A DNA stretch of 64,000 nt, taken from contig JAFRSW010000020.1 in NCBI GenBank assembly GCA_017427385.1, positions 29,422 to 93,421 on the forward strand. Direction: 5' to 3'. This stretch comes from Bacteroidales bacterium (GTDB lineage Bacteria > Bacteroidota > Bacteroidia > Bacteroidales > UBA932). Each line of letters starts with the position of its first letter. Position 1 is the stretch's first letter. A program made the translations under genes and the position numbers. A model generated the notes under the pieces. That model was given only the letters and a program-made list of their open reading frames with translations, had not been told where the DNA came from and ran no database searches. Of this stretch, positions 1 to 64,000 are shown one piece after another.

Positions 1-1033
1 CCGAAAGTCTGCCTTCCAGCGCATCCGAATCGAAAAGAGCCTCCGAATAGCGCTCGCGGGCGGCAATCAGTTCGGCCACGGACGCACATCCGTGCTTGCG
101 CATCAGGTCGTAGAGGAGGCCCATGCGTTCCTCAACCTGTTCCAGGCGCTCCTGCGAGAGATTCACCCGGGAATCCATCTCCACAACTGTCTCCGCTATA
201 TCGGCTATCTCTATGCGGGAAGAATGCAGGCGTTCTGCCAAATCCGAACATCCGGGTACCAGCCCGGTTAGTTTCGTCATCAGGCGCTCAGCCTCCTTCA
301 GGGCGGATTCCACACTCATGCCCTCTTCCGGCTCCAAAAGTGCGGAAGCGGCGGCAAAACTCTCTTTTATGGATTCCGCGTTGGCAAGCTGTTTCTGTTC
401 GGCATCCAACTCCTCAAGTTCTCCATCCCGCAGGCGGGCCTCGTCGAGCTGCTTGAAGCGGGCGGCGTTGTAGTCGCGGTCGGCCTGCACGCGGGAAAGC
501 TTTTCCCGCACGGCGTCAAGTTCACGGGAAATGGACTGGACTTCGTTCCAGCGTGAGCGGCACGCCTCCACATCGGCGGCGCATCCGGCATAATGGTCCA
601 GAACGCTCATCTGGAAGCGGCGGTCCGCCAGCTGAAGGCTCTGGTGTTGGGAATGCACATCCACCAGCTGCGCGGATATCTCCTGAAGCAGCTGCACGTT
701 TACCGGTGAATCGTTGATGAAGGACCTGCTGCGGCCGCTTGCGTTCAGCACGCGGCGGACAAGAAGGTTTCCACCGTCCCATTCAACCTCAGCTTCTTCC
801 AGGATTGGGCGGATTGCCTCGGGGGCGGAAAACTCTCCCTCCACTATGCAGTTCTGGGCTCCGGCGGATATCAACGCGGCATCACCTTTACCCCCCATCA
901 GAAGGGAAAGGGCCCCGAGCAGGATGCTCTTGCCGGCACCGGTCTGCCCCGTAATAATGCCGAGACCCTCCGGAAGAGAAATATCCAGAGAGTCTATCAG
1001 CACGTAATTCTCTATGTGAAGGGAGCGGAGCAC
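1..1033 (-). CDS. recN: DNA repair protein RecN (partial, N-terminal about 344 residues)
   Basis: RecN is an SMC-like ATPase that acts at DNA double-strand breaks in recombinational repair. The visible N-terminal part has the ABC-type head with a Walker A motif (GQTGAGKS, about residues 29-36) followed by a long charged, coiled-coil-like stretch. The frame is open to the left edge, so the C-terminal half (second coiled coil, Walker B, family length about 550) lies outside the window. The start is GTG at 1033, just after the omega gene's TAG stop (2 nt spacer), so it is the fourth gene of the trxB-bamD-omega-recN operon. No earlier in-frame start fits without deep overlap of omega. Confidence 0.93.
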   Translation of the reverse strand, partial: MLRSLHIENYVLIDSLDISLPEGLGIITGQTGAGKSILLGALSLLMGGKGDAALISAGAQNCIVEGEFSAPEAIRPILEEAEVEWDGGNLLVRRVLNASGRSRSFINDSPVNVQLLQEISAQLVDVHSQHQSLQLADRRFQMSVLDHYAGCAADVEACRSRWNEVQSISRELDAVREKLSRVQADRDYNAARFKQLDEARLRDGELEELDAEQKQLANAESIKESFAAASALLEPEEGMSVESALKEAERLMTKLTGLVPGCSDLAERLHSSRIEIADIAETVVEMDSRVNLSQERLEQVEERMGLLYDLMRKHGCASVAELIAARERYSEALFDSDALEGRLS

Positions 1034-1035
1034 GG

Positions 1036-1353
1036 CTACTCCTCGCTCTTGGCGGTACGGTAATAGATTTCGTCGTTCTCGAACTCGGAAATGGCTACGA
1101 GGTCGGGTTTGGGCTGACGCTCATAGTACTTCGAGATCTCGATCTGCTCCTTGTTCTCGAAAACTTCCTCCTTGGTGGCGTCCCGCTCATTGCGGAAGTC
1201 TTCCAGCTTCTTGTTGAGTTCTTTTTTCTCGGCCAGTGCTATCTGGTTCGCCCTCTTGGAGAGGATTACTACAGTTTCGTAAATGTTGCCCGTAGGCTCA
1301 GCCAGGTTCTTGATATCCCTGGTAATCGTGTTGACAGGTATTTTCTTTTCCAT
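1036..1353 (-). CDS. rpoZ: RNA polymerase omega/Rpb6-type subunit
   Basis: This 105-residue protein matches the Bacteroidota Rpb6/omega family, a small subunit that helps assemble and stabilise the RNA polymerase beta-prime subunit. Seen in the sequence: a short conserved core containing TGNIYETVVILSKRANQIA (residues 21-39, the family's N-terminal helix pair), then a Lys/Glu-rich helical segment and an acidic tail. The length fits Bacteroidota omega proteins, which are longer than the roughly 90-residue enterobacterial omega. It lies between bamD (33 nt gap) and recN (2 nt gap) in one minus-strand operon. The symbol follows family use; assignment rests on the core motif only. Confidence 0.85.
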   Translation of the reverse strand: MEKKIPVNTITRDIKNLAEPTGNIYETVVILSKRANQIALAEKKELNKKLEDFRNERDATKEEVFENKEQIEISKYYERQPKPDLVAISEFENDEIYYRTAKSEE

Positions 1354-1386
1354 ACTTCTTATACCTTCCGCCGTTCGCGGAAAGTT

Positions 1387-2178
1387 TCAAATTTTTTCTT
1401 TCGCCTTCTTATATAGGTGTTCGAGCTCCTTGCAACGTTCCGATTCCGGGTATTCACCGATGAAATTCAGATAATCGTCGATAAATACCATATAACGCTC
1501 CTTTTGCTTCTCAGGCACGCTGAGGAAGGCATATTTATAGGAAGACATGGCCGTATAGAACAGTATCTCCTCGCGGTAGATATTGTCGGCATCATCTTTC
1601 AGCACGTTGTGGAAAGCGACACGAGCCGCCTTGTAATCCTCCATCTTATAATACAGGTAGGCATTCTCGTAAGCCTTACGGTCCAGGCGCTCGTTAAGAT
1701 CATCGAGCATCTTCTTGCAGAGAGCCGTGTGCAGGGAGGCCGGATGGTTCATAAGGTATTCGTTGATGGCTACGATCGCAGTGTAGCTCGGCGACTGATC
1801 CAGTTCCCAGCGGTATGTGCTCTTGTAGAGGCAGTCCAGGCGGAGGAACTCTGCATCATCGGAGAAAGGACTGCGCGGGAACTTGTCCAGGAAGGTCTTG
1901 AAGTTGGTTTCCGCAGTGTAGTAATCTTTGTCGCGATAGTTGCTGAGCGCCCAGTAGAACTGGACGGTGTCTTCCTGGGGAGTGCCGCTGGTGAGCACCG
2001 ACATGCTCTCGAACACTTCCGCTGCCTTGCGGTATTTCCCCTTGTTGAAGAACTCGAAAGCAGCCTTGTACTTCGCGTCCACGTCGTTCCCGTTAAGGAG
2101 CTGTTCATACTCGCTCTTGCAGGAAGGCAGGATGCATATCAGCGCTGCCGCCGCAAGTATTATTCTCTTTAATCTCAT
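1387..2178 (-). CDS. bamD: Outer membrane assembly lipoprotein BamD
   Basis: BamD is the essential lipoprotein of the BAM complex, which folds beta-barrel proteins into the outer membrane. The 263-residue product has a lipoprotein signal ending LPSC (Cys20), then TPR-like helical repeats typical of BamD (for example the segment around FEFFNKGKYRKAAEVFE and the later YYTAETNFKTFLDKFP). The start at 2178 is chosen because its ATG overlaps the trxB TGA in an ATGA junction and gives a proper signal peptide; an upstream ATG would prefix 13 residues and spoil the signal. Family length is about 240-280, so it is complete. Confidence 0.9.
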   Translation of the reverse strand: MRLKRIILAAAALICILPSCKSEYEQLLNGNDVDAKYKAAFEFFNKGKYRKAAEVFESMSVLTSGTPQEDTVQFYWALSNYRDKDYYTAETNFKTFLDKFPRSPFSDDAEFLRLDCLYKSTYRWELDQSPSYTAIVAINEYLMNHPASLHTALCKKMLDDLNERLDRKAYENAYLYYKMEDYKAARVAFHNVLKDDADNIYREEILFYTAMSSYKYAFLSVPEKQKERYMVFIDDYLNFIGEYPESERCKELEHLYKKAKEKI

Positions 2179-3095
2179 TTCTTCAAATATTTTTCTGCGT
2201 CCAAAGCCGCACGGCATCCCGATGCCGCTGCGTTGATGGCCTGGCGATAGTGGGGATCCTGCACATCTCCAGCGGCGAAAACGCCTTCCACATTGGTGTG
2301 GGAGCTGCAGCCGTCCGTCACTATGTAGCCATTCCCGTCAATGGTCACCCACTCCTTGAAAAGGTCGGAATTGGGATGGTGCCCGATTGCAAGGAAGAAG
2401 CCGTCAACAGCTATATCAAAAACCTCGCCATCTTTGCGCTCGATGCGCACGCCGGTCACACCGGATGCGTCCCCAAGCACCTCGCGGGTATTGCAGTTCC
2501 AGAGGATCTCGATGTTGGGAGTGTTCTTCACACGGTTCTGCATAGCTTCAGAAGCGCGGAAGACATCCCGGCGCACTATCATGTACACCTTACGGCAGAG
2601 GCCGGCAAGATAGGTAGCCTCCTCGCAGGCGGTATCTCCTCCGCCCACCACGGCCACATCCTTCTTGCGGTAGAAGAAGCCGTCGCAGGTGGCGCAGGCC
2701 GACACGCCCATCCCCCTGTATTTCCTTTCGGAGGGCAGGCCGAGGTACTTGGCGGTAGCGCCGGTGGCGATGATGACTGCATCCGCCTCGATGGCAGGTG
2801 CTCCGTCGATCTCAAAAACGAAGGGGCGCTTGCCCAGATCTGCCTTGGTGATGATGCCGCGGCGTATGTCCGTGCCCACATTCTTCGCCTGGTCCCGCAT
2901 CGCGCCGGTAAGGCTCAGGGAGTCGATGCCGTTGGCAAATCCGGGATAATTCTCCACCAGGGTGGTGGTGGTGAGCTGGCCGCCCGGCTCGGGACCTTCG
3001 TATAAAACTGGACTGAGACCCGCTCTGGATGCATATATGCCGGCAGTGTAACCTGCAGGGCCTCCGCCTATTATGAGAAGTCTGACTTTTTCCAT
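2175..3095 (-). CDS. trxB: Thioredoxin-disulfide reductase
   Basis: TrxB is the cytoplasmic flavoenzyme that reduces thioredoxin with NADPH. The 306-residue protein shows the FAD-binding GGGPAG motif (residues 10-15), the redox-active CATC pair (Cys134/Cys137), the NADPH-binding GGGDTA motif (151-156) and the C-terminal FAD motif ending in AAGDVQD. The length matches the low-molecular-weight bacterial class. The start at 3095 begins MEKVRLLIIG, directly before the FAD fold; the frame runs further upstream without homology. It is first in the operon with bamD, omega and recN, and a TATATTTG -7 box lies about 20 nt upstream. Confidence 0.97.
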   Translation of the reverse strand: MEKVRLLIIGGGPAGYTAGIYASRAGLSPVLYEGPEPGGQLTTTTLVENYPGFANGIDSLSLTGAMRDQAKNVGTDIRRGIITKADLGKRPFVFEIDGAPAIEADAVIIATGATAKYLGLPSERKYRGMGVSACATCDGFFYRKKDVAVVGGGDTACEEATYLAGLCRKVYMIVRRDVFRASEAMQNRVKNTPNIEILWNCNTREVLGDASGVTGVRIERKDGEVFDIAVDGFFLAIGHHPNSDLFKEWVTIDGNGYIVTDGCSSHTNVEGVFAAGDVQDPHYRQAINAAASGCRAALDAEKYLKK

Positions 3096-3115
3096 TCTGC
3101 TACTTTTAAATCGCA

Positions 3116-3123
3116 CAAATATA
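3116..3123 (-). promoter_or_regulatory. -7 box (TATATTTG) of the trxB operon
   Basis: On the minus strand this reads TATATTTG, matching the Bacteroidota -7 consensus TAnnTTTG. It lies 20 nt from the trxB start and only 13 bp from the oppositely oriented box of the Fur-family gene, so the two promoters are divergent and nearly back to back. Confidence 0.65.
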
Positions 3124-3136
3124 ATCAATATTTTGC

Positions 3137-3144
3137 TATCTTTG
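3137..3144 (+). promoter_or_regulatory. -7 box (TATCTTTG) of the Fur-family gene
   Basis: TATCTTTG matches the Bacteroidota TAnnTTTG consensus. The start codon follows after only 6 nt, so transcription would begin at or next to the ATG and the mRNA should be leaderless or nearly so. Confidence 0.65.
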
Positions 3145-3150
3145 CCCGAC

Positions 3151-3603
3151 ATGAGACGAATGAACACGGCACCGGATATGGAGAGATTCCGCTCCATCCT
3201 CAAGACGAAGGGGTTGAAAGCCACTCCCCAGCGTCTGGCCGTCCATGAGGCCATGCTGGACCTGGGTCACGCCAGCGCCGATATGGTGCGGGACTGGATC
3301 CTCCGCAAAGGCAAGGTGGCCATCACGGTCGCATCCGTGTACAACATTCTCTCGCAGCTAACAGCCATGGGCCTCTACCGCATCATCCCCTCCACCAGCG
3401 GAGTAGTGTGGTACGATTCCCTCACCAAGCCCCACCTGCACGTCTACAACCGCAAGAGGAACGAGTTCAAGGACCTGGAAGATGATGCACTGATGCTGAA
3501 ACTGCAGGCGTTTTTCAAGGAGAATCCGCCCAAGGGATACAAGGTGGATGAGATAGACGTGCTTCTGTGCTGTCACCGAAGCAGGAACTCTAAAATTTTT
3601 TAA
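3151..3603 (+). CDS. Fur-family (PerR-like) metalloregulator lacking the CxxC zinc site
   Basis: This is a 150-residue Fur-superfamily DNA-binding regulator, most like PerR. The winged helix spans about residues 12-80 (LKATPQRLAVHEAM, then ASVYNILSQL). The residues expected for the regulatory metal site are present in PerR-like spacing: His40, Asp89, His95, His97 and Asp108. The usual CxxC structural zinc motif after the PHLH segment is absent (NRKR instead), and only a C140-C141 pair remains near the C terminus. The start ATG at 3151 lies 6 nt after a -7 box. It is transcribed divergently from trxB and is followed 3 nt later by upp. Target genes cannot be read from the sequence. Confidence 0.88.
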   Translation: MRRMNTAPDMERFRSILKTKGLKATPQRLAVHEAMLDLGHASADMVRDWILRKGKVAITVASVYNILSQLTAMGLYRIIPSTSGVVWYDSLTKPHLHVYNRKRNEFKDLEDDALMLKLQAFFKENPPKGYKVDEIDVLLCCHRSRNSKIF

Positions 3604-3606
3604 CAT

Positions 3607-4269
3607 ATGAAACTAGTCAATCTTGGAGAAAAAGACACCCTGCTGAATTCTTTCATCGCTGAAATGAGAGACAAGAAAGTGCAGAAAGACCGCCTGCGTT
3701 TCCGCACCAACCTCAAGAGGCTCGGGCAGATATTCGCATACGAGATCAGCAAAACCCTGCAGTACAGCGTCAAGGAGGTGCCCACACCCCTCGGAACGGC
3801 AGAAGTGAACACTTTCGACACCAAGATAGTGCTTTCCACCATACTCCGCGCCGGACTGCCCCTCCACGATGGCATGCTTTCATATTTCGACAATGCAGAG
3901 AGCGCCTTCCTGGCAGCATACCGCAAGTATGATGCAGCCGACAAGTTCCACATAAACACGGAATACTGCACCACGCCCAACCTGGAGGGCAAAACCCTGA
4001 TAATCGCCGATGCGATGCTCGCGACCGGTTCATCCATCATTATGGTATATGAGCGCCTGATAAGCGAGGGCGGCGAGCCGGAGCACACCCACATCGTATG
4101 CCCTATCGTGAGCGCGGTAGCGGTGGATACGTTAAAGAAAGCACTTCCTTCCAAGACCACGCTCTGGACCGGAGCCGTGGACGAGGAGCTCACCAGCCAT
4201 TCATTCGTCGTACCGGGCCTCGGGGATGCCGGAGACCTTGCATACGGGGAAAAGGTGCAGGTGGATTAA
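3607..4269 (+). CDS. upp: Uracil phosphoribosyltransferase
   Basis: Upp makes UMP from uracil and PRPP in pyrimidine salvage. The 220-residue product has the PRPP-binding loop LIIADAMLATGSS (residues 131-143) and the C-terminal uracil-binding motif VVPGLGDAGD. The length is typical of the family (about 205-220). It starts 3 nt after the Fur-family gene and is probably cotranscribed with it. Its TAA stop overlaps the convergent rpoN stop by 4 bp, so no terminator separates the two. Confidence 0.96.
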   Translation: MKLVNLGEKDTLLNSFIAEMRDKKVQKDRLRFRTNLKRLGQIFAYEISKTLQYSVKEVPTPLGTAEVNTFDTKIVLSTILRAGLPLHDGMLSYFDNAESAFLAAYRKYDAADKFHINTEYCTTPNLEGKTLIIADAMLATGSSIIMVYERLISEGGEPEHTHIVCPIVSAVAVDTLKKALPSKTTLWTGAVDEELTSHSFVVPGLGDAGDLAYGEKVQVD

Positions 4270-5678
4270 AGTTCCTTGCGCCAGCGTGCGAGAGGAATTC
4301 CGAGCTGGCCGCGATATTTGGCAATGGTGCGGCGCGCAACCTTGTAGCCGCGCTTTTCCATCTCAACTACAAGCTGCTCATCCGTGAGCGGCTTTTTCTT
4401 GTTTTCGGCATCCACGCAGTCCTTCAGGGCCTTCTTAAGTTCACGCGTGGAAACCTCATCCCCCTCGCTGTTCTCCATGCCCTCGGAGAAGAAGTATTTG
4501 AGCGGGAAGATGCCGAAGTGGGTCTCGATGTACTTGCTGTTCACCACGCGGGAGATTGTGGAGATGTCAAAACCCGTCTTCTCGGCTATGTCCTTGAGAA
4601 CCATAGGCTTTAGCTTGGCGTCATCGCCGTCCAGGAAGTAGTCGTGCTGGAAGTCGAGTATGGCCTGCATTGTGCGCTGGAGGGTGTTCTGCCTCTGCTT
4701 CAGGGCCTCTATGAACCATTTGGCCGAGTCTATCTTCTGGCGGATGAAAGTGGCCGCTTCCTTCTGCGCACGGTCTCCGGAGCCCTTTGCTTCGGTCACC
4801 ATGTCGGCGTATTTCCGGTTCACGCGGAGCTCGGGGATATTGAAGCGCGGCATAGTAAAGGATATCTCACCATCGTGTTCCTCCAGCACGAAGTCCGGCA
4901 CTATCTGCTGGGCCTGCTCGGCGTAGCTGTCGTCCAGCTGCCCGCCGGGAGCTGGATTGAGCCTGGTTATGCAGGAAATGGCGGCCTTCAGCCTGGTTTC
5001 ATTCAGGCCCAGACGACTCATCACCTTATTGAAATGGCGGTTGGTAAACTCCAGGAACTGCTCGTTCAGTATGCGGTAGGCATCCTTCACATCCTCCGTC
5101 TGCGTGCGGGCTTTCAGCTGGATCAGCAGGCATTCGCGAAGGTCCCTGGCGCCGACTCCGGCAGGGTCGAACTCCTGCACTACCTTCAGCATCGCCTCCA
5201 CCTCCTGCTCGGAAACTTCCATCCCGGCACGGAAGGCGAGGTCGTCCACAAGGGACTCGATGTCGCGGCGCAGATACCCGTCCGAATCCAGGCTGCCGAT
5301 GATGAAGGCCCCTATCTGGTAGTCCCGTTCGCTGAGGTTGCGATAACCGAGCTGGTCCATCAGGCTCTCGGTAAAACTCTCGCGCACGGAGAAGGTGTTA
5401 TACTCGGGGCGGGGGTCCTTCCCCCAGTTGTTGATGCGGGTCTTGTAGGCGGGAATCTCGCCGTCGTCCTTTATTTCATCGATGGAGATATCCTTGGGCT
5501 GGTCGTCGTCCTGCTGCTTTTCGGGATCGGGGCCGTCGTCCAGCACAGGGTTCTCCTCGAGCTCGGAACGTATCTTCTGCTCCAACTCCTGCACCGGCAG
5601 CTCGATCAGTTTTATGGTCTGGATCTGGAGAGGAGAAAGACGCTGTGTCTGTTTAAGTTCGAGACCCTGTTTCTGCAT
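4266..5678 (-). CDS. rpoN: RNA polymerase sigma-54 factor
   Basis: RpoN is the alternative sigma factor whose promoters need ATP-driven enhancer-binding activators. The 470-residue protein has the Gln/Leu-rich activator-contact region I at residues 2-50 (starting QKQGLELKQTQRLSPLQIQ), an acidic region II (about 50-80), the core-binding domain, and the C-terminal RpoN box ARRTIAKYRG at about 448-457 that contacts the -24 element. Length and domain order are complete. It is followed on the same strand upstream by the SPOR-like gene (3 nt gap), forming a three-gene operon that begins at the LEA14-like lipoprotein. Confidence 0.97.
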   Translation of the reverse strand: MQKQGLELKQTQRLSPLQIQTIKLIELPVQELEQKIRSELEENPVLDDGPDPEKQQDDDQPKDISIDEIKDDGEIPAYKTRINNWGKDPRPEYNTFSVRESFTESLMDQLGYRNLSERDYQIGAFIIGSLDSDGYLRRDIESLVDDLAFRAGMEVSEQEVEAMLKVVQEFDPAGVGARDLRECLLIQLKARTQTEDVKDAYRILNEQFLEFTNRHFNKVMSRLGLNETRLKAAISCITRLNPAPGGQLDDSYAEQAQQIVPDFVLEEHDGEISFTMPRFNIPELRVNRKYADMVTEAKGSGDRAQKEAATFIRQKIDSAKWFIEALKQRQNTLQRTMQAILDFQHDYFLDGDDAKLKPMVLKDIAEKTGFDISTISRVVNSKYIETHFGIFPLKYFFSEGMENSEGDEVSTRELKKALKDCVDAENKKKPLTDEQLVVEMEKRGYKVARRTIAKYRGQLGIPLARWRKEL

Positions 5679-5681
5679 ACC

Positions 5682-6233
5682 CTACTCTGCTACTTTTTTC
5701 AGCACTTTGAGTGTGTCCACACGGTATGCGCTGCGGTTTTCCACCGCCGGATACTTGAAGCGCTCCTGCACTATGAAGGCCGAAGGGAACTGCGCTTTGA
5801 TGGGGCCCAGGGCCGCCAGGGCCTCGGATTTATTGCGGAAATCCCCTACCGTCACACGGAAATAAGGGCTGCTGAAACTCCTGTATGCCGACATCCCGGG
5901 ATTCAGCACTTTGAAGCGGTAGAGAGCCGCCTCGCTGGCAGTGCGCGCAGTCTGGGAATTGTCGAAGAAGATGCGGATGCGGTAGCCGCTCACCATCTTG
6001 CCCCGGTTGGCCCGGATGCGGGTTTCCACGGCGTTGCGGATGATGCCGGACTGGCGCACGTTCACACCTTCGGGAAGCACGTTGAAGATAGTGCTGCCCT
6101 CGAGGGTGGAATCCACCGCCGCGAGCGGTGTGAAGATGAGCGAATCCACCAGCACATAGCCCGGAGGCACTACCTGCTGGGCGCGGGCAGCGAAGGGCAA
6201 CAATACCAATATTGCGATCAGAAGCCTTTTCAT
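5682..6233 (-). CDS. Secreted SPOR-like protein
   Basis: This 183-residue exported protein has a signal peptide (MKRLLIAILVLLPFAARA, cleavage near residue 18). A C-terminal SPOR-like fold covers about residues 75-170, recognisable from GYRIRIFFDNSQTA, then YRVTVGDFRNKSEA-type strands and a long intervening helix. SPOR domains usually bind denuded glycan strands of peptidoglycan, so a cell envelope role is likely but not shown. It overlaps the upstream lipoprotein gene by 4 bp (ATGA) and lies 3 nt before rpoN. No precise function can be given. Confidence 0.7.
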   Translation of the reverse strand: MKRLLIAILVLLPFAARAQQVVPPGYVLVDSLIFTPLAAVDSTLEGSTIFNVLPEGVNVRQSGIIRNAVETRIRANRGKMVSGYRIRIFFDNSQTARTASEAALYRFKVLNPGMSAYRSFSSPYFRVTVGDFRNKSEALAALGPIKAQFPSAFIVQERFKYPAVENRSAYRVDTLKVLKKVAE

Positions 6234-6697
6234 TTCTTCATAAACTTTGTGAGTGGCACATCCTTATAATCAATATCCTTGCCAATCTTTCCCGCCACAT
6301 TCGCACGGGCGTGGAGGTCGATTGTAAACTCCTCGGGATTGAAGCCCTTGTAGGTGGCGAGCAACTGCATAAGACCCACGCCCTCAGCAAGTTGCGCCTG
6401 CATAGGGATGCGGTAGACGCGGTTGCACTTGCCATCCACGTTCACAGGTTCGCAGGTCACCAACCCCATCACGTTGCCGTTCTGCTTCACCGTGGCCTCG
6501 ATGTCCCGCACCTCGAAAGAGGGCGCAGGATTGTCGATGCCCACGGCCACCACCACGTTGGCGCTCCGCAGGCTGCTCGGCACCACGCTTTCCAATTCGA
6601 ACGAAGACAGCTTTATCTTCTTGTACTTGCTCACGCACCCCGTCAGCATAAACGCCGCCAGAAGCAGGAGCAGGGATATTCTAATTAGCTTTTTCAT
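6230..6697 (-). CDS. LEA14-like (LEA type 2) small lipoprotein
   Basis: The 155-residue product begins with a lipoprotein signal (MKKLIRISLLLLLAAFMLTGC, Cys21), so it is probably anchored in the outer or inner membrane. The rest resembles LEA type 2 / water-stress beta-sandwich proteins: alternating hydrophobic strands with VVVAVGIDNPAPSFEVRDIEATV around residues 45-67. This family assignment is pattern-based and moderate. The start at 6697 is chosen over an upstream ATG because it gives the signal peptide directly. It heads the operon with the SPOR-like gene and rpoN; a -7 box is 13 nt upstream. Confidence 0.65.
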   Translation of the reverse strand: MKKLIRISLLLLLAAFMLTGCVSKYKKIKLSSFELESVVPSSLRSANVVVAVGIDNPAPSFEVRDIEATVKQNGNVMGLVTCEPVNVDGKCNRVYRIPMQAQLAEGVGLMQLLATYKGFNPEEFTIDLHARANVAGKIGKDIDYKDVPLTKFMKK

Positions 6698-6710
6698 ATT
6701 ATCTATCTTA

Positions 6711-6718
6711 CAAAGATA
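6711..6718 (-). promoter_or_regulatory. -7 box (TATCTTTG) for the LEA14-like/SPOR/rpoN operon
   Basis: The minus strand reads TATCTTTG, a match to TAnnTTTG, 13 nt before the lipoprotein start codon. It is paired back to back with the miaB box at 6733. Confidence 0.6.
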
Positions 6719-6732
6719 ACATATTTTTTGCA

Positions 6733-6740
6733 TATCTTTG
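6733..6740 (+). promoter_or_regulatory. -7 box (TATCTTTG) of miaB
   Basis: TATCTTTG matches the Bacteroidota consensus and lies only 4 nt before the GTG start of miaB, the shortest spacing in the window, which points to a leaderless transcript. Confidence 0.6.
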
Positions 6741-6744
6741 CGTC

Positions 6745-8049
6745 GTGAAAAAACTCTACATCGAAACCTATGGCTGCCAGATGAACGTGAACGACACGGA
6801 AGTGGTGTTCTCGATTCTGGGAGGGCACGGATATGCCCGCACGGAAGATATTGCCGGGGCGGATGTGATAATGGCGAACACCTGTTCCATCAGGGACAAT
6901 GCCGAGCAGCGCATCTGGGGCCGCATCGACTATTTCAACACCTTCCGCAAGGCTAAGCCGGAGCTTATCGTGGGCATTCTCGGATGCATGGCGGAGCGCC
7001 TGAAGGACGCCCTGCTGGATACCGGAAAGGTGGATGTAGTAGCGGGACCGGATGCCTACAGGAGCCTTCCTGACCTGCTGCAGGCAGTTTATGACGGCGC
7101 CAAGGGCATCAATGTAGAACTCTCCCGCGAGGAGACCTACGGCGACATCTCCCCCGTGCGCATAGACAAGAACGGCGTTTCCGCCTTCATCTCCATAATG
7201 CGCGGATGCAACAACGTATGTTCCTACTGCGTGGTGCCTTACACCCGCGGCGCCGAGCGCAGCCGGGACTGGCACACCATAGTCCGCGAGGCCTGCGAAT
7301 GCGTGGCCTCCGGATATAAGGAGGTTACCCTCCTGGGGCAGAATGTGGATTCATATCTCTTTGAGGATGTGAACTTTGCGAAATTGCTGGCGCTGGTCGC
7401 CGCCGTCTCCCCCACCCTCCGCGTGCGTTTCAGCACCTCGCATCCTAAGGACATCTCGGACGAAGTCATCGACACCATGGCCGCCTGGCCCAACATCTGC
7501 CACCACATCCATCTGCCAGTGCAGAGCGGCAACGACCGCATCCTGGAAAAGATGCGCCGCCGCTACACCCGGGAGTGGTATCTGGAGAGGGTGGCGCGCA
7601 TACGCCAGGCTATGCCTGACTGCGGCATCACTACCGACGCCATCGTGGGCTTCTGCTCCGAAACCGAAGAGGAATTCCGGGACACCCTCAGCATCTTCGA
7701 GGAGGTGGGGTACGACGCCGCATTTATGTTCAATTATTCCGAACGCCCCGGAACCCTCGCGTCCCGCAACTATCCCGACGACATCCCTCTGGAAGTGAAA
7801 ACACGCAGGCTGAACGAGTTGATCGAACTCCAGAACCGCCTGTCACTGGAAAGCAATCGCCGCGACGTGGGCCGCGAGTTCGAGGTGCTGGTGGAAGGCC
7901 CTTCCAAAAAAGGGAACGACCAGCTCTGCGGCCGCACCGGCTCCAACAAGATGTGCGTATGGAACGACAATGCGCACAAAGCCGGAGACTTCGTGCGCGT
8001 GAAAGTGGTGGATTGCACCAGTGCAACCCTGCTCTGCGAGCTTATTTAA
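6745..8049 (+). CDS. miaB: tRNA-2-methylthio-N6-dimethylallyladenosine synthase MiaB
   Basis: MiaB is a radical SAM methylthiotransferase that converts i6A37 to ms2i6A37 in tRNAs reading codons that start with U. The 434-residue product has the UPF0004 domain with the three auxiliary-cluster cysteines (Cys11, Cys47, Cys81), the radical SAM motif CNNVCSYC (Cys155/159/162) and a C-terminal TRAM domain from about residue 370. The start is GTG at 6745; it begins KKLYIETYGCQMN, exactly the conserved N terminus. The -7 box ends 4 nt upstream, so it is probably leaderless. Its 3' end overlaps the convergent esterase by 8 bp. Confidence 0.96.
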   Translation: MKKLYIETYGCQMNVNDTEVVFSILGGHGYARTEDIAGADVIMANTCSIRDNAEQRIWGRIDYFNTFRKAKPELIVGILGCMAERLKDALLDTGKVDVVAGPDAYRSLPDLLQAVYDGAKGINVELSREETYGDISPVRIDKNGVSAFISIMRGCNNVCSYCVVPYTRGAERSRDWHTIVREACECVASGYKEVTLLGQNVDSYLFEDVNFAKLLALVAAVSPTLRVRFSTSHPKDISDEVIDTMAAWPNICHHIHLPVQSGNDRILEKMRRRYTREWYLERVARIRQAMPDCGITTDAIVGFCSETEEEFRDTLSIFEEVGYDAAFMFNYSERPGTLASRNYPDDIPLEVKTRRLNELIELQNRLSLESNRRDVGREFEVLVEGPSKKGNDQLCGRTGSNKMCVWNDNAHKAGDFVRVKVVDCTSATLLCELI

Positions 8050-9001
8050 CTATCTGATCCTTAAGGAATTTGGCGAGGTCGGTCTTGAAGACCTCCCTGT
8101 AGCTTCCAAGGCCGTCTCCCTTGCGATACGGCGGATGGTTGAATCCCCAGCCGTGACCGCCTCCGGGATAGATGTGCATAGTGGACGTGATGCCATATTT
8201 GCGCAGCGCATAATAGTAATCTATGCTGTTCTGGATGGGCACTCCCCCGTCGTTGCCGCTGAGGCCGAGGAAAGTGACAGGCGTGCGGCCGTTCACCCTC
8301 TTATGCAGGGAATACCATTCTATATCTTCTTCCGAAGGGGATGTTCCGATCAGATTGTTGCGGGATCCCATATGGGTTACGCCCACCTCCATGCTGATGA
8401 CAGGATAGATCAGTACGGAGAAGTCCGGGCGGGTGATATCGTCCACATAGAGGGTGGATGCGCTGGCGGCTAGATGCCCTCCTGCGCTGAATCCCATCAC
8501 GCCTATCTTGTCTATCCCCCACTCCGCCGCATGATAACGGCAGTAGCGGAAGGCATTCTGGACATCCGTAAGCGGCACGGTCTTGTGCCCATAGGGCAGG
8601 CGGTAGAACATATTGCAGACCGCAATCCCTTGGCTCAGAAGCCATTCCACGGTGCAATAACCCTCATTCACCTCCGACACGAACCAGTAGGCTCCGCCGG
8701 GGCAATTGATGATCATAAGGCCGTTGGGGTTTTCCGGGAAGTAGATTTCCATACGGGCGGAGTCGCCGATGTCGTACACATCGCCGGAAGGCTTCACGGT
8801 CTCGGGGCCGTGCTTGCCGTTGTCTTCTCCGGGGCCGAGGGTGATGGCCACGCCGTCCTCGACTATCCCCTTTCCGGCCGCCTGGCCTTCGGGATAGAGA
8901 TAGACTATCTTGTTCTGTTTGATGGGTTTGTCGTCGTTCACGCCATCCGCATGGAGGGCCAGTGGAAGCAAGACGGCCGCCAACAGTAATATCTTTTTCA
9001 T
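8042..9001 (-). CDS. Secreted alpha/beta hydrolase (acetyl-esterase-like)
   Basis: This 319-residue exported protein has a signal peptide (MKKILLLAAVLLPLALHA) and an alpha/beta hydrolase fold. The oxyanion-hole region is CPGGAYWFV, the nucleophile elbow is GFSAGGH, and a likely catalytic His lies in the late GGGHGWGF segment. This pattern is shared with bacterial xylan/acetyl esterases of the BD-FAE-like group, so deacetylation of a polysaccharide is plausible, but the substrate is not determined. Its ATG overlaps the TAA of the upstream carboxyltransferase gene by 1 bp, so the two are probably cotranscribed although no functional link is obvious. Confidence 0.85.
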   Translation of the reverse strand: MKKILLLAAVLLPLALHADGVNDDKPIKQNKIVYLYPEGQAAGKGIVEDGVAITLGPGEDNGKHGPETVKPSGDVYDIGDSARMEIYFPENPNGLMIINCPGGAYWFVSEVNEGYCTVEWLLSQGIAVCNMFYRLPYGHKTVPLTDVQNAFRYCRYHAAEWGIDKIGVMGFSAGGHLAASASTLYVDDITRPDFSVLIYPVISMEVGVTHMGSRNNLIGTSPSEEDIEWYSLHKRVNGRTPVTFLGLSGNDGGVPIQNSIDYYYALRKYGITSTMHIYPGGGHGWGFNHPPYRKGDGLGSYREVFKTDLAKFLKDQIVK

Positions 9002-10782
9002 TATTCCACGAATGCTACTATTTCACCTTTGACAACGTTCTTGCCCTGCTTGCCGAGGACTGCGACGATGCGCCCATCGCGGGCGGCAGGGATTTCTTCG
9101 CGGCCGTAGTAAGTCTGCACGTATCCGACCGGCTCGCCTGCCTTGACGGCGGTGCCGGCGACGGGTGCGGCAGAATCATCCTCCACATCCACCTGCCAGA
9201 GCAGCTGGCCCTTGACGGGAGCCTGCACGGGCACTGCGTGAGGATACTTCTGAGTATATTCTTCCACGCTGAATTCGGGCATCTCCACCACCGGGCGGAC
9301 CACCTTTATGGGAGCACCTGCCTTGGCGCGGAAGTCCTCAAGTTCGGTGTTGAAGCGCTGCTTGGCGAGGCCGGAGCGGAAATCGCGGTACTGTCTCTCG
9401 TGCATGGCGAACTCGAAGAGCTCTTCCTGGTCGGGACCCTCGTCCCATCCTTCCTCCTTCATCATCTGGCGGAACTTCGGGAGCTCGTCGGGATACTCGT
9501 CCTGCGGATTGCCAGTGTAGAACTCCATGCCTTTTTCTTTCGCGAGCTCGACGATTTCGGGAGCGAGGGGGCCGGGCAGTTTGCCCATCTTGCCCAGGAT
9601 CATGCCCCAGGTATCCTTGTCTATGGTGGTCCAGCGGGAGTTGCCCTTGATGACGTTCAGCAGGTTCATCAGCGCAGTGTTCTTCACATACTGGCTGAAC
9701 GGGGTCACGAGGGGCGGATAGCCGAGGCGAGGCCAGACGTACTGCACCTCCTCGAAAAGCTTGACCATGAGGGTGTCCAGGGTCATGTCCGGACGGCCTG
9801 CGGCACGCTCGGCGGCGTTCACCGCGCCGAGGAAAGGCTTGAGGTCCGCCATCATCGAGCCCATCATTCCGCCGGGGAGGCCGCAGCCTACCAGCAAAGA
9901 GGTCATCTGGGCGTTGGTCGGATTGATCCAGTATCCCAGGAAGTCGTCGATGAACTCCTGCGTAAGCGCACGGACCTGCATGTAGGCATCCATGTTAATA
10001 TCTTTCACCAGGAAACCGTCGGCCTTCATCATTTCCCGGATGGTGATCACGTCCGGATGCACCTTGCCCCAGGAGAGGGGCTCCACGGCCACGTCCAGAT
10101 AGTCGGCGCCTGCGCGGGCCACCTCCAGCATCGATGCAGGGCTGAAGCCGGGGCCGGTGTGCCCGTGATACTGCACCTTGATGTGCGGATATTTCTTCTT
10201 GATTTCGGTCACCAGTTGCGCCAGGAAGGTGGGACGCCCGACGCCTGCCATGTCCTTGAGGCAGATCTCGTCGGTGCCGTATTCCACCAGATGGTCCACC
10301 ACGCCCATGTAGTATTCCACGGTATGCACCGGGGAATGGGTGATGGACAGGGCGGCCTGGGAGATCATGCCGGCCTTCTTGGCATATTCGACGGAGAGTT
10401 TGAGGTTGCGATGGTCGTTCAGGCCGCAGAATGAACGGGCGATGTCGGTGCCCTGTGCCTTCTTCACCTTGAACATCAGCTCGCGCACGTCAGCGGGTAC
10501 CGGATTCATGCGGAGGGCGTTCAGGCCTCGCTCGAGCATGTGGGTCTGAATACCGGCCTTATGGAAGGGCGCAGTCCACTGGCGGACGGAGATGTTGGGG
10601 TTCTCTCCATAGAGGAGATTCACCTGTTCAAATGCCCCTCCGTTGGTCTCCACGCGGTCGAAGCATCCCATATCTATTATTGCCGGGGCAACCCTCACCA
10701 GCTGGTCCACCCGGGGCTGATATTTGCCCGAGGACTGCCACATATCCCTGTAAACCAGGGAGAATTTGATTTCTCTTTTCAT
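9001..10782 (-). CDS. Carboxyltransferase related to pyruvate carboxylase subunit B / oxaloacetate decarboxylase alpha, with a non-biotinylable C-terminal domain
   Basis: The 593-residue protein contains an HMG-lyase-like carboxyltransferase TIM barrel (about residues 5-290) with the conserved LKDMAG segment and an HGHTGPG metal-binding region, a PycA/OadA-conserved middle domain (PGGMMGSMM onward), and a C-terminal biotinyl-like barrelsandwich domain (about 520-593). At the hairpin where biotin carriers have MKM, this protein has YYG, with Tyr559 aligned to the biotinylated Lys. It may depend on a separate carrier protein or have another activity. No OadB/OadG or biotin carboxylase genes are adjacent. 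A -7 box 7 nt upstream implies a leaderless mRNA. Confidence 0.85.
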   Translation of the reverse strand: MKREIKFSLVYRDMWQSSGKYQPRVDQLVRVAPAIIDMGCFDRVETNGGAFEQVNLLYGENPNISVRQWTAPFHKAGIQTHMLERGLNALRMNPVPADVRELMFKVKKAQGTDIARSFCGLNDHRNLKLSVEYAKKAGMISQAALSITHSPVHTVEYYMGVVDHLVEYGTDEICLKDMAGVGRPTFLAQLVTEIKKKYPHIKVQYHGHTGPGFSPASMLEVARAGADYLDVAVEPLSWGKVHPDVITIREMMKADGFLVKDINMDAYMQVRALTQEFIDDFLGYWINPTNAQMTSLLVGCGLPGGMMGSMMADLKPFLGAVNAAERAAGRPDMTLDTLMVKLFEEVQYVWPRLGYPPLVTPFSQYVKNTALMNLLNVIKGNSRWTTIDKDTWGMILGKMGKLPGPLAPEIVELAKEKGMEFYTGNPQDEYPDELPKFRQMMKEEGWDEGPDQEELFEFAMHERQYRDFRSGLAKQRFNTELEDFRAKAGAPIKVVRPVVEMPEFSVEEYTQKYPHAVPVQAPVKGQLLWQVDVEDDSAAPVAGTAVKAGEPVGYVQTYYGREEIPAARDGRIVAVLGKQGKNVVKGEIVAFVE

Positions 10783-10789
10783 AATAGTA

Positions 10790-10797
10790 CAAAGATA
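10790..10797 (-). promoter_or_regulatory. -7 box (TATCTTTG) of the carboxyltransferase/esterase operon
   Basis: The minus strand reads TATCTTTG, 7 nt before the ATG at 10782, again implying a leaderless transcript. Confidence 0.6.
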
Positions 10798-10829
10798 CGA
10801 AATAATCTTGCAGGGTTAAAATATTTTTG

Positions 10830-10837
10830 TACCTTTG
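10830..10837 (+). promoter_or_regulatory. -7 box (TACCTTTG) of tRNA-His
   Basis: TACCTTTG fits TAnnTTTG and lies 13 nt before the mature 5' end of tRNA-His. A second possible box, TATTTTTG, overlaps just upstream at 10822-10829. Confidence 0.55.
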
Positions 10838-10850
10838 CAATCCCTAACAC

Positions 10851-10924
10851 GGTGCGATTAGTTCAGTTGGTAGAGCACCAGATTGTGGTTCTGGTTGTCG
10901 TGGGTTCGAGCCCCACATCGCACC
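10851..10924 (+). tRNA. tRNA-His (anticodon GTG)
   Basis: The sequence folds as a cloverleaf. The acceptor stem GTGCGAT (10852-10858) pairs with ATCGCAC (10917-10923). An extra 5' G (-1, at 10851) faces C73, the hallmark identity pair of tRNA-His. The anticodon arm has CCAGA/TCTGG flanking a loop with GTG, and the T arm carries GTTCGAG. The CCA end is not encoded, as is usual when CCA is added enzymatically. A terminator hairpin follows immediately. Confidence 0.97.
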
Positions 10925-10925
10925 C

Positions 10926-10953
10926 AAAAAGTCCGCCCCTTCGGCGGACTTTT
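10926..10953 (+). terminator. Rho-independent terminator after tRNA-His
   Basis: A perfect 7-bp GC-rich stem GTCCGCC/GGCGGAC (10931-10937 with 10943-10949) encloses a 5-nt loop. It is preceded by an A run and followed by TTTT, as expected for an intrinsic terminator. Confidence 0.85.
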
Positions 10954-10984
10954 CGCGTGCTCGTGGGGCTATAAGCCCATTTTT

Positions 10985-11016
10985 TAGGGGCGCTGCCCCT
11001 AAAGTACCCCGCCGCC
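10985..11016 (+). repeat. Dispersed palindromic repeat core, copy 1
   Basis: The core is a TAGGGGC/GCCCCTA-type inverted repeat (TAGGGG, short loop, CTGCCCCTA) followed by a TACCCCGC stretch. The same arrangement appears inside purL at 21561-21600, where the palindrome arms are one base longer. Both copies are then followed by a second hairpin-forming segment flanked by GTCC/GGAC-type arms. The resemblance to REP-like elements is inferred from structure. Confidence 0.6.
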
Positions 11017-11111
11017 TTATGTCCCTAACGTCTTCGCTTCGCTCAGACCGGGACCGGCGGTTCGCCTGACGGCTCAAACACCCACGCTCTTTCCTTCGGA
11101 CCGTTCTTCAG

Positions 11112-11193
11112 CCACGTTTTAGGCCGATTTTTGTGGATGAACTGATGGTTTTTGGCCTTTCAACCACATTTTGGGGGCTATTTTGTGGATGAA
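11112..11193 (+). repeat. Two 30-nt direct repeats with CCAC/GTGG ends
   Basis: Copy 1 (11112-11141) and copy 2 (11164-11193) both start CCAC, contain a T-rich/G-rich middle, and end TTTTGTGGATGAA. The unit spacing is 52 bp. CCAC and GTGG form inverted ends within each copy, so each could form a small hairpin. The function is unknown. Confidence 0.6.
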
Positions 11194-11461
11194 ATGCGTT
11201 GCCGTTCGCGCTGATGGACTCAGAGACCTGCGGGCAGGAAAATGCCCAAAAATCTGCCCAGGCAGTGGCATCGGGCATTCCGAGATGGGGTGCTCAAATC
11301 TATTTACAAATACAGGCTTCGGAGGCCGATTCTTGTAAAAAAAGTGACAAAATTCAGCGGTTTTTTTACAAAATCTTGCATTTCAGACCGGTTTGCGTAA
11401 ATACGTTTATAATCGTTTAACCTAAAAAAAGACTTTACCCCAAAAAGACCATTCTTTTTAC

Positions 11462-11469
11462 TATATTTG
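11462..11469 (+). promoter_or_regulatory. -7 box (TATATTTG) of the nitroreductase-like gene
   Basis: TATATTTG matches the consensus and is followed after 5 nt by the ATG at 11475, consistent with a leaderless mRNA. Confidence 0.6.
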
Positions 11470-11474
11470 CCATT

Positions 11475-12131
11475 ATGAAGAAAACAATAATCGCAATACT
11501 GGCAGCGGCGACCATGGTGATGGCCGGCTGCGGCAACAATGGCGGCAAGGAAAACGGCGAAAAGGCTAAGCAGGCCTCGGCGCAGGCTGCCATAGAGAAC
11601 ATCTTGAACCGCAAGAGCGTGCGCAATTTCACGGGCGAGAAACTCACCGAGGAGCAGATCACGACTCTGCTGAAAGCGGCCATGGCTGCACCCAGCGCCA
11701 TCAATATCCAGCCCTGGAGTTTCATCGTTGTGGATGACGATGCCATCAAACAGAAAGTATGGGGCGACAACTGGCAGGCGGAGATGTTCCTGAAGTCCGG
11801 CGCCGTATTCGTTATCTGCGGGCAGACCAGTTCCATGCGCAAACCCTCCGGCCAGCCGGATGCCGAACCCGTTAAATGGGAGAATCCTTTCTGGTATGAA
11901 GACTGTTCGGCTGCCGCGGAGAACCTGCTTCTTGCCGCAGAAGCGATGGGCCTTGGAGCCGTCTGGACTGCTGCATATCCGGTAGAGGAGAGGATGAAGA
12001 CCTATATCGACGGCCTGGGCATTCCTGAAGGAACCCTTCCCCTCTGCGCCATTCCTGTAGGATATCCCGCAGGCGACGAGCAGCCCAAAGACAAGTGGGA
12101 TCCCGAAAAGATTCACCGTAACCGCTGGTAG
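11475..12131 (+). CDS. Nitroreductase-family lipoprotein
   Basis: The 218-residue product has a lipoprotein signal (MVMAGC, Cys19), then a nitroreductase FMN-binding fold: RKSVRNFTGEKLTEEQI (about 50-66), AAPSAINIQPWSFIVV (about 75-90) and the late LGLGAVW / GYPAG segments. Such enzymes reduce nitro compounds, quinones or flavins with NAD(P)H, usually in the cytoplasm, so a membrane-anchored, exported version is unusual for the fold though known in Bacteroidota annotation. The substrate is not predictable. It is followed 33 nt later by the GH88 gene on the same strand. Confidence 0.85.
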   Translation: MKKTIIAILAAATMVMAGCGNNGGKENGEKAKQASAQAAIENILNRKSVRNFTGEKLTEEQITTLLKAAMAAPSAINIQPWSFIVVDDDAIKQKVWGDNWQAEMFLKSGAVFVICGQTSSMRKPSGQPDAEPVKWENPFWYEDCSAAAENLLLAAEAMGLGAVWTAAYPVEERMKTYIDGLGIPEGTLPLCAIPVGYPAGDEQPKDKWDPEKIHRNRW

Positions 12132-12164
12132 CCGTAACCGTTCCATATTATTAAGAAACCAACC

Positions 12165-13385
12165 ATGTTATACTTCCTCCTCTCCCTCGCTTTATTATTG
12201 ACCACAAGCTGCACCGGCAGCGAACCCATGGACAAAGTAGCAGAACGTGTGTTCGAAAGGGCTCAGGTCCAGCTCACGGCATTGTACAACTCGACTCCCG
12301 AAGACAAAATGCCTGTCACATTCGAGAACGGCAAGAATAAGTTCGGAAAATTCAACGGATGGACCAGCGGATTCTTCCCCGGAAGTCTCTGGTACATCTA
12401 CGAATACACCAAGGATCCCGCAATCAGGGAAATGGCTGAAAAACAGACAGAAAAGCTGGACGGAATAATCGAGCTCAAGACCCATCACGACATAGGATTC
12501 CAGGTGAACAGCAGCTTCGGCAACGGCTATCGTCTCACCGGCAACGAGGCCTACAAAGACATGGTCATAGCGGGCGCGGACAAACTCTGCACACGCTTCA
12601 ATCCCACCGTCGGTTGCACCAGGAGCTGGGAGCCCAGCAAAAAATGGCAGTACCCGGTAATCATCGACAACATGATGAACCTGGAAATCCTTGCAAACGC
12701 TTATCGTATCACTGGCGACAAGAAGTACATGGAAATCGCAACATCCCATGCCAACACCACCCTCAAGAACCATTTCCGCGAGGACGGCAGCTGCTTCCAC
12801 GTGCTTTCCTACGATGAAGCCACGGGCGAGGTAATCAAAAAGCAGACACACCAGGGCTTCTGCGATGCCTCCGCATGGTCCCGCGGCCAGGCCTGGGCGC
12901 TTTACGGTTTCACGATGATGTACCGGGAAACCAAGGATCCGGCATATCTGGAGCAGGCAAAAAAGGTAGCCGCATTCATCATTCCCATGCTTCCCAAGGA
13001 CGGGGTGCCCGAATGGGATTTCAACGCTCCCGGCACCAAGCACGCCTTCGACATGTCGGCCAAAGGCGCTCCCAAGGCGGAAGACTACCACTGGCGCAAA
13101 GGAGATCCGGTGCTGCGTGATTCATCCGCAGGGGCCATCATGGCTTCAGCTTTCGTGGAACTCAGCGGCTACACCACCGGAAAAGAGAGCGCGAAATACC
13201 GCAAAACCGCAGAGAAGATACTCCGCACACTCGCATCGCCTGAATACATGGCGGAAGAAGGAGAGAACGGGAACTTCCTTCTCAAGCACGGCGTAACCAA
13301 CCTCCACCGCTGGGACGGTGTGGATATTCCTCTTACTTACGGGGATTATTACTTCCTGGAAGCGCTCTTGAAGTTCTGCAAATAG
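12165..13385 (+). CDS. Glycoside hydrolase family 88 (unsaturated glucuronyl hydrolase-like) lipoprotein
   Basis: GH88 enzymes remove the delta-4,5-unsaturated uronic acid left by polysaccharide lyases. The 406-residue protein has a lipobox ending at Cys16 and an alpha6/alpha6 barrel with the two conserved aspartates in context: HHDIGF (Asp109) and VIIDNMMN (Asp168). The [12 protein letters not shown] segment near residue 245 is also typical. The location outside the cytoplasm suggests final processing of glycosaminoglycan- or pectin-type oligomers in the periplasm. No lyase or SusCD pair is adjacent. Its 3' end overlaps the convergent folD by 37 bp. Confidence 0.92.
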
Positions 13386-14212
13386 CAGCGAAGCGTATTC
13401 TTCATCAGCATCGCGATGGTCATGGGGCCCACCCCTCCGGGGACGGGTGTGATCCACGATGCAACATCAGCGCAGGATGCGAAATCGACATCCCCGCACA
13501 ACCGGCCGTCCGGCATGCGGTTGATACCCACGTCTATCACTATCGCCCCGGGCTTCACCATCTCGCCGGTAATCAGCCCGGCACGGCCCACAGCGGCCAC
13601 CAGCACATCTGCCTGACGGCATACGGCACCCAGGTCGGCGGTGCGTGAATGGGCTATGACCACAGTGGCATTTCGGTCCAGCAGGAGCTTTGCCACCGGC
13701 TTGCCTACTATGTTGCTGCGGCCCACCACCACGGCGGTCTTCCCGGTAAGGTCCACCCCCGTGCTGTCCAGCAGGCGCATCACGCCGGCGGGAGTGCAGG
13801 GCACGATGCAGTCCTTGCCGATCCACAGGCCGGCCACGTTGGAAGGATGGAAGCCGTCCACATCCTTCTCGGGAGCGATGGCCACCAGCACCTTCTCTTC
13901 GTCGATATGCTTGGGAAGCGGAAGCTGCACCAGGATGCCGTCCACGGCAGGATCTTCGTTCAGGGAACGGATCTGCGCGAGAAGTTCATCTTCCGAAACG
14001 CTTTCCGGAAGCTCTATCTGACGCGACTCCATGCCGGTGTAGGCGGCAGCCTTGACCTTGTTGCGCACATACACCTGGCTGGCGGGGTTCTCCCCCACTA
14101 TTATCACGCAGAGGCAGGGAACACGCCCTCCGCGGGCAGCGATTCCGGCGACCTCCGCCTTTACTTCGTCTTTTACGGCCTGACTGATGGCCTTTCCGTC
14201 TATAATTCCCAT
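13349..14212 (-). CDS. folD: Bifunctional methylene-THF dehydrogenase / methenyl-THF cyclohydrolase
   Basis: FolD makes 10-formyl-THF, the one-carbon donor used by PurN and PurH, so its place at the end of the purine operon is logical. The 287-residue protein shows the substrate-binding YVRNKVKAA segment (Lys of the catalytic site, about residue 55), the [11 protein letters not shown] motif (about 95), and the NADP-binding [12 protein letters not shown] motif (about 160-172) followed by PGGVGPMT. The start at 14212 is 4 nt after the purD stop. The 3' end runs 37 bp into the convergent GH88 gene. Confidence 0.96.
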
Positions 14213-14216
14213 AGTA

Positions 14217-15512
14217 TCAGATTCCTTCGCTTTGCTCGGAATGACAGTCGAGCATAGAATGACAGTCGAGCGCGCAGTGCGCTATATCATTCCTGTAAAA
14301 CAAATTCTCGCAGGCGATCTTTGCCACCTCGCGGTAAACATTTGCACGTGCATCCGCCACATCGGCACCAGTGCCGACCACCATCAGCACGCGGCCTCCG
14401 TTAGTCACCAGTGAGCCGTCGCGGAAGGCAGTTCCCATGTGGTATACCCTGCCCTTGACATCGTCCAGGCCCGAAATGGCGAAACCCTTTTCGTACTTGC
14501 CAGGATAGCCCTTCGAGGCGAGCACCACGCCCAGAGTCACCGCATCTTTCCAAACAGGAGCCGGGGCCTCGCGGCCGGATGCCACGGCATCAAAGATATC
14601 AAAAATATCGCTTTCCAGCAAAGGCAGCACCACCTCCGTCTCGGGATCACCGAAACGGGCGTTGAATTCTATCACCTTGATGCCCTGAGGAGTCTTCATC
14701 AGGCCGCCGTAGAGCACACCGCTCAGCGGGCAGCCTTCCGCCACCATCCCGGCCGCGGCCTTGCACATTATCTCCCGGAAGGCGAACTCCCAGTCATCGG
14801 CAGTAATGAAAGGCAGCCCGGTATAGGCACCCATCCCTCCGGTATTAGGGCCCTTGTCGCCGTCGAATGCGCGCTTGTGGTCCTGCGAGAGGGGCATGGG
14901 ATACACGTTGGTGCCCTCCACGAAGCAGAGGAAAGAGAATTCGGGGCCTGTGAGATAATCCTCTATCACCACCCTACCCTTGCCGAAGGCCTCGTCCAGC
15001 AGCATGTCGGACAGGGCAGCGCGGGCTTCCTCCATGTCCTGGGCTATCACCACACCCTTACCTGCGGCCAGGCCGTCGTATTTGATGACCGCCGGGAACG
15101 GCCTGCCGGACACATACTCCAGTGCCTTGCCGAAATCCTCGAAACTGCGGTATGCGGCGGTGGGGATGCCGTACTTCGCCATCAGTTCCTTGGCGAATTC
15201 CTTGGAGGATTCAATGCGCGTGGCTGATGCCGTATGGCCGAAAATCTTCAGGCCCGCGGCGCGGAAAGCATCCACAATCCCTACTGCCAGAGCAGCCTCA
15301 GGGCCGACCACGGTGAGGTCCACCTCGTGCTCCAGCGCGAAGGCCTTAAGTCCCTCTACATCAGTGTCTTTCAGAGGCACGTTCTCCGCCAGCAGGCCTG
15401 TGCCGGCATTGCCGGGAGCGCAGTAGATCTTGCCCACCTGCGGACTGCGGTTCAGCGCATCCACGATAGCATGTTCGCGCCCGCCGCCGCCGACCACCAG
15501 CACGGTCTTCAT
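14217..15512 (-). CDS. purD: Phosphoribosylamine-glycine ligase with a repeat-derived C-terminal tail
   Basis: PurD (GAR synthetase) ligates glycine to phosphoribosylamine, step 2 of purine synthesis. The 431-residue protein begins [15 protein letters not shown] (start at 15512; an upstream extension is not conserved) and contains an ATP-grasp domain with GLAAGKGV and the late FNARFGDPE motif. The last residues, [15 protein letters not shown], are not part of the PurD fold. They are encoded by two 15-bp direct repeats and a sequence resembling a widespread dispersed repeat, so the gene's 3' end has been replaced or extended by repeat DNA. It lies 81 nt downstream of purH. Confidence 0.95.
14220..14271. 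repeat. Dispersed-repeat-like sequence with two 15-bp direct repeats in the purD 3' end
   Basis: A 15-bp unit starting GAATGACAG and ending TCGAGC occurs at 14239-14253 and 14257-14271 (18-bp period). It is preceded by GATTCCTTCGCTTTGCTCG (14220-14238). The combination resembles a repeat common in Bacteroidota genomes that, translated in this frame, gives the recurring CHSE-type peptide. Confidence 0.65.
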
Positions 15513-15593
15513 CAGATAGTTCTCCAGATTGATTTCCTTGCCTCGCACGGCAGTTTTCTGGGTAGGAAGAGGATATACAAGGCCCATATTCGA

Positions 15594-17123
15594 CTAATGT
15601 TTAAAATGTCTTACTCCGGTGAACAGCATGCAGATGCCCAGTTCGTCAGCCTTCTTCACGGCATCCTCGTCGCGGATGCTGCCGCCGGGCTGGACTATCG
15701 CCGTCACGCCATATTCAGCTGCCAGGGCGACGGTGTCGTCGAAAGGAAGGAAACCGTCCGAAGCAAGGATGAGGCCGGAGGTGAAACCGGCAGCCTTTGC
15801 TTCTTCCAAGGCGATATGGGCGGAACCCACCCGGTTCGTCTGCCCTGCCCCTATGCCTATGGTGTGGCCATCGCGAACGACAGCTATAGCGTTGGATTTC
15901 ACGTGCTTGACTATCTTCCACCCGAATTCCAGGTCCTTCATGATGGAAGCAGAAGGCTTAACTTTGGTAACGCACATCGCGGGGGTAATCTCCTCAATCT
16001 GGGTATCCAACTGCTGTACCAGCAGGCCGCCGTTCACGCCAACGTACTGGGGCACGGATGCACCAGTGCGGGTCATGTCCACCTGCAGCACGCGGAGGTT
16101 CTTCTTCGACGAGAGGATCTCCAGCGCCTCGGGCGTGTAGGAAGGAGCGATAACTATCTCGAGGAAGATGGGTTTCATCCCGAGCGCCACCTCTGCAGTG
16201 AGCTCGCGGTTCACGCCCACGATTCCTCCGTAGATGCTCACCTTGTCGGCCTCGTACGCCGCCTGCCAGGCCTCTTCAATGGTGGCTCCCACCGCCGCGC
16301 CGCAAGGATTCATGTGCTTGAGCGCGAGGCAGAAGGGCTCTTCGAAGTCCCGCAGCACGTTCAGGGCCGCGTTCGCATCCTGTATGTTGTTGTACGACAG
16401 CTCCTTACCCTGAATCTGCTTGGCATGCGCCAGCGAGAAGGGCACGCTCTCCGCGCTGGCATAGAAGGTGGCTTCCTGATGAGGATTCTCGCCATAGCGC
16501 AGGCCCTGCTTGTAATCGAATTCCAGGAACAGCTTCTCCGGCAGCCCGGCCTTCTCCCGCATGTAGCGCGAGATACACATGTCGTATTCAGCGGTGTGCG
16601 TATATGCCTTCGCCGAGAGCTTCAGGCGGGTTTCGGGAGATGTTTTCCCGTTCGCGCGGAGCTCCTCCAGCACGGTGCCGTAATCTGCAGGATCGCAGAT
16701 GATGGTAACGTCCTTCCAGTTCTTGGCGGCGCTGCGCACCATCGAAGGCCCGCCTATGTCTATGTTCTCGATGGCTTCCTCCAGCGTCACGCCTTCCCTG
16801 GCGATGGTCTGGCGGAAAGGATAGAGGTTGACGCACACCAGGTCGATGGTGTCTATCCCCTGCTCAGCCAGGGTTTCCATGTGTGCGGGGATGTCGCGGC
16901 GCGCGAGGATACCCCCATGCACCTTCGGATGCAGGGTCTTCACGCGTCCGTCCAGAATCTCCGGGAATCCCGTGACCTCGCTAATTCCTATCGTGTGCAC
17001 GCCCTTGCTCTCAAGCAGCTTCTGCGTGCCTCCGGTTGCGATTATTTCCCATCCGAGCTCAACCAGGCCCTGCACGAACTCCACCAGGCCGGTCTTGTCG
17101 CTCACGCTTACCAATGCTCTCAT
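15594..17123 (-). CDS. purH: Bifunctional AICAR transformylase / IMP cyclohydrolase
   Basis: PurH performs the last two steps to IMP. The 509-residue product has the N-terminal MGS-like cyclohydrolase domain (starting [20 protein letters not shown], with ATGGTQKLL) and the C-terminal AICARFT domain with the catalytic KHMNPCG segment (about residues 265-271). The length is normal for the bacterial enzyme. Its start overlaps the purN stop by 4 bp (ATGA). It depends on 10-formyl-THF, which the folD gene two positions downstream can supply. Confidence 0.97.
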   Translation of the reverse strand: MRALVSVSDKTGLVEFVQGLVELGWEIIATGGTQKLLESKGVHTIGISEVTGFPEILDGRVKTLHPKVHGGILARRDIPAHMETLAEQGIDTIDLVCVNLYPFRQTIAREGVTLEEAIENIDIGGPSMVRSAAKNWKDVTIICDPADYGTVLEELRANGKTSPETRLKLSAKAYTHTAEYDMCISRYMREKAGLPEKLFLEFDYKQGLRYGENPHQEATFYASAESVPFSLAHAKQIQGKELSYNNIQDANAALNVLRDFEEPFCLALKHMNPCGAAVGATIEEAWQAAYEADKVSIYGGIVGVNRELTAEVALGMKPIFLEIVIAPSYTPEALEILSSKKNLRVLQVDMTRTGASVPQYVGVNGGLLVQQLDTQIEEITPAMCVTKVKPSASIMKDLEFGWKIVKHVKSNAIAVVRDGHTIGIGAGQTNRVGSAHIALEEAKAAGFTSGLILASDGFLPFDDTVALAAEYGVTAIVQPGGSIRDEDAVKKADELGICMLFTGVRHFKH

Positions 17124-17680
17124 TTTATCAACTTTGCTATTGTTTCTACATATAACTTATGCTCGATCTCATGCCCTATGCGGTGCGCTTCTTCCGGGTC
17201 GCTGCCTTCATATTCATAAGCCTTCTGGGCGATGATGCGGCCTCCGTCCAACTCACCGTTCACGTAGTGGATGGTAACACCCAGCACCTTCACCCCGAAT
17301 GCAAGCGCATCCTCCACCGCATGAGCGCCCTTGAAGGCCGGCAGCAGCGAAGGATGGATGTTGATGATGCGCCCCTCGTATGCCTTGAGGAGCACGTCTC
17401 CGATTATGCGCATATACCCCGCCAGGCACACCAGTTCCACTTTTCTGGCATCCAGGAGGCCCGCGATCTCAGTCTCGAAATCCGCCTTGCACGCATAGCT
17501 CTTCGGATTGAATACGAAGGTCTCGATGCCCCTCCGGGCCGCCTTCTCCACCACCGCCGCCCCCGGCTTGTCGCAGACCATCAGCGCGACCCGCGCATCC
17601 AGACGCCCGTCCGAGCACGCATCCGCTATGGCCTCGAAGTTCGAGCCGGTGCCGCTTGCAAATACCGCTAGATTATGCAT
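17120..17680 (-). CDS. purN: Phosphoribosylglycinamide formyltransferase
   Basis: PurN transfers a formyl group from 10-formyl-THF to GAR. The 186-residue protein shows the phosphate-binding GTGSNF motif near the N terminus (residues 10-15), the catalytic [12 protein letters not shown] segment (about 105-116) and the late GELDGG motif with the conserved Asp. The start overlaps the purM 3' end by 13 bp and the stop overlaps purH by 4 bp, indicating translational coupling. Confidence 0.95.
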
Positions 17681-18693
17681 ACGCCTTCCTTATCAGTTAC
17701 TTTTCCTATTACGCTCGCCTTTTCGCCTGCGGCTTCGAGGATCGCGATGGCCTTATCGGCCTCTGAGGCATCCAGAACCGCGACCATGCCAATACCCATA
17801 TTGAAGATATTGAACATCTCGCGATGCGGCACTCCACCCCACTTCTCCAACATCCTGAACACCGGCAGAATCTCCCAACTCCCCTCCTGAATCTCCAATC
17901 CCTGCCCCGGCCGCAGCACGCGAGGGATATTCTCGTCGAAGCCGCCTCCGGTGATGTGCGCGACTCCGTGCACATCGCAGTTGCGTATCACCTCGAGCAT
18001 CTGCTTCACATATATCCTGGTGGGCGTGAGGAGCACCTCGCCGAGCCTGCGCCCGCCAAATTCGGGAATCTCATCGAAATAGGAAAGCCCAGCATCGGCC
18101 ACTATCTTGCGCACCAGACTGAAGCCATTGGAATGCACGCCGCTGGAGGCGATGCCCACCAGAACGTCCCCAACCTTCACCTTGGAACCGTCTATAAGTT
18201 TGCTCTTCTCCACCACGCCGGTGGTATAGCCCGCTATGTCGTATTCTCCGTCGGAATACATGCCCGGCATCTCGGCGGTCTCGCCGCCTACGAGGGCGCA
18301 TCCCGCCTGGCGGCATCCTTCCGCCACGCCGGCCACTATGGCCTCGACCTTGGCGGGAACGTTGTGCCCCAGAGCCACATAATCCAGGAAAATCAGGGGT
18401 TCGGCCCCCTGCGCGAGCACATCGTTCACGCACATCGCCACGGCGTCGATGCCTATGGTATCGTGCTTGTCTATCGCGAATGCAATCTTGAGCTTGGTGC
18501 CCACACCGTCGGTTCCGCTCACCAGCACGGGTTCCTTAACTCCGAGGGCGGAGAGGTCGAACATGCCTCCGAAGGAGCCTATGTTGCCCATGGAACCGGT
18601 GCGCGCGGTGGACGCCACGTGCTGCTTGATTCTTCTAACTACTTCATATCCGGCTTCGAGGTTAACGCCGGCGTTTTCGTATGTCTTTGCCAT
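17668..18693 (-). CDS. purM: Phosphoribosylformylglycinamidine cyclo-ligase (AIR synthetase)
   Basis: PurM closes the imidazole ring of FGAM to give AIR. The 341-residue protein has the AIRS N-terminal motif [14 protein letters not shown] (about 59-72), the AEMPGMY segment and the C-terminal [15 protein letters not shown] motif. The length is typical. It begins 1 nt after the purF stop codon region and ends inside purN by 13 bp. Confidence 0.97.
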
Positions 18694-18694
18694 A

Positions 18695-20050
18695 TTAGTC
18701 TGTTATTACATCATCGTAGAGTAAAGTCGGATATTCGCCCGTGAAGCAGGCCTGGCAGGGATCCGCGCAGCCGAAAGCGGACTCGCGCGTGGATTCCGGG
18801 CTCAGGTAGCCCAGGGAATCAGCCTCGATGGCCTTGCAGGCCTCCTCCAGGTTGCGCTTCGAGCAGAGCAGCTCTTCTGCAGTGGAGGTGTCCACGCCGT
18901 AATGGCAGGGGAAGCGCATCATGGGGCTGGCGATGCGCACGTGCACCTCCTTGGCCCCGGCGGAACGCAGGAGCTTAACTATCTTGAGGCAGGTAGTGCC
19001 GCGCACGATGGAATCGTCCACCAGAATCACGCGCTTGCCTTCCACTATGCTGCGGACGGGGGAAAGTTTCATCTTCACGCCCAGTTCGCGCATGCTCTGC
19101 ACTGGCTGGATGAAGGTGCGGCCCACGTATTTATGCTTCACCAGACCCATCTCGAAGGGGATTCCGGCCTCCTCGGCATAACCGAAGGCAGCGCTCAGTC
19201 CGGATTCCGGCACTCCCACCACTATGTCGGCTTCCACCGGATTCTCCCGGCACAGGCGTCTGCCCGCTTCCTTGCGGTACGCGTGCACGTTACAGCCGTC
19301 GATGTCGCTGTCCGGACGGGCGAAGTAGATGTATTCCATCGCGCACATGCGATGGCGGGAAAAACGGCTCCAGACGGTACTGTGCATGCCGTTCTTGTCG
19401 AAAGACACAATCTCTCCGGGGTTCACGTCCCGGAGGAACTCCGCACCCATGATCTCGAATGCGCAGGACTCGCTGCCCACCACGTAGCCGTCCCCGAGCT
19501 TGCCTATGCAGAGGGGTTTGATGCCGTATTTGTCCCTGGCGGCATAAACGCGGCTGCGGGTCATGATGATGAAGGAGAATCCTCCCTCCATCATGTTCAG
19601 GGCCTTGACTATGCGGTCGATGCGATCCTCGTTGTAGTTCTTCTTGATGAGGTGTGCGAGAAGTTCGCTGTCGGTGTCGGTCTGGAAGATGGTGCCGTGT
19701 TTCTCGAGATAATCCGCTATCTGCTTGGCATTCACCAGATTACCCTCTCCGGCAACCACGAAGTTGCCGCTCTTGTGACGGAAAAACAGAGGTTCCACGT
19801 TCTCGGGGCCGCCCTTGGATGCATTGGCATACTTCACGCTGCCCACGCCCATGGAGCCCTTCAGCTCACCTACCTCGCCATTGGTGAATATCTCGCTCAG
19901 CAGTCCCTGCCCGCGGTAACGGTAGGATTTGCCGTTTTCGTCGAAGGTGGCTATGCCGCCGCCTTCCTGCCCGCGGTGCTGCAGGTTATGAAGCCCGTAA
20001 TAAATATAGGTGGATGCGTCCTTTACGCCGTAAACTGCAAGTAATCCCAT
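18695..20050 (-). CDS. purF: Amidophosphoribosyltransferase-like PurF lacking the glutaminase nucleophile
   Basis: PurF makes phosphoribosylamine from PRPP and glutamine-derived ammonia, step 1 of purine synthesis. This 451-residue protein is of the Fe-S (Bacillus) type. The PRPP loop [13 protein letters not shown] (341-353) and four candidate cluster cysteines (Cys236, 382, 432, 435) are present. In the Ntn glutaminase domain the initiator Met aligns with the catalytic Cys1. The usual VRYATAG is VKYANAS (about 72-78), and HNGNLVN is GEGNLVN (101-107). No alternative upstream start supplies a Cys, since a stop lies two codons upstream. It may use free ammonia, or be a paralogue of a true PurF elsewhere. 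Confidence 0.88.
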
Positions 20051-20053
20051 TTT

Positions 20054-20776
20054 CTAATGAATATCAAGTTTTTCAAGTCTGTCCAAAACGGTTTGATAGG
20101 ATGCGACAACGTCGCTGAGATCCAGGCGGAAACGGTCCTTGCCGAGCCTCTCCCCCGTTGCCTCGTCCCAGAGGCGGCAGGTGTCGGGGCTGATCTCGTC
20201 CGAAAGGATGAGTTCGCCGTTGTCCGAGGCATGGCCGAACTCGAGTTTCATGTCCACCAGTTCGATTCCAATGCTGTGGAAGAGTGCCTCCAGCAGGCTT
20301 CCGGCCTTACGTGCCACGGCCATCATGATATCGATCTCATCGTAGGTGGCAAGCCCGAGGGCCACTGCGTGGTGCTTGTTGATGATAGGATCTTCCAGGT
20401 CGTCGTTGTTGTACACCAGATCCACGATGGTATTGCCGGGGCAGAAGCCATCCTCCACTCCCAGGCGCGTGGCCAGGTCGCCGGCGATGCGCTTGCGCCA
20501 GAAGACCTCTATGGGGATGATTTCGATCTTGCGGCAGAGCTGGTCGCGCTCCCCTACCTGCTCCAGGAAGTGGGTGCGGACACCGTTCTTGTTCAGGTAT
20601 CCCAGCAGGATGGCCGAAATACGGTTGTTCAGCACCCCTTTCCCGTCGAAGCGGGCGCGCTTGATGCTGTTGTAGGCAAGGGTCACATCCTTATATCGGA
20701 AGATGACCTTATCGGGATCTTCGGTCGCGAAAACCTGTTTTTCGTTACCGTCGAAAAGAAGTTGTTTTTTATCCAT
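20054..20776 (-). CDS. purC: SAICAR synthetase (first-type, downstream of purL)
   Basis: PurC ligates aspartate to CAIR. The 240-residue protein has the family motifs KGVLNNRIS, the IRTHFLE-type segment (VRTHFLEQ), DMKLEFG and DEISPDTCRLWD (about residues 190-201), followed by KDRFRLD. The loop usually reading EVVVRN is EVFWRKR, a modest change. The start at 20776 (MDKKQLLFDG) overlaps the purL 3' end by 8 bp. A longer start ten codons earlier would lie deeper in purL. It is one of two PurC proteins in this operon. Confidence 0.92.
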   Translation of the reverse strand: MDKKQLLFDGNEKQVFATEDPDKVIFRYKDVTLAYNSIKRARFDGKGVLNNRISAILLGYLNKNGVRTHFLEQVGERDQLCRKIEIIPIEVFWRKRIAGDLATRLGVEDGFCPGNTIVDLVYNNDDLEDPIINKHHAVALGLATYDEIDIMMAVARKAGSLLEALFHSIGIELVDMKLEFGHASDNGELILSDEISPDTCRLWDEATGERLGKDRFRLDLSDVVASYQTVLDRLEKLDIH

Positions 20777-23700
20777 TGTTTCTGAAATAGTTGACTGCGT
20801 TTTCAAATATGGGCTGGCGGCACTCCCCTGCTATGTTCTTGAACAGATTCCCCTCGTAGCGCTCGCTGTGCCCCATCTTGCCGAGTATGTGCCCGTCCGG
20901 GCTGAGGATGCCCTCGATGCCGTAGGACGATCCGTTGGGATTGTCGATGTAACGGAAGGCCACCTGGCCGTTCTCGAACAGCTCCCTGGCCAGTTTCTCG
21001 TTCACCACGAACTTGCCCTCGCCATGGCTGAAAGCTATCGAATGCCTGTCTCCCAGCCTAAAGGAAGACAGCCATGGTGAATTCACGGATGCAACTTCGG
21101 TGGTGGCGATGAGGGATATGTGGCGGTTGATGTCGTTGCGGAACAGTGTCGGGGAATCCGGGGTGACGCAGCCGGTCTTGCCATATGGCAACAGGCCGCT
21201 CTTCACCAGGGCCTGGAAGCCGTTGCATATGCCAAGGATCAGCCCTCCGCGGGCCTGCAGGGCCGCTATCGCCGCGGATATCTTGGCATTATTGATGACG
21301 TCGGCAATGAATTTTCCGCTGCCGTCGGGCTCATCGCCGGACGAGAATCCGCCGCAGAATGCCAGGATGTGACATTCGTCGATCCTGCGTGCCAGACTGT
21401 CGATGGAGTCGAGGACGTCCTGGGGATGGAGGTTGCGGAAGATGAAGGGCCGGACTTCGGCGCCTGCCTTCCTGAATGCCTTGGCTGTGTCGTAGTCGCA
21501 GTTCGTGCCCGGGAACACCGGTAGACAGACAATGACTGCGTCCTTGTCTGTCATTGTCTGTAGGGGGCTCTGCCCCCTAGAATACCCCCGCGGCTCCCGG
21601 ACTTCGGACATCGCTCGAGCGATGTCCCGTCCTCCGCCGTGCGTGCTGAGGCACGCATTACCCTGCCCTTTGCCCGGCGCGGATGGCCTCGTGGGAGCGT
21701 CCTGGTCAGTCGCCTCCACGCGCGGAGGATATAATTTCCAATAGCGAGATTCGTACGCCTTTTCCAGGGCATCGAGAGCCATATTGACTCCGTTGATGCA
21801 GATGCCCATCTCGGCAACGGTGCCAAGAAGTTCGGCAGCCGGGAAATCCAGCTCGCCGGCAGCCTCGACCAAAACGGAACCGTATCCAAGCGAGAAAAGA
21901 TCCCTCTCGGAAACGTTCACCTTCACTCCCAGGGCATTGCCCATCGCCATCTTCACCAGACCTTCAGCCACGCCGCCGTAGGAAAGCGACCACGCGGAAA
22001 CTATCTTCCCTTCGAGCACCTGGCTGCGGATGAAACTCCAGTTGGCCTTGAGGGCGTCGGTATCAGGCATCCAATTCTTGAGCGGAGTATGCCGGATCAG
22101 GTATATCCTGTTGCCAGGGGCCTTGAATTCGGGAGATATGACCTCGCCCGCATCCACGGTAGTGATGCCGAAGGCCACGAGGGTGGGCGGCACGTGTATG
22201 TGCTCGAAGGTGCCGGACATGGAGTCCTTGCCTCCGATGGACGGAAGGCCGAGGGCGTCCTGCATCTTCAGGGCGCCGAGCAGGGCGCTGAAAGGCTTGC
22301 CCCAAGTGTGGGAATCCTTGGTCATGCGCTCGAAGTATTCCTGATACGAGAAGCGCATTCGGCTCCAGTCGGCACCCGAGCAGGCCACCTTTGTGCAGGC
22401 CTCCACCACTGCGTAAGCTGCTGAATGATAGGGGCTCCAGAGGGCGATGTCGGGGTTGTAGCCGAAGGCCATCACGCTTGCGGTATCGGTGTAGCCGACC
22501 ACAGGCAGCTTCTGCACCGAAACCTGGGTCTCCGTCATCTGGCGCTTTCCGCCGAAAGGCATGAGCACCGTGGAACGTCCGATGGTGGAGTCGAACATCT
22601 CGATCAAGCCCTTCTGGGATGCCACGTTGGGGGATGACATGGTGGCGAGCATCTTTTCCTCTAGGCCTATGCCTTTGGGCTCGCGCACGAAGGGATCCTT
22701 CTCCTCAACAGCGGCGATGGCGGCCTTGGCATAATGCTTCGCGCCGGCACTGTCGATGAACTCGCGGGAAAGGTCGCAGACCAGCTCCCCGCCGTTCCAC
22801 ATGCGCATCCTGCCACGGTCGGTGACATCCGCCACATGAGTTACTTCTATGTTGTCGGCCGAGCAGAGGGCGCAGAAGGCGTCTACATCCTTCGCCTCGA
22901 CCACGACGGCCATCCTTTCCTGGGATTCGCTGATGGCAAGTTCGGTAGCGTTCAGGCCGGCGTACTTGGCAGGCACACGGTCCAGCCAGATGTCCAGGCC
23001 GCCGGCGAGTTCGCCTATGGCCACGCTCACGCCGCCAGCTCCGAAGTCGTTGCTCTTCTTGATGAGGCGCGTGACCTCCGGACGGCGGAAAAGCCTCTGC
23101 AGCTGGCGCTCTTCGGGGGCATTACCCTTCTGCACCTCGCTGCCGCAGGTCTCCAGCGAACTTTCGGTGTGTTCCTTGGAAGAGCCTGTGGCTCCGCCGA
23201 TTCCGTCCCTGCCGGTGCGGCCGCCGAGCAGCAGCACCACATCGCCGGGAGCCGGGCTCTCGCGGCGCACGTCGGAAGCTTTGACGGCTCCCACTACGGC
23301 ACCTATCTCCATGCGTTTGGCAGTGTAGCCATCGGCGTAGATTTCCCGCACGTGGGTGGTTGCAAGGCCTATCTGGTTACCGTAGCTGGAGTATCCTCCC
23401 GCAGCCTTGCGGCTGATCATGCGCTGGGGAAGTTTGCCGGGAATCGTATCCGCCACGCTGGCGGTGATGTCCCCCGCTCCGGTCACGCGCATGGCCTGAT
23501 AGACGTAGGCACGGCCGGAAAGAGGGTCGCGTATTGCGCCTCCGAGGCAGGTGGCGGCTCCGCCGAAAGGTTCGATTTCGGTGGGATGGTTATGGGTTTC
23601 GTTCTTGAACTGCAGCAGCCACTTCTCGGGCTTGCCGTCCACGGTGGCGTTGATGAATATGCTGCAGGCGTTGTTCTCTTCGCTCTGCTCCTGGTCGTCC

Positions 23701-24548
23701 AGCTTGCCGTTGGCCTTCAGCCAGCGGGCGCCGATGGTTGCGAGTTCCATAAGGCAGAAAGGCTTCTCTACCCTGCCAAGTTTCTCGCGCATGGCGCCGA
23801 ACCTGCCCAGGCTCTCCTCCAGTTCGGGTTTCAGGAAGGAATCGTCGATGGTGATTTCTTCGATTTCGGAGGTGAAGGTGGTGTGGCGGCAGTGGTCGCT
23901 CCAGTAGGTATCCAGGATGCGAAGCTCGGTCTCGAACGGATCGCGGCCCTCGGCCTTGAAATAACGCACGACCTCGCGGAGGTCGTCGGTGTTCATGGCC
24001 AGCCCGTGGTCCTTGCAGAAGGCGGCGAATTCGCTTTCGGGCATCTGCGTGAAGCCGGTGAGGTCCTCGAGCGGCTTCACATCCGCCTGCTCGTTCTCCT
24101 TCAGCACGGAGAGGTCCTTACGGCGGCATTCCACAGGGTTGATGTAGTAGTGGGCTATCCTGTCCAGGTCGGCCTGGGGAAGGCTGTCGTCGAATATCAG
24201 CAGGCGCGAGCTTTTGATGCGGATGTCTGCCTTGGGGTCGATCAGGTGCACGCAGTCCACGGCGGACGATGCTCTCTGGTCGAACTGGCCGGGGATGTAT
24301 TCCACAGCCAGGTATTTCTTTCCGCAGAGGTCGATGGAGTCCGTCACAGTGTCGGTCACCGTCTCGCCGAATACGCTGTAGCGGCACTTCTCCACCAGGG
24401 AGTCGGAAAAGCCGAACAGGTCGTAGACGTTCAGCAGCCGGAGCGACTTGATATCTATGGACAGATTCTCGGCAAGTTCAGCGCGCAGGCTCTCCGCCTC
24501 AACGCTGAACGCTTTCTTTTTCTCTACGAATAAACGCTTGTTGCTCAT
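20769..24548 (-). CDS. purL: FGAM synthase (large, glutaminase-fused PurL) with a repeat-derived insertion
   Basis: PurL converts FGAR to FGAM with ATP and glutamine. The 1259-residue product is the large single-chain type: N-terminal PurS-like region, two AIRS-type halves (GGRTGRDGIGGATGSS; later IGGKDSMSG) and a C-terminal class I glutaminase with the nucleophile GICNGFQ and FSHGEGKF. Between the second synthetase half and the glutaminase (about residues 940-1000) there is an in-frame, low-complexity stretch encoded by palindromic repeat DNA (21551-21720), with odd peptide content unlike either domain. The start at 24548 is preferred over a frame extension of seven codons. Confidence 0.96.
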   Translation of the reverse strand: MSNKRLFVEKKKAFSVEAESLRAELAENLSIDIKSLRLLNVYDLFGFSDSLVEKCRYSVFGETVTDTVTDSIDLCGKKYLAVEYIPGQFDQRASSAVDCVHLIDPKADIRIKSSRLLIFDDSLPQADLDRIAHYYINPVECRRKDLSVLKENEQADVKPLEDLTGFTQMPESEFAAFCKDHGLAMNTDDLREVVRYFKAEGRDPFETELRILDTYWSDHCRHTTFTSEIEEITIDDSFLKPELEESLGRFGAMREKLGRVEKPFCLMELATIGARWLKANGKLDDQEQSEENNACSIFINATVDGKPEKWLLQFKNETHNHPTEIEPFGGAATCLGGAIRDPLSGRAYVYQAMRVTGAGDITASVADTIPGKLPQRMISRKAAGGYSSYGNQIGLATTHVREIYADGYTAKRMEIGAVVGAVKASDVRRESPAPGDVVLLLGGRTGRDGIGGATGSSKEHTESSLETCGSEVQKGNAPEERQLQRLFRRPEVTRLIKKSNDFGAGGVSVAIGELAGGLDIWLDRVPAKYAGLNATELAISESQERMAVVVEAKDVDAFCALCSADNIEVTHVADVTDRGRMRMWNGGELVCDLSREFIDSAGAKHYAKAAIAAVEEKDPFVREPKGIGLEEKMLATMSSPNVASQKGLIEMFDSTIGRSTVLMPFGGKRQMTETQVSVQKLPVVGYTDTASVMAFGYNPDIALWSPYHSAAYAVVEACTKVACSGADWSRMRFSYQEYFERMTKDSHTWGKPFSALLGALKMQDALGLPSIGGKDSMSGTFEHIHVPPTLVAFGITTVDAGEVISPEFKAPGNRIYLIRHTPLKNWMPDTDALKANWSFIRSQVLEGKIVSAWSLSYGGVAEGLVKMAMGNALGVKVNVSERDLFSLGYGSVLVEAAGELDFPAAELLGTVAEMGICINGVNMALDALEKAYESRYWKLYPPRVEATDQDAPTRPSAPGKGQGNACLSTHGGGRDIARAMSEVREPRGYSRGQSPLQTMTDKDAVIVCLPVFPGTNCDYDTAKAFRKAGAEVRPFIFRNLHPQDVLDSIDSLARRIDECHILAFCGGFSSGDEPDGSGKFIADVINNAKISAAIAALQARGGLILGICNGFQALVKSGLLPYGKTGCVTPDSPTLFRNDINRHISLIATTEVASVNSPWLSSFRLGDRHSIAFSHGEGKFVVNEKLARELFENGQVAFRYIDNPNGSSYGIEGILSPDGHILGKMGHSERYEGNLFKNIAGECRQPIFENAVNYFRNNG
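21561..21720 (-). repeat. Palindromic dispersed repeat inserted in frame within purL
   Basis: Read on the plus strand it starts with a perfect TAGGGGGC/GCCCCCTA inverted repeat around TCT (21561-21579), then AATACCCCCGC, then a second palindrome GGACATCGCT/AGCGATGTCC (about 21606-21627) and a GTGCGTGC/GCACGC pair (about 21639-21656). The first part matches the core beside tRNA-His at 10985. It adds roughly 50 codons to purL without breaking the frame. Confidence 0.7.
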
Positions 24549-24561
24549 ATCATTAAATTGT

Positions 24562-24592
24562 ATGCCCACCGGCGCAGTTGCGGGGTGGGCAT
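24562..24592 (-). promoter_or_regulatory. Intercistronic hairpin between purE and purL
   Basis: The 50-nt spacer between the purE stop and the purL start holds a perfect 9-bp inverted repeat, ATGCCCACC with GGTGGGCAT (24562-24570 and 24584-24592), around a 13-nt loop. It is not followed by a T run on the coding strand, so it is more likely an mRNA stability or processing element than a terminator. Confidence 0.5.
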
Positions 24593-24598
24593 TCAGGG

Positions 24599-25069
24599 TT
24601 AGATTACAGTATTCAGGACCTTGTCGCTCTGCTGTTTGCGGAATTCCTGCAGTTTTGCAGAGAGGCCCTCGTCCCCCAGGGCCAGTATGCTAACTGCGTA
24701 CAGTGCGGCATTTTTGGCTCCGTCTATGGCCATCGTGGCCACCGGTATGCCGGAGGGCATCTGCACTATGGACAGGAGGGAGTCCAGCCCATTCAGCGCC
24801 TTGCTCTTTACGGGCACTCCGATGACAGGGATAGTCGTTAGGGCGGCAATCACTCCGGGCAGATGCGCCGCTCCGCCGGCTCCGGCAATGATAATGTCGA
24901 AACCATTATCCTTCGCCGCCTTCACATAATCGGCCAGGGGGCCGGGATTCCGGTGTGCGCTTAAGACCTTCTTTTCGTAAGGGATGCCGAATTCTTCCAG
25001 GGTGGTGCACGCCGGGGCCATCACGTCCCAGTCGCTCGCGCTGCCCATGATTACTGCTACTTTGCTCAT
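24599..25069 (-). CDS. purE: N5-carboxyaminoimidazole ribonucleotide mutase (class I PurE)
   Basis: PurE forms CAIR. The 156-residue protein has the GSASDWDV motif (residues 9-16), the catalytic SAHRNP segment (about 41-46, Thr of the usual SAHRTP replaced by Asn) and [10 protein letters not shown] (about 67-76). These features are those of class I, which normally works with PurK; no purK is in the operon, so PurK must be elsewhere or be bypassed. The stop overlaps nothing downstream and the start overlaps purC2 by 4 bp. Confidence 0.95.
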
Positions 25070-25746
25070 GCGAAGAAAAGTTTTGATAAGGTCATTGGAT
25101 CTATATACTCCCCATCCTTGTAAACACGCATGTTGCCGGATGCGATCTCATCTATCAGCATAACCTTGCCATCCGAATCATATCCGAACTCGAACTTGAT
25201 GTCGTATAGCACCAGGCCCTTGGCCTTCAGGTCGTCCGCCACCACCTTGGTTATGCGCTGTGTCATCTCTTTGATGGCATCGTACTGCTCGTCCGTCATG
25301 ATGCCGAGGACGATCAGGCCGTCCTTGGTCACGAGAGGATCACCCTTGGCGTCGTTCTTGAAAGTCATCTCCACGTAGGCGGGAAGGTCGGTGCCGGGTT
25401 CTATATACTCTCCGTAACGCTTGATGAAACTGCCTACAGCCTTGTGACGGCAGATTACCTCCAGTCCGTGTCCGAACACTTTAGCAGGTAAAACCTCCAT
25501 CGTGGTATCTTTCAGATTTGCACTCACATAGTGGGTACGGATACCTGCGGCATTGAGTTTCTCAAAGAAATAAATGCTCATTCTGAGATTCACGTCTCCC
25601 ACGCCTTCGATGGTGAGACCGATGGAGTTTTCGCCGGGATCGAACACACCGTCCTTACCGGTGCAATCATCTTTGAACTTGAGAAGATAATGACCGTTGT
25701 CGAGAGCAAAAACGTTTTTCGTCTTGCCTGTGTAAACTAGCTTCAT
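25066..25746 (-). CDS. purC: SAICAR synthetase-like protein (divergent, operon leader)
   Basis: This 226-residue protein belongs to the SAICAR synthetase superfamily, but to a branch different from the PurC downstream of purL. It starts [12 protein letters not shown], has [18 protein letters not shown] (about 18-35), a GIRTHYVS segment and [26 protein letters not shown] instead of the canonical DEISPDTCR. Whether it makes SAICAR or acts on a related substrate is not evident. The start at 25746 follows the -7 box by about 39 nt. It is the first gene of the purine operon and ends with a 4-bp overlap with purE. Confidence 0.85.
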
Positions 25747-25785
25747 ATAATAATAGATGTATAGAATCCTACCAACAACGGGATA

Positions 25786-25793
25786 CAAATTTA
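25786..25793 (-). promoter_or_regulatory. -7 box (TAAATTTG) of the purine operon
   Basis: The minus strand reads TAAATTTG, a consensus match about 39 nt before the first purine gene. It is the only clear box upstream of the ten-gene cluster and lies 12 bp from the opposing promoter of the WG-repeat gene. No recognisable purine riboswitch is seen in the short leader. Confidence 0.6.
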
Positions 25794-25805
25794 CAGTTTT
25801 ATTCG

Positions 25806-25813
25806 TATTTTTG
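25806..25813 (+). promoter_or_regulatory. -7 box (TATTTTTG) of the WG-repeat gene
   Basis: TATTTTTG matches TAnnTTTG and precedes the ATG at 25835 by 21 nt, giving a short leader. Confidence 0.55.
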
Positions 25814-25834
25814 AAAGCATTATTCCTACGACTT

Positions 25835-27817
25835 ATGAACAAAAACACCAAGAGTTTTCAACAATTCCTCCTTCTTCTTTGCAGTTTTGCACTTGCTTTC
25901 TCTTTGAGCGCGTCCGCCCAGGACCTCAAACCAGCCAAAGACAAAGCCACGAAAAAGTATGGTTATCAGGGCAAAGGCACTAAGACATGGGTGATTCCGC
26001 CCAGTTTCGACGATGCCAAGAAGTTCGTCGACGGTACGGCAGAAGTGGAGATTGACGGTCACTGGGGATTGATCGACCAGGCCGGAAACATGATATTCCC
26101 CGCAATCTACGACAATATAGGCAAGTTCGACAAGAACGGCTACTGCGAACTCATGCGCAAAGTGAACGGCACCAAACTGCGCGGCATCGCCGACCGGGAC
26201 GGACGCATAGTCATCCCCGTGGAGGCGCGTGGCGTTGACGTAGACCGCAGCGGCGAGTTCATGTATGCAGAATACGACACTGAAGTGCCAGGATTCAAAG
26301 CAGAAGCAATGTGGGGTATTTACGACAATCAAGGAAGGGAACTGCTGAGCCCGCAACTGTCCTACACTCCCACGTTCAGGGACGGCACGTTCATAGGTAA
26401 ATCCGAAGTCACCGGCCTCTATGGCATCATCGGCTACGACGGAACGGTGCTGCAGCCCTTCCAGTATCTGAACATAATCCGGTCTTCCGGCTCATTCAAA
26501 GCTCTTGGCACAGATCTTACTCACTATATTTGGAGTCCTGACCTCAGGGACGGCCAGTCGATGCGCGAGCCCAGAGCCATCAAACCCTACGATCCCCAGG
26601 GCGACCCCGTGCGCGCAGCGGCTTGGCAGAAAGGCCCCATCGGCAGAAGGCTCTATGCCAATATGGTGCGTGTGGTCGAATTCCATACGGGATTCCTTGG
26701 CAGCACTAAAGCGGCCTGCAACATGCTTCACATCGACTGGGGGCGCGGACGCTTCATACGCCTCGAGCCCTGCCTGATATCCGGAAGCATACCCGGTGCC
26801 ATGCGCTACGGCGGAGGCAACCGCTATTACACCCTCAAGGCCCTGCTCTACGAAGCGGACGGCACATTCGTCCAGGAAGTCTGCAGCCGCGGATGGCTTG
26901 AGGGCGACTTCAGCGAAGGCGCCATCTACAATGCCGACGGCAAACAGCGCTGGGCCATCATGGCGAACCCCAATGCCCTTGGTCTCCCCGCCTACACCAT
27001 GGATATCCACGACTATCGCGCTTTCGGCCACGAGGATGTGTTCGAAGGCCTCGGATTCAGCATTTCGGAGCTCTCAAAACTGCAAAGGCTCTACGATTTC
27101 ACTACCCGCTGCAAAGACATCTACGAGACGGAGAACGTGGGCGTCAATTCATATATTCCCCGCATGCCGAGTTCCGTACATGCAAGGGCAGAGCTCGCTG
27201 CCTCTAAATCCCACATCTTCCACTATGCATTCCATATGGGAGACGTCGTGAACTGCGCAGTCCGGCATAAAGACGGCAAGGATTTCGTAGAACTTTTCCC
27301 GGACCTTACCTGCATTTATAAAGACAGGATCGACGATCCTTCCTACACCATGTCCGAAAGGGAGGAAGTGATTTACTGGGGCCCCAACAACGCCCGTACC
27401 GTCAGGCTGAGCCTGGAGGCTATGACGCACAATCCGGAGAAATATACCCTGGACGATTCGCACGGAACCGGTTACTCATACATGCTTGTGCTTAACATGT
27501 TCGAAGAAGACGGAACATGGCTCCGCACGCTTGCAGCAGCCCCCTGGGCCGATTATTTCCAGGATGGAATCCTGGTCTTCGAGCCTCTGGGAATCGCTAT
27601 GATAACTCCTTTCCGCGGGCACAAAGGCGGTGCCGGCAAGCCTCAGGGCTCCGGTATGGGACAGCCCAGCCGCACCGGCGGGAATACCGTTGAATCGCAT
27701 GGAGGATCTCGTGAAAGCGCAGGCGTGGCCGACAATTCCAAACCTGCTCCCGCTCCAGGCGAACTCCAGCCTCTCCCCCATACGCTTTCGGCTCTGGAAG
27801 CCGCTGTCCGCATTTAA
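25835..27817 (+). CDS. Secreted WG-repeat protein of unknown function
   Basis: The 660-residue product starts at 25835 ([11 protein letters not shown]) with a signal peptide ending near SASAQ. The N-terminal 200 residues contain WG-type repeats: [54 protein letters not shown] and [18 protein letters not shown]. These form beta-propeller-like or repeat surfaces of unknown role. The middle and C-terminal parts are not recognised; the end is rich in Gly, Ser and Pro (about 610-650). It stands alone between divergent and convergent neighbours and ends at a strong bidirectional terminator shared with dnaK. Confidence 0.75.
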
Positions 27818-27820
27818 ACT

Positions 27821-27856
27821 AAAGAAAGCGTCCGAAGTGATTCGGACGCTTTCTTT
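27821..27856. terminator. Bidirectional terminator between the WG-repeat gene and dnaK
   Basis: A perfect 16-bp inverted repeat (AAAGAAAGCGTCCGAA and its complement) flanks a GTGA loop. A and T runs at the two ends make it an intrinsic terminator in both directions, fitting the convergent genes on either side. Confidence 0.9.
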
Positions 27857-27871
27857 AATTGTTATTACCGA

Positions 27872-29791
<1,920 letters not shown>

Positions 29792-29882
29792 AATATGTGT
29801 CCTTTTTACTTATTATCTGCAATTCTGTCACCCTGGGGCGACGCTTTTCTTTATAACGAAAGCTGTGCCACCGGGCGAAAAC

Positions 29883-29895
29883 TGACAAATTGTCA
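29883..29895. promoter_or_regulatory. Perfect 13-bp inverted repeat between dnaK and the pseudouridine synthase gene
   Basis: TGACAA-A-TTGTCA is a perfect palindrome immediately upstream of the TATCTTTG box, where it would overlap the spacer or -33 region. It could be an operator for one or both divergent genes; no known factor is assigned. Confidence 0.4.
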
Positions 29896-29896
29896 T

Positions 29897-29904
29897 TATC
29901 TTTG
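29897..29904 (+). promoter_or_regulatory. -7 box (TATCTTTG) of the pseudouridine synthase gene
   Basis: TATCTTTG lies 7 nt before the ATG at 29912, consistent with a leaderless or almost leaderless transcript. Confidence 0.6.
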
Positions 29905-29911
29905 CACTGCA

Positions 29912-30607
29912 ATGGATTACGCAGACATAGCATCCCGCATAGTTTACGAAGACAACCACCTCCTGGTCATAGACAAGAAGGTGGGCGAAATAGTGCAGGG
30001 AGACAAGACGGGCGATACTCCCCTCTCCGAAACTCTGAAAGCCTTCATCAAGGAACGCGACAACAAACCGGGAAATGTGTTCATGGGCGTGCCGCACCGC
30101 CTGGACAGGCCTGTGAGCGGGCTATGCGTATTTGCAAAGACATCCAAGGCACTGGAAAGGCTGAATGCCATGTTCCGGGACGGCGAGGTTCACAAGACCT
30201 ACCTGGCGCTATGCTGTGCCGCTCCTGAACAAAAGGAAGGTCTGCTGGAAGACTGGATGGAGCGCAACGAGAAACTGAACAAGAGTTTCATCACACGCAA
30301 GCCCGGGCCCAAAGCGAAGCTCGCCAAACTGCGCTACCGTCACGTTGGCGACACCGACCGCTACCATCTTCTGGAAGTGGAACTCCTCACCGGAAGGCAT
30401 CACCAGATACGCTGCCAGCTCGCCCACATAGGCTGCCCCATCAAGGGAGACCTGAAATACGGCGCACCCCGTTCCAATCCCGACGGAGGCATATGCCTGC
30501 AGGCTCACAGCATCACTTTCCTTCATCCCGTGAAGAAGGAACAACTTCATCTGGAGGCAACTTTACCTCAATCTTGGAAAGTTCCGGACGGGGTTTTTGA
30601 AGCCTGA
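29912..30607 (+). CDS. RluA-family RNA pseudouridine synthase
   Basis: The 231-residue protein isomerises uridine to pseudouridine in an RNA. It carries the family signature HRLDRPVSG with catalytic Asp65, followed by KTYLALC and TGRHHQIRCQLA (about 165-176). There is no N-terminal S4 domain, so it is the short type, and the target (rRNA or tRNA position) is not predictable. The start at 29912 is set by the upstream -7 box and by the lack of homology further upstream in the open frame. Its 3' 95 bp overlap the convergent AraC-type gene. Confidence 0.92.
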   Translation: MDYADIASRIVYEDNHLLVIDKKVGEIVQGDKTGDTPLSETLKAFIKERDNKPGNVFMGVPHRLDRPVSGLCVFAKTSKALERLNAMFRDGEVHKTYLALCCAAPEQKEGLLEDWMERNEKLNKSFITRKPGPKAKLAKLRYRHVGDTDRYHLLEVELLTGRHHQIRCQLAHIGCPIKGDLKYGAPRSNPDGGICLQAHSITFLHPVKKEQLHLEATLPQSWKVPDGVFEA

Positions 30608-31574
30608 GCCTGGAAAGCATGTCGGACGGGGTCTCGTCCATGAATATCTTGAAACACATATTGTAGGTGACCTGTGAGTGGAACCCGGACATGAAGGCCA
30701 GTTCTATAACCTTCAGCCAGGGATCCGCCCTCATCAGTTCCACCGAATAAAGAACCCTGTGCCAGTTCACGTACTGACGGAAATTCTTTGAAGTGAACTT
30801 GTTGATCGCGCGGCTGATGTAAACCTTATTCAGTTTCAGCGTATCCGCCATCTTTTCCATAGTGAACCTGTCGTCGAGATAGGGCTTATGGTCCCGCATG
30901 AACTGTTCTATACGCCTGTAAGACTTTGACAGGATGGCATTGTCCACTTCGGGTATGGCGTCCGACATGCGGCCGCTGGTTAGCAATATAGTCTGTATCC
31001 TGCGTTCTTTCCGCTCTCCTATCATGATGGTCCTGCCTGAATATGCACGCACATGCAGCAGGATATCCAACACCAGAAGGAAAACCGAAGCCGCCAGCAT
31101 CACCATGGCATCTGCATCACAGCGCACCAGGGTTATTACCCCCACGCAGGACGCCAGGATGAAAAACGAGTAGACAGTCCTGGAATCTTCTTCCGCACAG
31201 CACCAGGCGGCATCCTTACGAAAGATTGCCGACGGCTCCTTGTATTTGCACATCATGCATCTGACCGCATAGATGAGCGTAAAAACAACCGTCGGCAGCA
31301 GGAACAGGTATTCGACGGTCATTGTTTCGCCCAAAGCAAGCGCGGCACCAAGGTAGTACAATGAGCATACCGCGCTGAAACGGGCGGAACTCATGGGATC
31401 GTCTCGCGTGAGCGGATACGCGATATAGATGACCGCGGCCGCGAGCAGATAGCAACAGAGGCGCATTTCCATACCGTCCGGTTCTTTAGTTGCCAGATCC
31501 AGCATAAAAAGCATTATGAACAAAGCAACAGGAAGCACCCGGAGCATCAGATGAATTGTAAAGATTCTTTTCAT
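30513..31574 (-). CDS. Membrane-anchored AraC-family transcriptional regulator
   Basis: The 353-residue protein has several hydrophobic segments in its first half (about 8-27, 38-52, 65-105, 133-172), followed by an AraC-type double helix-turn-helix domain (about 232-325): MEKMADTLKLNKVYISRAIN and the second motif VIELAFMSGFHSQVTYNMCFKIFMDETPSDM. This looks like a sensor in the membrane coupled to DNA binding, a layout common in Bacteroidota. The ligand and targets are unknown. The C-terminal 95 bp lie within the convergent pseudouridine synthase gene, covering the Pro/Lys-rich tail after the HTH. Confidence 0.82.
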   Translation of the reverse strand: MKRIFTIHLMLRVLPVALFIMLFMLDLATKEPDGMEMRLCCYLLAAAVIYIAYPLTRDDPMSSARFSAVCSLYYLGAALALGETMTVEYLFLLPTVVFTLIYAVRCMMCKYKEPSAIFRKDAAWCCAEEDSRTVYSFFILASCVGVITLVRCDADAMVMLAASVFLLVLDILLHVRAYSGRTIMIGERKERRIQTILLTSGRMSDAIPEVDNAILSKSYRRIEQFMRDHKPYLDDRFTMEKMADTLKLNKVYISRAINKFTSKNFRQYVNWHRVLYSVELMRADPWLKVIELAFMSGFHSQVTYNMCFKIFMDETPSDMLSRLRLQKPRPELSKIEVKLPPDEVVPSSRDEGK

Positions 31575-31610
31575 TATAATGGTTTTTTGTTATCGGCGGC
31601 CAAGTTATAA

Positions 31611-31648
31611 CAAAAACCCGCTCAGGAGGTAGTCCTGAACGGGGGTAA
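31611..31648 (-). terminator. Intrinsic terminator downstream of the YitT genes
   Basis: On the minus strand the CCCGTTCAGGA/TCCTGAGCGGG arms (31617-31627 and 31633-31643, one G-T-type mismatch) enclose a 5-nt loop and are followed by TTTTTG. It lies between the last YitT gene and the AraC-type gene, ending the leuS-YitT operon. Confidence 0.75.
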
Positions 31649-31700
31649 AAACTAAAATAAATGTTTGCGGTACGATAAAGATTTTACCTACATAAAAAAC

Positions 31701-32633
31701 CTACATTTTTTTCTTTATAACATCGAATCCCTTTCCATAAACACCGGTGACCGAACTGACCGACAGGAAAGCATCCGGGTCGATGGTCTTGATGTAGCGC
31801 AGCAGCAGGTTAAGGTCAGCCTTTCGGGTGAGCACCATCAGCACCTCCGTGTTCTCCTTGGTATACCAGCCCTTGCCGTCCAGCACCGTCACACCCCTGT
31901 GCAGGTCTTTGGTAATAGCATCCGCGATCTCGGCGTAGTGCTTGGAAAGGATGAAGAGCTGAACGCTCTGGCGGGAACCGGAGATTACAAGATCCAGCAC
32001 CGTACTGTTGATGGTTATGAGGATAAAACCATACACCACCGTGGTCAGTTTCTCCACAAAAGGCACAAGATCGCCCGAAGGCTTGTATGAAGGCACCAGG
32101 AGGGAAGAAAGGATGATCACCACATCCATATAAAGGATGAGGCGGCCCGGAGAAACGTTGTGGTACTTGTTCACCATCAGAGCGATGATATCCGTGCCAC
32201 CGGTACTGCCGCCGGCGACCATGGTAAACCCTATTCCTACCCCGGTCATGATACCGCCCATGATGGTACTCATCAGTTTGCCGTTGTCCAGGGCTATGGC
32301 CTGGATGAAATCGGCAGGAATAATGGTCTGGAAAACATTCAAACCTATGGATGCCAGTACCGTGGCAAAGATGGTTTTCCATCCGAAGCCGAAACCGAGC
32401 ACGAACAGCGCAGCCACGATCAGCGCCACGTTGATCACGAAGTAGGAATAACCTATCTTGATGACCCCGTGGGTAGCATACTGCAGTATTGCGGAAAGAC
32501 CTGTTATTCCGCCGCCAACCAGATTGTTGGAAACCAGGAAAATGCTCCACCCGAGTACATACATCAGGATGCCGAATGTAACCAGGGCATATTCCTTGAC
32601 CGTACGGCCGATGCTATTCTTGTTTATCACCAT
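31701..32633 (-). CDS. YitT-family membrane protein (DUF161/DUF2179), copy 1
   Basis: This 310-residue protein has about five to six membrane segments in residues 10-200 with the conserved [18 protein letters not shown] loop (about 145-162), then a cytosolic DUF2179 domain (about 225-305) with the DGKGWYTKENTEVLMVLTRK and VTGVYGKGFD motifs. The transported substrate of this family is not established. The start at 32633 overlaps the second YitT gene by 20 bp; an upstream extension would overlap far more. It is the last gene of the operon and followed by a terminator. Confidence 0.88.
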   Translation of the reverse strand: MVINKNSIGRTVKEYALVTFGILMYVLGWSIFLVSNNLVGGGITGLSAILQYATHGVIKIGYSYFVINVALIVAALFVLGFGFGWKTIFATVLASIGLNVFQTIIPADFIQAIALDNGKLMSTIMGGIMTGVGIGFTMVAGGSTGGTDIIALMVNKYHNVSPGRLILYMDVVIILSSLLVPSYKPSGDLVPFVEKLTTVVYGFILITINSTVLDLVISGSRQSVQLFILSKHYAEIADAITKDLHRGVTVLDGKGWYTKENTEVLMVLTRKADLNLLLRYIKTIDPDAFLSVSSVTGVYGKGFDVIKKKM

Positions 32634-33558
32634 TGTCTTTTTTCTTCTTTCTGGAATTCGAGATACCTGCTTTGATTTCCTCAAAACCCTCGCCATATAC
32701 ACCGCCGACCGGATTGACTGTCATGAAGGCCCTCTCATCCGTCTCCTTGATGAACTTGGAGACCTCCGGGACCTCGTTGCGGCGCATGAGCAGCAACAGA
32801 ACATCCTTTTCCTGCTTCGTATACCAGCCTATAGCCTTCAGCACCGTTACTCCGCGCTCCATCTTCCTGGTGATGTAATCCGCAATCTCTTTATGCTTGG
32901 ACGAGAAAACCAGCAACTGAACCGCCCCCCTGTCGCCCACGACCACAAAATCGATTACGCAGGCATAGGCGGCCATCATGATATAACCATACATCATGTC
33001 ACCGAACGCCCTGCCCGGCAGGAAGAGTATGGAAGTGATGATGATGAAGTCGGTGATGAGGAACATCCTGCTGAGTGCCACCGGCCAGTACTTGTTCACT
33101 ATAAGGGCCACGATATCCGTGCCGCCAGTGCTTCCGCCCTTGCGTATGGTAAGGCCTATACCCACAGCCTCCAGCACACCGGAAATAACGGGGATCATTA
33201 TCTTCTCGGGAACATAGAAGAAGTTGCCCGGGACTGCCTGAAGGAAACCCAGCCCGGCGAAAACCTTCAGTGCAAGTGCCTGTATGGCAATGCAATACAG
33301 GGTGCGGAAACCAAAACCTATGCCGAAGACCAGAACCGCCAGGATGATCAGGAATGCATTTATGACGGTGAAGGAGTAGGATGCGATGATGGCACCGCCG
33401 GTCGCATACTCGATGACCGCGCAGAGACCCATAAGTCCGCCTGCGGACATCCCGTTAGGAATCATGAAGCATTCCCATGCCACGGTGACGAATAGCACGC
33501 CCAGCGTCATCACCAGATAATCCGTAAGGATGGAGACTACTTTATTCTTTTGTTTCAT
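32614..33558 (-). CDS. YitT-family membrane protein (DUF161/DUF2179), copy 2
   Basis: This 314-residue paralogue of the neighbouring YitT protein keeps the same features: hydrophobic N-terminal half, the [18 protein letters not shown] loop, and a C-terminal DUF2179 domain with [18 protein letters not shown] and [10 protein letters not shown]. It ends in a Lys-rich cytosolic tail. The start at 33558 forms a 4-bp overlap with the leuS stop, so it is translationally coupled to leuS. The two copies probably arose by tandem duplication and may act together. Confidence 0.88.
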
Positions 33559-36287
33559 TTTACCACGATGTTGACAATTCTGCCGGGTACCACTATCACC
33601 TTGACAATATTCTGCTCTCCCACCCACTTGGCCGTCTGCTCCATGGCACGCACCTGAGCCTCAACCTCTGCAGGAGATGCGCTCTTCGGCATATCCACCA
33701 TGAAACGGGTCTTTCCGTTGAAAGACACCGGATAAGTCACGTTGTTCTCAACCGTCAGTTCAGCTTTGTATTCGGGGAAAGCGGCAACGGTAACGCTCGT
33801 CGTGTGTCCCAGCCTCTCCCAGAGCTCCTCGGCGATGTGCGGAGCGAAAGGACAAAGCAGCACCACCAGGGGCTCCAGGACTTCACGGGAGTTGCACTTG
33901 AGGTCGGAAAGCTCGTTGACCGCTATCATGAATGCGCTGATGGTGGTGTTGTAGGAGAAGGATTCTATGTCTTCCTGCTCCTTGCCAATCAACTTGTGCA
34001 GGGCCTTGAGTTCCGCGGGAGTCGCCGGTTTATCCGTAACCAGGAAGTTATCCCTGTCGTAGAACAGCCTCCAGAACTTGCGGAGGAAGCGGTTCACGCC
34101 GTCGATGCCTTTGGTATCCCAGGGTTTGCTCTGCTCCACGGGGCCAAGGAACATCTCGTAGAGCCTCAGGGTATCGGCTCCGTAGCTGTCGCAGATATCA
34201 TCGGGGTTCACCACATTGTACATGCTCTTGCTCATCTTCTCCACGGCCCATCCGCAGATGTATTCGCCGTTCTCGAGGATGAACTCCGCATCGTTGTACT
34301 CGGGCCTCCAGGCTTTGAAAGCCTCCAGATCCAGTTTGTCGTTATGCACGATGTTTATGTCCACGTGGATTTCGGTGGTCTCGTACTGGTCCTTTAGGCC
34401 GAGGGATACGAACTTGTTGGTGCCTACCACTCGGTACACGAAGTTCGAGCGTCCCTGAATCATACCCTGGTTCACCAGCTTGCGGAAAGGCTCATCCTCG
34501 CATACGTAGCCGAGGTCGTAGAGGAACTTGTTCCAGAAGCGGGAATAGATCAGGTGGCCGGTTGCGTGCTCCGTGCCGCCCACATACAGGTCAACGTTCC
34601 TCCAGTATTTATCCGCCTCCGCACTCACGAGAGCCTTGTCGTTGTGGGGATCCATGTAGCGCAGATAATACGCGCTGGAGCCCGCGAATCCCGGCATGGT
34701 GCTGGTTTCGAGAGGATGTCCCCCGTATGTCCAGTCCTTGGCACGAGCCAGCGGCGGTTCACCGTTCTTGGACTTGTAGGATTCGATTTCCGGAAGGAGG
34801 AGAGGCAGGTCCTCGTCCGGCATCGGCGTGGCTATGCCATCCTTGTAGTAGATGGGGAAAGGCTCGCCCCAGTAGCGCTGACGGCTGAAGATGGCGTCGC
34901 GAAGACGGTAGTTGGTCTTGCGCCTGCCAAGCCCGTGGGCCTCAACGTAGTCCTTGGCGGCCTCGATGGCCTCTTTCACGTTCATTCCGTTCAGGAAGCC
35001 GGAATTGATCATCACGCCTTCTTTTGCATCGAAGCTCTGCTCGCTCACGTCCGCACCTTCAATCAGGGGGATGATGGGAAGGCCGAACTTCTTGGCAAAG
35101 GCATAGTCCCGGCTGTCGTGCGCAGGCACCGCCATGATGGCACCGGTGCCGTAACCCGCCAGCACATACTCGGAAATCCAAATGGGCACCTTCTCCCCTG
35201 TGAGGGGATTGATGCCGTAAGAGCCTGAGAATACACCGGTTACGGTTTTGGTTTCGGCGATGCGCTCACGCTCGGTCTTCTTCTTGACTTCCTTTATATA
35301 TGCTGCCACCGCCTCTTTCTGTTCAGGGGTGGTGAGTTCATCTACGAGTTCGCTTTCCGGCGCAAGCACCATGAAGGTCACTCCGAACACGGTATCCGCA
35401 CGGGTGGTGAAGATGGTGATGGGCTTGTGAATGTCTCCGCAAACGGTGTCGAACACCATCTCGGTGCCCTCGCTGCGGCCTATCCAGTTGCGCTGCATCT
35501 CCTTGAGGGAATCAGACCAATCCAGAGTCTCCAGGCTGTCCAGCAGGCGGCCGGCATAAGCCGACACGCGGAGCTGCCACTGGGTCATCTTCTTCTGCTC
35601 CACCGGGAAACCGCCGCGGACGGAAAGGCCGTCCTTGACCTCGTCGTTGGCGAGCACGGTGCCCAGGCCTTCACACCAGTTGACGGACGTTTCTCCCTGA
35701 TATGCAATGCGATAGCGCATCAGGATGTCGGATTTTTTCTTCGCGGAAGCCTTCTTCCAGGCCTCGGGGGTGATGTCGTCGTAACCGGTAGATTCGAATT
35801 TGGCGATCAACTCATTGATAGGGCGTGCCTTGTCCATCTCGGGATCGTACCAGCTCTTGAACATGCGGATGAAAGCCCACTGCGTCCACTTGTAATAATC
35901 GGGATCGCATGTGCGGAAGGAACGGTCCCAGTCGAAGGAGAAACCTATACGGTCCAGCTGACTGCGGTAGCGAGCCACATTGTCGGTGGTCGTCTTCTCC
36001 GGATGCTGGCCGGTCTGGATGGCATACTGCTCTGCGGGAAGGCCGAAGGCATCGTACCCCATTGGATGGAGCACGTTGAAGCCCTTCAGCCGCTTGTAGC
36101 GGGCATAGATGTCGCTCGCTATGTAGCCCAGGGGATGCCCCACGTGCAATCCCGCACCCGAAGGATAAGGGAACATGTCCAGCACATAGAACTTGGGTTT
36201 GGAAGGATCCTCGACTGTCTTGTAGGTCTTATCCTCCGCCCAGCGTTTCTGCCATTTCTTCTCGATACTTCTGAAATCGTAATCCAT
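33555..36287 (-). CDS. leuS: Leucyl-tRNA synthetase
   Basis: LeuS charges tRNA-Leu. The 910-residue class I synthetase shows the HIGH-type motif HVGH within [16 protein letters not shown] (about 41-56), a CP1 editing domain with [13 protein letters not shown], and the KMSKS motif in EKMSKSMYN (about 660). The anticodon-binding and C-terminal domains are complete. It is preceded by the M28-like/TonB gene (5 nt gap), probably in one transcript starting at the SPOR lipoprotein. Confidence 0.98.
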
Positions 36288-36292
36288 ATATC

Positions 36293-37510
36293 TTATTTCT
36301 TTGCTTTTTTCAATTTAAATTCGACATTGAGCGTAAGCTGGCTCCGAACCGGCTTTCCTCCGAGTTTGCCGGGCTTCCAGTCCGGTGAGGCCTCAATCAC
36401 GCGCACAGCCTCGTCATCCAGCGAAGGATGCACTCCCTTAACCACCTTCACATCCCGCACCTTGCCCTTCTCGTCTATCACAAAACTAACCTGCACCCTG
36501 CCGCGTATGCCGTTCTCCACGGCATACTGGGGATATCTCAAATAGGTATAGACCCAGCGAGCGAGGAAGAAGGAAGGATCTGAAGAGCCGAAGAATGCAG
36601 GCTTGACATCGCAGTCGGAGAATGCAACCAGCGGCACTCCGGACGGATCCGAATCGGGCCTGAACCTGGGTGCAGGGCCGTTTGCGAGCGACAGGGAGAA
36701 ATTGTAGAAATACTCGCACTGGCGGGTCATCTCTTCATACTCCAGAGGATCGGTTCCCGTACGGTAGACCTTGCCGGGTTCCAGGGTAGTGAACAGAATG
36801 GAAGGAATCTCCTTGCCATAAAATGAACGGAAGTCGGAAATCCCGGGTTCCACCGTGGTGACCGTGGGTCTGGCAGGCTGAAGAGATTCCGCCATCAGCC
36901 CCACGATATGGTTCATATCTGCATTGGAACCGGAATATGCATACAAGCCGCGGTTGGGATTGTCGAAATAATCCAGGCCGATGTATGCATCTATCAGCGG
37001 TGTTTCCGGGAACGCCCTGTTCAGGAAATACCAGGAGCCCGCATTGGCATCGTCCGCTCCCCCGAAAGCTGCAATCAGCACGGAACGCTGAAGCAATACA
37101 CGGTTTGTGCTCAGTTTTTCCGCCAGGCTCATAAGTGCCGCCAGGCCGGAACCGTTGGACGCAGAAAGGCGTGTGCCTATCACTATGTAGCGGTTACGGA
37201 GTTGCCTGCCATAGCCCGGGATCCAGGCGAGGACATTCCGGAAAGTGGCCGTGTCGCCGTTTTCGCGCTTGATGCCGAAGTGGGTATAATCCGAACTTTC
37301 ATACAGTTCCATACCCTTGGAAGCCAGCCTGTGCGACACGAATTCTGCCAGGGCATCCTCCCCTTTGAGGGCTGAAATGGAATCAGCCACGCTGCGGAGC
37401 CCCTGTGCTTCTTCTCCGGCAAACAATTCCGAATAGCCCTGCGCAGATGCAGACAGGGCCATGATGATCGTAATTACAAAAAGTGCAAAACGCTTCATTT
37501 GCTTATTCAT
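36293..37510 (-). CDS. Secreted M28-peptidase-like protein fused to a TonB C-terminal domain, probably inactive as a peptidase
   Basis: The 405-residue exported protein (signal peptide ending near ALSASAQ, residue 24) has an M28-type fold at about 45-275 and a TonB C-terminal domain at about 318-400 ([21 protein letters not shown] and [11 protein letters not shown]). The positions that should hold the zinc ligands and catalytic Glu are changed: TRLSAS for AHYDS (113-118), SNGSG for DNASG, AFGGADD for AFxxEE (148-154), and SDF for SDH (226). Only the Asp in IGLDYF remains. A start at 37498 (MKRFAL) is also possible and avoids the 8-bp overlap with the upstream gene. Confidence 0.75.
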
Positions 37511-38027
37511 TTACAAGAATCCATACATCCTTTGGGCAGAACGATTCCGTCCGCACCTTCCGGAGATTATCCCATAAATGTGCCAAAGCGTCTGTTCCCC
37601 CTACACCGACGGCGATAAAGCCGTTTCCGTAAGGGATTTTTACCACCTCATAACCGGCATTAGCTATCTTGGATGCCAGCCAGGAGGCGTTGTCGGCATT
37701 CCAGAATGCGCCGACTATGATATAATAACGTTTGTCGAGTCCTTTTGTGTCCGCACGTCGGAGACTGGCCAAAGGCAGAAAAACCTCGCCGGATTTCTTG
37801 ATCTCGTCGAGGATGGCCAGCGAATCCGCCTTTGCCTTCTCTATGCGGCTCAGGGAGTCCATGCGGGCCTGATGAGCCGCTTCTTCGCGTTGGATCACTT
37901 CCTGCTTTGCGGCGATTTCGTCGGATGTGGGCCGGCCAGCCAGCCTGCGGAACGCATCGCATCCCTGGAGCACCGACGTACCCAGCATCACGAGCAGCAT
38001 TCCCGATATGAACTTTCCTTTAATCAT
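37503..38027 (-). CDS. SPOR-domain lipoprotein
   Basis: The 174-residue product has a lipoprotein signal (VLQGC, Cys23), a helical Ala/Glu/Lys-rich linker (about 35-80) that could be coiled coil, and a C-terminal SPOR-like domain (about 98-172) with RYYIIVGAFWNADNASWLASKIANAGYEV. SPOR domains bind peptidoglycan, often at sites of septal remodelling, so an envelope role is probable. The start at 38027 lies 6 nt after a TATATTTG box. It heads the operon with the M28-like gene, leuS and the YitT pair. Confidence 0.8.
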   Translation of the reverse strand: MIKGKFISGMLLVMLGTSVLQGCDAFRRLAGRPTSDEIAAKQEVIQREEAAHQARMDSLSRIEKAKADSLAILDEIKKSGEVFLPLASLRRADTKGLDKRYYIIVGAFWNADNASWLASKIANAGYEVVKIPYGNGFIAVGVGGTDALAHLWDNLRKVRTESFCPKDVWILVNE

Positions 38028-38033
38028 AGCTTA

Positions 38034-38041
38034 CAAATATA
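38034..38041 (-). promoter_or_regulatory. -7 box (TATATTTG) of the SPOR-lipoprotein/leuS operon
   Basis: The minus strand reads TATATTTG with only 6 nt to the ATG at 38027, another probable leaderless start. Confidence 0.6.
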
Positions 38042-38051
38042 GAAAAAAGTA

Positions 38052-38990
38052 TCAGCTTTCTGCATCGAAGGCTTTCACTATTTTGCTTACAAGAGGATGC
38101 CGCACGATATCCCTGTCGTCGAAGAATACCGTGGCCACGCCCTTCAGGTTCTTAACGAGATCTATCCCCCGCAGCAGGCCCGAATCCTCCTTGTGGGGAA
38201 GATCCACCTGGGTGGCATCGCCGGTTACTATGAACTTGGCATTGGTGCCCATGCGGGTGAGGAACATCTTCAGCTGCCCCATATTGGTATTCTGAGCCTC
38301 GTCGAGGATTACACATGCGCCGTCGAGTGTGCGGCCGCGCATATAGGCCAGCGGAGCTATCTGGATGGTGCCTCCGGCGATGAATTCCTGCAGCTTCTTC
38401 GAAGGGATCATGTCTCCGAGAGCATCGTAGAGCGGCTGGAGATAGGGGTCAAGCTTGTCTTTGAGGTCTCCCGGAAGGAATCCCAGCCTCTCCCCCGCCT
38501 CGACAGCAGGACGGGTGAGGATGATGCGGCGCACCTCGCGGTTCTTGAGGGCGCGGACCGCCAGCGCTATGGCGATGTAGGTCTTTCCGGTTCCGGCAGG
38601 ACCTACCGCAAACACAAGGTCGTTGTTGAAATAGGCCTTGACCATCTTTTCCTGGTTGGCATTGCGGGCACGGATAGCCTTTCCTTCGTTGGTGTGCACT
38701 ATCACGGCATTGCCATGTTCGGCGAGCACGGAGGAGGAAGGGCGGCCTGCGAACAGGTCTTCTACGTCGTACACCGTGAGATTGAGTTTGTGTTTGCGGA
38801 GCGATACCAGTTGGGCGAACTTAGCGACAAAGTCGTCGATCTTGGCCTCATCGCCCTCCACAAGTATCTCATTTCCCTTTCCGGACACTTCCAGGCCGGG
38901 ATAATAGGTGCAAAACTCATTCAGGATGCGGTTCCCGGGTCCTAGTATGCTGACCGGATCCGCAGTGTCCAGCGTGATGGTTTTCTTCAT
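38052..38990 (-). CDS. PhoH-like ATPase
   Basis: The 312-residue protein belongs to the PhoH family of cytoplasmic P-loop ATPases linked to RNA metabolism. It has Walker A GPAGTGKTYIA (about 123-133), Walker B CVILDEAQNTN (about 220) and a PhoH-conserved TRPAVEAGERLGFLPGD segment. The N-terminal 90 residues form a small KH-like domain. The start at 38990 makes a 4-bp overlap with the upstream CapA-like frame and begins MKKTITLDT. The biological role in Bacteroidota is not settled. Confidence 0.93.
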   Translation of the reverse strand: MKKTITLDTADPVSILGPGNRILNEFCTYYPGLEVSGKGNEILVEGDEAKIDDFVAKFAQLVSLRKHKLNLTVYDVEDLFAGRPSSSVLAEHGNAVIVHTNEGKAIRARNANQEKMVKAYFNNDLVFAVGPAGTGKTYIAIALAVRALKNREVRRIILTRPAVEAGERLGFLPGDLKDKLDPYLQPLYDALGDMIPSKKLQEFIAGGTIQIAPLAYMRGRTLDGACVILDEAQNTNMGQLKMFLTRMGTNAKFIVTGDATQVDLPHKEDSGLLRGIDLVKNLKGVATVFFDDRDIVRHPLVSKIVKAFDAES

Positions 38991-39943
38991 TCTATTCCAG
39001 TAACTTTCTTGACTCTTTCCAGTGTTTGGATCATATTGTCGTAGTCGGTGCAGTCGATCCAGTCCTGACGCCTTCCTATTTGTTCCTTTACTATTACCGT
39101 GCGGTAACCATCCGTTTTCTTGCCAGGCAGGGTGCACCACAGAAAATGCAGTTCCGGTTCCGGCAACTTCCTCTGGCCCGGCACCAGATTCAACACTACG
39201 GCCAGCTCCAGACGGGTGTTCACCGCGCTCATGTTCGAAACGGCATTCCCGAGCGAATAGACTACAGGCACGCCGTTAATGTGCGTAGTATCCTGAACGA
39301 CGTGCGGATGGGCGCCTATTATGGCATCCGCCCCCTGCTCTACCAGCCATCCGGCCCACTTCCGCTGCGATTCGTTATGAATCAGGGAATACTCCTCTCC
39401 CCAGTGCGGAAGCACTATCACAAAATCCGCAAGCTCCCTGGCCCGCTTCATCTGCCCTGCGATCTCTTCCCTGTTCATCCGGCTCACTTTGGGATAAGCC
39501 ACGGCGGAACCAAGATTAGTTCCGTAGGTAAAGTTCACCAGGGCGATCCTGACTCCTTTTACATTGAGTATCAGAGGATTGTTCTTCCGGTATTGCTCCT
39601 CATCCAGGCCGCTGCCCGTGAATACGGTATATTGTTTCAAAGTACGTTCAAGCCCTTCCGGTCCCTTGTCCAAAATATGGTTGTTCGCCGTCATCAGCAC
39701 GTCCACTCCGGCATCCAGGATGCTCGTGAGGTAGCCGTCCGGAGCGCTGAATGCGGGGTACCCCGTAAAGGGTGGCCCCGCAAGCGTAAATTCAGCATTG
39801 GCTATTGCCAGATCCGCTTCCGAAAGTAGCGGCTTCAGGTCTTCCAGAAAAAGAGAGTGGTCGAATTGCAGCTGCCTCGTGTGCATCATCACATCTCCGA
39901 TGATGCAGATACGTACGGTATCGACCTCTGCAACGGCTGAACT
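38987..39943 (-). pseudogene. CapA/PgsA-like metallophosphatase-fold protein without a usable start codon
   Basis: The frame encodes a CapA-family domain (as in poly-gamma-glutamate and capsule proteins): ICIIGDVMMHTRQ, then ANAEFTLAG, MTANNHILDKG, VLPHWGEEY and GAHPHVVQDTTHINGVPVVYSLGN. The homologous part begins at once after the TGA stop of the TPR gene (39944-39946), in the same frame. Between that stop and IIGDV there is no ATG, GTG, TTG or CTG; the only start, GTG at 39892, comes after the metal-binding GD. No signal peptide is visible. An ATG overlapping the TPR stop is in another frame. The gene is probably 5'-truncated or frameshifted, or translated by readthrough. Confidence 0.7.
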
Positions 39944-41263
39944 TCATTTGCCGGAAGCTACGACTGCCTCATACTTTTCGTACTTCTCCTTATATACAGG
40001 ATCGTCACGGAAACGGAAGCAGGCGTTCTTGATGTATTCTGCGATCGTGAGTTTGATCTCGTTGTCCTTAGAGACCTCGTAAGCCTTTTCGAAGGGCTCG
40101 ATAGCGGCCTTCAAAGTCTTGTCGTACTCTTCCACGAGAGCAGCATACTTGGCATCGTCCATCTCGAAGGAAGCCTTCTCCTGGACCTCTACTGCATGAT
40201 TGTAGAGATAAATACCCTTGCCGATATAGCCATACTCGTAGGTCTCACTGATTTCTCCGCAGTGATCGTATGCCTTGAATGCCTCTTCCACCTGAGGAGG
40301 ATCCATCTTGAGGCGGATGTTGCCTTCAACATACCAGAGGGATGCATTGCCGGGCTCATTGGCCTTGGCAACATCGAGGAGCTCGAAGAGACGGTCTGTG
40401 CTGCCACCGGAAGTGGTGTAGTAGTTGATGAGGCCGATGAGGATGCTCTGGCTCTTGGGATAGTTCACGAAACCATCCTCAAGATACTTGACAGAGAGTT
40501 CCTTGTTCCCCTGCTTTTCCGCGATGGTGGAAAGACGGGCATACACGTCTCCGTCATCTCCATAATAATTATGCTCGAGGCACTTCTCGAAGAACACCTT
40601 GGCCCTGTCGATGTCGGATGCGATCCAGGCGGTAAGGCCGGCGTTGTAGATGGCGTTGGTATCCAGCTGTGCGTAAGGCTCGACAGTCGAAACCTCGGCG
40701 GCCGCCTCGAACCATTTGGATGACTCAGCATACTTCTGGAGGGAGTATGCGGCAACGGCATCGTTCGAGTACTTGTCGTGAATAGCTGAAATAGCCGCGG
40801 CGATATCTTTGGTCTTCTTGCCCTTGACATCGAGTTCCTGAGCCTTCTTATATGCCTTCACCGCCTCACCGAGAGGATTCTCAACGGCGGGTTTGGTGGT
40901 AACTATGAAAGCGAGCCTTCCGTTAGAGAAATAGTAATCTGCAGTTTCGTAGTGCTGCACGGTATAGGGCTCACCCTGGATAGTGACCTGTTCGTTGCCG
41001 GTGGGCTTGACACCGTTCATGAGAAGAGCGAGGTCGCTCTCTCCGGCGCCGATGTAACCGTTACCCTGAACGGCGTTGTATGCATCCACATAAGTCTGAC
41101 CGAGCTTGAGCCAGGTGGCCATGTTGGCAGCCTTCTTCTCATTGAGAGTGGCAGCCTTTGCAGCTTCGACTTTCTTTGCAGCAGCATCGGCATCCTTCAG
41201 CTGCTGGGCATTTGCAACCTGCACGGAGGCAAGGAGGGCAAGTGCGAAAATAATCTTTTTCAT
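39944..41263 (-). CDS. Secreted tetratricopeptide-repeat protein
   Basis: The 439-residue product has a signal peptide (MKKIIFALALLASVQVANA) and helical repeats of TPR character over about 135-400: AIYNAGLTAWIASDIDRAKVFFEKCLE, YARLSTIAEKQGNKELSVKYLEDGF and SLWYVEGNIRLKMDPPQVEEAFKAYDHC. It ends in ASGK and TGA. TPR proteins scaffold protein complexes, and no enzymatic motif is seen, so the role is unknown. It lies 18 nt after gyrA on the same strand and is directly followed, in frame, by the CapA-like sequence. Confidence 0.85.
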   Translation of the reverse strand: MKKIIFALALLASVQVANAQQLKDADAAAKKVEAAKAATLNEKKAANMATWLKLGQTYVDAYNAVQGNGYIGAGESDLALLMNGVKPTGNEQVTIQGEPYTVQHYETADYYFSNGRLAFIVTTKPAVENPLGEAVKAYKKAQELDVKGKKTKDIAAAISAIHDKYSNDAVAAYSLQKYAESSKWFEAAAEVSTVEPYAQLDTNAIYNAGLTAWIASDIDRAKVFFEKCLEHNYYGDDGDVYARLSTIAEKQGNKELSVKYLEDGFVNYPKSQSILIGLINYYTTSGGSTDRLFELLDVAKANEPGNASLWYVEGNIRLKMDPPQVEEAFKAYDHCGEISETYEYGYIGKGIYLYNHAVEVQEKASFEMDDAKYAALVEEYDKTLKAAIEPFEKAYEVSKDNEIKLTIAEYIKNACFRFRDDPVYKEKYEKYEAVVASGK

Positions 41264-41281
41264 ATCAGTTAATGTTAGTAA

Positions 41282-43828
41282 TTATTCGTTTTCTACAGGT
41301 GCTTCTGCACTTTCCGTGCCAACTGCTTCTTCCTCAGGCCCATCCTCGTTCTTGGCGACCACGGAAACGGCCGAGATGGCATCCCCTTCGCGGAGGCTGA
41401 TAAGCTTCACGCCCTGAGTGGCGCGACCGGCCACACGGGTGTCGGAAACAGCCATGCGGATGGTGAGTCCGGAACGGTTGATAATCATGAGATCGTCGTT
41501 CTCGGTTACATTCTTGATGGCCACGAGACTGCCGGTCTTGTCAGTGATGTTGATTGTCTTCACGCCCTTGACTCCCCTGGAGGTCAGCCTATAGTCTTCG
41601 GGGTTGGAACGCTTGCCGAATCCGTGTTCGCTCACCACCATGATGGTCTGCTCGGAAGCGTTCTCGCGATTGGGATCGTATGTGAGCACACCGATGGCCT
41701 CGTCGTCCCCGACCAGGTTGATACCCTTCACGCCGGAAGCTCCGCGGCCCATGTCGCGCACAGCGCTCTCGCGGAAGCGCACGCAGTAGCCGTTGCGGCC
41801 GGCGATCATGATATCTTCTCCGCCGTTGGTGAGGACCGCATCCAGCAGGGCGTCGCCTTCGCGGATGGTGAGGGCCTTGATACCCTTGTTGCGGCTGCGC
41901 TTGTTGGAGTAGTCTTCGAGGCTGGTCTTCTTGATGATACCTTTCTTGGTGACGAGTGTCACATAGTGGCTCTGCACATATTCGGGATCTTCGATCTTGG
42001 CTGCGTTGAGATAGGTGCGGATGCTGTCGTCCTGGTCGATGGCAAGCAAGTTCTGCACTGCACGGCCCTTGGAGGCGCGCACGCCCTCAGGCAGCTCGTA
42101 GACCTTCATGCGGTAGCACATGCCCTTCTCCGTAAAGAACAGCATGGTGGAGTGCATGTTGGCCACATAGATATGCTCGATGAAGTCTTCGTCCCGGGTG
42201 GTGCCGCCTTTCTTGCCCACGCCGCCACGGGCCTGAGTGCGGAACTCGGTAAGCGCGGTGCGCTTGATGTAGCCGAGGTGAGAGATGGTGATGACCACGT
42301 CTTCGTCGGCATAGAAATCTTCAGGGTTGAACTCGTCCGCGCTCAGCGTGATCTCGCTGCGGCGGGCGTCGCCGTACTTGGCCTTCATCTCCTGGCACTC
42401 GTCCTTCACTATCTGGAGCTGCAGCACCTCGCTGCCGAGGATCTCGTTGCAACGTGCGATGAACTTCTCCAGTTCCTCGAACTCGGCCTGAAGCTTCTCA
42501 CGCTCGAGACCGGTGAGCTGGCGCAGGCGCATCTCTACGATAGCCTGGGCCTGGGCATCGGTGAATCCGAACTTGGCCACCAGGCCTTCGCGAGCCTCGT
42601 CTACGCTCTTGGATGCACGGATATGGGCGATAATATCGTCTATGATGTCGATGGCCTTGAGAAGGCCTTCGAGGATATGGGCGCGCTTCTGGGCCTTTTC
42701 CAGGTCGAACTTCGTGCGGCGCACAACCACCTCGTGGCGGAAATCCACGAAGCTGGCGATAATCTCCTTGAGAGAGAGGGTGCGCGGGCGACCCTTGACG
42801 AGAGCCACGTTGTTGATGGCGAAACTCGACTGGAGCGGGGTATATTTGAAGAGGGTGTTGAGCACCACGTTGGTGTTGGAGCCCTGCTTTACGCGGAAAA
42901 TGACGCGGACGCCCTCGCGGGAAGTCTCGTCGTTCATGTAGGTGATACCCTCGATCTTCTTGTCTTCCACCATGGAGGCGATGCGCTCGAGCATCTCCTT
43001 CTTGTTGACCATATAAGGAATCTCGGTGACAACTATGGTCTCCTGGCCGCGGTCGTTCACTTCGATGTCGGTTTTGGCGCGGATGACCACACGGCCACGG
43101 CCGGTGGTGTAGGCGTCCACGATGCCCTGGCGGCCCATGATGATGCCACCCGTCGGGAAATCGGGGCCCTTTATGTGTTCCATCAGGCCTTCCACGTCGA
43201 TGTCGGGATTGTCGATATAGGCACAGATCGCGTCGCAGCATTCACCGAGGTTGTGCGGAGCCATGTTGGTGGCCATACCCACTGCGATGCCGGCAGAGCC
43301 GTTGAGCAGCAGGAGCGGAAGCTTGGTGGGGAGCACCGTGGGTTCCTCTTCGGTGTCGTCGAAGTTGTTGACCATGTCGACAGTGTTCTTGTCGATGTCG
43401 CACATGATCTCTTCGGTGATCTTCTGGAGCTTGGCCTCCGTGTAACGCATGGCCGCGACAGGATCGCCGTCCATACTGCCGAAGTTGCCCTGGCCGAACA
43501 CCAGCGGGTAGCGCTGATTCCACGGCTGCGCGAGGCGCGCGAGGGCGTCGTATACGCTCGAGTCTCCGTGAGGATGGTATTTACCCAGAACCTCACCCAC
43601 GATCTTGGCGCACTTGCGGGTGGGGCCGGAGGCGCTGAGCCCAAGACCGTCCATGCCGAACAATACCCTGCGCTGGACAGGTTTGAGACCGTCCCGCACA
43701 TCCGGGAGGGCGCGCGAAACGATAACCGACATGGAGTAGTCGATATAGGCGCTGCGCATCTCGTGGTCAATCTCTACAGGCTCGATGTAACCGTGATTCA
43801 CTTCGTTGATATTTTCATCAATATCCAT
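41282..43828 (-). CDS. gyrA: DNA gyrase subunit A
   Basis: GyrA forms the DNA cleavage-rejoining part of gyrase. The 848-residue protein shows the N-terminal [17 protein letters not shown] segment, the catalytic Tyr129 in [10 protein letters not shown], and a C-terminal beta-pinwheel. Its quinolone-determining region reads [10 protein letters not shown] with Ser90 and Asp94 (E. coli 83 and 87), the susceptible-type residues. The wrapping motif (GyrA box) appears degenerate, as [11 protein letters not shown] near residue 555. The tail is acidic. Its -7 box lies about 38 nt upstream, divergent from the Clp N-domain gene. Confidence 0.97.
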
Positions 43829-43866
43829 ATTGTCTCTCTACAATTTAATGCTTGTTTATAAACACG

Positions 43867-43874
43867 CAAATTTA
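43867..43874 (-). promoter_or_regulatory. -7 box (TAAATTTG) of gyrA
   Basis: The minus strand reads TAAATTTG, a consensus match 38 nt before the gyrA start. Confidence 0.55.
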
Positions 43875-43897
43875 ACAAAAATATTCGATTAATTTGC

Positions 43898-43905
43898 TAT
43901 TTTTG
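43898..43905 (+). promoter_or_regulatory. -7 box (TATTTTTG) of the Clp N-domain gene
   Basis: TATTTTTG matches TAnnTTTG and precedes the ATG at 43928 by 22 nt. Confidence 0.55.
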
Positions 43906-43927
43906 CAATCAAATATGCCCGCTTAAA

Positions 43928-44446
43928 ATGAAGATTTCCAAAGAATTTGACGCCATCATAGGATTTGCCCGCGAAGAGGCCATGCGCACCGGCAGTTTCA
44001 GCATCGAAGCAGACCATCTCTTCCTCGGAATCCTTCGCCACACGGCCAATTCCGCGGTGGATACCCTTCATTCCCTCGGAGTGGATACAGCCGGATGCAA
44101 AGCGGAAATAGACGCCCAGGTTTTCCATGAGCAGGGCATACCCTACGGAGCCGAAGACAGCATACGCCTCGGAAGGGAAGGCGGCAACACTGTGAGCATG
44201 GCCATAGCCGAAGCCATGGCCGAAGGTGCCGGCGAAGCGGGCGCCATCCACCTCCTGAAAGCCATCTGCAAACAGGAAAACTGCCACAGCAGCGAATACC
44301 TGCGCAAGCGCGGTATTTCAAGCAAGAACATCGGTAAAGAGAAACAGGCCACGCAGAAATGCGATACAGAGATGAACAAGAAGAACCTCGCCCTGCTTCT
44401 CTCCACTATCAACTTGAATATCAACAAAAACAACATTGTCAGCTGA
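43928..44446 (+). CDS. Stand-alone Clp N-terminal (R) domain protein
   Basis: The 172-residue protein consists of the double Clp N repeat found at the start of ClpC/ClpA: repeat 1 at about 4-65 (FDAIIGFAREEAMRTGS, ADHLFLGILRH) and repeat 2 at about 78-140 (AIHLLKAICKQ). No AAA+ module follows. The C-terminal tail is short and Asn/Lys-rich. Isolated N domains can act as adaptors or substrate-recruiting modules for Clp ATPases, but that role here is an inference. It overlaps the downstream esterase by 1 bp (TGATG). Confidence 0.85.
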   Translation: MKISKEFDAIIGFAREEAMRTGSFSIEADHLFLGILRHTANSAVDTLHSLGVDTAGCKAEIDAQVFHEQGIPYGAEDSIRLGREGGNTVSMAIAEAMAEGAGEAGAIHLLKAICKQENCHSSEYLRKRGISSKNIGKEKQATQKCDTEMNKKNLALLLSTINLNINKNNIVS

Positions 44447-45399
44447 TGAAGCGTTTTATCCTCACCGCCATCCTCGTTTCCGTCGCAATGCTTGCTGGTG
44501 CACAGCAGAGAGTGCGCATCAACATCTCCCCTGCCGGAGAGTATATGTTTGCCCAGCGCGACACATGCCAGCTCTTCATGTCGGTTTACGACCCCGTGGA
44601 AGGCAGCGAAACGTCCATCCAGGGTAAGCAGAAGCCCTGCATCCTCTTCGTTTTCGGAGGAGGCTTCATCATGGGCGACCGCAACGCCAAGGCATACCTG
44701 CCATGGTTCCGTCTCTACAACGAAAACGGCTACCGTGTCATCACCATCGACTACCGCCTCGGCCTCAAGGGCGCAGGCAATGTGGGTGTGAAAGATATAG
44801 ACGTCATCTACAACGCGATACAGATAGGCGTAGAAGACCTTTACAGCGCCACCGCGTTCATAATCGACAATGCCGAGGCCCTGGGCGTGGATCCTGCCAA
44901 CATAGTGATAGCCGGATCCTCCGCCGGAGCCATCATCTCCCTCCAGGCAGAGTGGCATCTCTGCAACCGCAGCGGCCATTCAGACATGCTTCCTAAAGAT
45001 TTCCGCTATGCCGGCGTGATGTCCTTCTCCGGGGCCATTTTCTCGCGCGATGGCAAGATCCGCTACGCACAGGAGCCCGCCCCCACCCTGCTGATGCACG
45101 GCACTGCCGACAAGATTGTGAACTACAAGCACATTGTGTTCTTCAAGAACCGTTTCGAAGGCTCCAAGCCGCTGGCAGATATCTACGCAAAGAACGCCTA
45201 TAATTACAACATCTACCGTTACGAGGGCAACCAGCACGAGATCGCGAGTTCCTTCGTGCGCAGTTTCCCGGAGCAGCTCCGCTTCCTGGAAACCAACGTG
45301 ATGAAAGGCGAAAAAAGGATCGTCGACGTAAGCGTCAGCGATCCTTCGATAAAGGTCTGGAATGTAAATTCCACCAAGGAAATCTACAAGAACAACTAG
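44446..45399 (+). CDS. Secreted alpha/beta hydrolase (esterase/lipase-like)
   Basis: The 317-residue product has a signal peptide (MKRFILTAILVSVAMLAGAQ) and an alpha/beta hydrolase core: oxyanion hole FVFGGGFIMGD (about 65-75), nucleophile elbow AGSSAGA (about 153-159), an Asp in HGTADKIV (about 220) and His in GNQHEI (about 263). It resembles HSL/carboxylesterase-type enzymes. The substrate is unknown. It is coupled to the Clp N-domain gene by a 1-bp overlap and ends 4 bp inside the convergent phosphorylase gene. Confidence 0.85.
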   Translation: MKRFILTAILVSVAMLAGAQQRVRINISPAGEYMFAQRDTCQLFMSVYDPVEGSETSIQGKQKPCILFVFGGGFIMGDRNAKAYLPWFRLYNENGYRVITIDYRLGLKGAGNVGVKDIDVIYNAIQIGVEDLYSATAFIIDNAEALGVDPANIVIAGSSAGAIISLQAEWHLCNRSGHSDMLPKDFRYAGVMSFSGAIFSRDGKIRYAQEPAPTLLMHGTADKIVNYKHIVFFKNRFEGSKPLADIYAKNAYNYNIYRYEGNQHEIASSFVRSFPEQLRFLETNVMKGEKRIVDVSVSDPSIKVWNVNSTKEIYKNN

Positions 45400-46265
45400 G
45401 CTGTCAGCTTGTCCAGCACAAGTTTCACAAGCTCGTTAACCCGGGGCTTGTAGTCGGTGTTGGCATCCTTAAGATAGCGGTGGGCGATTGCGCAGCACAC
45501 GGTGATGGCGTCGTGGCCCAGCTTGGCAGCCATTCCGGCGAGAGCCGAGCCTTCCATCTCGAAGTTGGTGATCTTATAGCCCTTATACTCGAACTTCTCG
45601 AAATCCTCGAGCATATTCGGCATGGCGAGTCCCTGACGGACCACGCGGCCCTGAGGGCCGTAGAAGCCCGATGCCGAGATGGTCATGCCCTTCACGGTGC
45701 AATCTGCGAACAGGTCTATGAGCTTCTGGGAGCCGCGCACGAAGTAGGGATCCGGCAGATGCTTTGCCCAGTGTGTGGCCTTCTTGAAAGCCTCCTCGAA
45801 GTCCAGGAGTGCGATCTCGTCGCGGCCTTCATACCAGTTCATCAGGCCGTCGCAGCCCACAGAGATGTGGCTGAGGATAAAGGATCCGAGAGGGATCTCG
45901 GGCTGGATGGCGCCGCAGGTGCCGATGCGGACGACGGTGAGCGTCCTGTGCTCGGGCTTGACCTCGCGGGTCTTGAAGTCCACGTTTGCAAGGGCATCGA
46001 GTTCGGTCATGACTATGTCGATGTTGTCGCAGCCGATGCCATGGGAAAGCGCCGTGACGCGCTTGCCGTTGTAGATTCCCGTCGCGAACGCGAATTCGCG
46101 GGACTGTCCCTTTGCCTCGATGGTGTCGAAAAGGGGCTCGAACATCTTCACACGGCCGGGATCCCCGAACACGATAACGGTGTCCGCAAGTTCCTCGGGC
46201 TTGATGTGGATGTGGAATGCCGAACCGTCGGCATTGATGATGAGTTCAGATTCAGGTATTCTCAT
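45396..46265 (-). CDS. Nucleoside phosphorylase (uridine phosphorylase-like)
   Basis: The 289-residue protein is a PNP/UDP-family phosphorylase that cleaves nucleosides with phosphate. It shows VFGDPGRVKMF near the N terminus (phosphate-binding Arg), ALSHGIGCDNIDI, VVRIGTCGAIQPEIPLGSF (about 112-130) and FEMEGSALAGMAA (about 232-244, ribose-binding). The SGFYGPQGR segment favours a uridine phosphorylase type over PNP. With upp in the same window, it fits pyrimidine salvage. It is the last gene of the GNAT-prfA-LytTR-DUF4293 operon. Confidence 0.88.
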   Translation of the reverse strand: MRIPESELIINADGSAFHIHIKPEELADTVIVFGDPGRVKMFEPLFDTIEAKGQSREFAFATGIYNGKRVTALSHGIGCDNIDIVMTELDALANVDFKTREVKPEHRTLTVVRIGTCGAIQPEIPLGSFILSHISVGCDGLMNWYEGRDEIALLDFEEAFKKATHWAKHLPDPYFVRGSQKLIDLFADCTVKGMTISASGFYGPQGRVVRQGLAMPNMLEDFEKFEYKGYKITNFEMEGSALAGMAAKLGHDAITVCCAIAHRYLKDANTDYKPRVNELVKLVLDKLTA

Positions 46266-46277
46266 GGCTCAGTGTTA

Positions 46278-46652
46278 TTATTTGCGTTTGGAGGAACGCA
46301 GGCGGGATGCGCTGCGCACCAAGAGTTCGTCTCTGAGTATGGCTCTGGCGGCCAGGAAATCGAGGATTGCGGCAACTATGGGAAAGATTGCCGTAAAGCT
46401 GAGGGACGGCCTGGGATCGGCCGTAAAGTATGATACTGCCATCCATATCTGGAGCCCCAGCAGGAGCAGGGCCGCAAGGTTGGAAAGCCGCATCTGCAAG
46501 GTACGGGACTTAAGCGCCACTATGGCCAGCAGCTGTGCGGCCAGGGCGATGCTGAAGAGGATGATGAATCCTGTCCCGTATGGCTGGAAGTACATTGCCA
46601 CGAGAAGCCCCGAGGCAATCAGTAGATAAAGGGTCTGTATTCTCTGCCACAT
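46278..46652 (-). CDS. DUF4293-family membrane protein
   Basis: The 124-residue protein begins MWQRIQTLYLLIASG, the N-terminal signature of the Bacteroidota DUF4293 family, and has four hydrophobic segments (about 7-24, 28-46, 57-75, 85-103), ending in a basic cytoplasmic tail. No function is known for this family. It is 3 nt from the LytTR gene and 12 nt from the phosphorylase. Confidence 0.8.
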   Translation of the reverse strand: MWQRIQTLYLLIASGLLVAMYFQPYGTGFIILFSIALAAQLLAIVALKSRTLQMRLSNLAALLLLGLQIWMAVSYFTADPRPSLSFTAIFPIVAAILDFLAARAILRDELLVRSASRLRSSKRK

Positions 46653-46655
46653 AAG

Positions 46656-47171
46656 TTATCTTTCGTTGAATCTGCCAAGCACCAACGCTTCGTAGGTCTT
46701 GGATACCGGCACGTCCCCGATGCTGTCTATCCCGAGATCCGCGTAATAGCCGTCTTTCTCTTTATGCAGCACCTGCACCTTGGCCATATTGATTATGTAT
46801 TTCCGGTGGCAACGCACCAGGTCACTGCCCTCGAAACTCTCTTCCACCGTCTTGAGGCGGCATCGGAGCATATACTGCTTGATGCTTCCGGTATAATCCT
46901 GATACCAGACCTTGATGTAGTTGTCGTCGGATTCTATATAGTATATATTTTTCAGCCGGACACTGAGTTTCATCCCGCCTTCATTATCGGTCAGGGTGAT
47001 CACCTTCTCGTCCGGCGAAGACACGGCTGTGTCGGAAACCACACCGCTCATGTTCATAAGCCTCACTGTCTTGATGCTCTTGCGCCACGCCAGCAGCACA
47101 ATCAGCACGAAGCACACCAGCGTGAGCGCCAGTGCTGCAATAACCAGTGAAACTATGGCAACGGCTTTCAT
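46656..47171 (-). CDS. Membrane-anchored LytTR DNA-binding protein
   Basis: The 171-residue protein has one N-terminal membrane helix (about 4-28, [21 protein letters not shown]) and a C-terminal LytTR domain (about 65-165) recognised by IYYIESDDNYIKVWY, LRCRLKTVEE and LVRCHRKYIINMAKV. There is no receiver domain, so it is not a standard response regulator. It might be controlled by its membrane helix or a partner. Its ATG overlaps the prfA TAA stop by 1 bp. Targets are unknown. Confidence 0.85.
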   Translation of the reverse strand: MKAVAIVSLVIAALALTLVCFVLIVLLAWRKSIKTVRLMNMSGVVSDTAVSSPDEKVITLTDNEGGMKLSVRLKNIYYIESDDNYIKVWYQDYTGSIKQYMLRCRLKTVEESFEGSDLVRCHRKYIINMAKVQVLHKEKDGYYADLGIDSIGDVPVSKTYEALVLGRFNER

Positions 47172-48259
47172 TATTCTCCGGCTTCCTTCAGGCGTTCGGC
47201 GTTCTCTGCAACCTGCAGCTGGTCTATGCACTCACGTATGTCGCCGTCCATGAAGGCGGGAAGGTTGTACATTGTCCAGTTGATGCGGTGGTCGGTCACA
47301 CGCGACTGCGGATAGTTGTAGGTGCGTATCTTTGCGGAACGGTCGCCTGTGGAAACCATGGTCTTGCGCTTTGCAGCGATGCCGTCCAGATACTTCTGAT
47401 GCTCCATGTTGTAGAGGCGGGTGCGCAGCTCCTCCATGGCACGCTCCGCATTCTTGATCTGGGAGCGCTCCTCCTGGCACTGCACCACGATTCCGGAAGG
47501 GATGTGGGTGAGACGCACGGCGGAATAGGTAGTGTTGACTCCCTGTCCGCCCGGGCCCGATGCGCAGAAGAGGTCCTTGCGTATGTCGGCGGGATTGATC
47601 TCGATGTCGAACTCCCCTGCCTCGGGGAAGACGGCCACGGATGCAGCCGAAGTCTGGATACGGCCCTGGGTCTCGGTCTGGGGCACGCGCTGCACGCGAT
47701 GCACGCCCGACTCATACTTCATGATGCCGTAAACTCCATCCGGCCCGGAAAGCTTGAAGACCACCTGCTTGAATCCCCCCGAAGTACCGGGAGCCTGGTC
47801 GGTGATTTCCAGCTTCCAGCCCATGCTCTCCGCAAAGTGCTGATACATGCGGAAGAGGTCCCCGGCAAAGATGGCGGCTTCGTCGCCGCCGGTGCCGCCG
47901 CGGATTTCCACAAGGGCGTTCTTGCTGTCGTCCGGATCTGCCGGAATCAGTAACAACTTGATATTCTGTTCGATATCAGGTATCTGGCTTTCTATTTCAT
48001 TGATCTCATCCCGCGCCATTTCCTTGAGTTCCGGATCGCTTTCGTTCATGAAAACGTCCTTTGCGGAAGCCAGGTTATCCAGCTTCTTCTTATAGTCCAG
48101 CCCTGCTTTGATGATGGGCTCGAGTTCCTTGTAGTCTTTGTTCAGCTGAACGTACTTCTTCATATCCGACATCACGTCGGGACTGGCAAGCTGCTCCTGG
48201 AGCGAAGCGAACTTGTCTTGAAGCGATAGTACCTTCTCTAATAACTTGCTGTCTGCCAT
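47171..48259 (-). CDS. prfA: Peptide chain release factor 1
   Basis: RF1 terminates translation at UAA and UAG. The 362-residue protein contains the codon-recognition segment with a P-x-T tripeptide ([10 protein letters not shown], about 185-194) and the peptidyl-hydrolysis GGQ motif in SGPGGQGVN (about 228-236). The [19 protein letters not shown] segment and length are those of RF1 rather than RF2, and there is no frameshift site. It is flanked by the GNAT-like gene (7 nt) and the LytTR gene (1-bp overlap). Confidence 0.97.
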
Positions 48260-48266
48260 ATAATGA

Positions 48267-49391
48267 TTATTCTCCTATCTTCTTGATGTAGCAGCGGCGG
48301 CGCATGAACGGCTCGTGCTCGTAGCTGTTCCAGATGTTCACGGCACTGTTGCTCTCAATCTGGGGATTGGATATCGCCCAGCGCATTCCCACGCGTATGG
48401 CCTTGTCCGCCATTTCCTTGTAATACACCGCCGACACTCCCTTGTTCTGCCACTCCGGCACGGCCCCGTTGATCATGAGGTCGGTGGTCTCGAAGTTGTG
48501 CATCGCGCGCAGCAGGTGGAACCATCCGAAGGGGAAAAGCTTGCCTTTCGCCTTCTGGAGGGCCCTGGATATGGTGGGGAAGGAAATGCCGAATGCCACT
48601 ATGTTGTCGTTCTCGTCGAGCAGCACGCAGCTGGCCTTGTCGGATATGTAAGGCATGGAATCTGCCGCTTCCTGGTCGATTTCGGCATCGGTGAACGGGA
48701 TGAAGTTGTATACCGTTTCTGCGAAGCTGTCGCTGTAGAGGCGGAAGAACTTCCGCACCATTTCCGGATCTTTCTTGAGCTTGTCCAGACTGCCGAAATG
48801 GAGGTTGTAGCGCTCTTCGACAATCTTCGCTACGCGGCGGGCCTTCTCCGGCACTCCGTGGTTGGCCACCATCTTGTACTGCAGCCAGTCGCACTCCTTC
48901 TGGAAGCCGAGCTGCTCCATGAAATCGTTGTAGTAGGGATAATTGTAGAGGCAGTTGAAGGGAGGGATGTTCTCGTAGCCTTCCACCAGCATGCCCTGCT
49001 TGCCAAGGGTATTGTAGTAGAGAGGGCCGTGTATGGTGTCCATCCCCTGCTCCTTCGCCCACGCTTCGGCAGTCTCGATCAGCATGCGCGCCACCTTGAT
49101 GTCCTTGATGGTGTCGAACCACCCGAAACGGACGCATTTCTTGTCGTAGCGCTCGTTGTAGCGGGGGTTGATCATGGCGCAGATGCGCCCCACCGTCTTC
49201 TTGCCGTCCAGCACCATCCACATCTTGTGCACGCAGTGCTCCAGTGCGGCATCCTTGGTGAGGTTGCGCACTTCCCTGAAGTGCAGGGCGGGCACGTACT
49301 GGGGGCATCCCTTGTAGAGGATGTCCGGGAAACGCACGAAACGGATGATATCCTTGGCGTCGTTGACTTCAATTATCCTGTATTCTGCCAT
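48267..49391 (-). CDS. GNAT-like acetyltransferase-fold protein
   Basis: The 374-residue protein is related to large conserved GNAT-superfamily proteins (YghO-like) of Bacteroidota. Visible features are [20 protein letters not shown] at the start, [18 protein letters not shown] and [19 protein letters not shown], and a C-terminal GNAT-like segment with [22 protein letters not shown]. The substrate is unknown. The ATG at 49391 is 6 nt after a -7 box, so this start is preferred over an upstream TTG that falls in the box. It heads the operon containing prfA. Confidence 0.75.
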
Positions 49392-49397
49392 AGTCTG

Positions 49398-49405
49398 CAA
49401 ATATA
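49398..49405 (-). promoter_or_regulatory. -7 box (TATATTTG) of the GNAT-prfA operon
   Basis: The minus strand reads TATATTTG, 6 nt before the ATG at 49391, consistent with a leaderless mRNA. Confidence 0.6.
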
Positions 49406-49413
49406 ACTCTTTT

Positions 49414-50712
49414 TTATTTCACCGAGAGCCAGTGGGGCCCGAAGCGCTCGAATGCGGCGCGGTCCAGAGCCTCGCGGTCGTCGGGATGAGCGATGCTGAT
49501 CATCAGCCTGGCGCGCTCCTGCAGCGACTTCCCGTAGAGGTCCACGGCACCGTACTCGGTGACGATCCAGTGGGCGTCCGCACGCGGGGTAACGACACCA
49601 GCCCCGGGATTCAGCGTGGCCACGATCTTGTTCTTGCCCTTGTTGGTGCGGGATGCGAACGCGGTGATGCTCTTGCCGCCCTCGCTCATGGACGCGCCGC
49701 GCACGAATTCCACCTGGCCGCCGGTGCCGGAGAAGATGCGGGTGCCGATGCTGTCGGCGCTGATCTGTCCGGTGATATCCACCTCCGTGGCCGAATTGAT
49801 GGCCTTCATGCGGGGATTCTGGCGGATGACGAAGGGGTCGTTCACGTATTTGATGTCCCGCATCAGCACGTCGGGATTGTGGTCGATGAAAGAGTAAACC
49901 TCGTTGCTGCCGAGCAGGAAGGATGCCACGATCTTGCCTTTGTCGATGGCCTTGCAGGAGCCGTTGATGACGCCCTTCTTGATGAGGCGCAGCAGGCCGT
50001 CGGCGAACATCTCGGTGTGGAGGCCGAGATTCTTGTGGTTCACCAGCTGGGCCGCAAGGGCGTTCGGCAGGGCGCCGATTCCCATCTGTATGCAGTCGCC
50101 GTCTTCCACCAGGGCCGCGCAGTTCTTGCCAATGAGCACCTCCGTGGGTGTGGGTTCTGCGAATGCCGCCGTCACCAGCGGGGTATCGTCCTGAACCAGA
50201 TAGTCGAACTGGTCCACGCTGAGAAGGTCTCCGTATGCAAAGGGCACGTTGGGGTTCACCACTCCTATCACCAGGTCGGCGCTCTCGACGGCCGCGACCG
50301 AGCAGTCGACGGACGTACCCAGTGACACCCTCCCCTGCTCATCCGGCAGGGAAACCTGCACCAGAGCGGCTCCGAGAGGGATCTGCCTTGTGCGGTAGAG
50401 CTTCTGGCTTTCTCCCAGATGCACGGGAAGATAATCGGCGTATCCGGCATTCACGTTCGCGCGCACGTTAGGACCCAGGAAGAAGCCCTGGTCGAAGAAG
50501 ATGCCCTCGTAGCGGGGCTCGCTGTAGGGGGCAGGGCCTTCGGTGTGGAAGTGATGGAAATGCAGGTCCTTCACATCCCCGGCGTCAGCGCGGCGGCAGA
50601 GGGCGCTGATGAGTGCATGGGGCACGCTTGCAACGCTGCTCAGATGAATGTGGCTACCGGAAGGAATGTGGCTGACCGCCTCGTCGGCGGATACGTATTT
50701 GATTGGTTTCAT
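49414..50712 (-). CDS. Acetyl-CoA hydrolase/transferase family CoA-transferase
   Basis: The 432-residue protein is a family I-type CoA-transferase of the acetyl-CoA hydrolase/4-hydroxybutyrate or butyryl-CoA:acetate CoA-transferase group. It shows an N-terminal IHLSSVASVPHALISAL region, SLGTSVDC, MGIGALPNALA (about 228) and the active-site-Glu segment LHTEMFADG (about 245-253). The FSGTGGQVEFVRGAS motif near 345 binds CoA. The acceptor acid is not evident, so propionate, acetate or butyrate metabolism are all possible. A TATCTTTG box on the minus strand at 50743-50750 gives a leader of about 25 nt. Confidence 0.9.
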   Translation of the reverse strand: MKPIKYVSADEAVSHIPSGSHIHLSSVASVPHALISALCRRADAGDVKDLHFHHFHTEGPAPYSEPRYEGIFFDQGFFLGPNVRANVNAGYADYLPVHLGESQKLYRTRQIPLGAALVQVSLPDEQGRVSLGTSVDCSVAAVESADLVIGVVNPNVPFAYGDLLSVDQFDYLVQDDTPLVTAAFAEPTPTEVLIGKNCAALVEDGDCIQMGIGALPNALAAQLVNHKNLGLHTEMFADGLLRLIKKGVINGSCKAIDKGKIVASFLLGSNEVYSFIDHNPDVLMRDIKYVNDPFVIRQNPRMKAINSATEVDITGQISADSIGTRIFSGTGGQVEFVRGASMSEGGKSITAFASRTNKGKNKIVATLNPGAGVVTPRADAHWIVTEYGAVDLYGKSLQERARLMISIAHPDDREALDRAAFERFGPHWLSVK

Positions 50713-50742
50713 TGGCTATATTTCTTATTTTGCAATAACTTA

Positions 50743-50750
50743 CAAAGATA
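50743..50750 (-). promoter_or_regulatory. -7 box (TATCTTTG) of the CoA-transferase gene
   Basis: The minus strand reads TATCTTTG, 30 nt before the ATG at 50712, in the short gap after mazG. Confidence 0.55.
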
Positions 50751-50766
50751 AGAAATATTTGGGACT

Positions 50767-51558
50767 TTACAGCCCTTTAGCCTTGCCTTCGTCCCAGATT
50801 TCGTCCATTTCCGCAAGGGTCATCTGCTTGAGGTCGCGCCCCTGCGCTATGGTCTGTTCTTCGAGATAGGTAAAACGGCGGCGGAACTTCTCGCAGGCCT
50901 TGTCGAGGGCCACCGAAGGATCCACTCCGTAGAGGCGGGCTGCGTTCACTACGGCGAACAGAAGGTCGCCGAATTCTTCTTCCTTATGTGCGGTCCCGGG
51001 CTCTTCTACGGCCTCCCGGGCCTCACCGAATTCTTCCATCACCTTATCCCAGACCTGCTGCGGCTCTTCCCAGTCGAAGCCCACACTGCGGGCCTTGTCC
51101 TGCATTGCATAGGCTTTCAGCACCGGTGGGAAACTCCTCGGCACACCGCCCAGGATGGTGCGGTTGCCGCCTTTCTCCTTAGTCTTTATGAGTTCCCAGT
51201 TCTTCGCTACTTCCTCTTCAGTCATGCCCTCGGACGCACCATTTCCGAACACGTGGGGATGGCGGAAACGCATCTTCTCGCACAGGCCATGGATCACGTC
51301 CGCAATATCCCAGCGGCCTTCCTCTTCGGCTATACGCGCGTAAAATATTATATGAAGGAGCACGTCGCCGAGCTCCTTGCGAAGGTCCTTGTCGTCGCTG
51401 CGCAGCACCGCATCGCTCAACTCATAAACCTCTTCCACGGTCATCGGCCGCAGGCTTTCCGTGGTCTGCGCCGCATTCCACGGGCACTTCGCACGCAGCG
51501 TCTCCATTATCTCCAGCGCCTCAGCGAACGCCGCCAGTTTTTCTTCTTTCGTATGCAT
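50767..51558 (-). CDS. mazG: Nucleoside triphosphate pyrophosphohydrolase MazG
   Basis: MazG hydrolyses (d)NTPs to monophosphates and PPi, clearing non-canonical or excess nucleotides. The 263-residue protein has two MazG folds: the N-terminal one begins CPWNAAQTTESLRP and contains EEVYELSDAV and KELGDVLLHIIFYA; the C-terminal one has EEFGEAREAV and EEEFGDLLFAVVNAAR, with the Glu/Asp metal ligands in both. Length is typical for the tandem type. It lies 4 nt downstream of rsmD in a four-gene operon. Confidence 0.95.
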   Translation of the reverse strand: MHTKEEKLAAFAEALEIMETLRAKCPWNAAQTTESLRPMTVEEVYELSDAVLRSDDKDLRKELGDVLLHIIFYARIAEEEGRWDIADVIHGLCEKMRFRHPHVFGNGASEGMTEEEVAKNWELIKTKEKGGNRTILGGVPRSFPPVLKAYAMQDKARSVGFDWEEPQQVWDKVMEEFGEAREAVEEPGTAHKEEEFGDLLFAVVNAARLYGVDPSVALDKACEKFRRRFTYLEEQTIAQGRDLKQMTLAEMDEIWDEGKAKGL

Positions 51559-51562
51559 GGGA

Positions 51563-52096
51563 CTATTTTGTAAAGAACGAGAAATGCACGCGGCCGTAGA
51601 CCTTCTCCTTCACAAAGCAAGGATGGGTGGTGAAGGAATGCTCGTCGCCGTGCTCGAGGATGAAGTAGCAGCCGGGGTGGAGGATGTCCTGCGAGAGGAC
51701 CTTGTCGGGTATGGTATCCAGGCCCTCGAGGGCGTAGGGCGGGTCCGCGAAGATGAGGTCGAACTTCTCGGTGCAGATGGGAAGGAAGTCGAAGACATTG
51801 TCCCGCACCATGGTCACGTTCTGCAGGCCCAGGCGGGCGGCTTCGCGCTTGATGAAGGATGCATTCTCCCGAGCCATCTCCACGCAGTAGACACGTGCCG
51901 CGCCACGGGATGCGAACTCAAAACTGATGGCCCCGGTGCCACCGAAGAGGTCCAGCACCTTCAGGTCTTCGAACTCGTATTCATTGTTGAGGATATTGAA
52001 AAGGCCCTCCCTGGCAAAATCCGTGGTGGGCCTCGCCGCATAGCGCTGCGGCAGTTCTATGGTCTTTCCCTTGAGGGATCCGCCGATGATCCTCAT
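51563..52096 (-). CDS. rsmD: 16S rRNA (guanine-N2) methyltransferase RsmD
   Basis: RsmD methylates G966 of 16S rRNA (E. coli numbering) during 30S assembly. The 177-residue protein begins MRIIGGSLKGKTIELP, then has ARPTTDFAREGLFNIL, the SAM-binding VLDLFGGTGAISFE (about 47-60) and the catalytic FADPPYA motif (about 116-122). The length and motifs are complete. Its start overlaps the DUF3822 gene by 4 bp. Confidence 0.95.
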   Translation of the reverse strand: MRIIGGSLKGKTIELPQRYAARPTTDFAREGLFNILNNEYEFEDLKVLDLFGGTGAISFEFASRGAARVYCVEMARENASFIKREAARLGLQNVTMVRDNVFDFLPICTEKFDLIFADPPYALEGLDTIPDKVLSQDILHPGCYFILEHGDEHSFTTHPCFVKEKVYGRVHFSFFTK

Positions 52097-52572
52097 ATCT
52101 GCTCCACCGACTTGAAATAGCGGTAGAGGCTCATCTCTTCCTCGGGGCCCACGAAACTGCGCATGCAGATGGTGGAGACCTCGGGGTTGAGCTGGAGCTG
52201 CTTCATCGCCAGGAAGATGTAGTATTCGGCGGTGGTGAAGTCCGCCGCCTGGAACACGTTCGCAAGAAGCAGGCTTCCGCCCTGGGCGATCGCCAGGAAG
52301 AGATACCCCTCCTTATGGGAAGCGACTATCTTGTTATAGTCCCGGCATGAGGGCAGGTCCCGGAGCAGATAATAGAGCTCTGGCAGGGCCTCAACTCTCT
52401 CATTATCAACCGCATACACCAGCACGGCATCGTACTGGGGCACCTCCACCCACTTCACGGAATCGCTCTCCTTCAAACACGCGACTTCTGCGAGAATCTC
52501 TCTTGCAGAAGTCGTATTGAAGAAGTGCGTCGGCACTAGAGTGCACGCAGGTGTGAGAATGGAGACTTCCAC
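52093..52572 (-). CDS. DUF3822-family protein, short form
   Basis: The 159-residue product resembles the C-terminal part of DUF3822 proteins, which in Bacteroidota commonly lie next to rsmD. The visible matches are DAVLVYAVDN, SHKEGYLFLAIAQGGSLLLANVF and YYIFLAMKQLQLNPEVSTI. Most family members are about 250-270 residues, so this one seems to lack an N-terminal portion. The upstream gene stops 2 nt before its ATG, leaving no room for it. Function is unknown. Confidence 0.6.
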   Translation of the reverse strand: MEVSILTPACTLVPTHFFNTTSAREILAEVACLKESDSVKWVEVPQYDAVLVYAVDNERVEALPELYYLLRDLPSCRDYNKIVASHKEGYLFLAIAQGGSLLLANVFQAADFTTAEYYIFLAMKQLQLNPEVSTICMRSFVGPEEEMSLYRYFKSVEQI

Positions 52573-52574
52573 CT

Positions 52575-53270
52575 CTACTCCCAGTTACCGGCGTTATTGT
52601 TAGGTGCGGTGACGGAACCCACCTGCAGGCCTTCGTAGCGGTTCTGGTCTTTCTTCTCGGCATCGAGGTTGATGCGGAGCTGATTGTCCATACCCTTGAG
52701 GAGGGCCTTGTAGGGCATCTTGGCCTCGAACAGAGGCACGGGCACACCGGATACGGTCTTTACGATAGCCTCCATGAGAACTTCCTGGCCTCCGGAGAAG
52801 GGGATGTACTTGAGGGAATCAACCACGAAATCGTCGCGATGTGTAAAGAGGGTGTCCTTTACGGGGATCTTGGTTTCTACGGAGAACACAAGGTTCTTGT
52901 CTCCGGCCTCATAGAGCTTGAGGAAGTCTTCTCCCGTCATCTTCTTGCGGGATGCCCTCTTGATCTTCTCGGTGTGTGCCACTGCCACGGAATCGTCCAG
53001 TGAGCCGACCTGCATCACGATTTCCATCTTGCCGTTGTTGTAGAAGTCGGCCAGGGAATCGACGGTGGAGGTGAACTTGCCGTTCACGCTCTTGAATGCC
53101 ACCTGAAGGGTGCGGATGTCCTTGAGGCGCTGGATTGCCACGCTCTCGCGATAGGCCTTCTGCTTATTGAAGTTCACAGGCTTCATGATGCTCTTGACGA
53201 TCAGGTCTACAAGAAGGACGCACAAGAGGAAGAGGACAATCTCCAGAATGATCTTTACTGACTTTTTCAT
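52575..53270 (-). CDS. Conserved membrane-anchored protein of unknown function
   Basis: The 231-residue protein has a single N-terminal membrane helix (about 7-28, IILEIVLFLLCVLLVDLIV) and a predicted extracytoplasmic rest with no recognised domain. It contains a segment with repeated Lys/Thr/Val strands (SVETKIPVKDTLFTHRDDF) and an Asn-rich end. It is the first gene of the DUF3822-rsmD-mazG operon. A -7 box is 33 nt upstream. I cannot name the family with confidence. Confidence 0.6.
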   Translation of the reverse strand: MKKSVKIILEIVLFLLCVLLVDLIVKSIMKPVNFNKQKAYRESVAIQRLKDIRTLQVAFKSVNGKFTSTVDSLADFYNNGKMEIVMQVGSLDDSVAVAHTEKIKRASRKKMTGEDFLKLYEAGDKNLVFSVETKIPVKDTLFTHRDDFVVDSLKYIPFSGGQEVLMEAIVKTVSGVPVPLFEAKMPYKALLKGMDNQLRINLDAEKKDQNRYEGLQVGSVTAPNNNAGNWE

Positions 53271-53303
53271 ATTCTCGTTTTAATTATTTCAAGTATATCC
53301 GCA

Positions 53304-53311
53304 CAAAGTTA
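53304..53311 (-). promoter_or_regulatory. -7 box (TAACTTTG) of the DUF3822-rsmD-mazG operon
   Basis: The minus strand reads TAACTTTG, 33 nt before the first gene's ATG, back to back with the nrnA promoter. Confidence 0.55.
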
Positions 53312-53343
53312 GAAATTTCATTTTTCAAATGCAATATTCTTAT

Positions 53344-53351
53344 TAAATTTG
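53344..53351 (+). promoter_or_regulatory. -7 box (TAAATTTG) of nrnA
   Basis: TAAATTTG matches the consensus and is 13 nt from the ATG at 53365, giving a very short leader. Confidence 0.55.
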
Positions 53352-53364
53352 CTCGCGAAAAAAT

Positions 53365-54396
53365 ATGGAAAACATCTCTTCCTTAAGCCATCTGCTCGGA
53401 GCATCCCGCAAGGTCTCCATAATTGTGCACACGCACCCCGACGGTGATGCGCTCGGCAGCGGTTGCGCCATGGCGGAATACCTTACCCGGAGGCTTGGGA
53501 AAGATGCCCGCCTGATTGTCCCGGACAGCGTCCCCCACACACTCACCTTCCTGGAAAAAGGATTTGATGTCCTGGACGCTTCCGCGGAACCGGAAGCCGC
53601 CACAGAGAGGATAGCCGGATCCGACCTCATCCTCATCCTGGACCTCAACCAGCTTCACCGCACCGAGCAGCTGGAGACCGTTATCGCCTCCTCCCCTGCC
53701 ACCAAGGTGCTGGTGGACCACCATCTCCGTCCGGACACCGAACCCTTCGCGCTGGTGTTCTCCGAGCCGGAGAGGTCGTCCACCTGCGAGCTGCTCTATT
53801 TCATCCTCAAGGAGATGGAAGGCGGCAGCATCGCAGACATCCCTTCCAAGAGCCTCTATGCCCTCATGGTTGGAATGACCACAGACACGAACAACTTCGC
53901 CAACTCCGTGATACCCACCACTTTGCAGATGGCATCCGAACTTCTGCAGGCAGGTGTGGACAGGGATGACATAATCGACAAACTCTACCACAGCGACAGC
54001 GAACAGCGCCTGCTTTCCTTCGCCGACATGATATCCAACCACCTGGTCATCCTCCCCTCGGGAGTATCCTACATGATAATGACGGAAGAGATGCAGACTG
54101 CTTATGGAGTGGATGCCGGCGATACCGAAGGCCTGGTGAACATGCCGCTGAAGGTGGACAGGGTGCGCATGAGCATCTTCATCCGCGAAGACGCAGGGCA
54201 TTTCCGCGTGAGCATACGCTCCAAGCGGGGCCTGTCCGCCCGCAACATGGCTGCGGAGTATTTCCACGGAGGCGGACACGAGCTCGCTGCCGGCGGCAAG
54301 ATTTTCTGGCCGGAAGACATCCCTTCGAAAGATGCAGCCGCCGGATATCTCGAAGAGATTGCGGCACGATTTCTGCGAAACGAAACGACGAACTGA
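53365..54396 (+). CDS. nrnA: Bifunctional oligoribonuclease / pAp phosphatase NrnA
   Basis: NrnA degrades short RNA oligomers and dephosphorylates 3'-phosphoadenosine 5'-phosphate. The 343-residue protein has a DHH domain with HPDGDALGSG (24-33), ILDLNQLHR (about 91-99) and the DHH triad (118-120), then a DHHA1 domain with RGLSARNMAAEYFHGGGHELAAGG (around 285-310). The length is standard. It starts a four-gene plus-strand operon (nrnA, FKBP lipoprotein, MATE, beta-lactamase-like). Confidence 0.94.
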   Translation: MENISSLSHLLGASRKVSIIVHTHPDGDALGSGCAMAEYLTRRLGKDARLIVPDSVPHTLTFLEKGFDVLDASAEPEAATERIAGSDLILILDLNQLHRTEQLETVIASSPATKVLVDHHLRPDTEPFALVFSEPERSSTCELLYFILKEMEGGSIADIPSKSLYALMVGMTTDTNNFANSVIPTTLQMASELLQAGVDRDDIIDKLYHSDSEQRLLSFADMISNHLVILPSGVSYMIMTEEMQTAYGVDAGDTEGLVNMPLKVDRVRMSIFIREDAGHFRVSIRSKRGLSARNMAAEYFHGGGHELAAGGKIFWPEDIPSKDAAAGYLEEIAARFLRNETTN

Positions 54397-54405
54397 AAGA
54401 AAGCT

Positions 54406-55434
54406 ATGAAATCAAGATATATCATTATAGCGGCCGTCCTCTTTGCGCTGGTTTCCTGCGCGAAGGAGAAAAGCGCCGGCCTCAACGACGACACCAAGCG
54501 CTATTTCGACGCCTGGATATCCCAGAATCATCCCACCGCCACCAAAACCCCGCTTGGAGCCTATATTCTCAGCGAAACCCCCGGCACTGGTACATTCATC
54601 AGCGATTCTGCGTTCGTGAGGGTCAATTACACCACCTACACCCTCAAGGGCGCCCTCGCGACAACCACGCTGGAAAAGAAAGCCCGGCAGGCCGGAAGCT
54701 ATGACAAATCTTCATACTACGGCCCTGTGGTAGCCTGGCGCGGAGAAGAGCAGGATAATCTGGCTGCAGGCGTGGAAGAGGCCCTTTCCACGATGAAAGT
54801 CGGCGGGCGCAAGACGGTCGTCATCCCCGGATGGCTCAGCGAGTCGGAACGTTACGATTCCGAAGAGAAATACCTTAAGAACTGCTCCGGCACCGATTAT
54901 ATCTACGAACTCGAACTTGTGGATGTTTTCAACGATGTAGACCGCTGGGAGCGCGATTCGCTGCTTAAGTTCATGGCTGCGAACTATCCTGCCGCAAAAG
55001 AAGACACCACACTCACGGGATTCTTCTATGTGAAGACCAAGGCCGGAGAAGACAAGGAATTCGCTTCCGATACCACCATCTACCTCAACTATACAGGGCG
55101 CCTGTTGAACGGCAAGGCCTTCGACACCACCATCAAGGATACCGCAAAGGTCTGGGGTCTTTATTCCGCAAGCAAAGAATATGCTCAGACAAAGGTGAAC
55201 TGGTATAGCGCCAGCGAAAATTACAACTACATCACATTAGGTAACAACAGCAGCGACTCAGAGACCGGAAACACCATCACCGGCTTTGCCTACGCCCTCG
55301 ACAAAATGCACCCCGGAGAGGCCGGCAAGTGCTTCTTCATTTCCAAATACGGATACAGTTCCGGCGGCTCGGGATCCACTATTCCCGCTTATTCCCCGCT
55401 CTGCTTCGAATTAGAGATTACGGAAGCTCCTTAG
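54406..55434 (+). CDS. Lipoprotein with two FKBP-type peptidyl-prolyl isomerase domains
   Basis: The 342-residue product has a lipoprotein signal (LVSC, Cys18). Two FKBP-like modules follow: the first at about 45-175 (FVRVNYTTYTLKG, then AAGVEEALSTMKVGGRKTVVIPGWL and YIYELELVDV), the second at about 195-340 (IYLNYTGRLLNGKAFDTT, NTITGFAYALDKMHPGEAGKCFFIS, YSPLCFELEI). It is probably a periplasmic folding factor for envelope proteins. It lies 9 nt downstream of nrnA. Confidence 0.88.
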   Translation: MKSRYIIIAAVLFALVSCAKEKSAGLNDDTKRYFDAWISQNHPTATKTPLGAYILSETPGTGTFISDSAFVRVNYTTYTLKGALATTTLEKKARQAGSYDKSSYYGPVVAWRGEEQDNLAAGVEEALSTMKVGGRKTVVIPGWLSESERYDSEEKYLKNCSGTDYIYELELVDVFNDVDRWERDSLLKFMAANYPAAKEDTTLTGFFYVKTKAGEDKEFASDTTIYLNYTGRLLNGKAFDTTIKDTAKVWGLYSASKEYAQTKVNWYSASENYNYITLGNNSSDSETGNTITGFAYALDKMHPGEAGKCFFISKYGYSSGGSGSTIPAYSPLCFELEITEAP

Positions 55435-55438
55435 GCCT

Positions 55439-56812
55439 ATGGCAGAGTCAGTTCAGGGCAAAGCTCCTACCGAGCTTGAAACCAAGAAGATAAGCACGTT
55501 GCTAAAAGAATACGCGGTCCCTGGCATCATTGCCATGACCGCGAGTTCTTTGTACAACATTGTGGACAGCGTCTACATCGGCCACATAAAAGACGTGGGC
55601 GCGCTGGCAATCTCCGGCCTTGCCGTCACCTTCCCCATCATGAACCTGGGCACCGCCATCGGCACCCTGGTGGGCGTGGGAGCATCCACCCTGGTCTCCA
55701 TCCTCCTCGGTCAGAAGAACTATGTGACCGCCAACAAGGTCCTGCCCAACGTGGTGACGCTGAACGTTGTGCTGGGGGCGCTGTTCGGCGGCCTGATCCT
55801 CGCTTTCCTCAAGCCGGTGCTATTCTTCTTCGGCGCCAGCGAAGCCATCTACCCCTTCGCACGGGACTACATGGTCATCATCCTGGCCGGCTTCATCGTC
55901 ACTCACCTGTATTTCGGGCTGAACGGGATGATACGGGCCACAGGCAATCCCAAACTTGCAATGGGGCTCACGCTGTTTACCGTAATCTCCAACGCAATCC
56001 TCGACCCCATCTTCATCTTCGGGCTGGGCCTGGGAGTGAAGGGCGCGGCCATCGCGACGGTCATCTGCCAGACACTGTCGCTGATCTACAGCCTGGTGTA
56101 CTTCTCGTCCGGCAAGAACGTAATCCACTTCGGCAAGCGCATCTTCGGCTTCAGCTCCAAGATCGCCCGCACCTCCATGGGAATAGGCCTCGGGCCCTTC
56201 CTGATGAACACCGCGGCCTGCCTGGTGGCCATGTTCATCAACCAGCAGCTCCGCAAATACGGCGGCGACCTGGCCATAGGCGCCTACGGCATCATCAACC
56301 GCATCTCCTTCATGTTCGTCATGATAATCATGGGCCTGAACCAGGGCATGCAGCCCATCGCCAGCTACAACTACGGCGCAGGCAAGGGCCGCAGGGTGAA
56401 GGAGGTCTACTGGCTCTGCGTCAAATGGGCCACCCTGGTCAGCATCGTCGCATTCATCATATTTGAAGTCTTCCCCGGCCCGGCCGCCGGCATGTTCACC
56501 AACGACCCCGAGTTGAGAGGACTGGCAGTGCATGGCATGCGCCTGATGAACTGCCTCTTCCCCATCATCGGTTTCCAGATAATCAGCACCAACCTTTTCC
56601 AGTGCCTGGGGATGGTGAAGAAGAGCGTGTTCCTGTCGCTGAGCAGGCAACTCATCTTCCTGCTGCCCGCTCTCTACCTGCTGCCTCTGGCCTTCGGAAT
56701 CGAAGGCGTTTGGCTGAGCTATCCCGTATCCGACGTGCTGGCCTTCACCTGCACGGTAATCCTGATAATACGTCTTATCCGTCAGCTCGAACGCAGTGAG
56801 AATCCACAGTAA
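55439..56812 (+). CDS. MATE-family multidrug efflux transporter
   Basis: This 457-residue integral membrane protein has 12 predicted helices in two MatE halves (about 20-220 and 240-440). It shows the conserved first-helix start LYNIVDSVYIGH, GVGASTLVSILLGQKN, and NRISFMFVMIIMGLNQGMQPIASYNYGAGK in the second half. It belongs to the MepA/DinF-like group that exports cationic or other drugs using Na+ or H+. The substrate is unknown. Its end overlaps the GTG start of the next gene by 17 bp. Confidence 0.92.
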   Translation: MAESVQGKAPTELETKKISTLLKEYAVPGIIAMTASSLYNIVDSVYIGHIKDVGALAISGLAVTFPIMNLGTAIGTLVGVGASTLVSILLGQKNYVTANKVLPNVVTLNVVLGALFGGLILAFLKPVLFFFGASEAIYPFARDYMVIILAGFIVTHLYFGLNGMIRATGNPKLAMGLTLFTVISNAILDPIFIFGLGLGVKGAAIATVICQTLSLIYSLVYFSSGKNVIHFGKRIFGFSSKIARTSMGIGLGPFLMNTAACLVAMFINQQLRKYGGDLAIGAYGIINRISFMFVMIIMGLNQGMQPIASYNYGAGKGRRVKEVYWLCVKWATLVSIVAFIIFEVFPGPAAGMFTNDPELRGLAVHGMRLMNCLFPIIGFQIISTNLFQCLGMVKKSVFLSLSRQLIFLLPALYLLPLAFGIEGVWLSYPVSDVLAFTCTVILIIRLIRQLERSENPQ

Positions 56813-58070
56813 GATAATCGTCCTGATGCTGGCACTAGTGCTGGCTCTCCCGTCCTGCAGGCACGGGGGAAAGACCGCACCCCACGCCATCCGCGGCATC
56901 AATGCCGTGATTACCAACGAGATGTCCGACTGCGAGGTGCTGGCAAAGATGGAGAGGGATGTGAAGGTTTTCATGCAGCGCTGGCAGATCCGCGGCATGG
57001 AACTGGCGGTAATGCGCGGAGATTCCCTGCTTTACGCCAAGGGCTTCGGAGTGGCCGATCAGGCCACCCAGGAACCCATGCGCCCGGGAACTATAATGCG
57101 CGTCGGGTCCGTCAGCAAGCTGCTCACCGCGGCGGGCGTCATGAAGCTGGTGGAGGATGGAAAGCTGCGGCTTTCCGACAAGGTTTTCGGCCCTCAGGGC
57201 ATCCTCAGCGACACCCTCTTCACAAATCATATTAAGGACAAGGCCTACTACGACATCACCGTGGAGCAGCTTCTGCGCCACGAGAGCGGCCTCACCATAC
57301 GCAGAGGGGACCCCATGTTCCGCATGCGGGACTGGATGACCATCTACCGCCTCACAGAAGTCCCCGACCAGGAAAAACTCACATCCATAGCCGTGCGCCA
57401 GCGTCTGGGTTATGCTCCAGGCAAGGGCCACGAGTATTCCAATTTCGGATATCTGCTGCTCAGCATGATAATCGAGCGCAAGACCGGGAAGGACTATGAA
57501 AAATGGATGCAGGAGAACATCCTGGAGCCGGCAGGCTGCATGGACTGCCATCTGGCGCACAATTCCTATGAGGAAAAGATGCCCGGCGAGACCCGCTACC
57601 ACATGCAGGACAACGATCCTCCCGTGCCGAAATACGACAACAGTGCCGATTCGGTGGTCCGCTGCTACGGCGGCAACGACATCCGCCTGCTGAAGGGAGC
57701 AGGCGCATGGGTTATGTCCGCACCGGAACTCGCCCGTTTCATCGCCTCCATCGACGGCAAGCCCGGCGTGCCGGACATCATCAGCAAAAAGAGCGTTCGG
57801 GAGATGACCGCCTTCAGCGAAGACCACAAGTTCGGCCTCGGCTGGAACAGCGTCGATCCCAAGAAGGGCTGGCAACGCACCGGGTCGCTTTCAGGAACCA
57901 GCGCATACGTGACGGTGTTCCCGGACGGCGAATGCTGGATCCTTATCTCCAACACCCATGCATGGAAAGGTCCGAGATTCTCCCGGACCGTCCATAACTT
58001 TATTCAGCAGTGTAGGCAGCGATACAGCGCCAAACTGCCGGAGAATGATCTGTTTACATTGATTCAATAA
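56796..58070 (+). CDS. Serine beta-lactamase / penicillin-binding-protein-like lipoprotein
   Basis: The 424-residue protein has a lipoprotein signal (LALPSC, Cys21) and a class C beta-lactamase/esterase-type fold. The motifs are the SxxK nucleophile in GSVSKLL (about 107-113), the YxN motif YSN (about 210) in HEYSNFGYLL, and a third motif RTGSLSG (about 360) in place of KTG. Such proteins act as D-aminopeptidases, esterases or peptidoglycan-related hydrolases. True beta-lactam resistance cannot be inferred. The GTG start at 56796 gives the best signal peptide; its 3' end overlaps the convergent GH2 gene by 17 bp. Confidence 0.85.
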   Translation: MRIHSKIIVLMLALVLALPSCRHGGKTAPHAIRGINAVITNEMSDCEVLAKMERDVKVFMQRWQIRGMELAVMRGDSLLYAKGFGVADQATQEPMRPGTIMRVGSVSKLLTAAGVMKLVEDGKLRLSDKVFGPQGILSDTLFTNHIKDKAYYDITVEQLLRHESGLTIRRGDPMFRMRDWMTIYRLTEVPDQEKLTSIAVRQRLGYAPGKGHEYSNFGYLLLSMIIERKTGKDYEKWMQENILEPAGCMDCHLAHNSYEEKMPGETRYHMQDNDPPVPKYDNSADSVVRCYGGNDIRLLKGAGAWVMSAPELARFIASIDGKPGVPDIISKKSVREMTAFSEDHKFGLGWNSVDPKKGWQRTGSLSGTSAYVTVFPDGECWILISNTHAWKGPRFSRTVHNFIQQCRQRYSAKLPENDLFTLIQ

Positions 58071-59880
58071 CCTCGCGGTTAGCAGCTGCCACGCGCTCGG
58101 GGATGAGTTTGTCCACTTTGCGGTCGTAGGTCATGAGGCCGTTGACCTCGCGCTCCACGTCTGTGGTCTGGGTATAGACCGCTGCGGAACATCCCTCCTT
58201 CACCAGAGGCAGAAGCTGCTTGGCGAATCCCTCATACTTGGCGGTGGTTTCCTCCACGGTGGATAGTTTGACGTATCCCCAGTTGCGCTGGTCCACCCAG
58301 GTGTGGCCTTCCACAGGCAGGCCGATGCCGCCGTATTCGCCGAGCACGTTCACCATGGCCGGATCCCATATGCGCATCGCGGGATTCGGGTAATGGTGCG
58401 AGTCGAGAATGTCCCCCACTCCGCCGGAAATCCAGTTGCCGCCGGATGCCATGTTCACGAGGCGGAACGGATCCAGAATCTTGGTCATCTTGACTATCTG
58501 ATCAGTGTCGAACTGGCCCCAGGCCTCGTTGAAGGGCACCCATACCACTATACAGGGGAACTTCTTGTGCTGGTTGACTATTTCCTGCCACTCGTGGATG
58601 AAGTTTCCGCGGGCACGCATGGAGAGCTGGTCGGAGTTGCCGGCATCGTACTTATCTATGCCCTGCCCCCAGTCTTCACCCTTACAGCGATCCACGCTGG
58701 GCATGTCCTGCCATACGAGGATACCGAGCTTGTCGCAATGGTAGTACCAGCGGTCCGGCTCCACCTTAACGTGCTTGCGTATCATGTTGAATCCGAATTC
58801 TTTGGTGCGCTCCAAATCGTATTTGAGGGCCTCGTCGCAAGGGGCTGTGTAGAGGCCGTCCGGCCACCAGCCCTGGTCGAGGGGTCCGTAATGGAACAGG
58901 GGCTTTCCGTTCAGCGCCATGCGCTTGTGGCCGTCGGCATCTTCCACGATGGATATCTCGCGGAAGGCGGTGTAACCTTCAACCTTGTCGATGATCTTGC
59001 CATCCTTCACGAGCTTGATGCGGAGGTCGTAGAGATAGGGATCGTCCGGGCTCCAGAGGTGCGGGTTCTCTATATTGAGGGAGGCCCTGCCGTCGCTTGC
59101 CTGCGCGCTTGCGATCACCTTTCCATCCTCCAGGAGTTCAATCTCAGCCTCGCCGTCGCCACGGATCTCGGAGAAAACCCTGAGGCTGCCATCGATCTTG
59201 GCAAGTGCCTGATAATCGGCAATATGGCCCCATTTATCCACGGCTTCGGCCCAAACCGTCTGCCAGATGCCGGACACCGGCTGATACCAGATGCTGCCGC
59301 GCTCCGGACTGAAGGTCTGCTTGCCGCGGGGCTGAAGGCTGCCGGTTTCGGTGGCATCCGTCACCTTGAGCACGATTTCCTGCTTGCCGGAAGTCAGGAA
59401 GGGACTGATATAGAAATCGAATGCAGCGTATCCTCCCCTGTGCTCGCCGGCCTTGTGGCCGTTAACCCAGAGTTCGCATCCCCAGTCGACCGCACCGAAG
59501 TGCAGGATGACGGCTTTCTTCTTCCAGCCCATGGGAAGTTTGAACGTGCGCCTGTACCAGAGAGCGTGATCCGCATCGAGGCTGCCTGCCACTCCGGAAA
59601 GTGAAGACTCCAGCGGGAACGGGACCAGGATGTGGCCGTCCGGAGCGGGCATCTCGTCGCCTTCCTTGGGGGCGATGGCATACTCCCACAGGCCGTTCAA
59701 GTTCAGGTAGCTGTCGCGAACCATCTGGGGCCTGGGATACTCCTGATGTACTTTTGCCGGGTTGATGTCTTCTGCCCAGGCGGTGCGGATGTGGTCCCCT
59801 GCAGGGGCCCATTCCACCTTGGGTGCGCATGCGCAGACGAGTGCCGCGCATAATAAAGAGGAAAGGATTCTGTAGTTCAT
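58054..59880 (-). CDS. Glycoside hydrolase family 2 lipoprotein (beta-galactosidase/beta-glucuronidase type)
   Basis: The 608-residue protein has a lipoprotein signal (LVCAC, Cys18) and the GH2 domain order: N-terminal sugar-binding jelly roll (about 45-235, LWYRRTFKLP, VDWGCELWVNG), immunoglobulin-like middle (about 240-320) and a TIM barrel. The acid/base Glu is in FNEAWG (Glu452) and the nucleophile Glu in VLGEYGG (Glu515). It is an extracytoplasmic enzyme that removes a terminal beta-linked sugar; which sugar is not clear. The start at 59880 follows a -7 box by 20 nt, and an upstream open frame is not homologous. Confidence 0.93.
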   Translation of the reverse strand: MNYRILSSLLCAALVCACAPKVEWAPAGDHIRTAWAEDINPAKVHQEYPRPQMVRDSYLNLNGLWEYAIAPKEGDEMPAPDGHILVPFPLESSLSGVAGSLDADHALWYRRTFKLPMGWKKKAVILHFGAVDWGCELWVNGHKAGEHRGGYAAFDFYISPFLTSGKQEIVLKVTDATETGSLQPRGKQTFSPERGSIWYQPVSGIWQTVWAEAVDKWGHIADYQALAKIDGSLRVFSEIRGDGEAEIELLEDGKVIASAQASDGRASLNIENPHLWSPDDPYLYDLRIKLVKDGKIIDKVEGYTAFREISIVEDADGHKRMALNGKPLFHYGPLDQGWWPDGLYTAPCDEALKYDLERTKEFGFNMIRKHVKVEPDRWYYHCDKLGILVWQDMPSVDRCKGEDWGQGIDKYDAGNSDQLSMRARGNFIHEWQEIVNQHKKFPCIVVWVPFNEAWGQFDTDQIVKMTKILDPFRLVNMASGGNWISGGVGDILDSHHYPNPAMRIWDPAMVNVLGEYGGIGLPVEGHTWVDQRNWGYVKLSTVEETTAKYEGFAKQLLPLVKEGCSAAVYTQTTDVEREVNGLMTYDRKVDKLIPERVAAANREVIESM

Positions 59881-59900
59881 ATTTTCAGTGTCATTTTGCA

Positions 59901-59908
59901 CAAATTTA
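59901..59908 (-). promoter_or_regulatory. -7 box (TAAATTTG) of the GH2 gene
   Basis: The minus strand reads TAAATTTG, 20 nt before the GH2 ATG and 10 bp from the opposing box of the GHL10 gene. Confidence 0.55.
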
Positions 59909-59918
59909 CGAAAAATAT

Positions 59919-59926
59919 TATCTTTA
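59919..59926 (+). promoter_or_regulatory. -7 box (TATCTTTA) of the GHL10 gene
   Basis: TATCTTTA differs from consensus only at its last base and lies 6 nt before the GTG start, again suggesting a leaderless mRNA. Confidence 0.5.
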
Positions 59927-59932
59927 CAAATT

Positions 59933-61087
59933 GTGAAATCTAGACTGCTGATAATCCTGTCTTGCCTGAGTGTTTTCTGCTTCGGGGCCAAGGCCCAGTC
60001 CGAGAACCTGATTCCCCGGGACGAAGAGTTCCGCGGCGCCTGGCTCGCAACCGTGGCAGGGCTCGACTGGCCCAATGTAGACGAGCTGGGCATTATCCAG
60101 CAGTTCCATCTTCTGGAGCAGATAAAGGGCCTGCGGGAGCTGGGATGCAATACGCTTATCTTCCAGGTAGTCAGCAACATGGACGCCCTTTATCCTTCGA
60201 AAATACTGCCCTGGAGCGCGGTGCTCACCGGCACTGAAGGCAAGGATCCCGGCTACGATCCTCTGGAACTCGCAGTGCAGGCCGCACACGACTGCGGCAT
60301 GCAGATTCACGCGTGGATAAATCCCCTGCGTGTCTGCCGGGACGATGTGACACCGCATGACAGCCTCCACGTGAGCATCTCGCATCCTGAATGGGTGCAG
60401 AACTACAGGCACAAACTCTATCTGGATCCGGGTAATCCCGAAGTGGTCGGGTTCCTGGCCTCCATCGCCCGTGAGATACTGGAGAACTACGATGTGGACG
60501 GGCTGCATATAGACGATTACTTCTATCCGGACGGGCTGCAGAAAGATGCCAACAGTGCCAGAAACGGCTGGCGGAACGACATGTACGAGCAGTACGGAAA
60601 AGGCGCCAAACTCGACGACTGGAGATTCAAGACCATCAACGACGTGGTGGCTACGCTCTGCCGCGTTACTCATGAAACCCGGCCTTCGACCGTGTTCGGA
60701 GTCTCCCCTTCCGGCCGCCTGGTGAACACCTGCCATCTGTATGCGGATCCGCGTATGTGGGTGAACGAGGGTTCTGTAGATTATCTCGCTCCGCAGCTCT
60801 ATTGGGCTATTGGGCGTACCGATGCGGCTGCCTTCGAGCAGGTGCTGGACAGCTGGCGCTTCGTTTCGAAGGGTGTGCCGGTTTACGTGGGCCTCGCGGC
60901 GTACAAATACGCCCAAGGCATCACCCGCGGGCAGGACGCACCCTATCTGACTCTTGCGGAATTCAAGCGCGAACTGGATCTGTGCCGTGCGACATGGTAT
61001 GTGAAAGGGCACATCTGGTTCCGCACCAAGGATATTCTGCGGGATGATTTCCGGTCTTATATTTTGTCTGAGTTATACTATCAATAA
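59933..61087 (+). CDS. Glycosyl hydrolase-like 10 (GHL10, DUF187) secreted protein
   Basis: The 384-residue product starts at GTG 59933 (KSRLLIILSCL signal, cleavage near FCFGAKAQ). It is a GHL10/DUF187 TIM-barrel protein: FRGAWLATVAGLDWPN at about 31-46, LGCNTLIFQV, MQIHAWINPLRV, LDPGNPEVVGFLASIAREILENYDVDGLHIDDYFYP (about 160-195) and GVSPSGR. Such proteins are thought to act on peptidoglycan or glycans, but activity is poorly defined. It is followed 6 nt later by the Cys-rich lipoprotein gene, probably in one transcript. The -7 box ends 6 nt before the start. Confidence 0.88.
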   Translation: MKSRLLIILSCLSVFCFGAKAQSENLIPRDEEFRGAWLATVAGLDWPNVDELGIIQQFHLLEQIKGLRELGCNTLIFQVVSNMDALYPSKILPWSAVLTGTEGKDPGYDPLELAVQAAHDCGMQIHAWINPLRVCRDDVTPHDSLHVSISHPEWVQNYRHKLYLDPGNPEVVGFLASIAREILENYDVDGLHIDDYFYPDGLQKDANSARNGWRNDMYEQYGKGAKLDDWRFKTINDVVATLCRVTHETRPSTVFGVSPSGRLVNTCHLYADPRMWVNEGSVDYLAPQLYWAIGRTDAAAFEQVLDSWRFVSKGVPVYVGLAAYKYAQGITRGQDAPYLTLAEFKRELDLCRATWYVKGHIWFRTKDILRDDFRSYILSELYYQ

Positions 61088-61093
61088 TTTATT

Positions 61094-61762
61094 ATGAAAA
61101 AGTTCTTGTTGATTTGCACTGCAGTGGCAGCCACTGCATGTTGCTGCGGAAAGCAGGCAAAGGTTTCCGCAATCGTAGCCGGTCCCGACAAGGTGGCGGC
61201 AGTTGTCGTTGAATATGCTGAGGCTCTGGATGCAGAGTCCGTATGCCCCGAGGCTTTCGTGGTTGAAGGCAAGGAGGTCGTCTGCGCCAAAGTTGTAGAC
61301 GGCAACAAGGTCGTGGTCGCCCTGAAGAAGGAGTGCTGCGGCGAAAAGCATGAGTGTGGCGAGAAGCATGAATGCGGCGAAAAGCATGAATGCGGCGAAA
61401 AGCATGAATGCGGTGAGAAGAAAGAGTGCTGCGAAGAAAAGAAGGCTGAGTGCTGCGAAGAGAAAAAGCCCGAGTGCTGCGAGGAAAAGAAGGAAGAGTG
61501 CTGCAAAGAAAAGTGCGAAATTCCTGTTCCGGACATTGCAGTTCAGCAGGTAGTCGACCTCAAGACCGCCGAAGGCAAGGTGGTGAAGGCATGGAAGAAG
61601 GCCGTCAAGGCTACCGAGGCCGTTCCCGCTCCCCCCTGCCACAAGAAGCCCTGCTGCGGCGAAAAGCCTGAATGCGGACAGCAGACCGGATGCGGCGCCC
61701 AGCCTTGCGACAAGCCTGCAGAAGAGCAGTGCGACAAATGCAAGGAAGCTGCTACCAAATAA
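61094..61762 (+). CDS. Cys-rich repeat lipoprotein of unknown function
   Basis: The 222-residue protein has a lipoprotein signal (ATACCC; Cys16) and about 29 Cys. Residues 22-78 resemble a bacterial Ig-like strand set (VVVEYAEALDAESVCPEAFVVEGK). Residues 80-141 form a charged Cys-rich insert: four HECGEK units (86-109, encoded by 18-bp tandem repeats) and four ECCEEK-type units. The segment IAVQQVVDLKTAEGKVVKAWKKA (about 148-170) resembles the rest of an Ig-like domain, then a final CHKKPCC/CDKC region. Metal or redox buffering outside the cytoplasm is a guess. No homologue family is recognised. Confidence 0.75.
   Translation: MKKFLLICTAVAATACCCGKQAKVSAIVAGPDKVAAVVVEYAEALDAESVCPEAFVVEGKEVVCAKVVDGNKVVVALKKECCGEKHECGEKHECGEKHECGEKHECGEKKECCEEKKAECCEEKKPECCEEKKEECCKEKCEIPVPDIAVQQVVDLKTAEGKVVKAWKKAVKATEAVPAPPCHKKPCCGEKPECGQQTGCGAQPCDKPAEEQCDKCKEAATK
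61349..61420 (+). repeat. Four 18-bp tandem repeats encoding HECGEK
   Basis: Four consecutive 18-bp units (CATGA[A/G]TG[C/T]GG[C/T]GA[A/G]AAG pattern) encode the HECGEK hexapeptide. Three of the units are identical or differ only at wobble positions, so the array is recent and may vary in copy number. Confidence 0.85.
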
Positions 61763-61800
61763 GCGTGCCCAGCAACTGCCTGAGCAGCAGCACTTTAGCC

Positions 61801-61834
61801 AAAATGGCCTGGTTGAAATCAACCAGGCCATTTT
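61801..61834 (+). terminator. Intrinsic terminator after the Cys-rich lipoprotein gene
   Basis: A perfect 16-bp inverted repeat (AAAATGGCCTGGTTGA with its complement, 61801-61816 and 61819-61834) around a minimal loop, ending in a T run, terminates the GHL10 operon and could work in both directions. Confidence 0.85.
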
Positions 61835-61951
61835 GCTTATATCGCTGAGCCATAGCAACTTACATGGCACGTTCAACCATAAAAATGTCGGTTTCATGGT
61901 GTGAATTGTCCGATTTACGGACTTTGGTTTTTCCATTAAAGACAAAATGAC

Positions 61952-61959
61952 TACTTTTG
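61952..61959 (+). promoter_or_regulatory. -7 box (TACTTTTG) of the two-component operon
   Basis: TACTTTTG matches TAnnTTTG and precedes the kinase ATG at 61987 by 27 nt. Confidence 0.55.
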
Positions 61960-61986
61960 CCGCATAATTTATCAGGAACCCGGGTT

Positions 61987-63102
61987 ATGAGTTATTTCAG
62001 CATATTCGACACATCTTCCACTCCTGTCAAGGACCGTAAAAGGCGTTACTTCTTCCTGCTTGTCAACGCCATCGTCCTGAGTTGGGTTGTCTGGTCCATC
62101 GTGAATTTCAGGAACTATGCAGCGTTGCCCCAGGATGAAGTCCTCAAGGAAGTCCTGGTGGATATGCTGGAAAGCGTCATTGAGGTCACTGTGCTTGTGT
62201 CCTTGTCTATATTGTACTGCAAAATAATCTTCCGGATTTTTTGGGGGAACGAAAGGACACTTAGCAAGCTGTTTTCCCAGGTCATTATCCTGACCTTGTT
62301 GAATGCTTTGACCTCGTTGGCAATCGGATGGTTGTACAGAGTGATCTATCCGACGGATGAGGGAATCATGCTACGGATATTCATATCCGATTTTACGGTC
62401 GTGTCCATCCTTTCAACGACTTATTTCGTTTCCTTCCTGATGAGCCGGCACCGCGATGAAAAGGAAGCCAGGCTGCTTGCCGAGAAGAAGGCAGCGGAAG
62501 AAAAACTGACGGCGGCCCAGGCGAAGCTGGACAAACTCGCCCTGCAGACAAACAATCATTTCATATTCAATAGTTTCAGCACATTGGGAGGAATGATCAA
62601 GACTCAGCCGGACGATGCGGAGAAATTCCTCCAGGGGCTTTCTGCCATGTACCGGTATCTTGTCCGCAACGCCGACAGGCACCTGATTCCTCTCAAGGAC
62701 GAAATCCAATTTACGGAGAACTACGCCAAGCTCGTCCACTACCGTTACGACGGAGTCAGGATCAAGATAGACGACGCCCTGCGGAAAACGGATGCGTTAG
62801 TGACGCCTGTCTCCATACAGCAGCTTGTGGAGAATGCCGTGAAGCACAACCGGCACGGCGACGAAGAACAACTCCTTGTGGAGGTGTTTCGAATCGAAGA
62901 CTACATCGTGGTCAGGAACAATATCCTGGAGCTTTCCGGCAAAGAGGCCGGGAGCACCGGATCCGGACTCAAAAACCTCGCGGACAGGATCCGCTTGATT
63001 GCAGGAAAAGATATAATCGCAGATAATGACGGGGCGACTTTCACCGTGCGCGTCCCGCTGATTTATGAAGAGGATCTGAATGATGAAAGTATGGATTATT
63101 GA
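61987..63102 (+). CDS. LytS/YehU-type sensor histidine kinase
   Basis: The 371-residue protein has four hydrophobic segments (about 22-38, 65-83, 97-121, 132-151), a short coiled-coil linker rich in Ala/Glu/Lys (about 155-187), then a HisKA_7TM/His_kinase-type catalytic region. The phospho-acceptor is His191 in NNHFIFNSFSTL; the N box is LVENAVKHN and the G region GSGLKNLADR. This is the LytS-like class that pairs with LytTR regulators, here the overlapping next gene (23 bp). The signal sensed is unknown. The ATG at 61987 is preferred over an upstream TTG. Confidence 0.92.
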   Translation: MSYFSIFDTSSTPVKDRKRRYFFLLVNAIVLSWVVWSIVNFRNYAALPQDEVLKEVLVDMLESVIEVTVLVSLSILYCKIIFRIFWGNERTLSKLFSQVIILTLLNALTSLAIGWLYRVIYPTDEGIMLRIFISDFTVVSILSTTYFVSFLMSRHRDEKEARLLAEKKAAEEKLTAAQAKLDKLALQTNNHFIFNSFSTLGGMIKTQPDDAEKFLQGLSAMYRYLVRNADRHLIPLKDEIQFTENYAKLVHYRYDGVRIKIDDALRKTDALVTPVSIQQLVENAVKHNRHGDEEQLLVEVFRIEDYIVVRNNILELSGKEAGSTGSGLKNLADRIRLIAGKDIIADNDGATFTVRVPLIYEEDLNDESMDY

Positions 63103-63841
63103 AGATGAAAGGGCGCTTTCCAAGGCGCTCTCGCAGCAACTGAAACGGCTCCGGCCGGAAATCGAAATCGCAGGAATATCGACAGGGGTAAAGAATACTC
63201 TTGCGGCTCTGCGGGGCCATGATGACTTGGACATCATTTTTGCCGATATCAAGATTGACGACGGGCTGTCATTCTCCATTTTCGACAAATTGGAGACCGG
63301 AGCCATGGTGGTGTTCACTACGGCCTATGACGAATATGCGCTGAAGGCTTTCGACTACAACTGCGCCGATTACCTGCTTAAGCCAATCAGCGACGAGGCT
63401 CTGGAAAAAGCGCTCATCCGTTGTGAAAAGCACCTTTCCCGAATGAGCGGGGCCCAGGTCCGGGAGATGTCCGGAGAGATTGTCCGCCGCGAAGTCAAAT
63501 ACAGGAAACGTCTCTTCCTTGATTATGGCCAGGGGACATTGATATGTCCCATATCCAAACTGGCCTATGTCTTTACCGAGAGGGGTTATACTCGCGTTTT
63601 CATGGACGACGGGAGATTCGGATCGACGGACAACTCTCTCAGCGAGCTTACGGAAAGTCTTGATCCGACTCAGTTTTTCCGCGTGAACCGCCAGGCCATC
63701 GTCAATATCGACTTTGTGGATGCAATCGAACACGGGCCGGGACGGGATTTCATCGTGAAACTGCGGGCTCCCTTCCAGAAAATCTGCCTCGCAATGACAG
63801 CCGAGAAGATGAAACAACTAAGGATTCTTCTGGAAGAATAA
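63080..63841 (+). CDS. LytTR-family response regulator
   Basis: The 253-residue protein has a receiver domain (about 3-115) with the acidic pocket IIEDE and phospho-acceptor Asp56 in FADIKIDDG, the conserved Thr/Lys of VVFTTAYDEYALKAF and DYLLKP, and a C-terminal LytTR DNA-binding domain (about 150-250) with RYTRVFMDDGRF and FFRVNRQAIVNIDFV. Two Met codons, 63080 and 63083, are possible starts. It overlaps the kinase by 23 bp and forms a cognate pair. Its regulon is unknown. Confidence 0.94.
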   Translation: MMKVWIIEDERALSKALSQQLKRLRPEIEIAGISTGVKNTLAALRGHDDLDIIFADIKIDDGLSFSIFDKLETGAMVVFTTAYDEYALKAFDYNCADYLLKPISDEALEKALIRCEKHLSRMSGAQVREMSGEIVRREVKYRKRLFLDYGQGTLICPISKLAYVFTERGYTRVFMDDGRFGSTDNSLSELTESLDPTQFFRVNRQAIVNIDFVDAIEHGPGRDFIVKLRAPFQKICLAMTAEKMKQLRILLEE

Positions 63842-63870
63842 CGGTACACAAGCCCGGCCAAATGACATGA

Positions 63871-63906
63871 ACCCCGAAAGTTAGACAAAAAACTTTCGGG
63901 GTTTTT
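63871..63906 (+). terminator. Terminator-like hairpin in the IS left end
   Basis: ACCCCGAAAGT pairs with ACTTTCGGGGT across an A-rich loop, and TTTTTG follows (63901-63906). It can terminate readthrough of the two-component operon and block outside transcription of the transposase. Confidence 0.7.
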
Positions 63907-63909
63907 GTT

Positions 63910-64000
63910 ATGCGAAAAACACACACATTTGAAGATCGCCTTAAGTATATGAGAATGCTTGAGGAGGGTTATTCCGTTAATCACATCTCAACCCATTATG
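63910..64000 (+). CDS. IS3-family transposase OrfA (InsJ-like), partial
   Basis: The frame open to the right edge starts ATG at 63910 and begins MRKTHTFEDRLKYMRMLEEG, followed by YSVNHISTHYG. This is the helix-turn-helix N terminus of the IS150/InsJ-type OrfA, which recognises the element's ends. Only about 30 residues are visible, so the second frame (OrfB, DDE catalytic domain) is outside the window. Confidence 0.8.
   Translation, partial: MRKTHTFEDRLKYMRMLEEGYSVNHISTHY

Follow-up and report, generated by a model that had tools for sequence, protein, structure and literature searches.

PurF is generally held to be driven by glutamine in vivo, with ammonia use as a side activity. The purine operon described here contains a purF gene without a codon for the catalytic cysteine (Cys1), which raises the question of what such a protein does and where its nitrogen comes from. 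The window, meaning the whole stretch of 64,000 nucleotides that was analysed, lies on contig C19 of a 1.93-Mb, 22-contig MAG that is 77.75% complete, and its genus, of bacteria living in the gut, is taken to be Candidatus Cryptobacteroides.

The gene is an open reading frame of 451 codons plus stop. Its product matches TIGR01134 over model positions 4–432 of 432 with 455 bits (curated cut-off 350), and B. subtilis PurF (1ao0) with 518.9 bits (E 9.7e-155). Annotation by the model score names this apparently glutaminase-dead protein "amidophosphoribosyltransferase". The start context reads CAT TAG AAA ATG GGA TTA. Because TAG is in frame two codons 5' of the ATG, a longer, Cys-bearing reading is excluded, and the N-terminal catalytic Cys1 that marks EC 2.4.2.14 is absent. 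The initial annotation had placed the initiator Met at the Cys1 position, and this context agrees with it. It had also read Lys for the Arg of VRYATAG and GE for the HN of HNGN. The alignment with 1ao0 that it had suggested confirms these substitutions: VRYATAG is VKYANAS in the window protein (Lys73), and HNGN is GEGN (Gly101-Glu102 replacing His101-Asn102). We take Arg73 to be the glutamine-binding Arg of PurF and residue 102 to be the oxyanion-hole Asn; Arg26, Tyr74 and Asp127 follow the same numbering. Gly103, Asp127, the PRPP loop and four Fe-S-type cysteines are retained in the same alignment, and the loop and the cysteines were found at the residues where they had been described as intact. 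Judged by its sequence, the window protein, which lacks Cys1 and Arg73 and has an acidic residue at 102, cannot work as a glutamine amidotransferase in the known way. There is strong support for the view that glutamine hydrolysis has been lost and the synthase half preserved.

Table 1. Features of the Cys-less purF and its operon (positions in the window)
Feature	Position	Strand	Evidence
purF without Cys1, 451 aa, proposed glutaminase-dead PRPP aminotransferase	18695..20050	-	TIGR01134 match, 1ao0 alignment, start context
ATG start occupying the Cys1 position, TAG AAA before ATG	20048..20050	-	start context; residue 1 comparison
Lys73 replacing Arg73 (putative glutamine-binding Arg)	19832..19834	-	alignment
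Gly101-Glu102 replacing His-Asn; residue 102 = putative oxyanion-hole Asn	19745..19750	-	alignment
PRPP loop, 13 residues (341-353)	18992..19030	-	motif DDSIVRGTT
Span with four Fe-S-type cysteines	18746..19345	-	present in 56/56 clade proteins
Fe-S-type Cys236	19343-19345	-	
Fe-S-type Cys382	18905-18907	-	
Fe-S-type Cys432	18755-18757	-	
Fe-S-type Cys435	18746-18748	-	
purC-like, directly upstream of purF	20054..20806	-	TIGR00081 170 bits, below cut-off 189.9
purM, directly downstream of purF	17668..18693	-	TIGR00878 452.9 bits
purL, C-terminal glutaminase domain with intact Cys and His-Glu motifs	20769..24569	-	TIGR01857 1662.5 bits; motif check
purN, purH, purD, folD-like (remainder of operon)	13349..17680	-	profile matches
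purE and second purC-like (operon head)	24599..25851	-	profile matches

The operon has the order purC-like, purE, purL, purC-like, purF, purM, purN, purH, purD, folD-like. Its two purC-like genes (20054-20806 and 25066-25851) are a separate curiosity, scoring 170 and 121.8 bits against TIGR00081 with a cut-off of 189.9. The purC-like gene and purM flank the Cys-less purF in all 55 loci with flanks, and in relatives without the Cys-less clade a Cys1 PurF occupies the same operon slot (L015, L016, L018). PurL keeps its glutaminase motifs in 120/120 frames examined, some of them from repeated loci or from Cys1 genomes, and the purine pathway therefore still uses glutamine.

The window protein is one of many. 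Among 61 searched genomes from the genus, 30 loci were read. Of these, 12, the window's own included, start with Met-Gly or Met-Ser and no Cys1; the other 18 carry Cys1 behind the usual propeptide. TIGR01134 was searched in 150 genus genomes (the window's own and 149 at ≥90% completeness), and 44 additional short PurF matches starting after model position 1 were all without Cys1 (44/44). Full-length Cys-less proteins number 56, in 55 genomes of the genus (G126 has two), and were aligned with 37 Cys1-bearing proteins of the genus in 93 rows, five fragments (L048, L049, L050, L056, L170) being excluded. Twenty of the 150 genomes gave no TIGR01134 match at E 0.001; they may be purine auxotrophs in a genus whose other members have full pur operons. 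At family level, 38 of 199 genomes had a match, and 27 new loci were read, which added 6 Cys-less proteins from two sister genera, where purM, purN and purL adjoin the gene; 10 matches without loci, all from model position 2, stand outside the count. In an order-level sample of 295 genomes with 12 matches at E 1e-100, the match in the window's own genome was the sole one of the 12 without Cys1. In a wider scan of contigs covering at least 80 loci, 3 of the matches listed belong to the clade, one has Ser at Cys1 and the others have Cys. The Ser-bearing protein, from a Tissierellia MAG (L252, JAAYHU010000051.1), reads SGVVGI with no nearby ATG seen.

The Cys-less proteins are monophyletic in a 21-row tree and in a 27-row tree with the sister genera (SH-aLRT 100 each), and the PRTase half alone again recovers them as a clade (SH-aLRT 99). 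Their neighbours in the tree are Cys1 proteins of the same genus (G012, G030). The idea that Cys1 was lost several times over inside the clade is rejected, as one clade is found also with the PRTase half only. These results indicate that the Cys-less clade arose among Bacteroidales Cys1 PurF.

If such a protein is the only PurF of its organism, it was argued initially, phosphoribosylamine would have to be made from free ammonia or from ammonia supplied by a partner. The own MAG gave a single TIGR01134 match, at a completeness of 77.75% that leaves room for a second PurF in the missing part. The count was made in the 50 clade-bearing genomes at ≥90% completeness (G184 was included by 84% identity over residues 147–447, its N terminus lying beyond the contig). 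The premise of a single PurF holds, as far as detected, in 17 of them, and does not hold in the other 33, which have a second PurF: a long Cys1 PurF in 10 and a short copy in 24, with both in G129. Cys1 was read in 10/10 long and 23/24 short copies, or in 32/33 genomes, the copy of G022 being cut by the contig end so that its Cys1 is not readable. No second PurF was detected by the TIGR01134 search in G023, G045, G047, G079, G083, G094, G097, G104, G118, G126, G138, G153, G169, G174, G177, G179 and G182. Every match in these 17 is either the Cys-less protein, which G126 has twice, or GlmS, which five of them have. In the other 12 the Cys-less protein is the only match at E 0.001, and a further class II domain of the PurF/GlmS kind was thus not detected at this threshold. 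Incompleteness alone is expected to hide 2.7 of 50 second copies, and 17 or more absences occurred in 0 of 200,000 simulations, in which copies were lost independently at a rate set by completeness. The nearest high-completeness relatives of the window protein, G045 (91% identity, 96% complete) and G083 (90%, 97%), are both among the 17; G183 (86% identity) is not. Presence and absence of the second copy switch at least 11 times on the clade tree (49 rows). The Cys-less PurF is thus apparently sufficient alone in many species, to judge from their gene content.

These counts bear on the possibility that the Cys-less PurF serves as a synthase subunit and gets its ammonia from a separate glutaminase, which would be either a Cys1 PurF sharing its oligomer or an unrelated class I glutaminase acting in trans. 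A second PurF in 33/50 genomes, with Cys1 read in 32, would suit such an arrangement, as would the continued conservation of Tyr74, Arg26 and the GATase fold region, and PurF' co-occurs with PurF in crenarchaea according to PMC3261824. But no second PurF was detected in the 17 genomes, in 12 of which the Cys-less protein is the lone TIGR01134 match at E 0.001; the second copies lie off the pur operon in the 15 loci with flanks; and no additional gene adjoins purF. This arrangement is considered unlikely. Between the free ammonia and the partner proposed at first, a Cys1-PurF partner is unnecessary in the 17 genomes without another PurF. In the remaining 33 of 50 the Cys-less protein is one of a pair of isozymes.

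The second copies have neighbours of their own. In 10/10 genomes with a long PurF, amtB is no more than 2.6 kb from it, and in 8/10 gltB is no more than 8.3 kb from it. For the short copy, gltB is at most 25 kb away in 7 of 12 genomes that have both, and amtB in 4 of 9; the neighbours read include asnB and fused carAB. GltB was found in 1 (G126), AmtB in 0 and GlmS in 5 of the 17 genomes without a second PurF; the numbers are 21, 18 and 22 for the 33 genomes with one, and 11, 8 and 7 for 26 Cys1-only comparison genomes, which were hand-picked from 48 and in all of which Cys1 was read (26/26). Because gltB, amtB and the second PurF are linked, this association is partly a single block; independent pairs on the tree gave about 3 the same way and 0 the opposite way of 11, so that the gltB/amtB association is not significant. 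A second PurF kept as a glutamine isozyme for ammonia scarcity would fit this gene content, which does not amount to proof. The ammonia-dependent AsnA is found in 42/51 clade genomes, the window's own included.

Two further observations concern nitrogen enzymes. GlmS, which makes glucosamine-6-phosphate, was not found in 43 of the 77 genus genomes searched (76 at ≥90% completeness). The locus L162 encodes a GMP synthase (12827-13807, minus strand; 327 aa) that matches only positions 196–512 of the 512 in the model and has no N-terminal glutaminase part; it may be split or ammonia-dependent.

The substitutions in the clade are concentrated in the glutamine site. Residue 1 is Met in 56/56 Cys-less proteins and Cys in 37/37 Cys1-bearing relatives. 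Residue 2 of the clade is Gly in 49, Ser in 5 and Ala in 2, and an N-terminal Met is removed before Gly, Ser or Ala; the Met is therefore probably cleaved, and the place of the nucleophile would be left empty. Residue 73, which is Arg in 37/37 relatives, is Lys in 45, Gln in 6, Met in 2 and Cys, Arg and Leu in one each, so that Arg73 is retained in 1/56 clade proteins, as it is in 1/6 sister-genus proteins (L336). His71 is gone from all 56. Residue 102 is Glu in 32 and Asp in 24, never Asn, compared with Asn in 37/37 relatives, and it is Asp in 6/6 sister-genus proteins. Asp127 is retained in 51/56, and Arg26 and Tyr74 in 56/56. The 37 Cys1 proteins share 42 invariant GATase positions, of which 6 are lost in 56/56 clade proteins and 8 in most. 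The PRTase half has 56 such invariant positions, and none is lost in the Cys-less clade; DDSIVRGTT of the PRPP loop is invariant (56/56), and the PRPP-binding PRTase site and the Fe-S cysteines are present in all 56. The glutamine site, as read from these sequences, is selectively dismantled.

The median dN/dS of the clade is 0.20 for GATase and 0.07 for PRTase (839 pairs with unsaturated dS), and that of the Cys1 proteins is 0.35 and 0.225 (88 pairs, which are more divergent). The Cys-less purF is under purifying selection, and the reading as a pseudogene is rejected by dN/dS. The same values bear on the idea that the protein no longer makes phosphoribosylamine and has become a PRPP-binding regulator or a catalyst of another reaction. 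The glutamine site is indeed gone, and two PurF proteins per species would free one of them for a new role. However, the clade keeps each of the 56 PRTase positions that do not vary in relatives and has a PRTase dN/dS of 0.07, the gene occupies the purF slot of the operon, and the 17 genomes would be left PurF-less despite purD, purM and purH in the operon, which makes a changed role quite improbable.

An error of sequencing, assembly or start site in the window is hardly credible and is refuted for the clade by its start contexts, for although the window is MAG sequence and wrong start sites hid Cys1 in archaeal PurF annotations (PMC3261824), the ATG start is identical in 56/56 proteins with an in-frame stop at most 30 codons upstream in 55/56, the three upstream open tails hold Cys but none as Cys-Gly at the right place, and further glutamine-site residues are altered as well. 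The initial argument that these joint changes reflect functional loss rather than a sequencing error is upheld by the absence of Cys1 from 56/56 clade proteins.

The Cys-less PurF is most probably an ammonia-dependent PRPP aminotransferase, with a glutamine isozyme as backup in some species. The glutaminase half would have been switched off by selection with the synthase half still working, and phosphoribosylamine would be made from PRPP and NH3 of the cell's surroundings. NH3 would enter through the emptied glutamine site, we infer, and pass on to the PRPP site by the usual channel. Where a second PurF with Cys1 is present, often with amtB or gltB close by, it probably serves under ammonia scarcity; in species that apparently lack it, the first purine step would depend on ammonia. 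Two precedents are consistent with this route: when Ala or Ser replaces Cys1 in E. coli PurF, the enzyme can no longer use glutamine and keeps ammonia use (PMC3261824), and in NH3-dependent synthesis of phosphoribosylamine external NH3 enters from the glutamine site (PMC12017579). Counting against an ammonia-dependent enzyme, the glutaminase motifs of PurL are intact in the same operon, 33/50 genomes keep a second PurF, and one of the 17 without it, G126, has GltB.

The always-acidic residue 102 suggests an ammonium-attracting mouth. It is possible, although on balance doubtful, that acidic 102, the lack of residue 1 and the smaller side chains at 71 and 101 together form a port that attracts and deprotonates NH4+ and feeds the channel, that this form took over from a glutamine PurF in an ammonia-rich niche, and that the kept isozyme joined a nitrogen-scarcity set beside amtB/gltB. 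A general switch from glutamine to ammonia was rejected as the whole cause because the PurL glutaminase motifs are intact and because GlmS is about as rare in Cys1-only genomes (7/26) as in Cys-less-only genomes (5/17).

Compared with known systems, the clade resembles B. subtilis-type PurF (TIGR01134; 1ao0) in length, both domains, the PRPP loop, the Fe-S cysteines and operon place, but it lacks Cys1 and, in nearly all members, Arg73, and has an acidic residue for the oxyanion Asn. A second PurF-like family of about 475 aa with an MGGFFGT-type start (loci L061-L067, L293-L322) is found in 47/150 genus genomes and in 0/51 with the Cys-less clade. It also has no Cys1 and no glutamine site and keeps the PRPP loop and Fe-S cysteines (7 proteins aligned), but its identity is about 31–35%, the Arg73 loop is deleted, residue 102 is Val and Asp127 is unaligned. 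The window protein has neither an MGGFFGT-like start nor a deleted Arg73 loop and is not a member. This family is remote from pur genes in 7/8 loci with wide flanks; in G030 its gene adjoins purE and purL.

AsnA beside AsnB offers a parallel in logic only, one enzyme using ammonia where the other uses glutamine. Those two are unrelated, whereas in the present case the form that uses ammonia descends from the amidotransferase. A published bacterial Cys-less PurF was not found in the titles and abstract starts of the openly licensed PMC literature, where "Cryptobacteroides" with "amidophosphoribosyltransferase" gave no match. What appears new is a bacterial clade that holds the operon slot, with an always-acidic oxyanion position and many species without another PurF detected. 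Such a clade, with its glutamine site dismantled and no second PurF detected in a third of the well-sampled species, would argue strongly at the genomic level that the committed purine step can run on ammonia alone in nature.

The closest description is that of crenarchaeal PurF', a Cys1-less PurF homologue encoded near purine genes (PMC3261824). Ala or Val replaces Cys1 in many PurF' proteins, whereas the clade here has Met and belongs to Bacteroidales. Every genome with PurF' also has a Cys1 PurF according to the same paper, whereas none was detected here in 17/50 good genomes. The likeness is one by description; the trees here, of Bacteroidales PurF, place the clade within the Cys1 proteins of that order. 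Ammonia dependence of PurF' is an untested proposal of that paper, which the bacterial protein makes testable.
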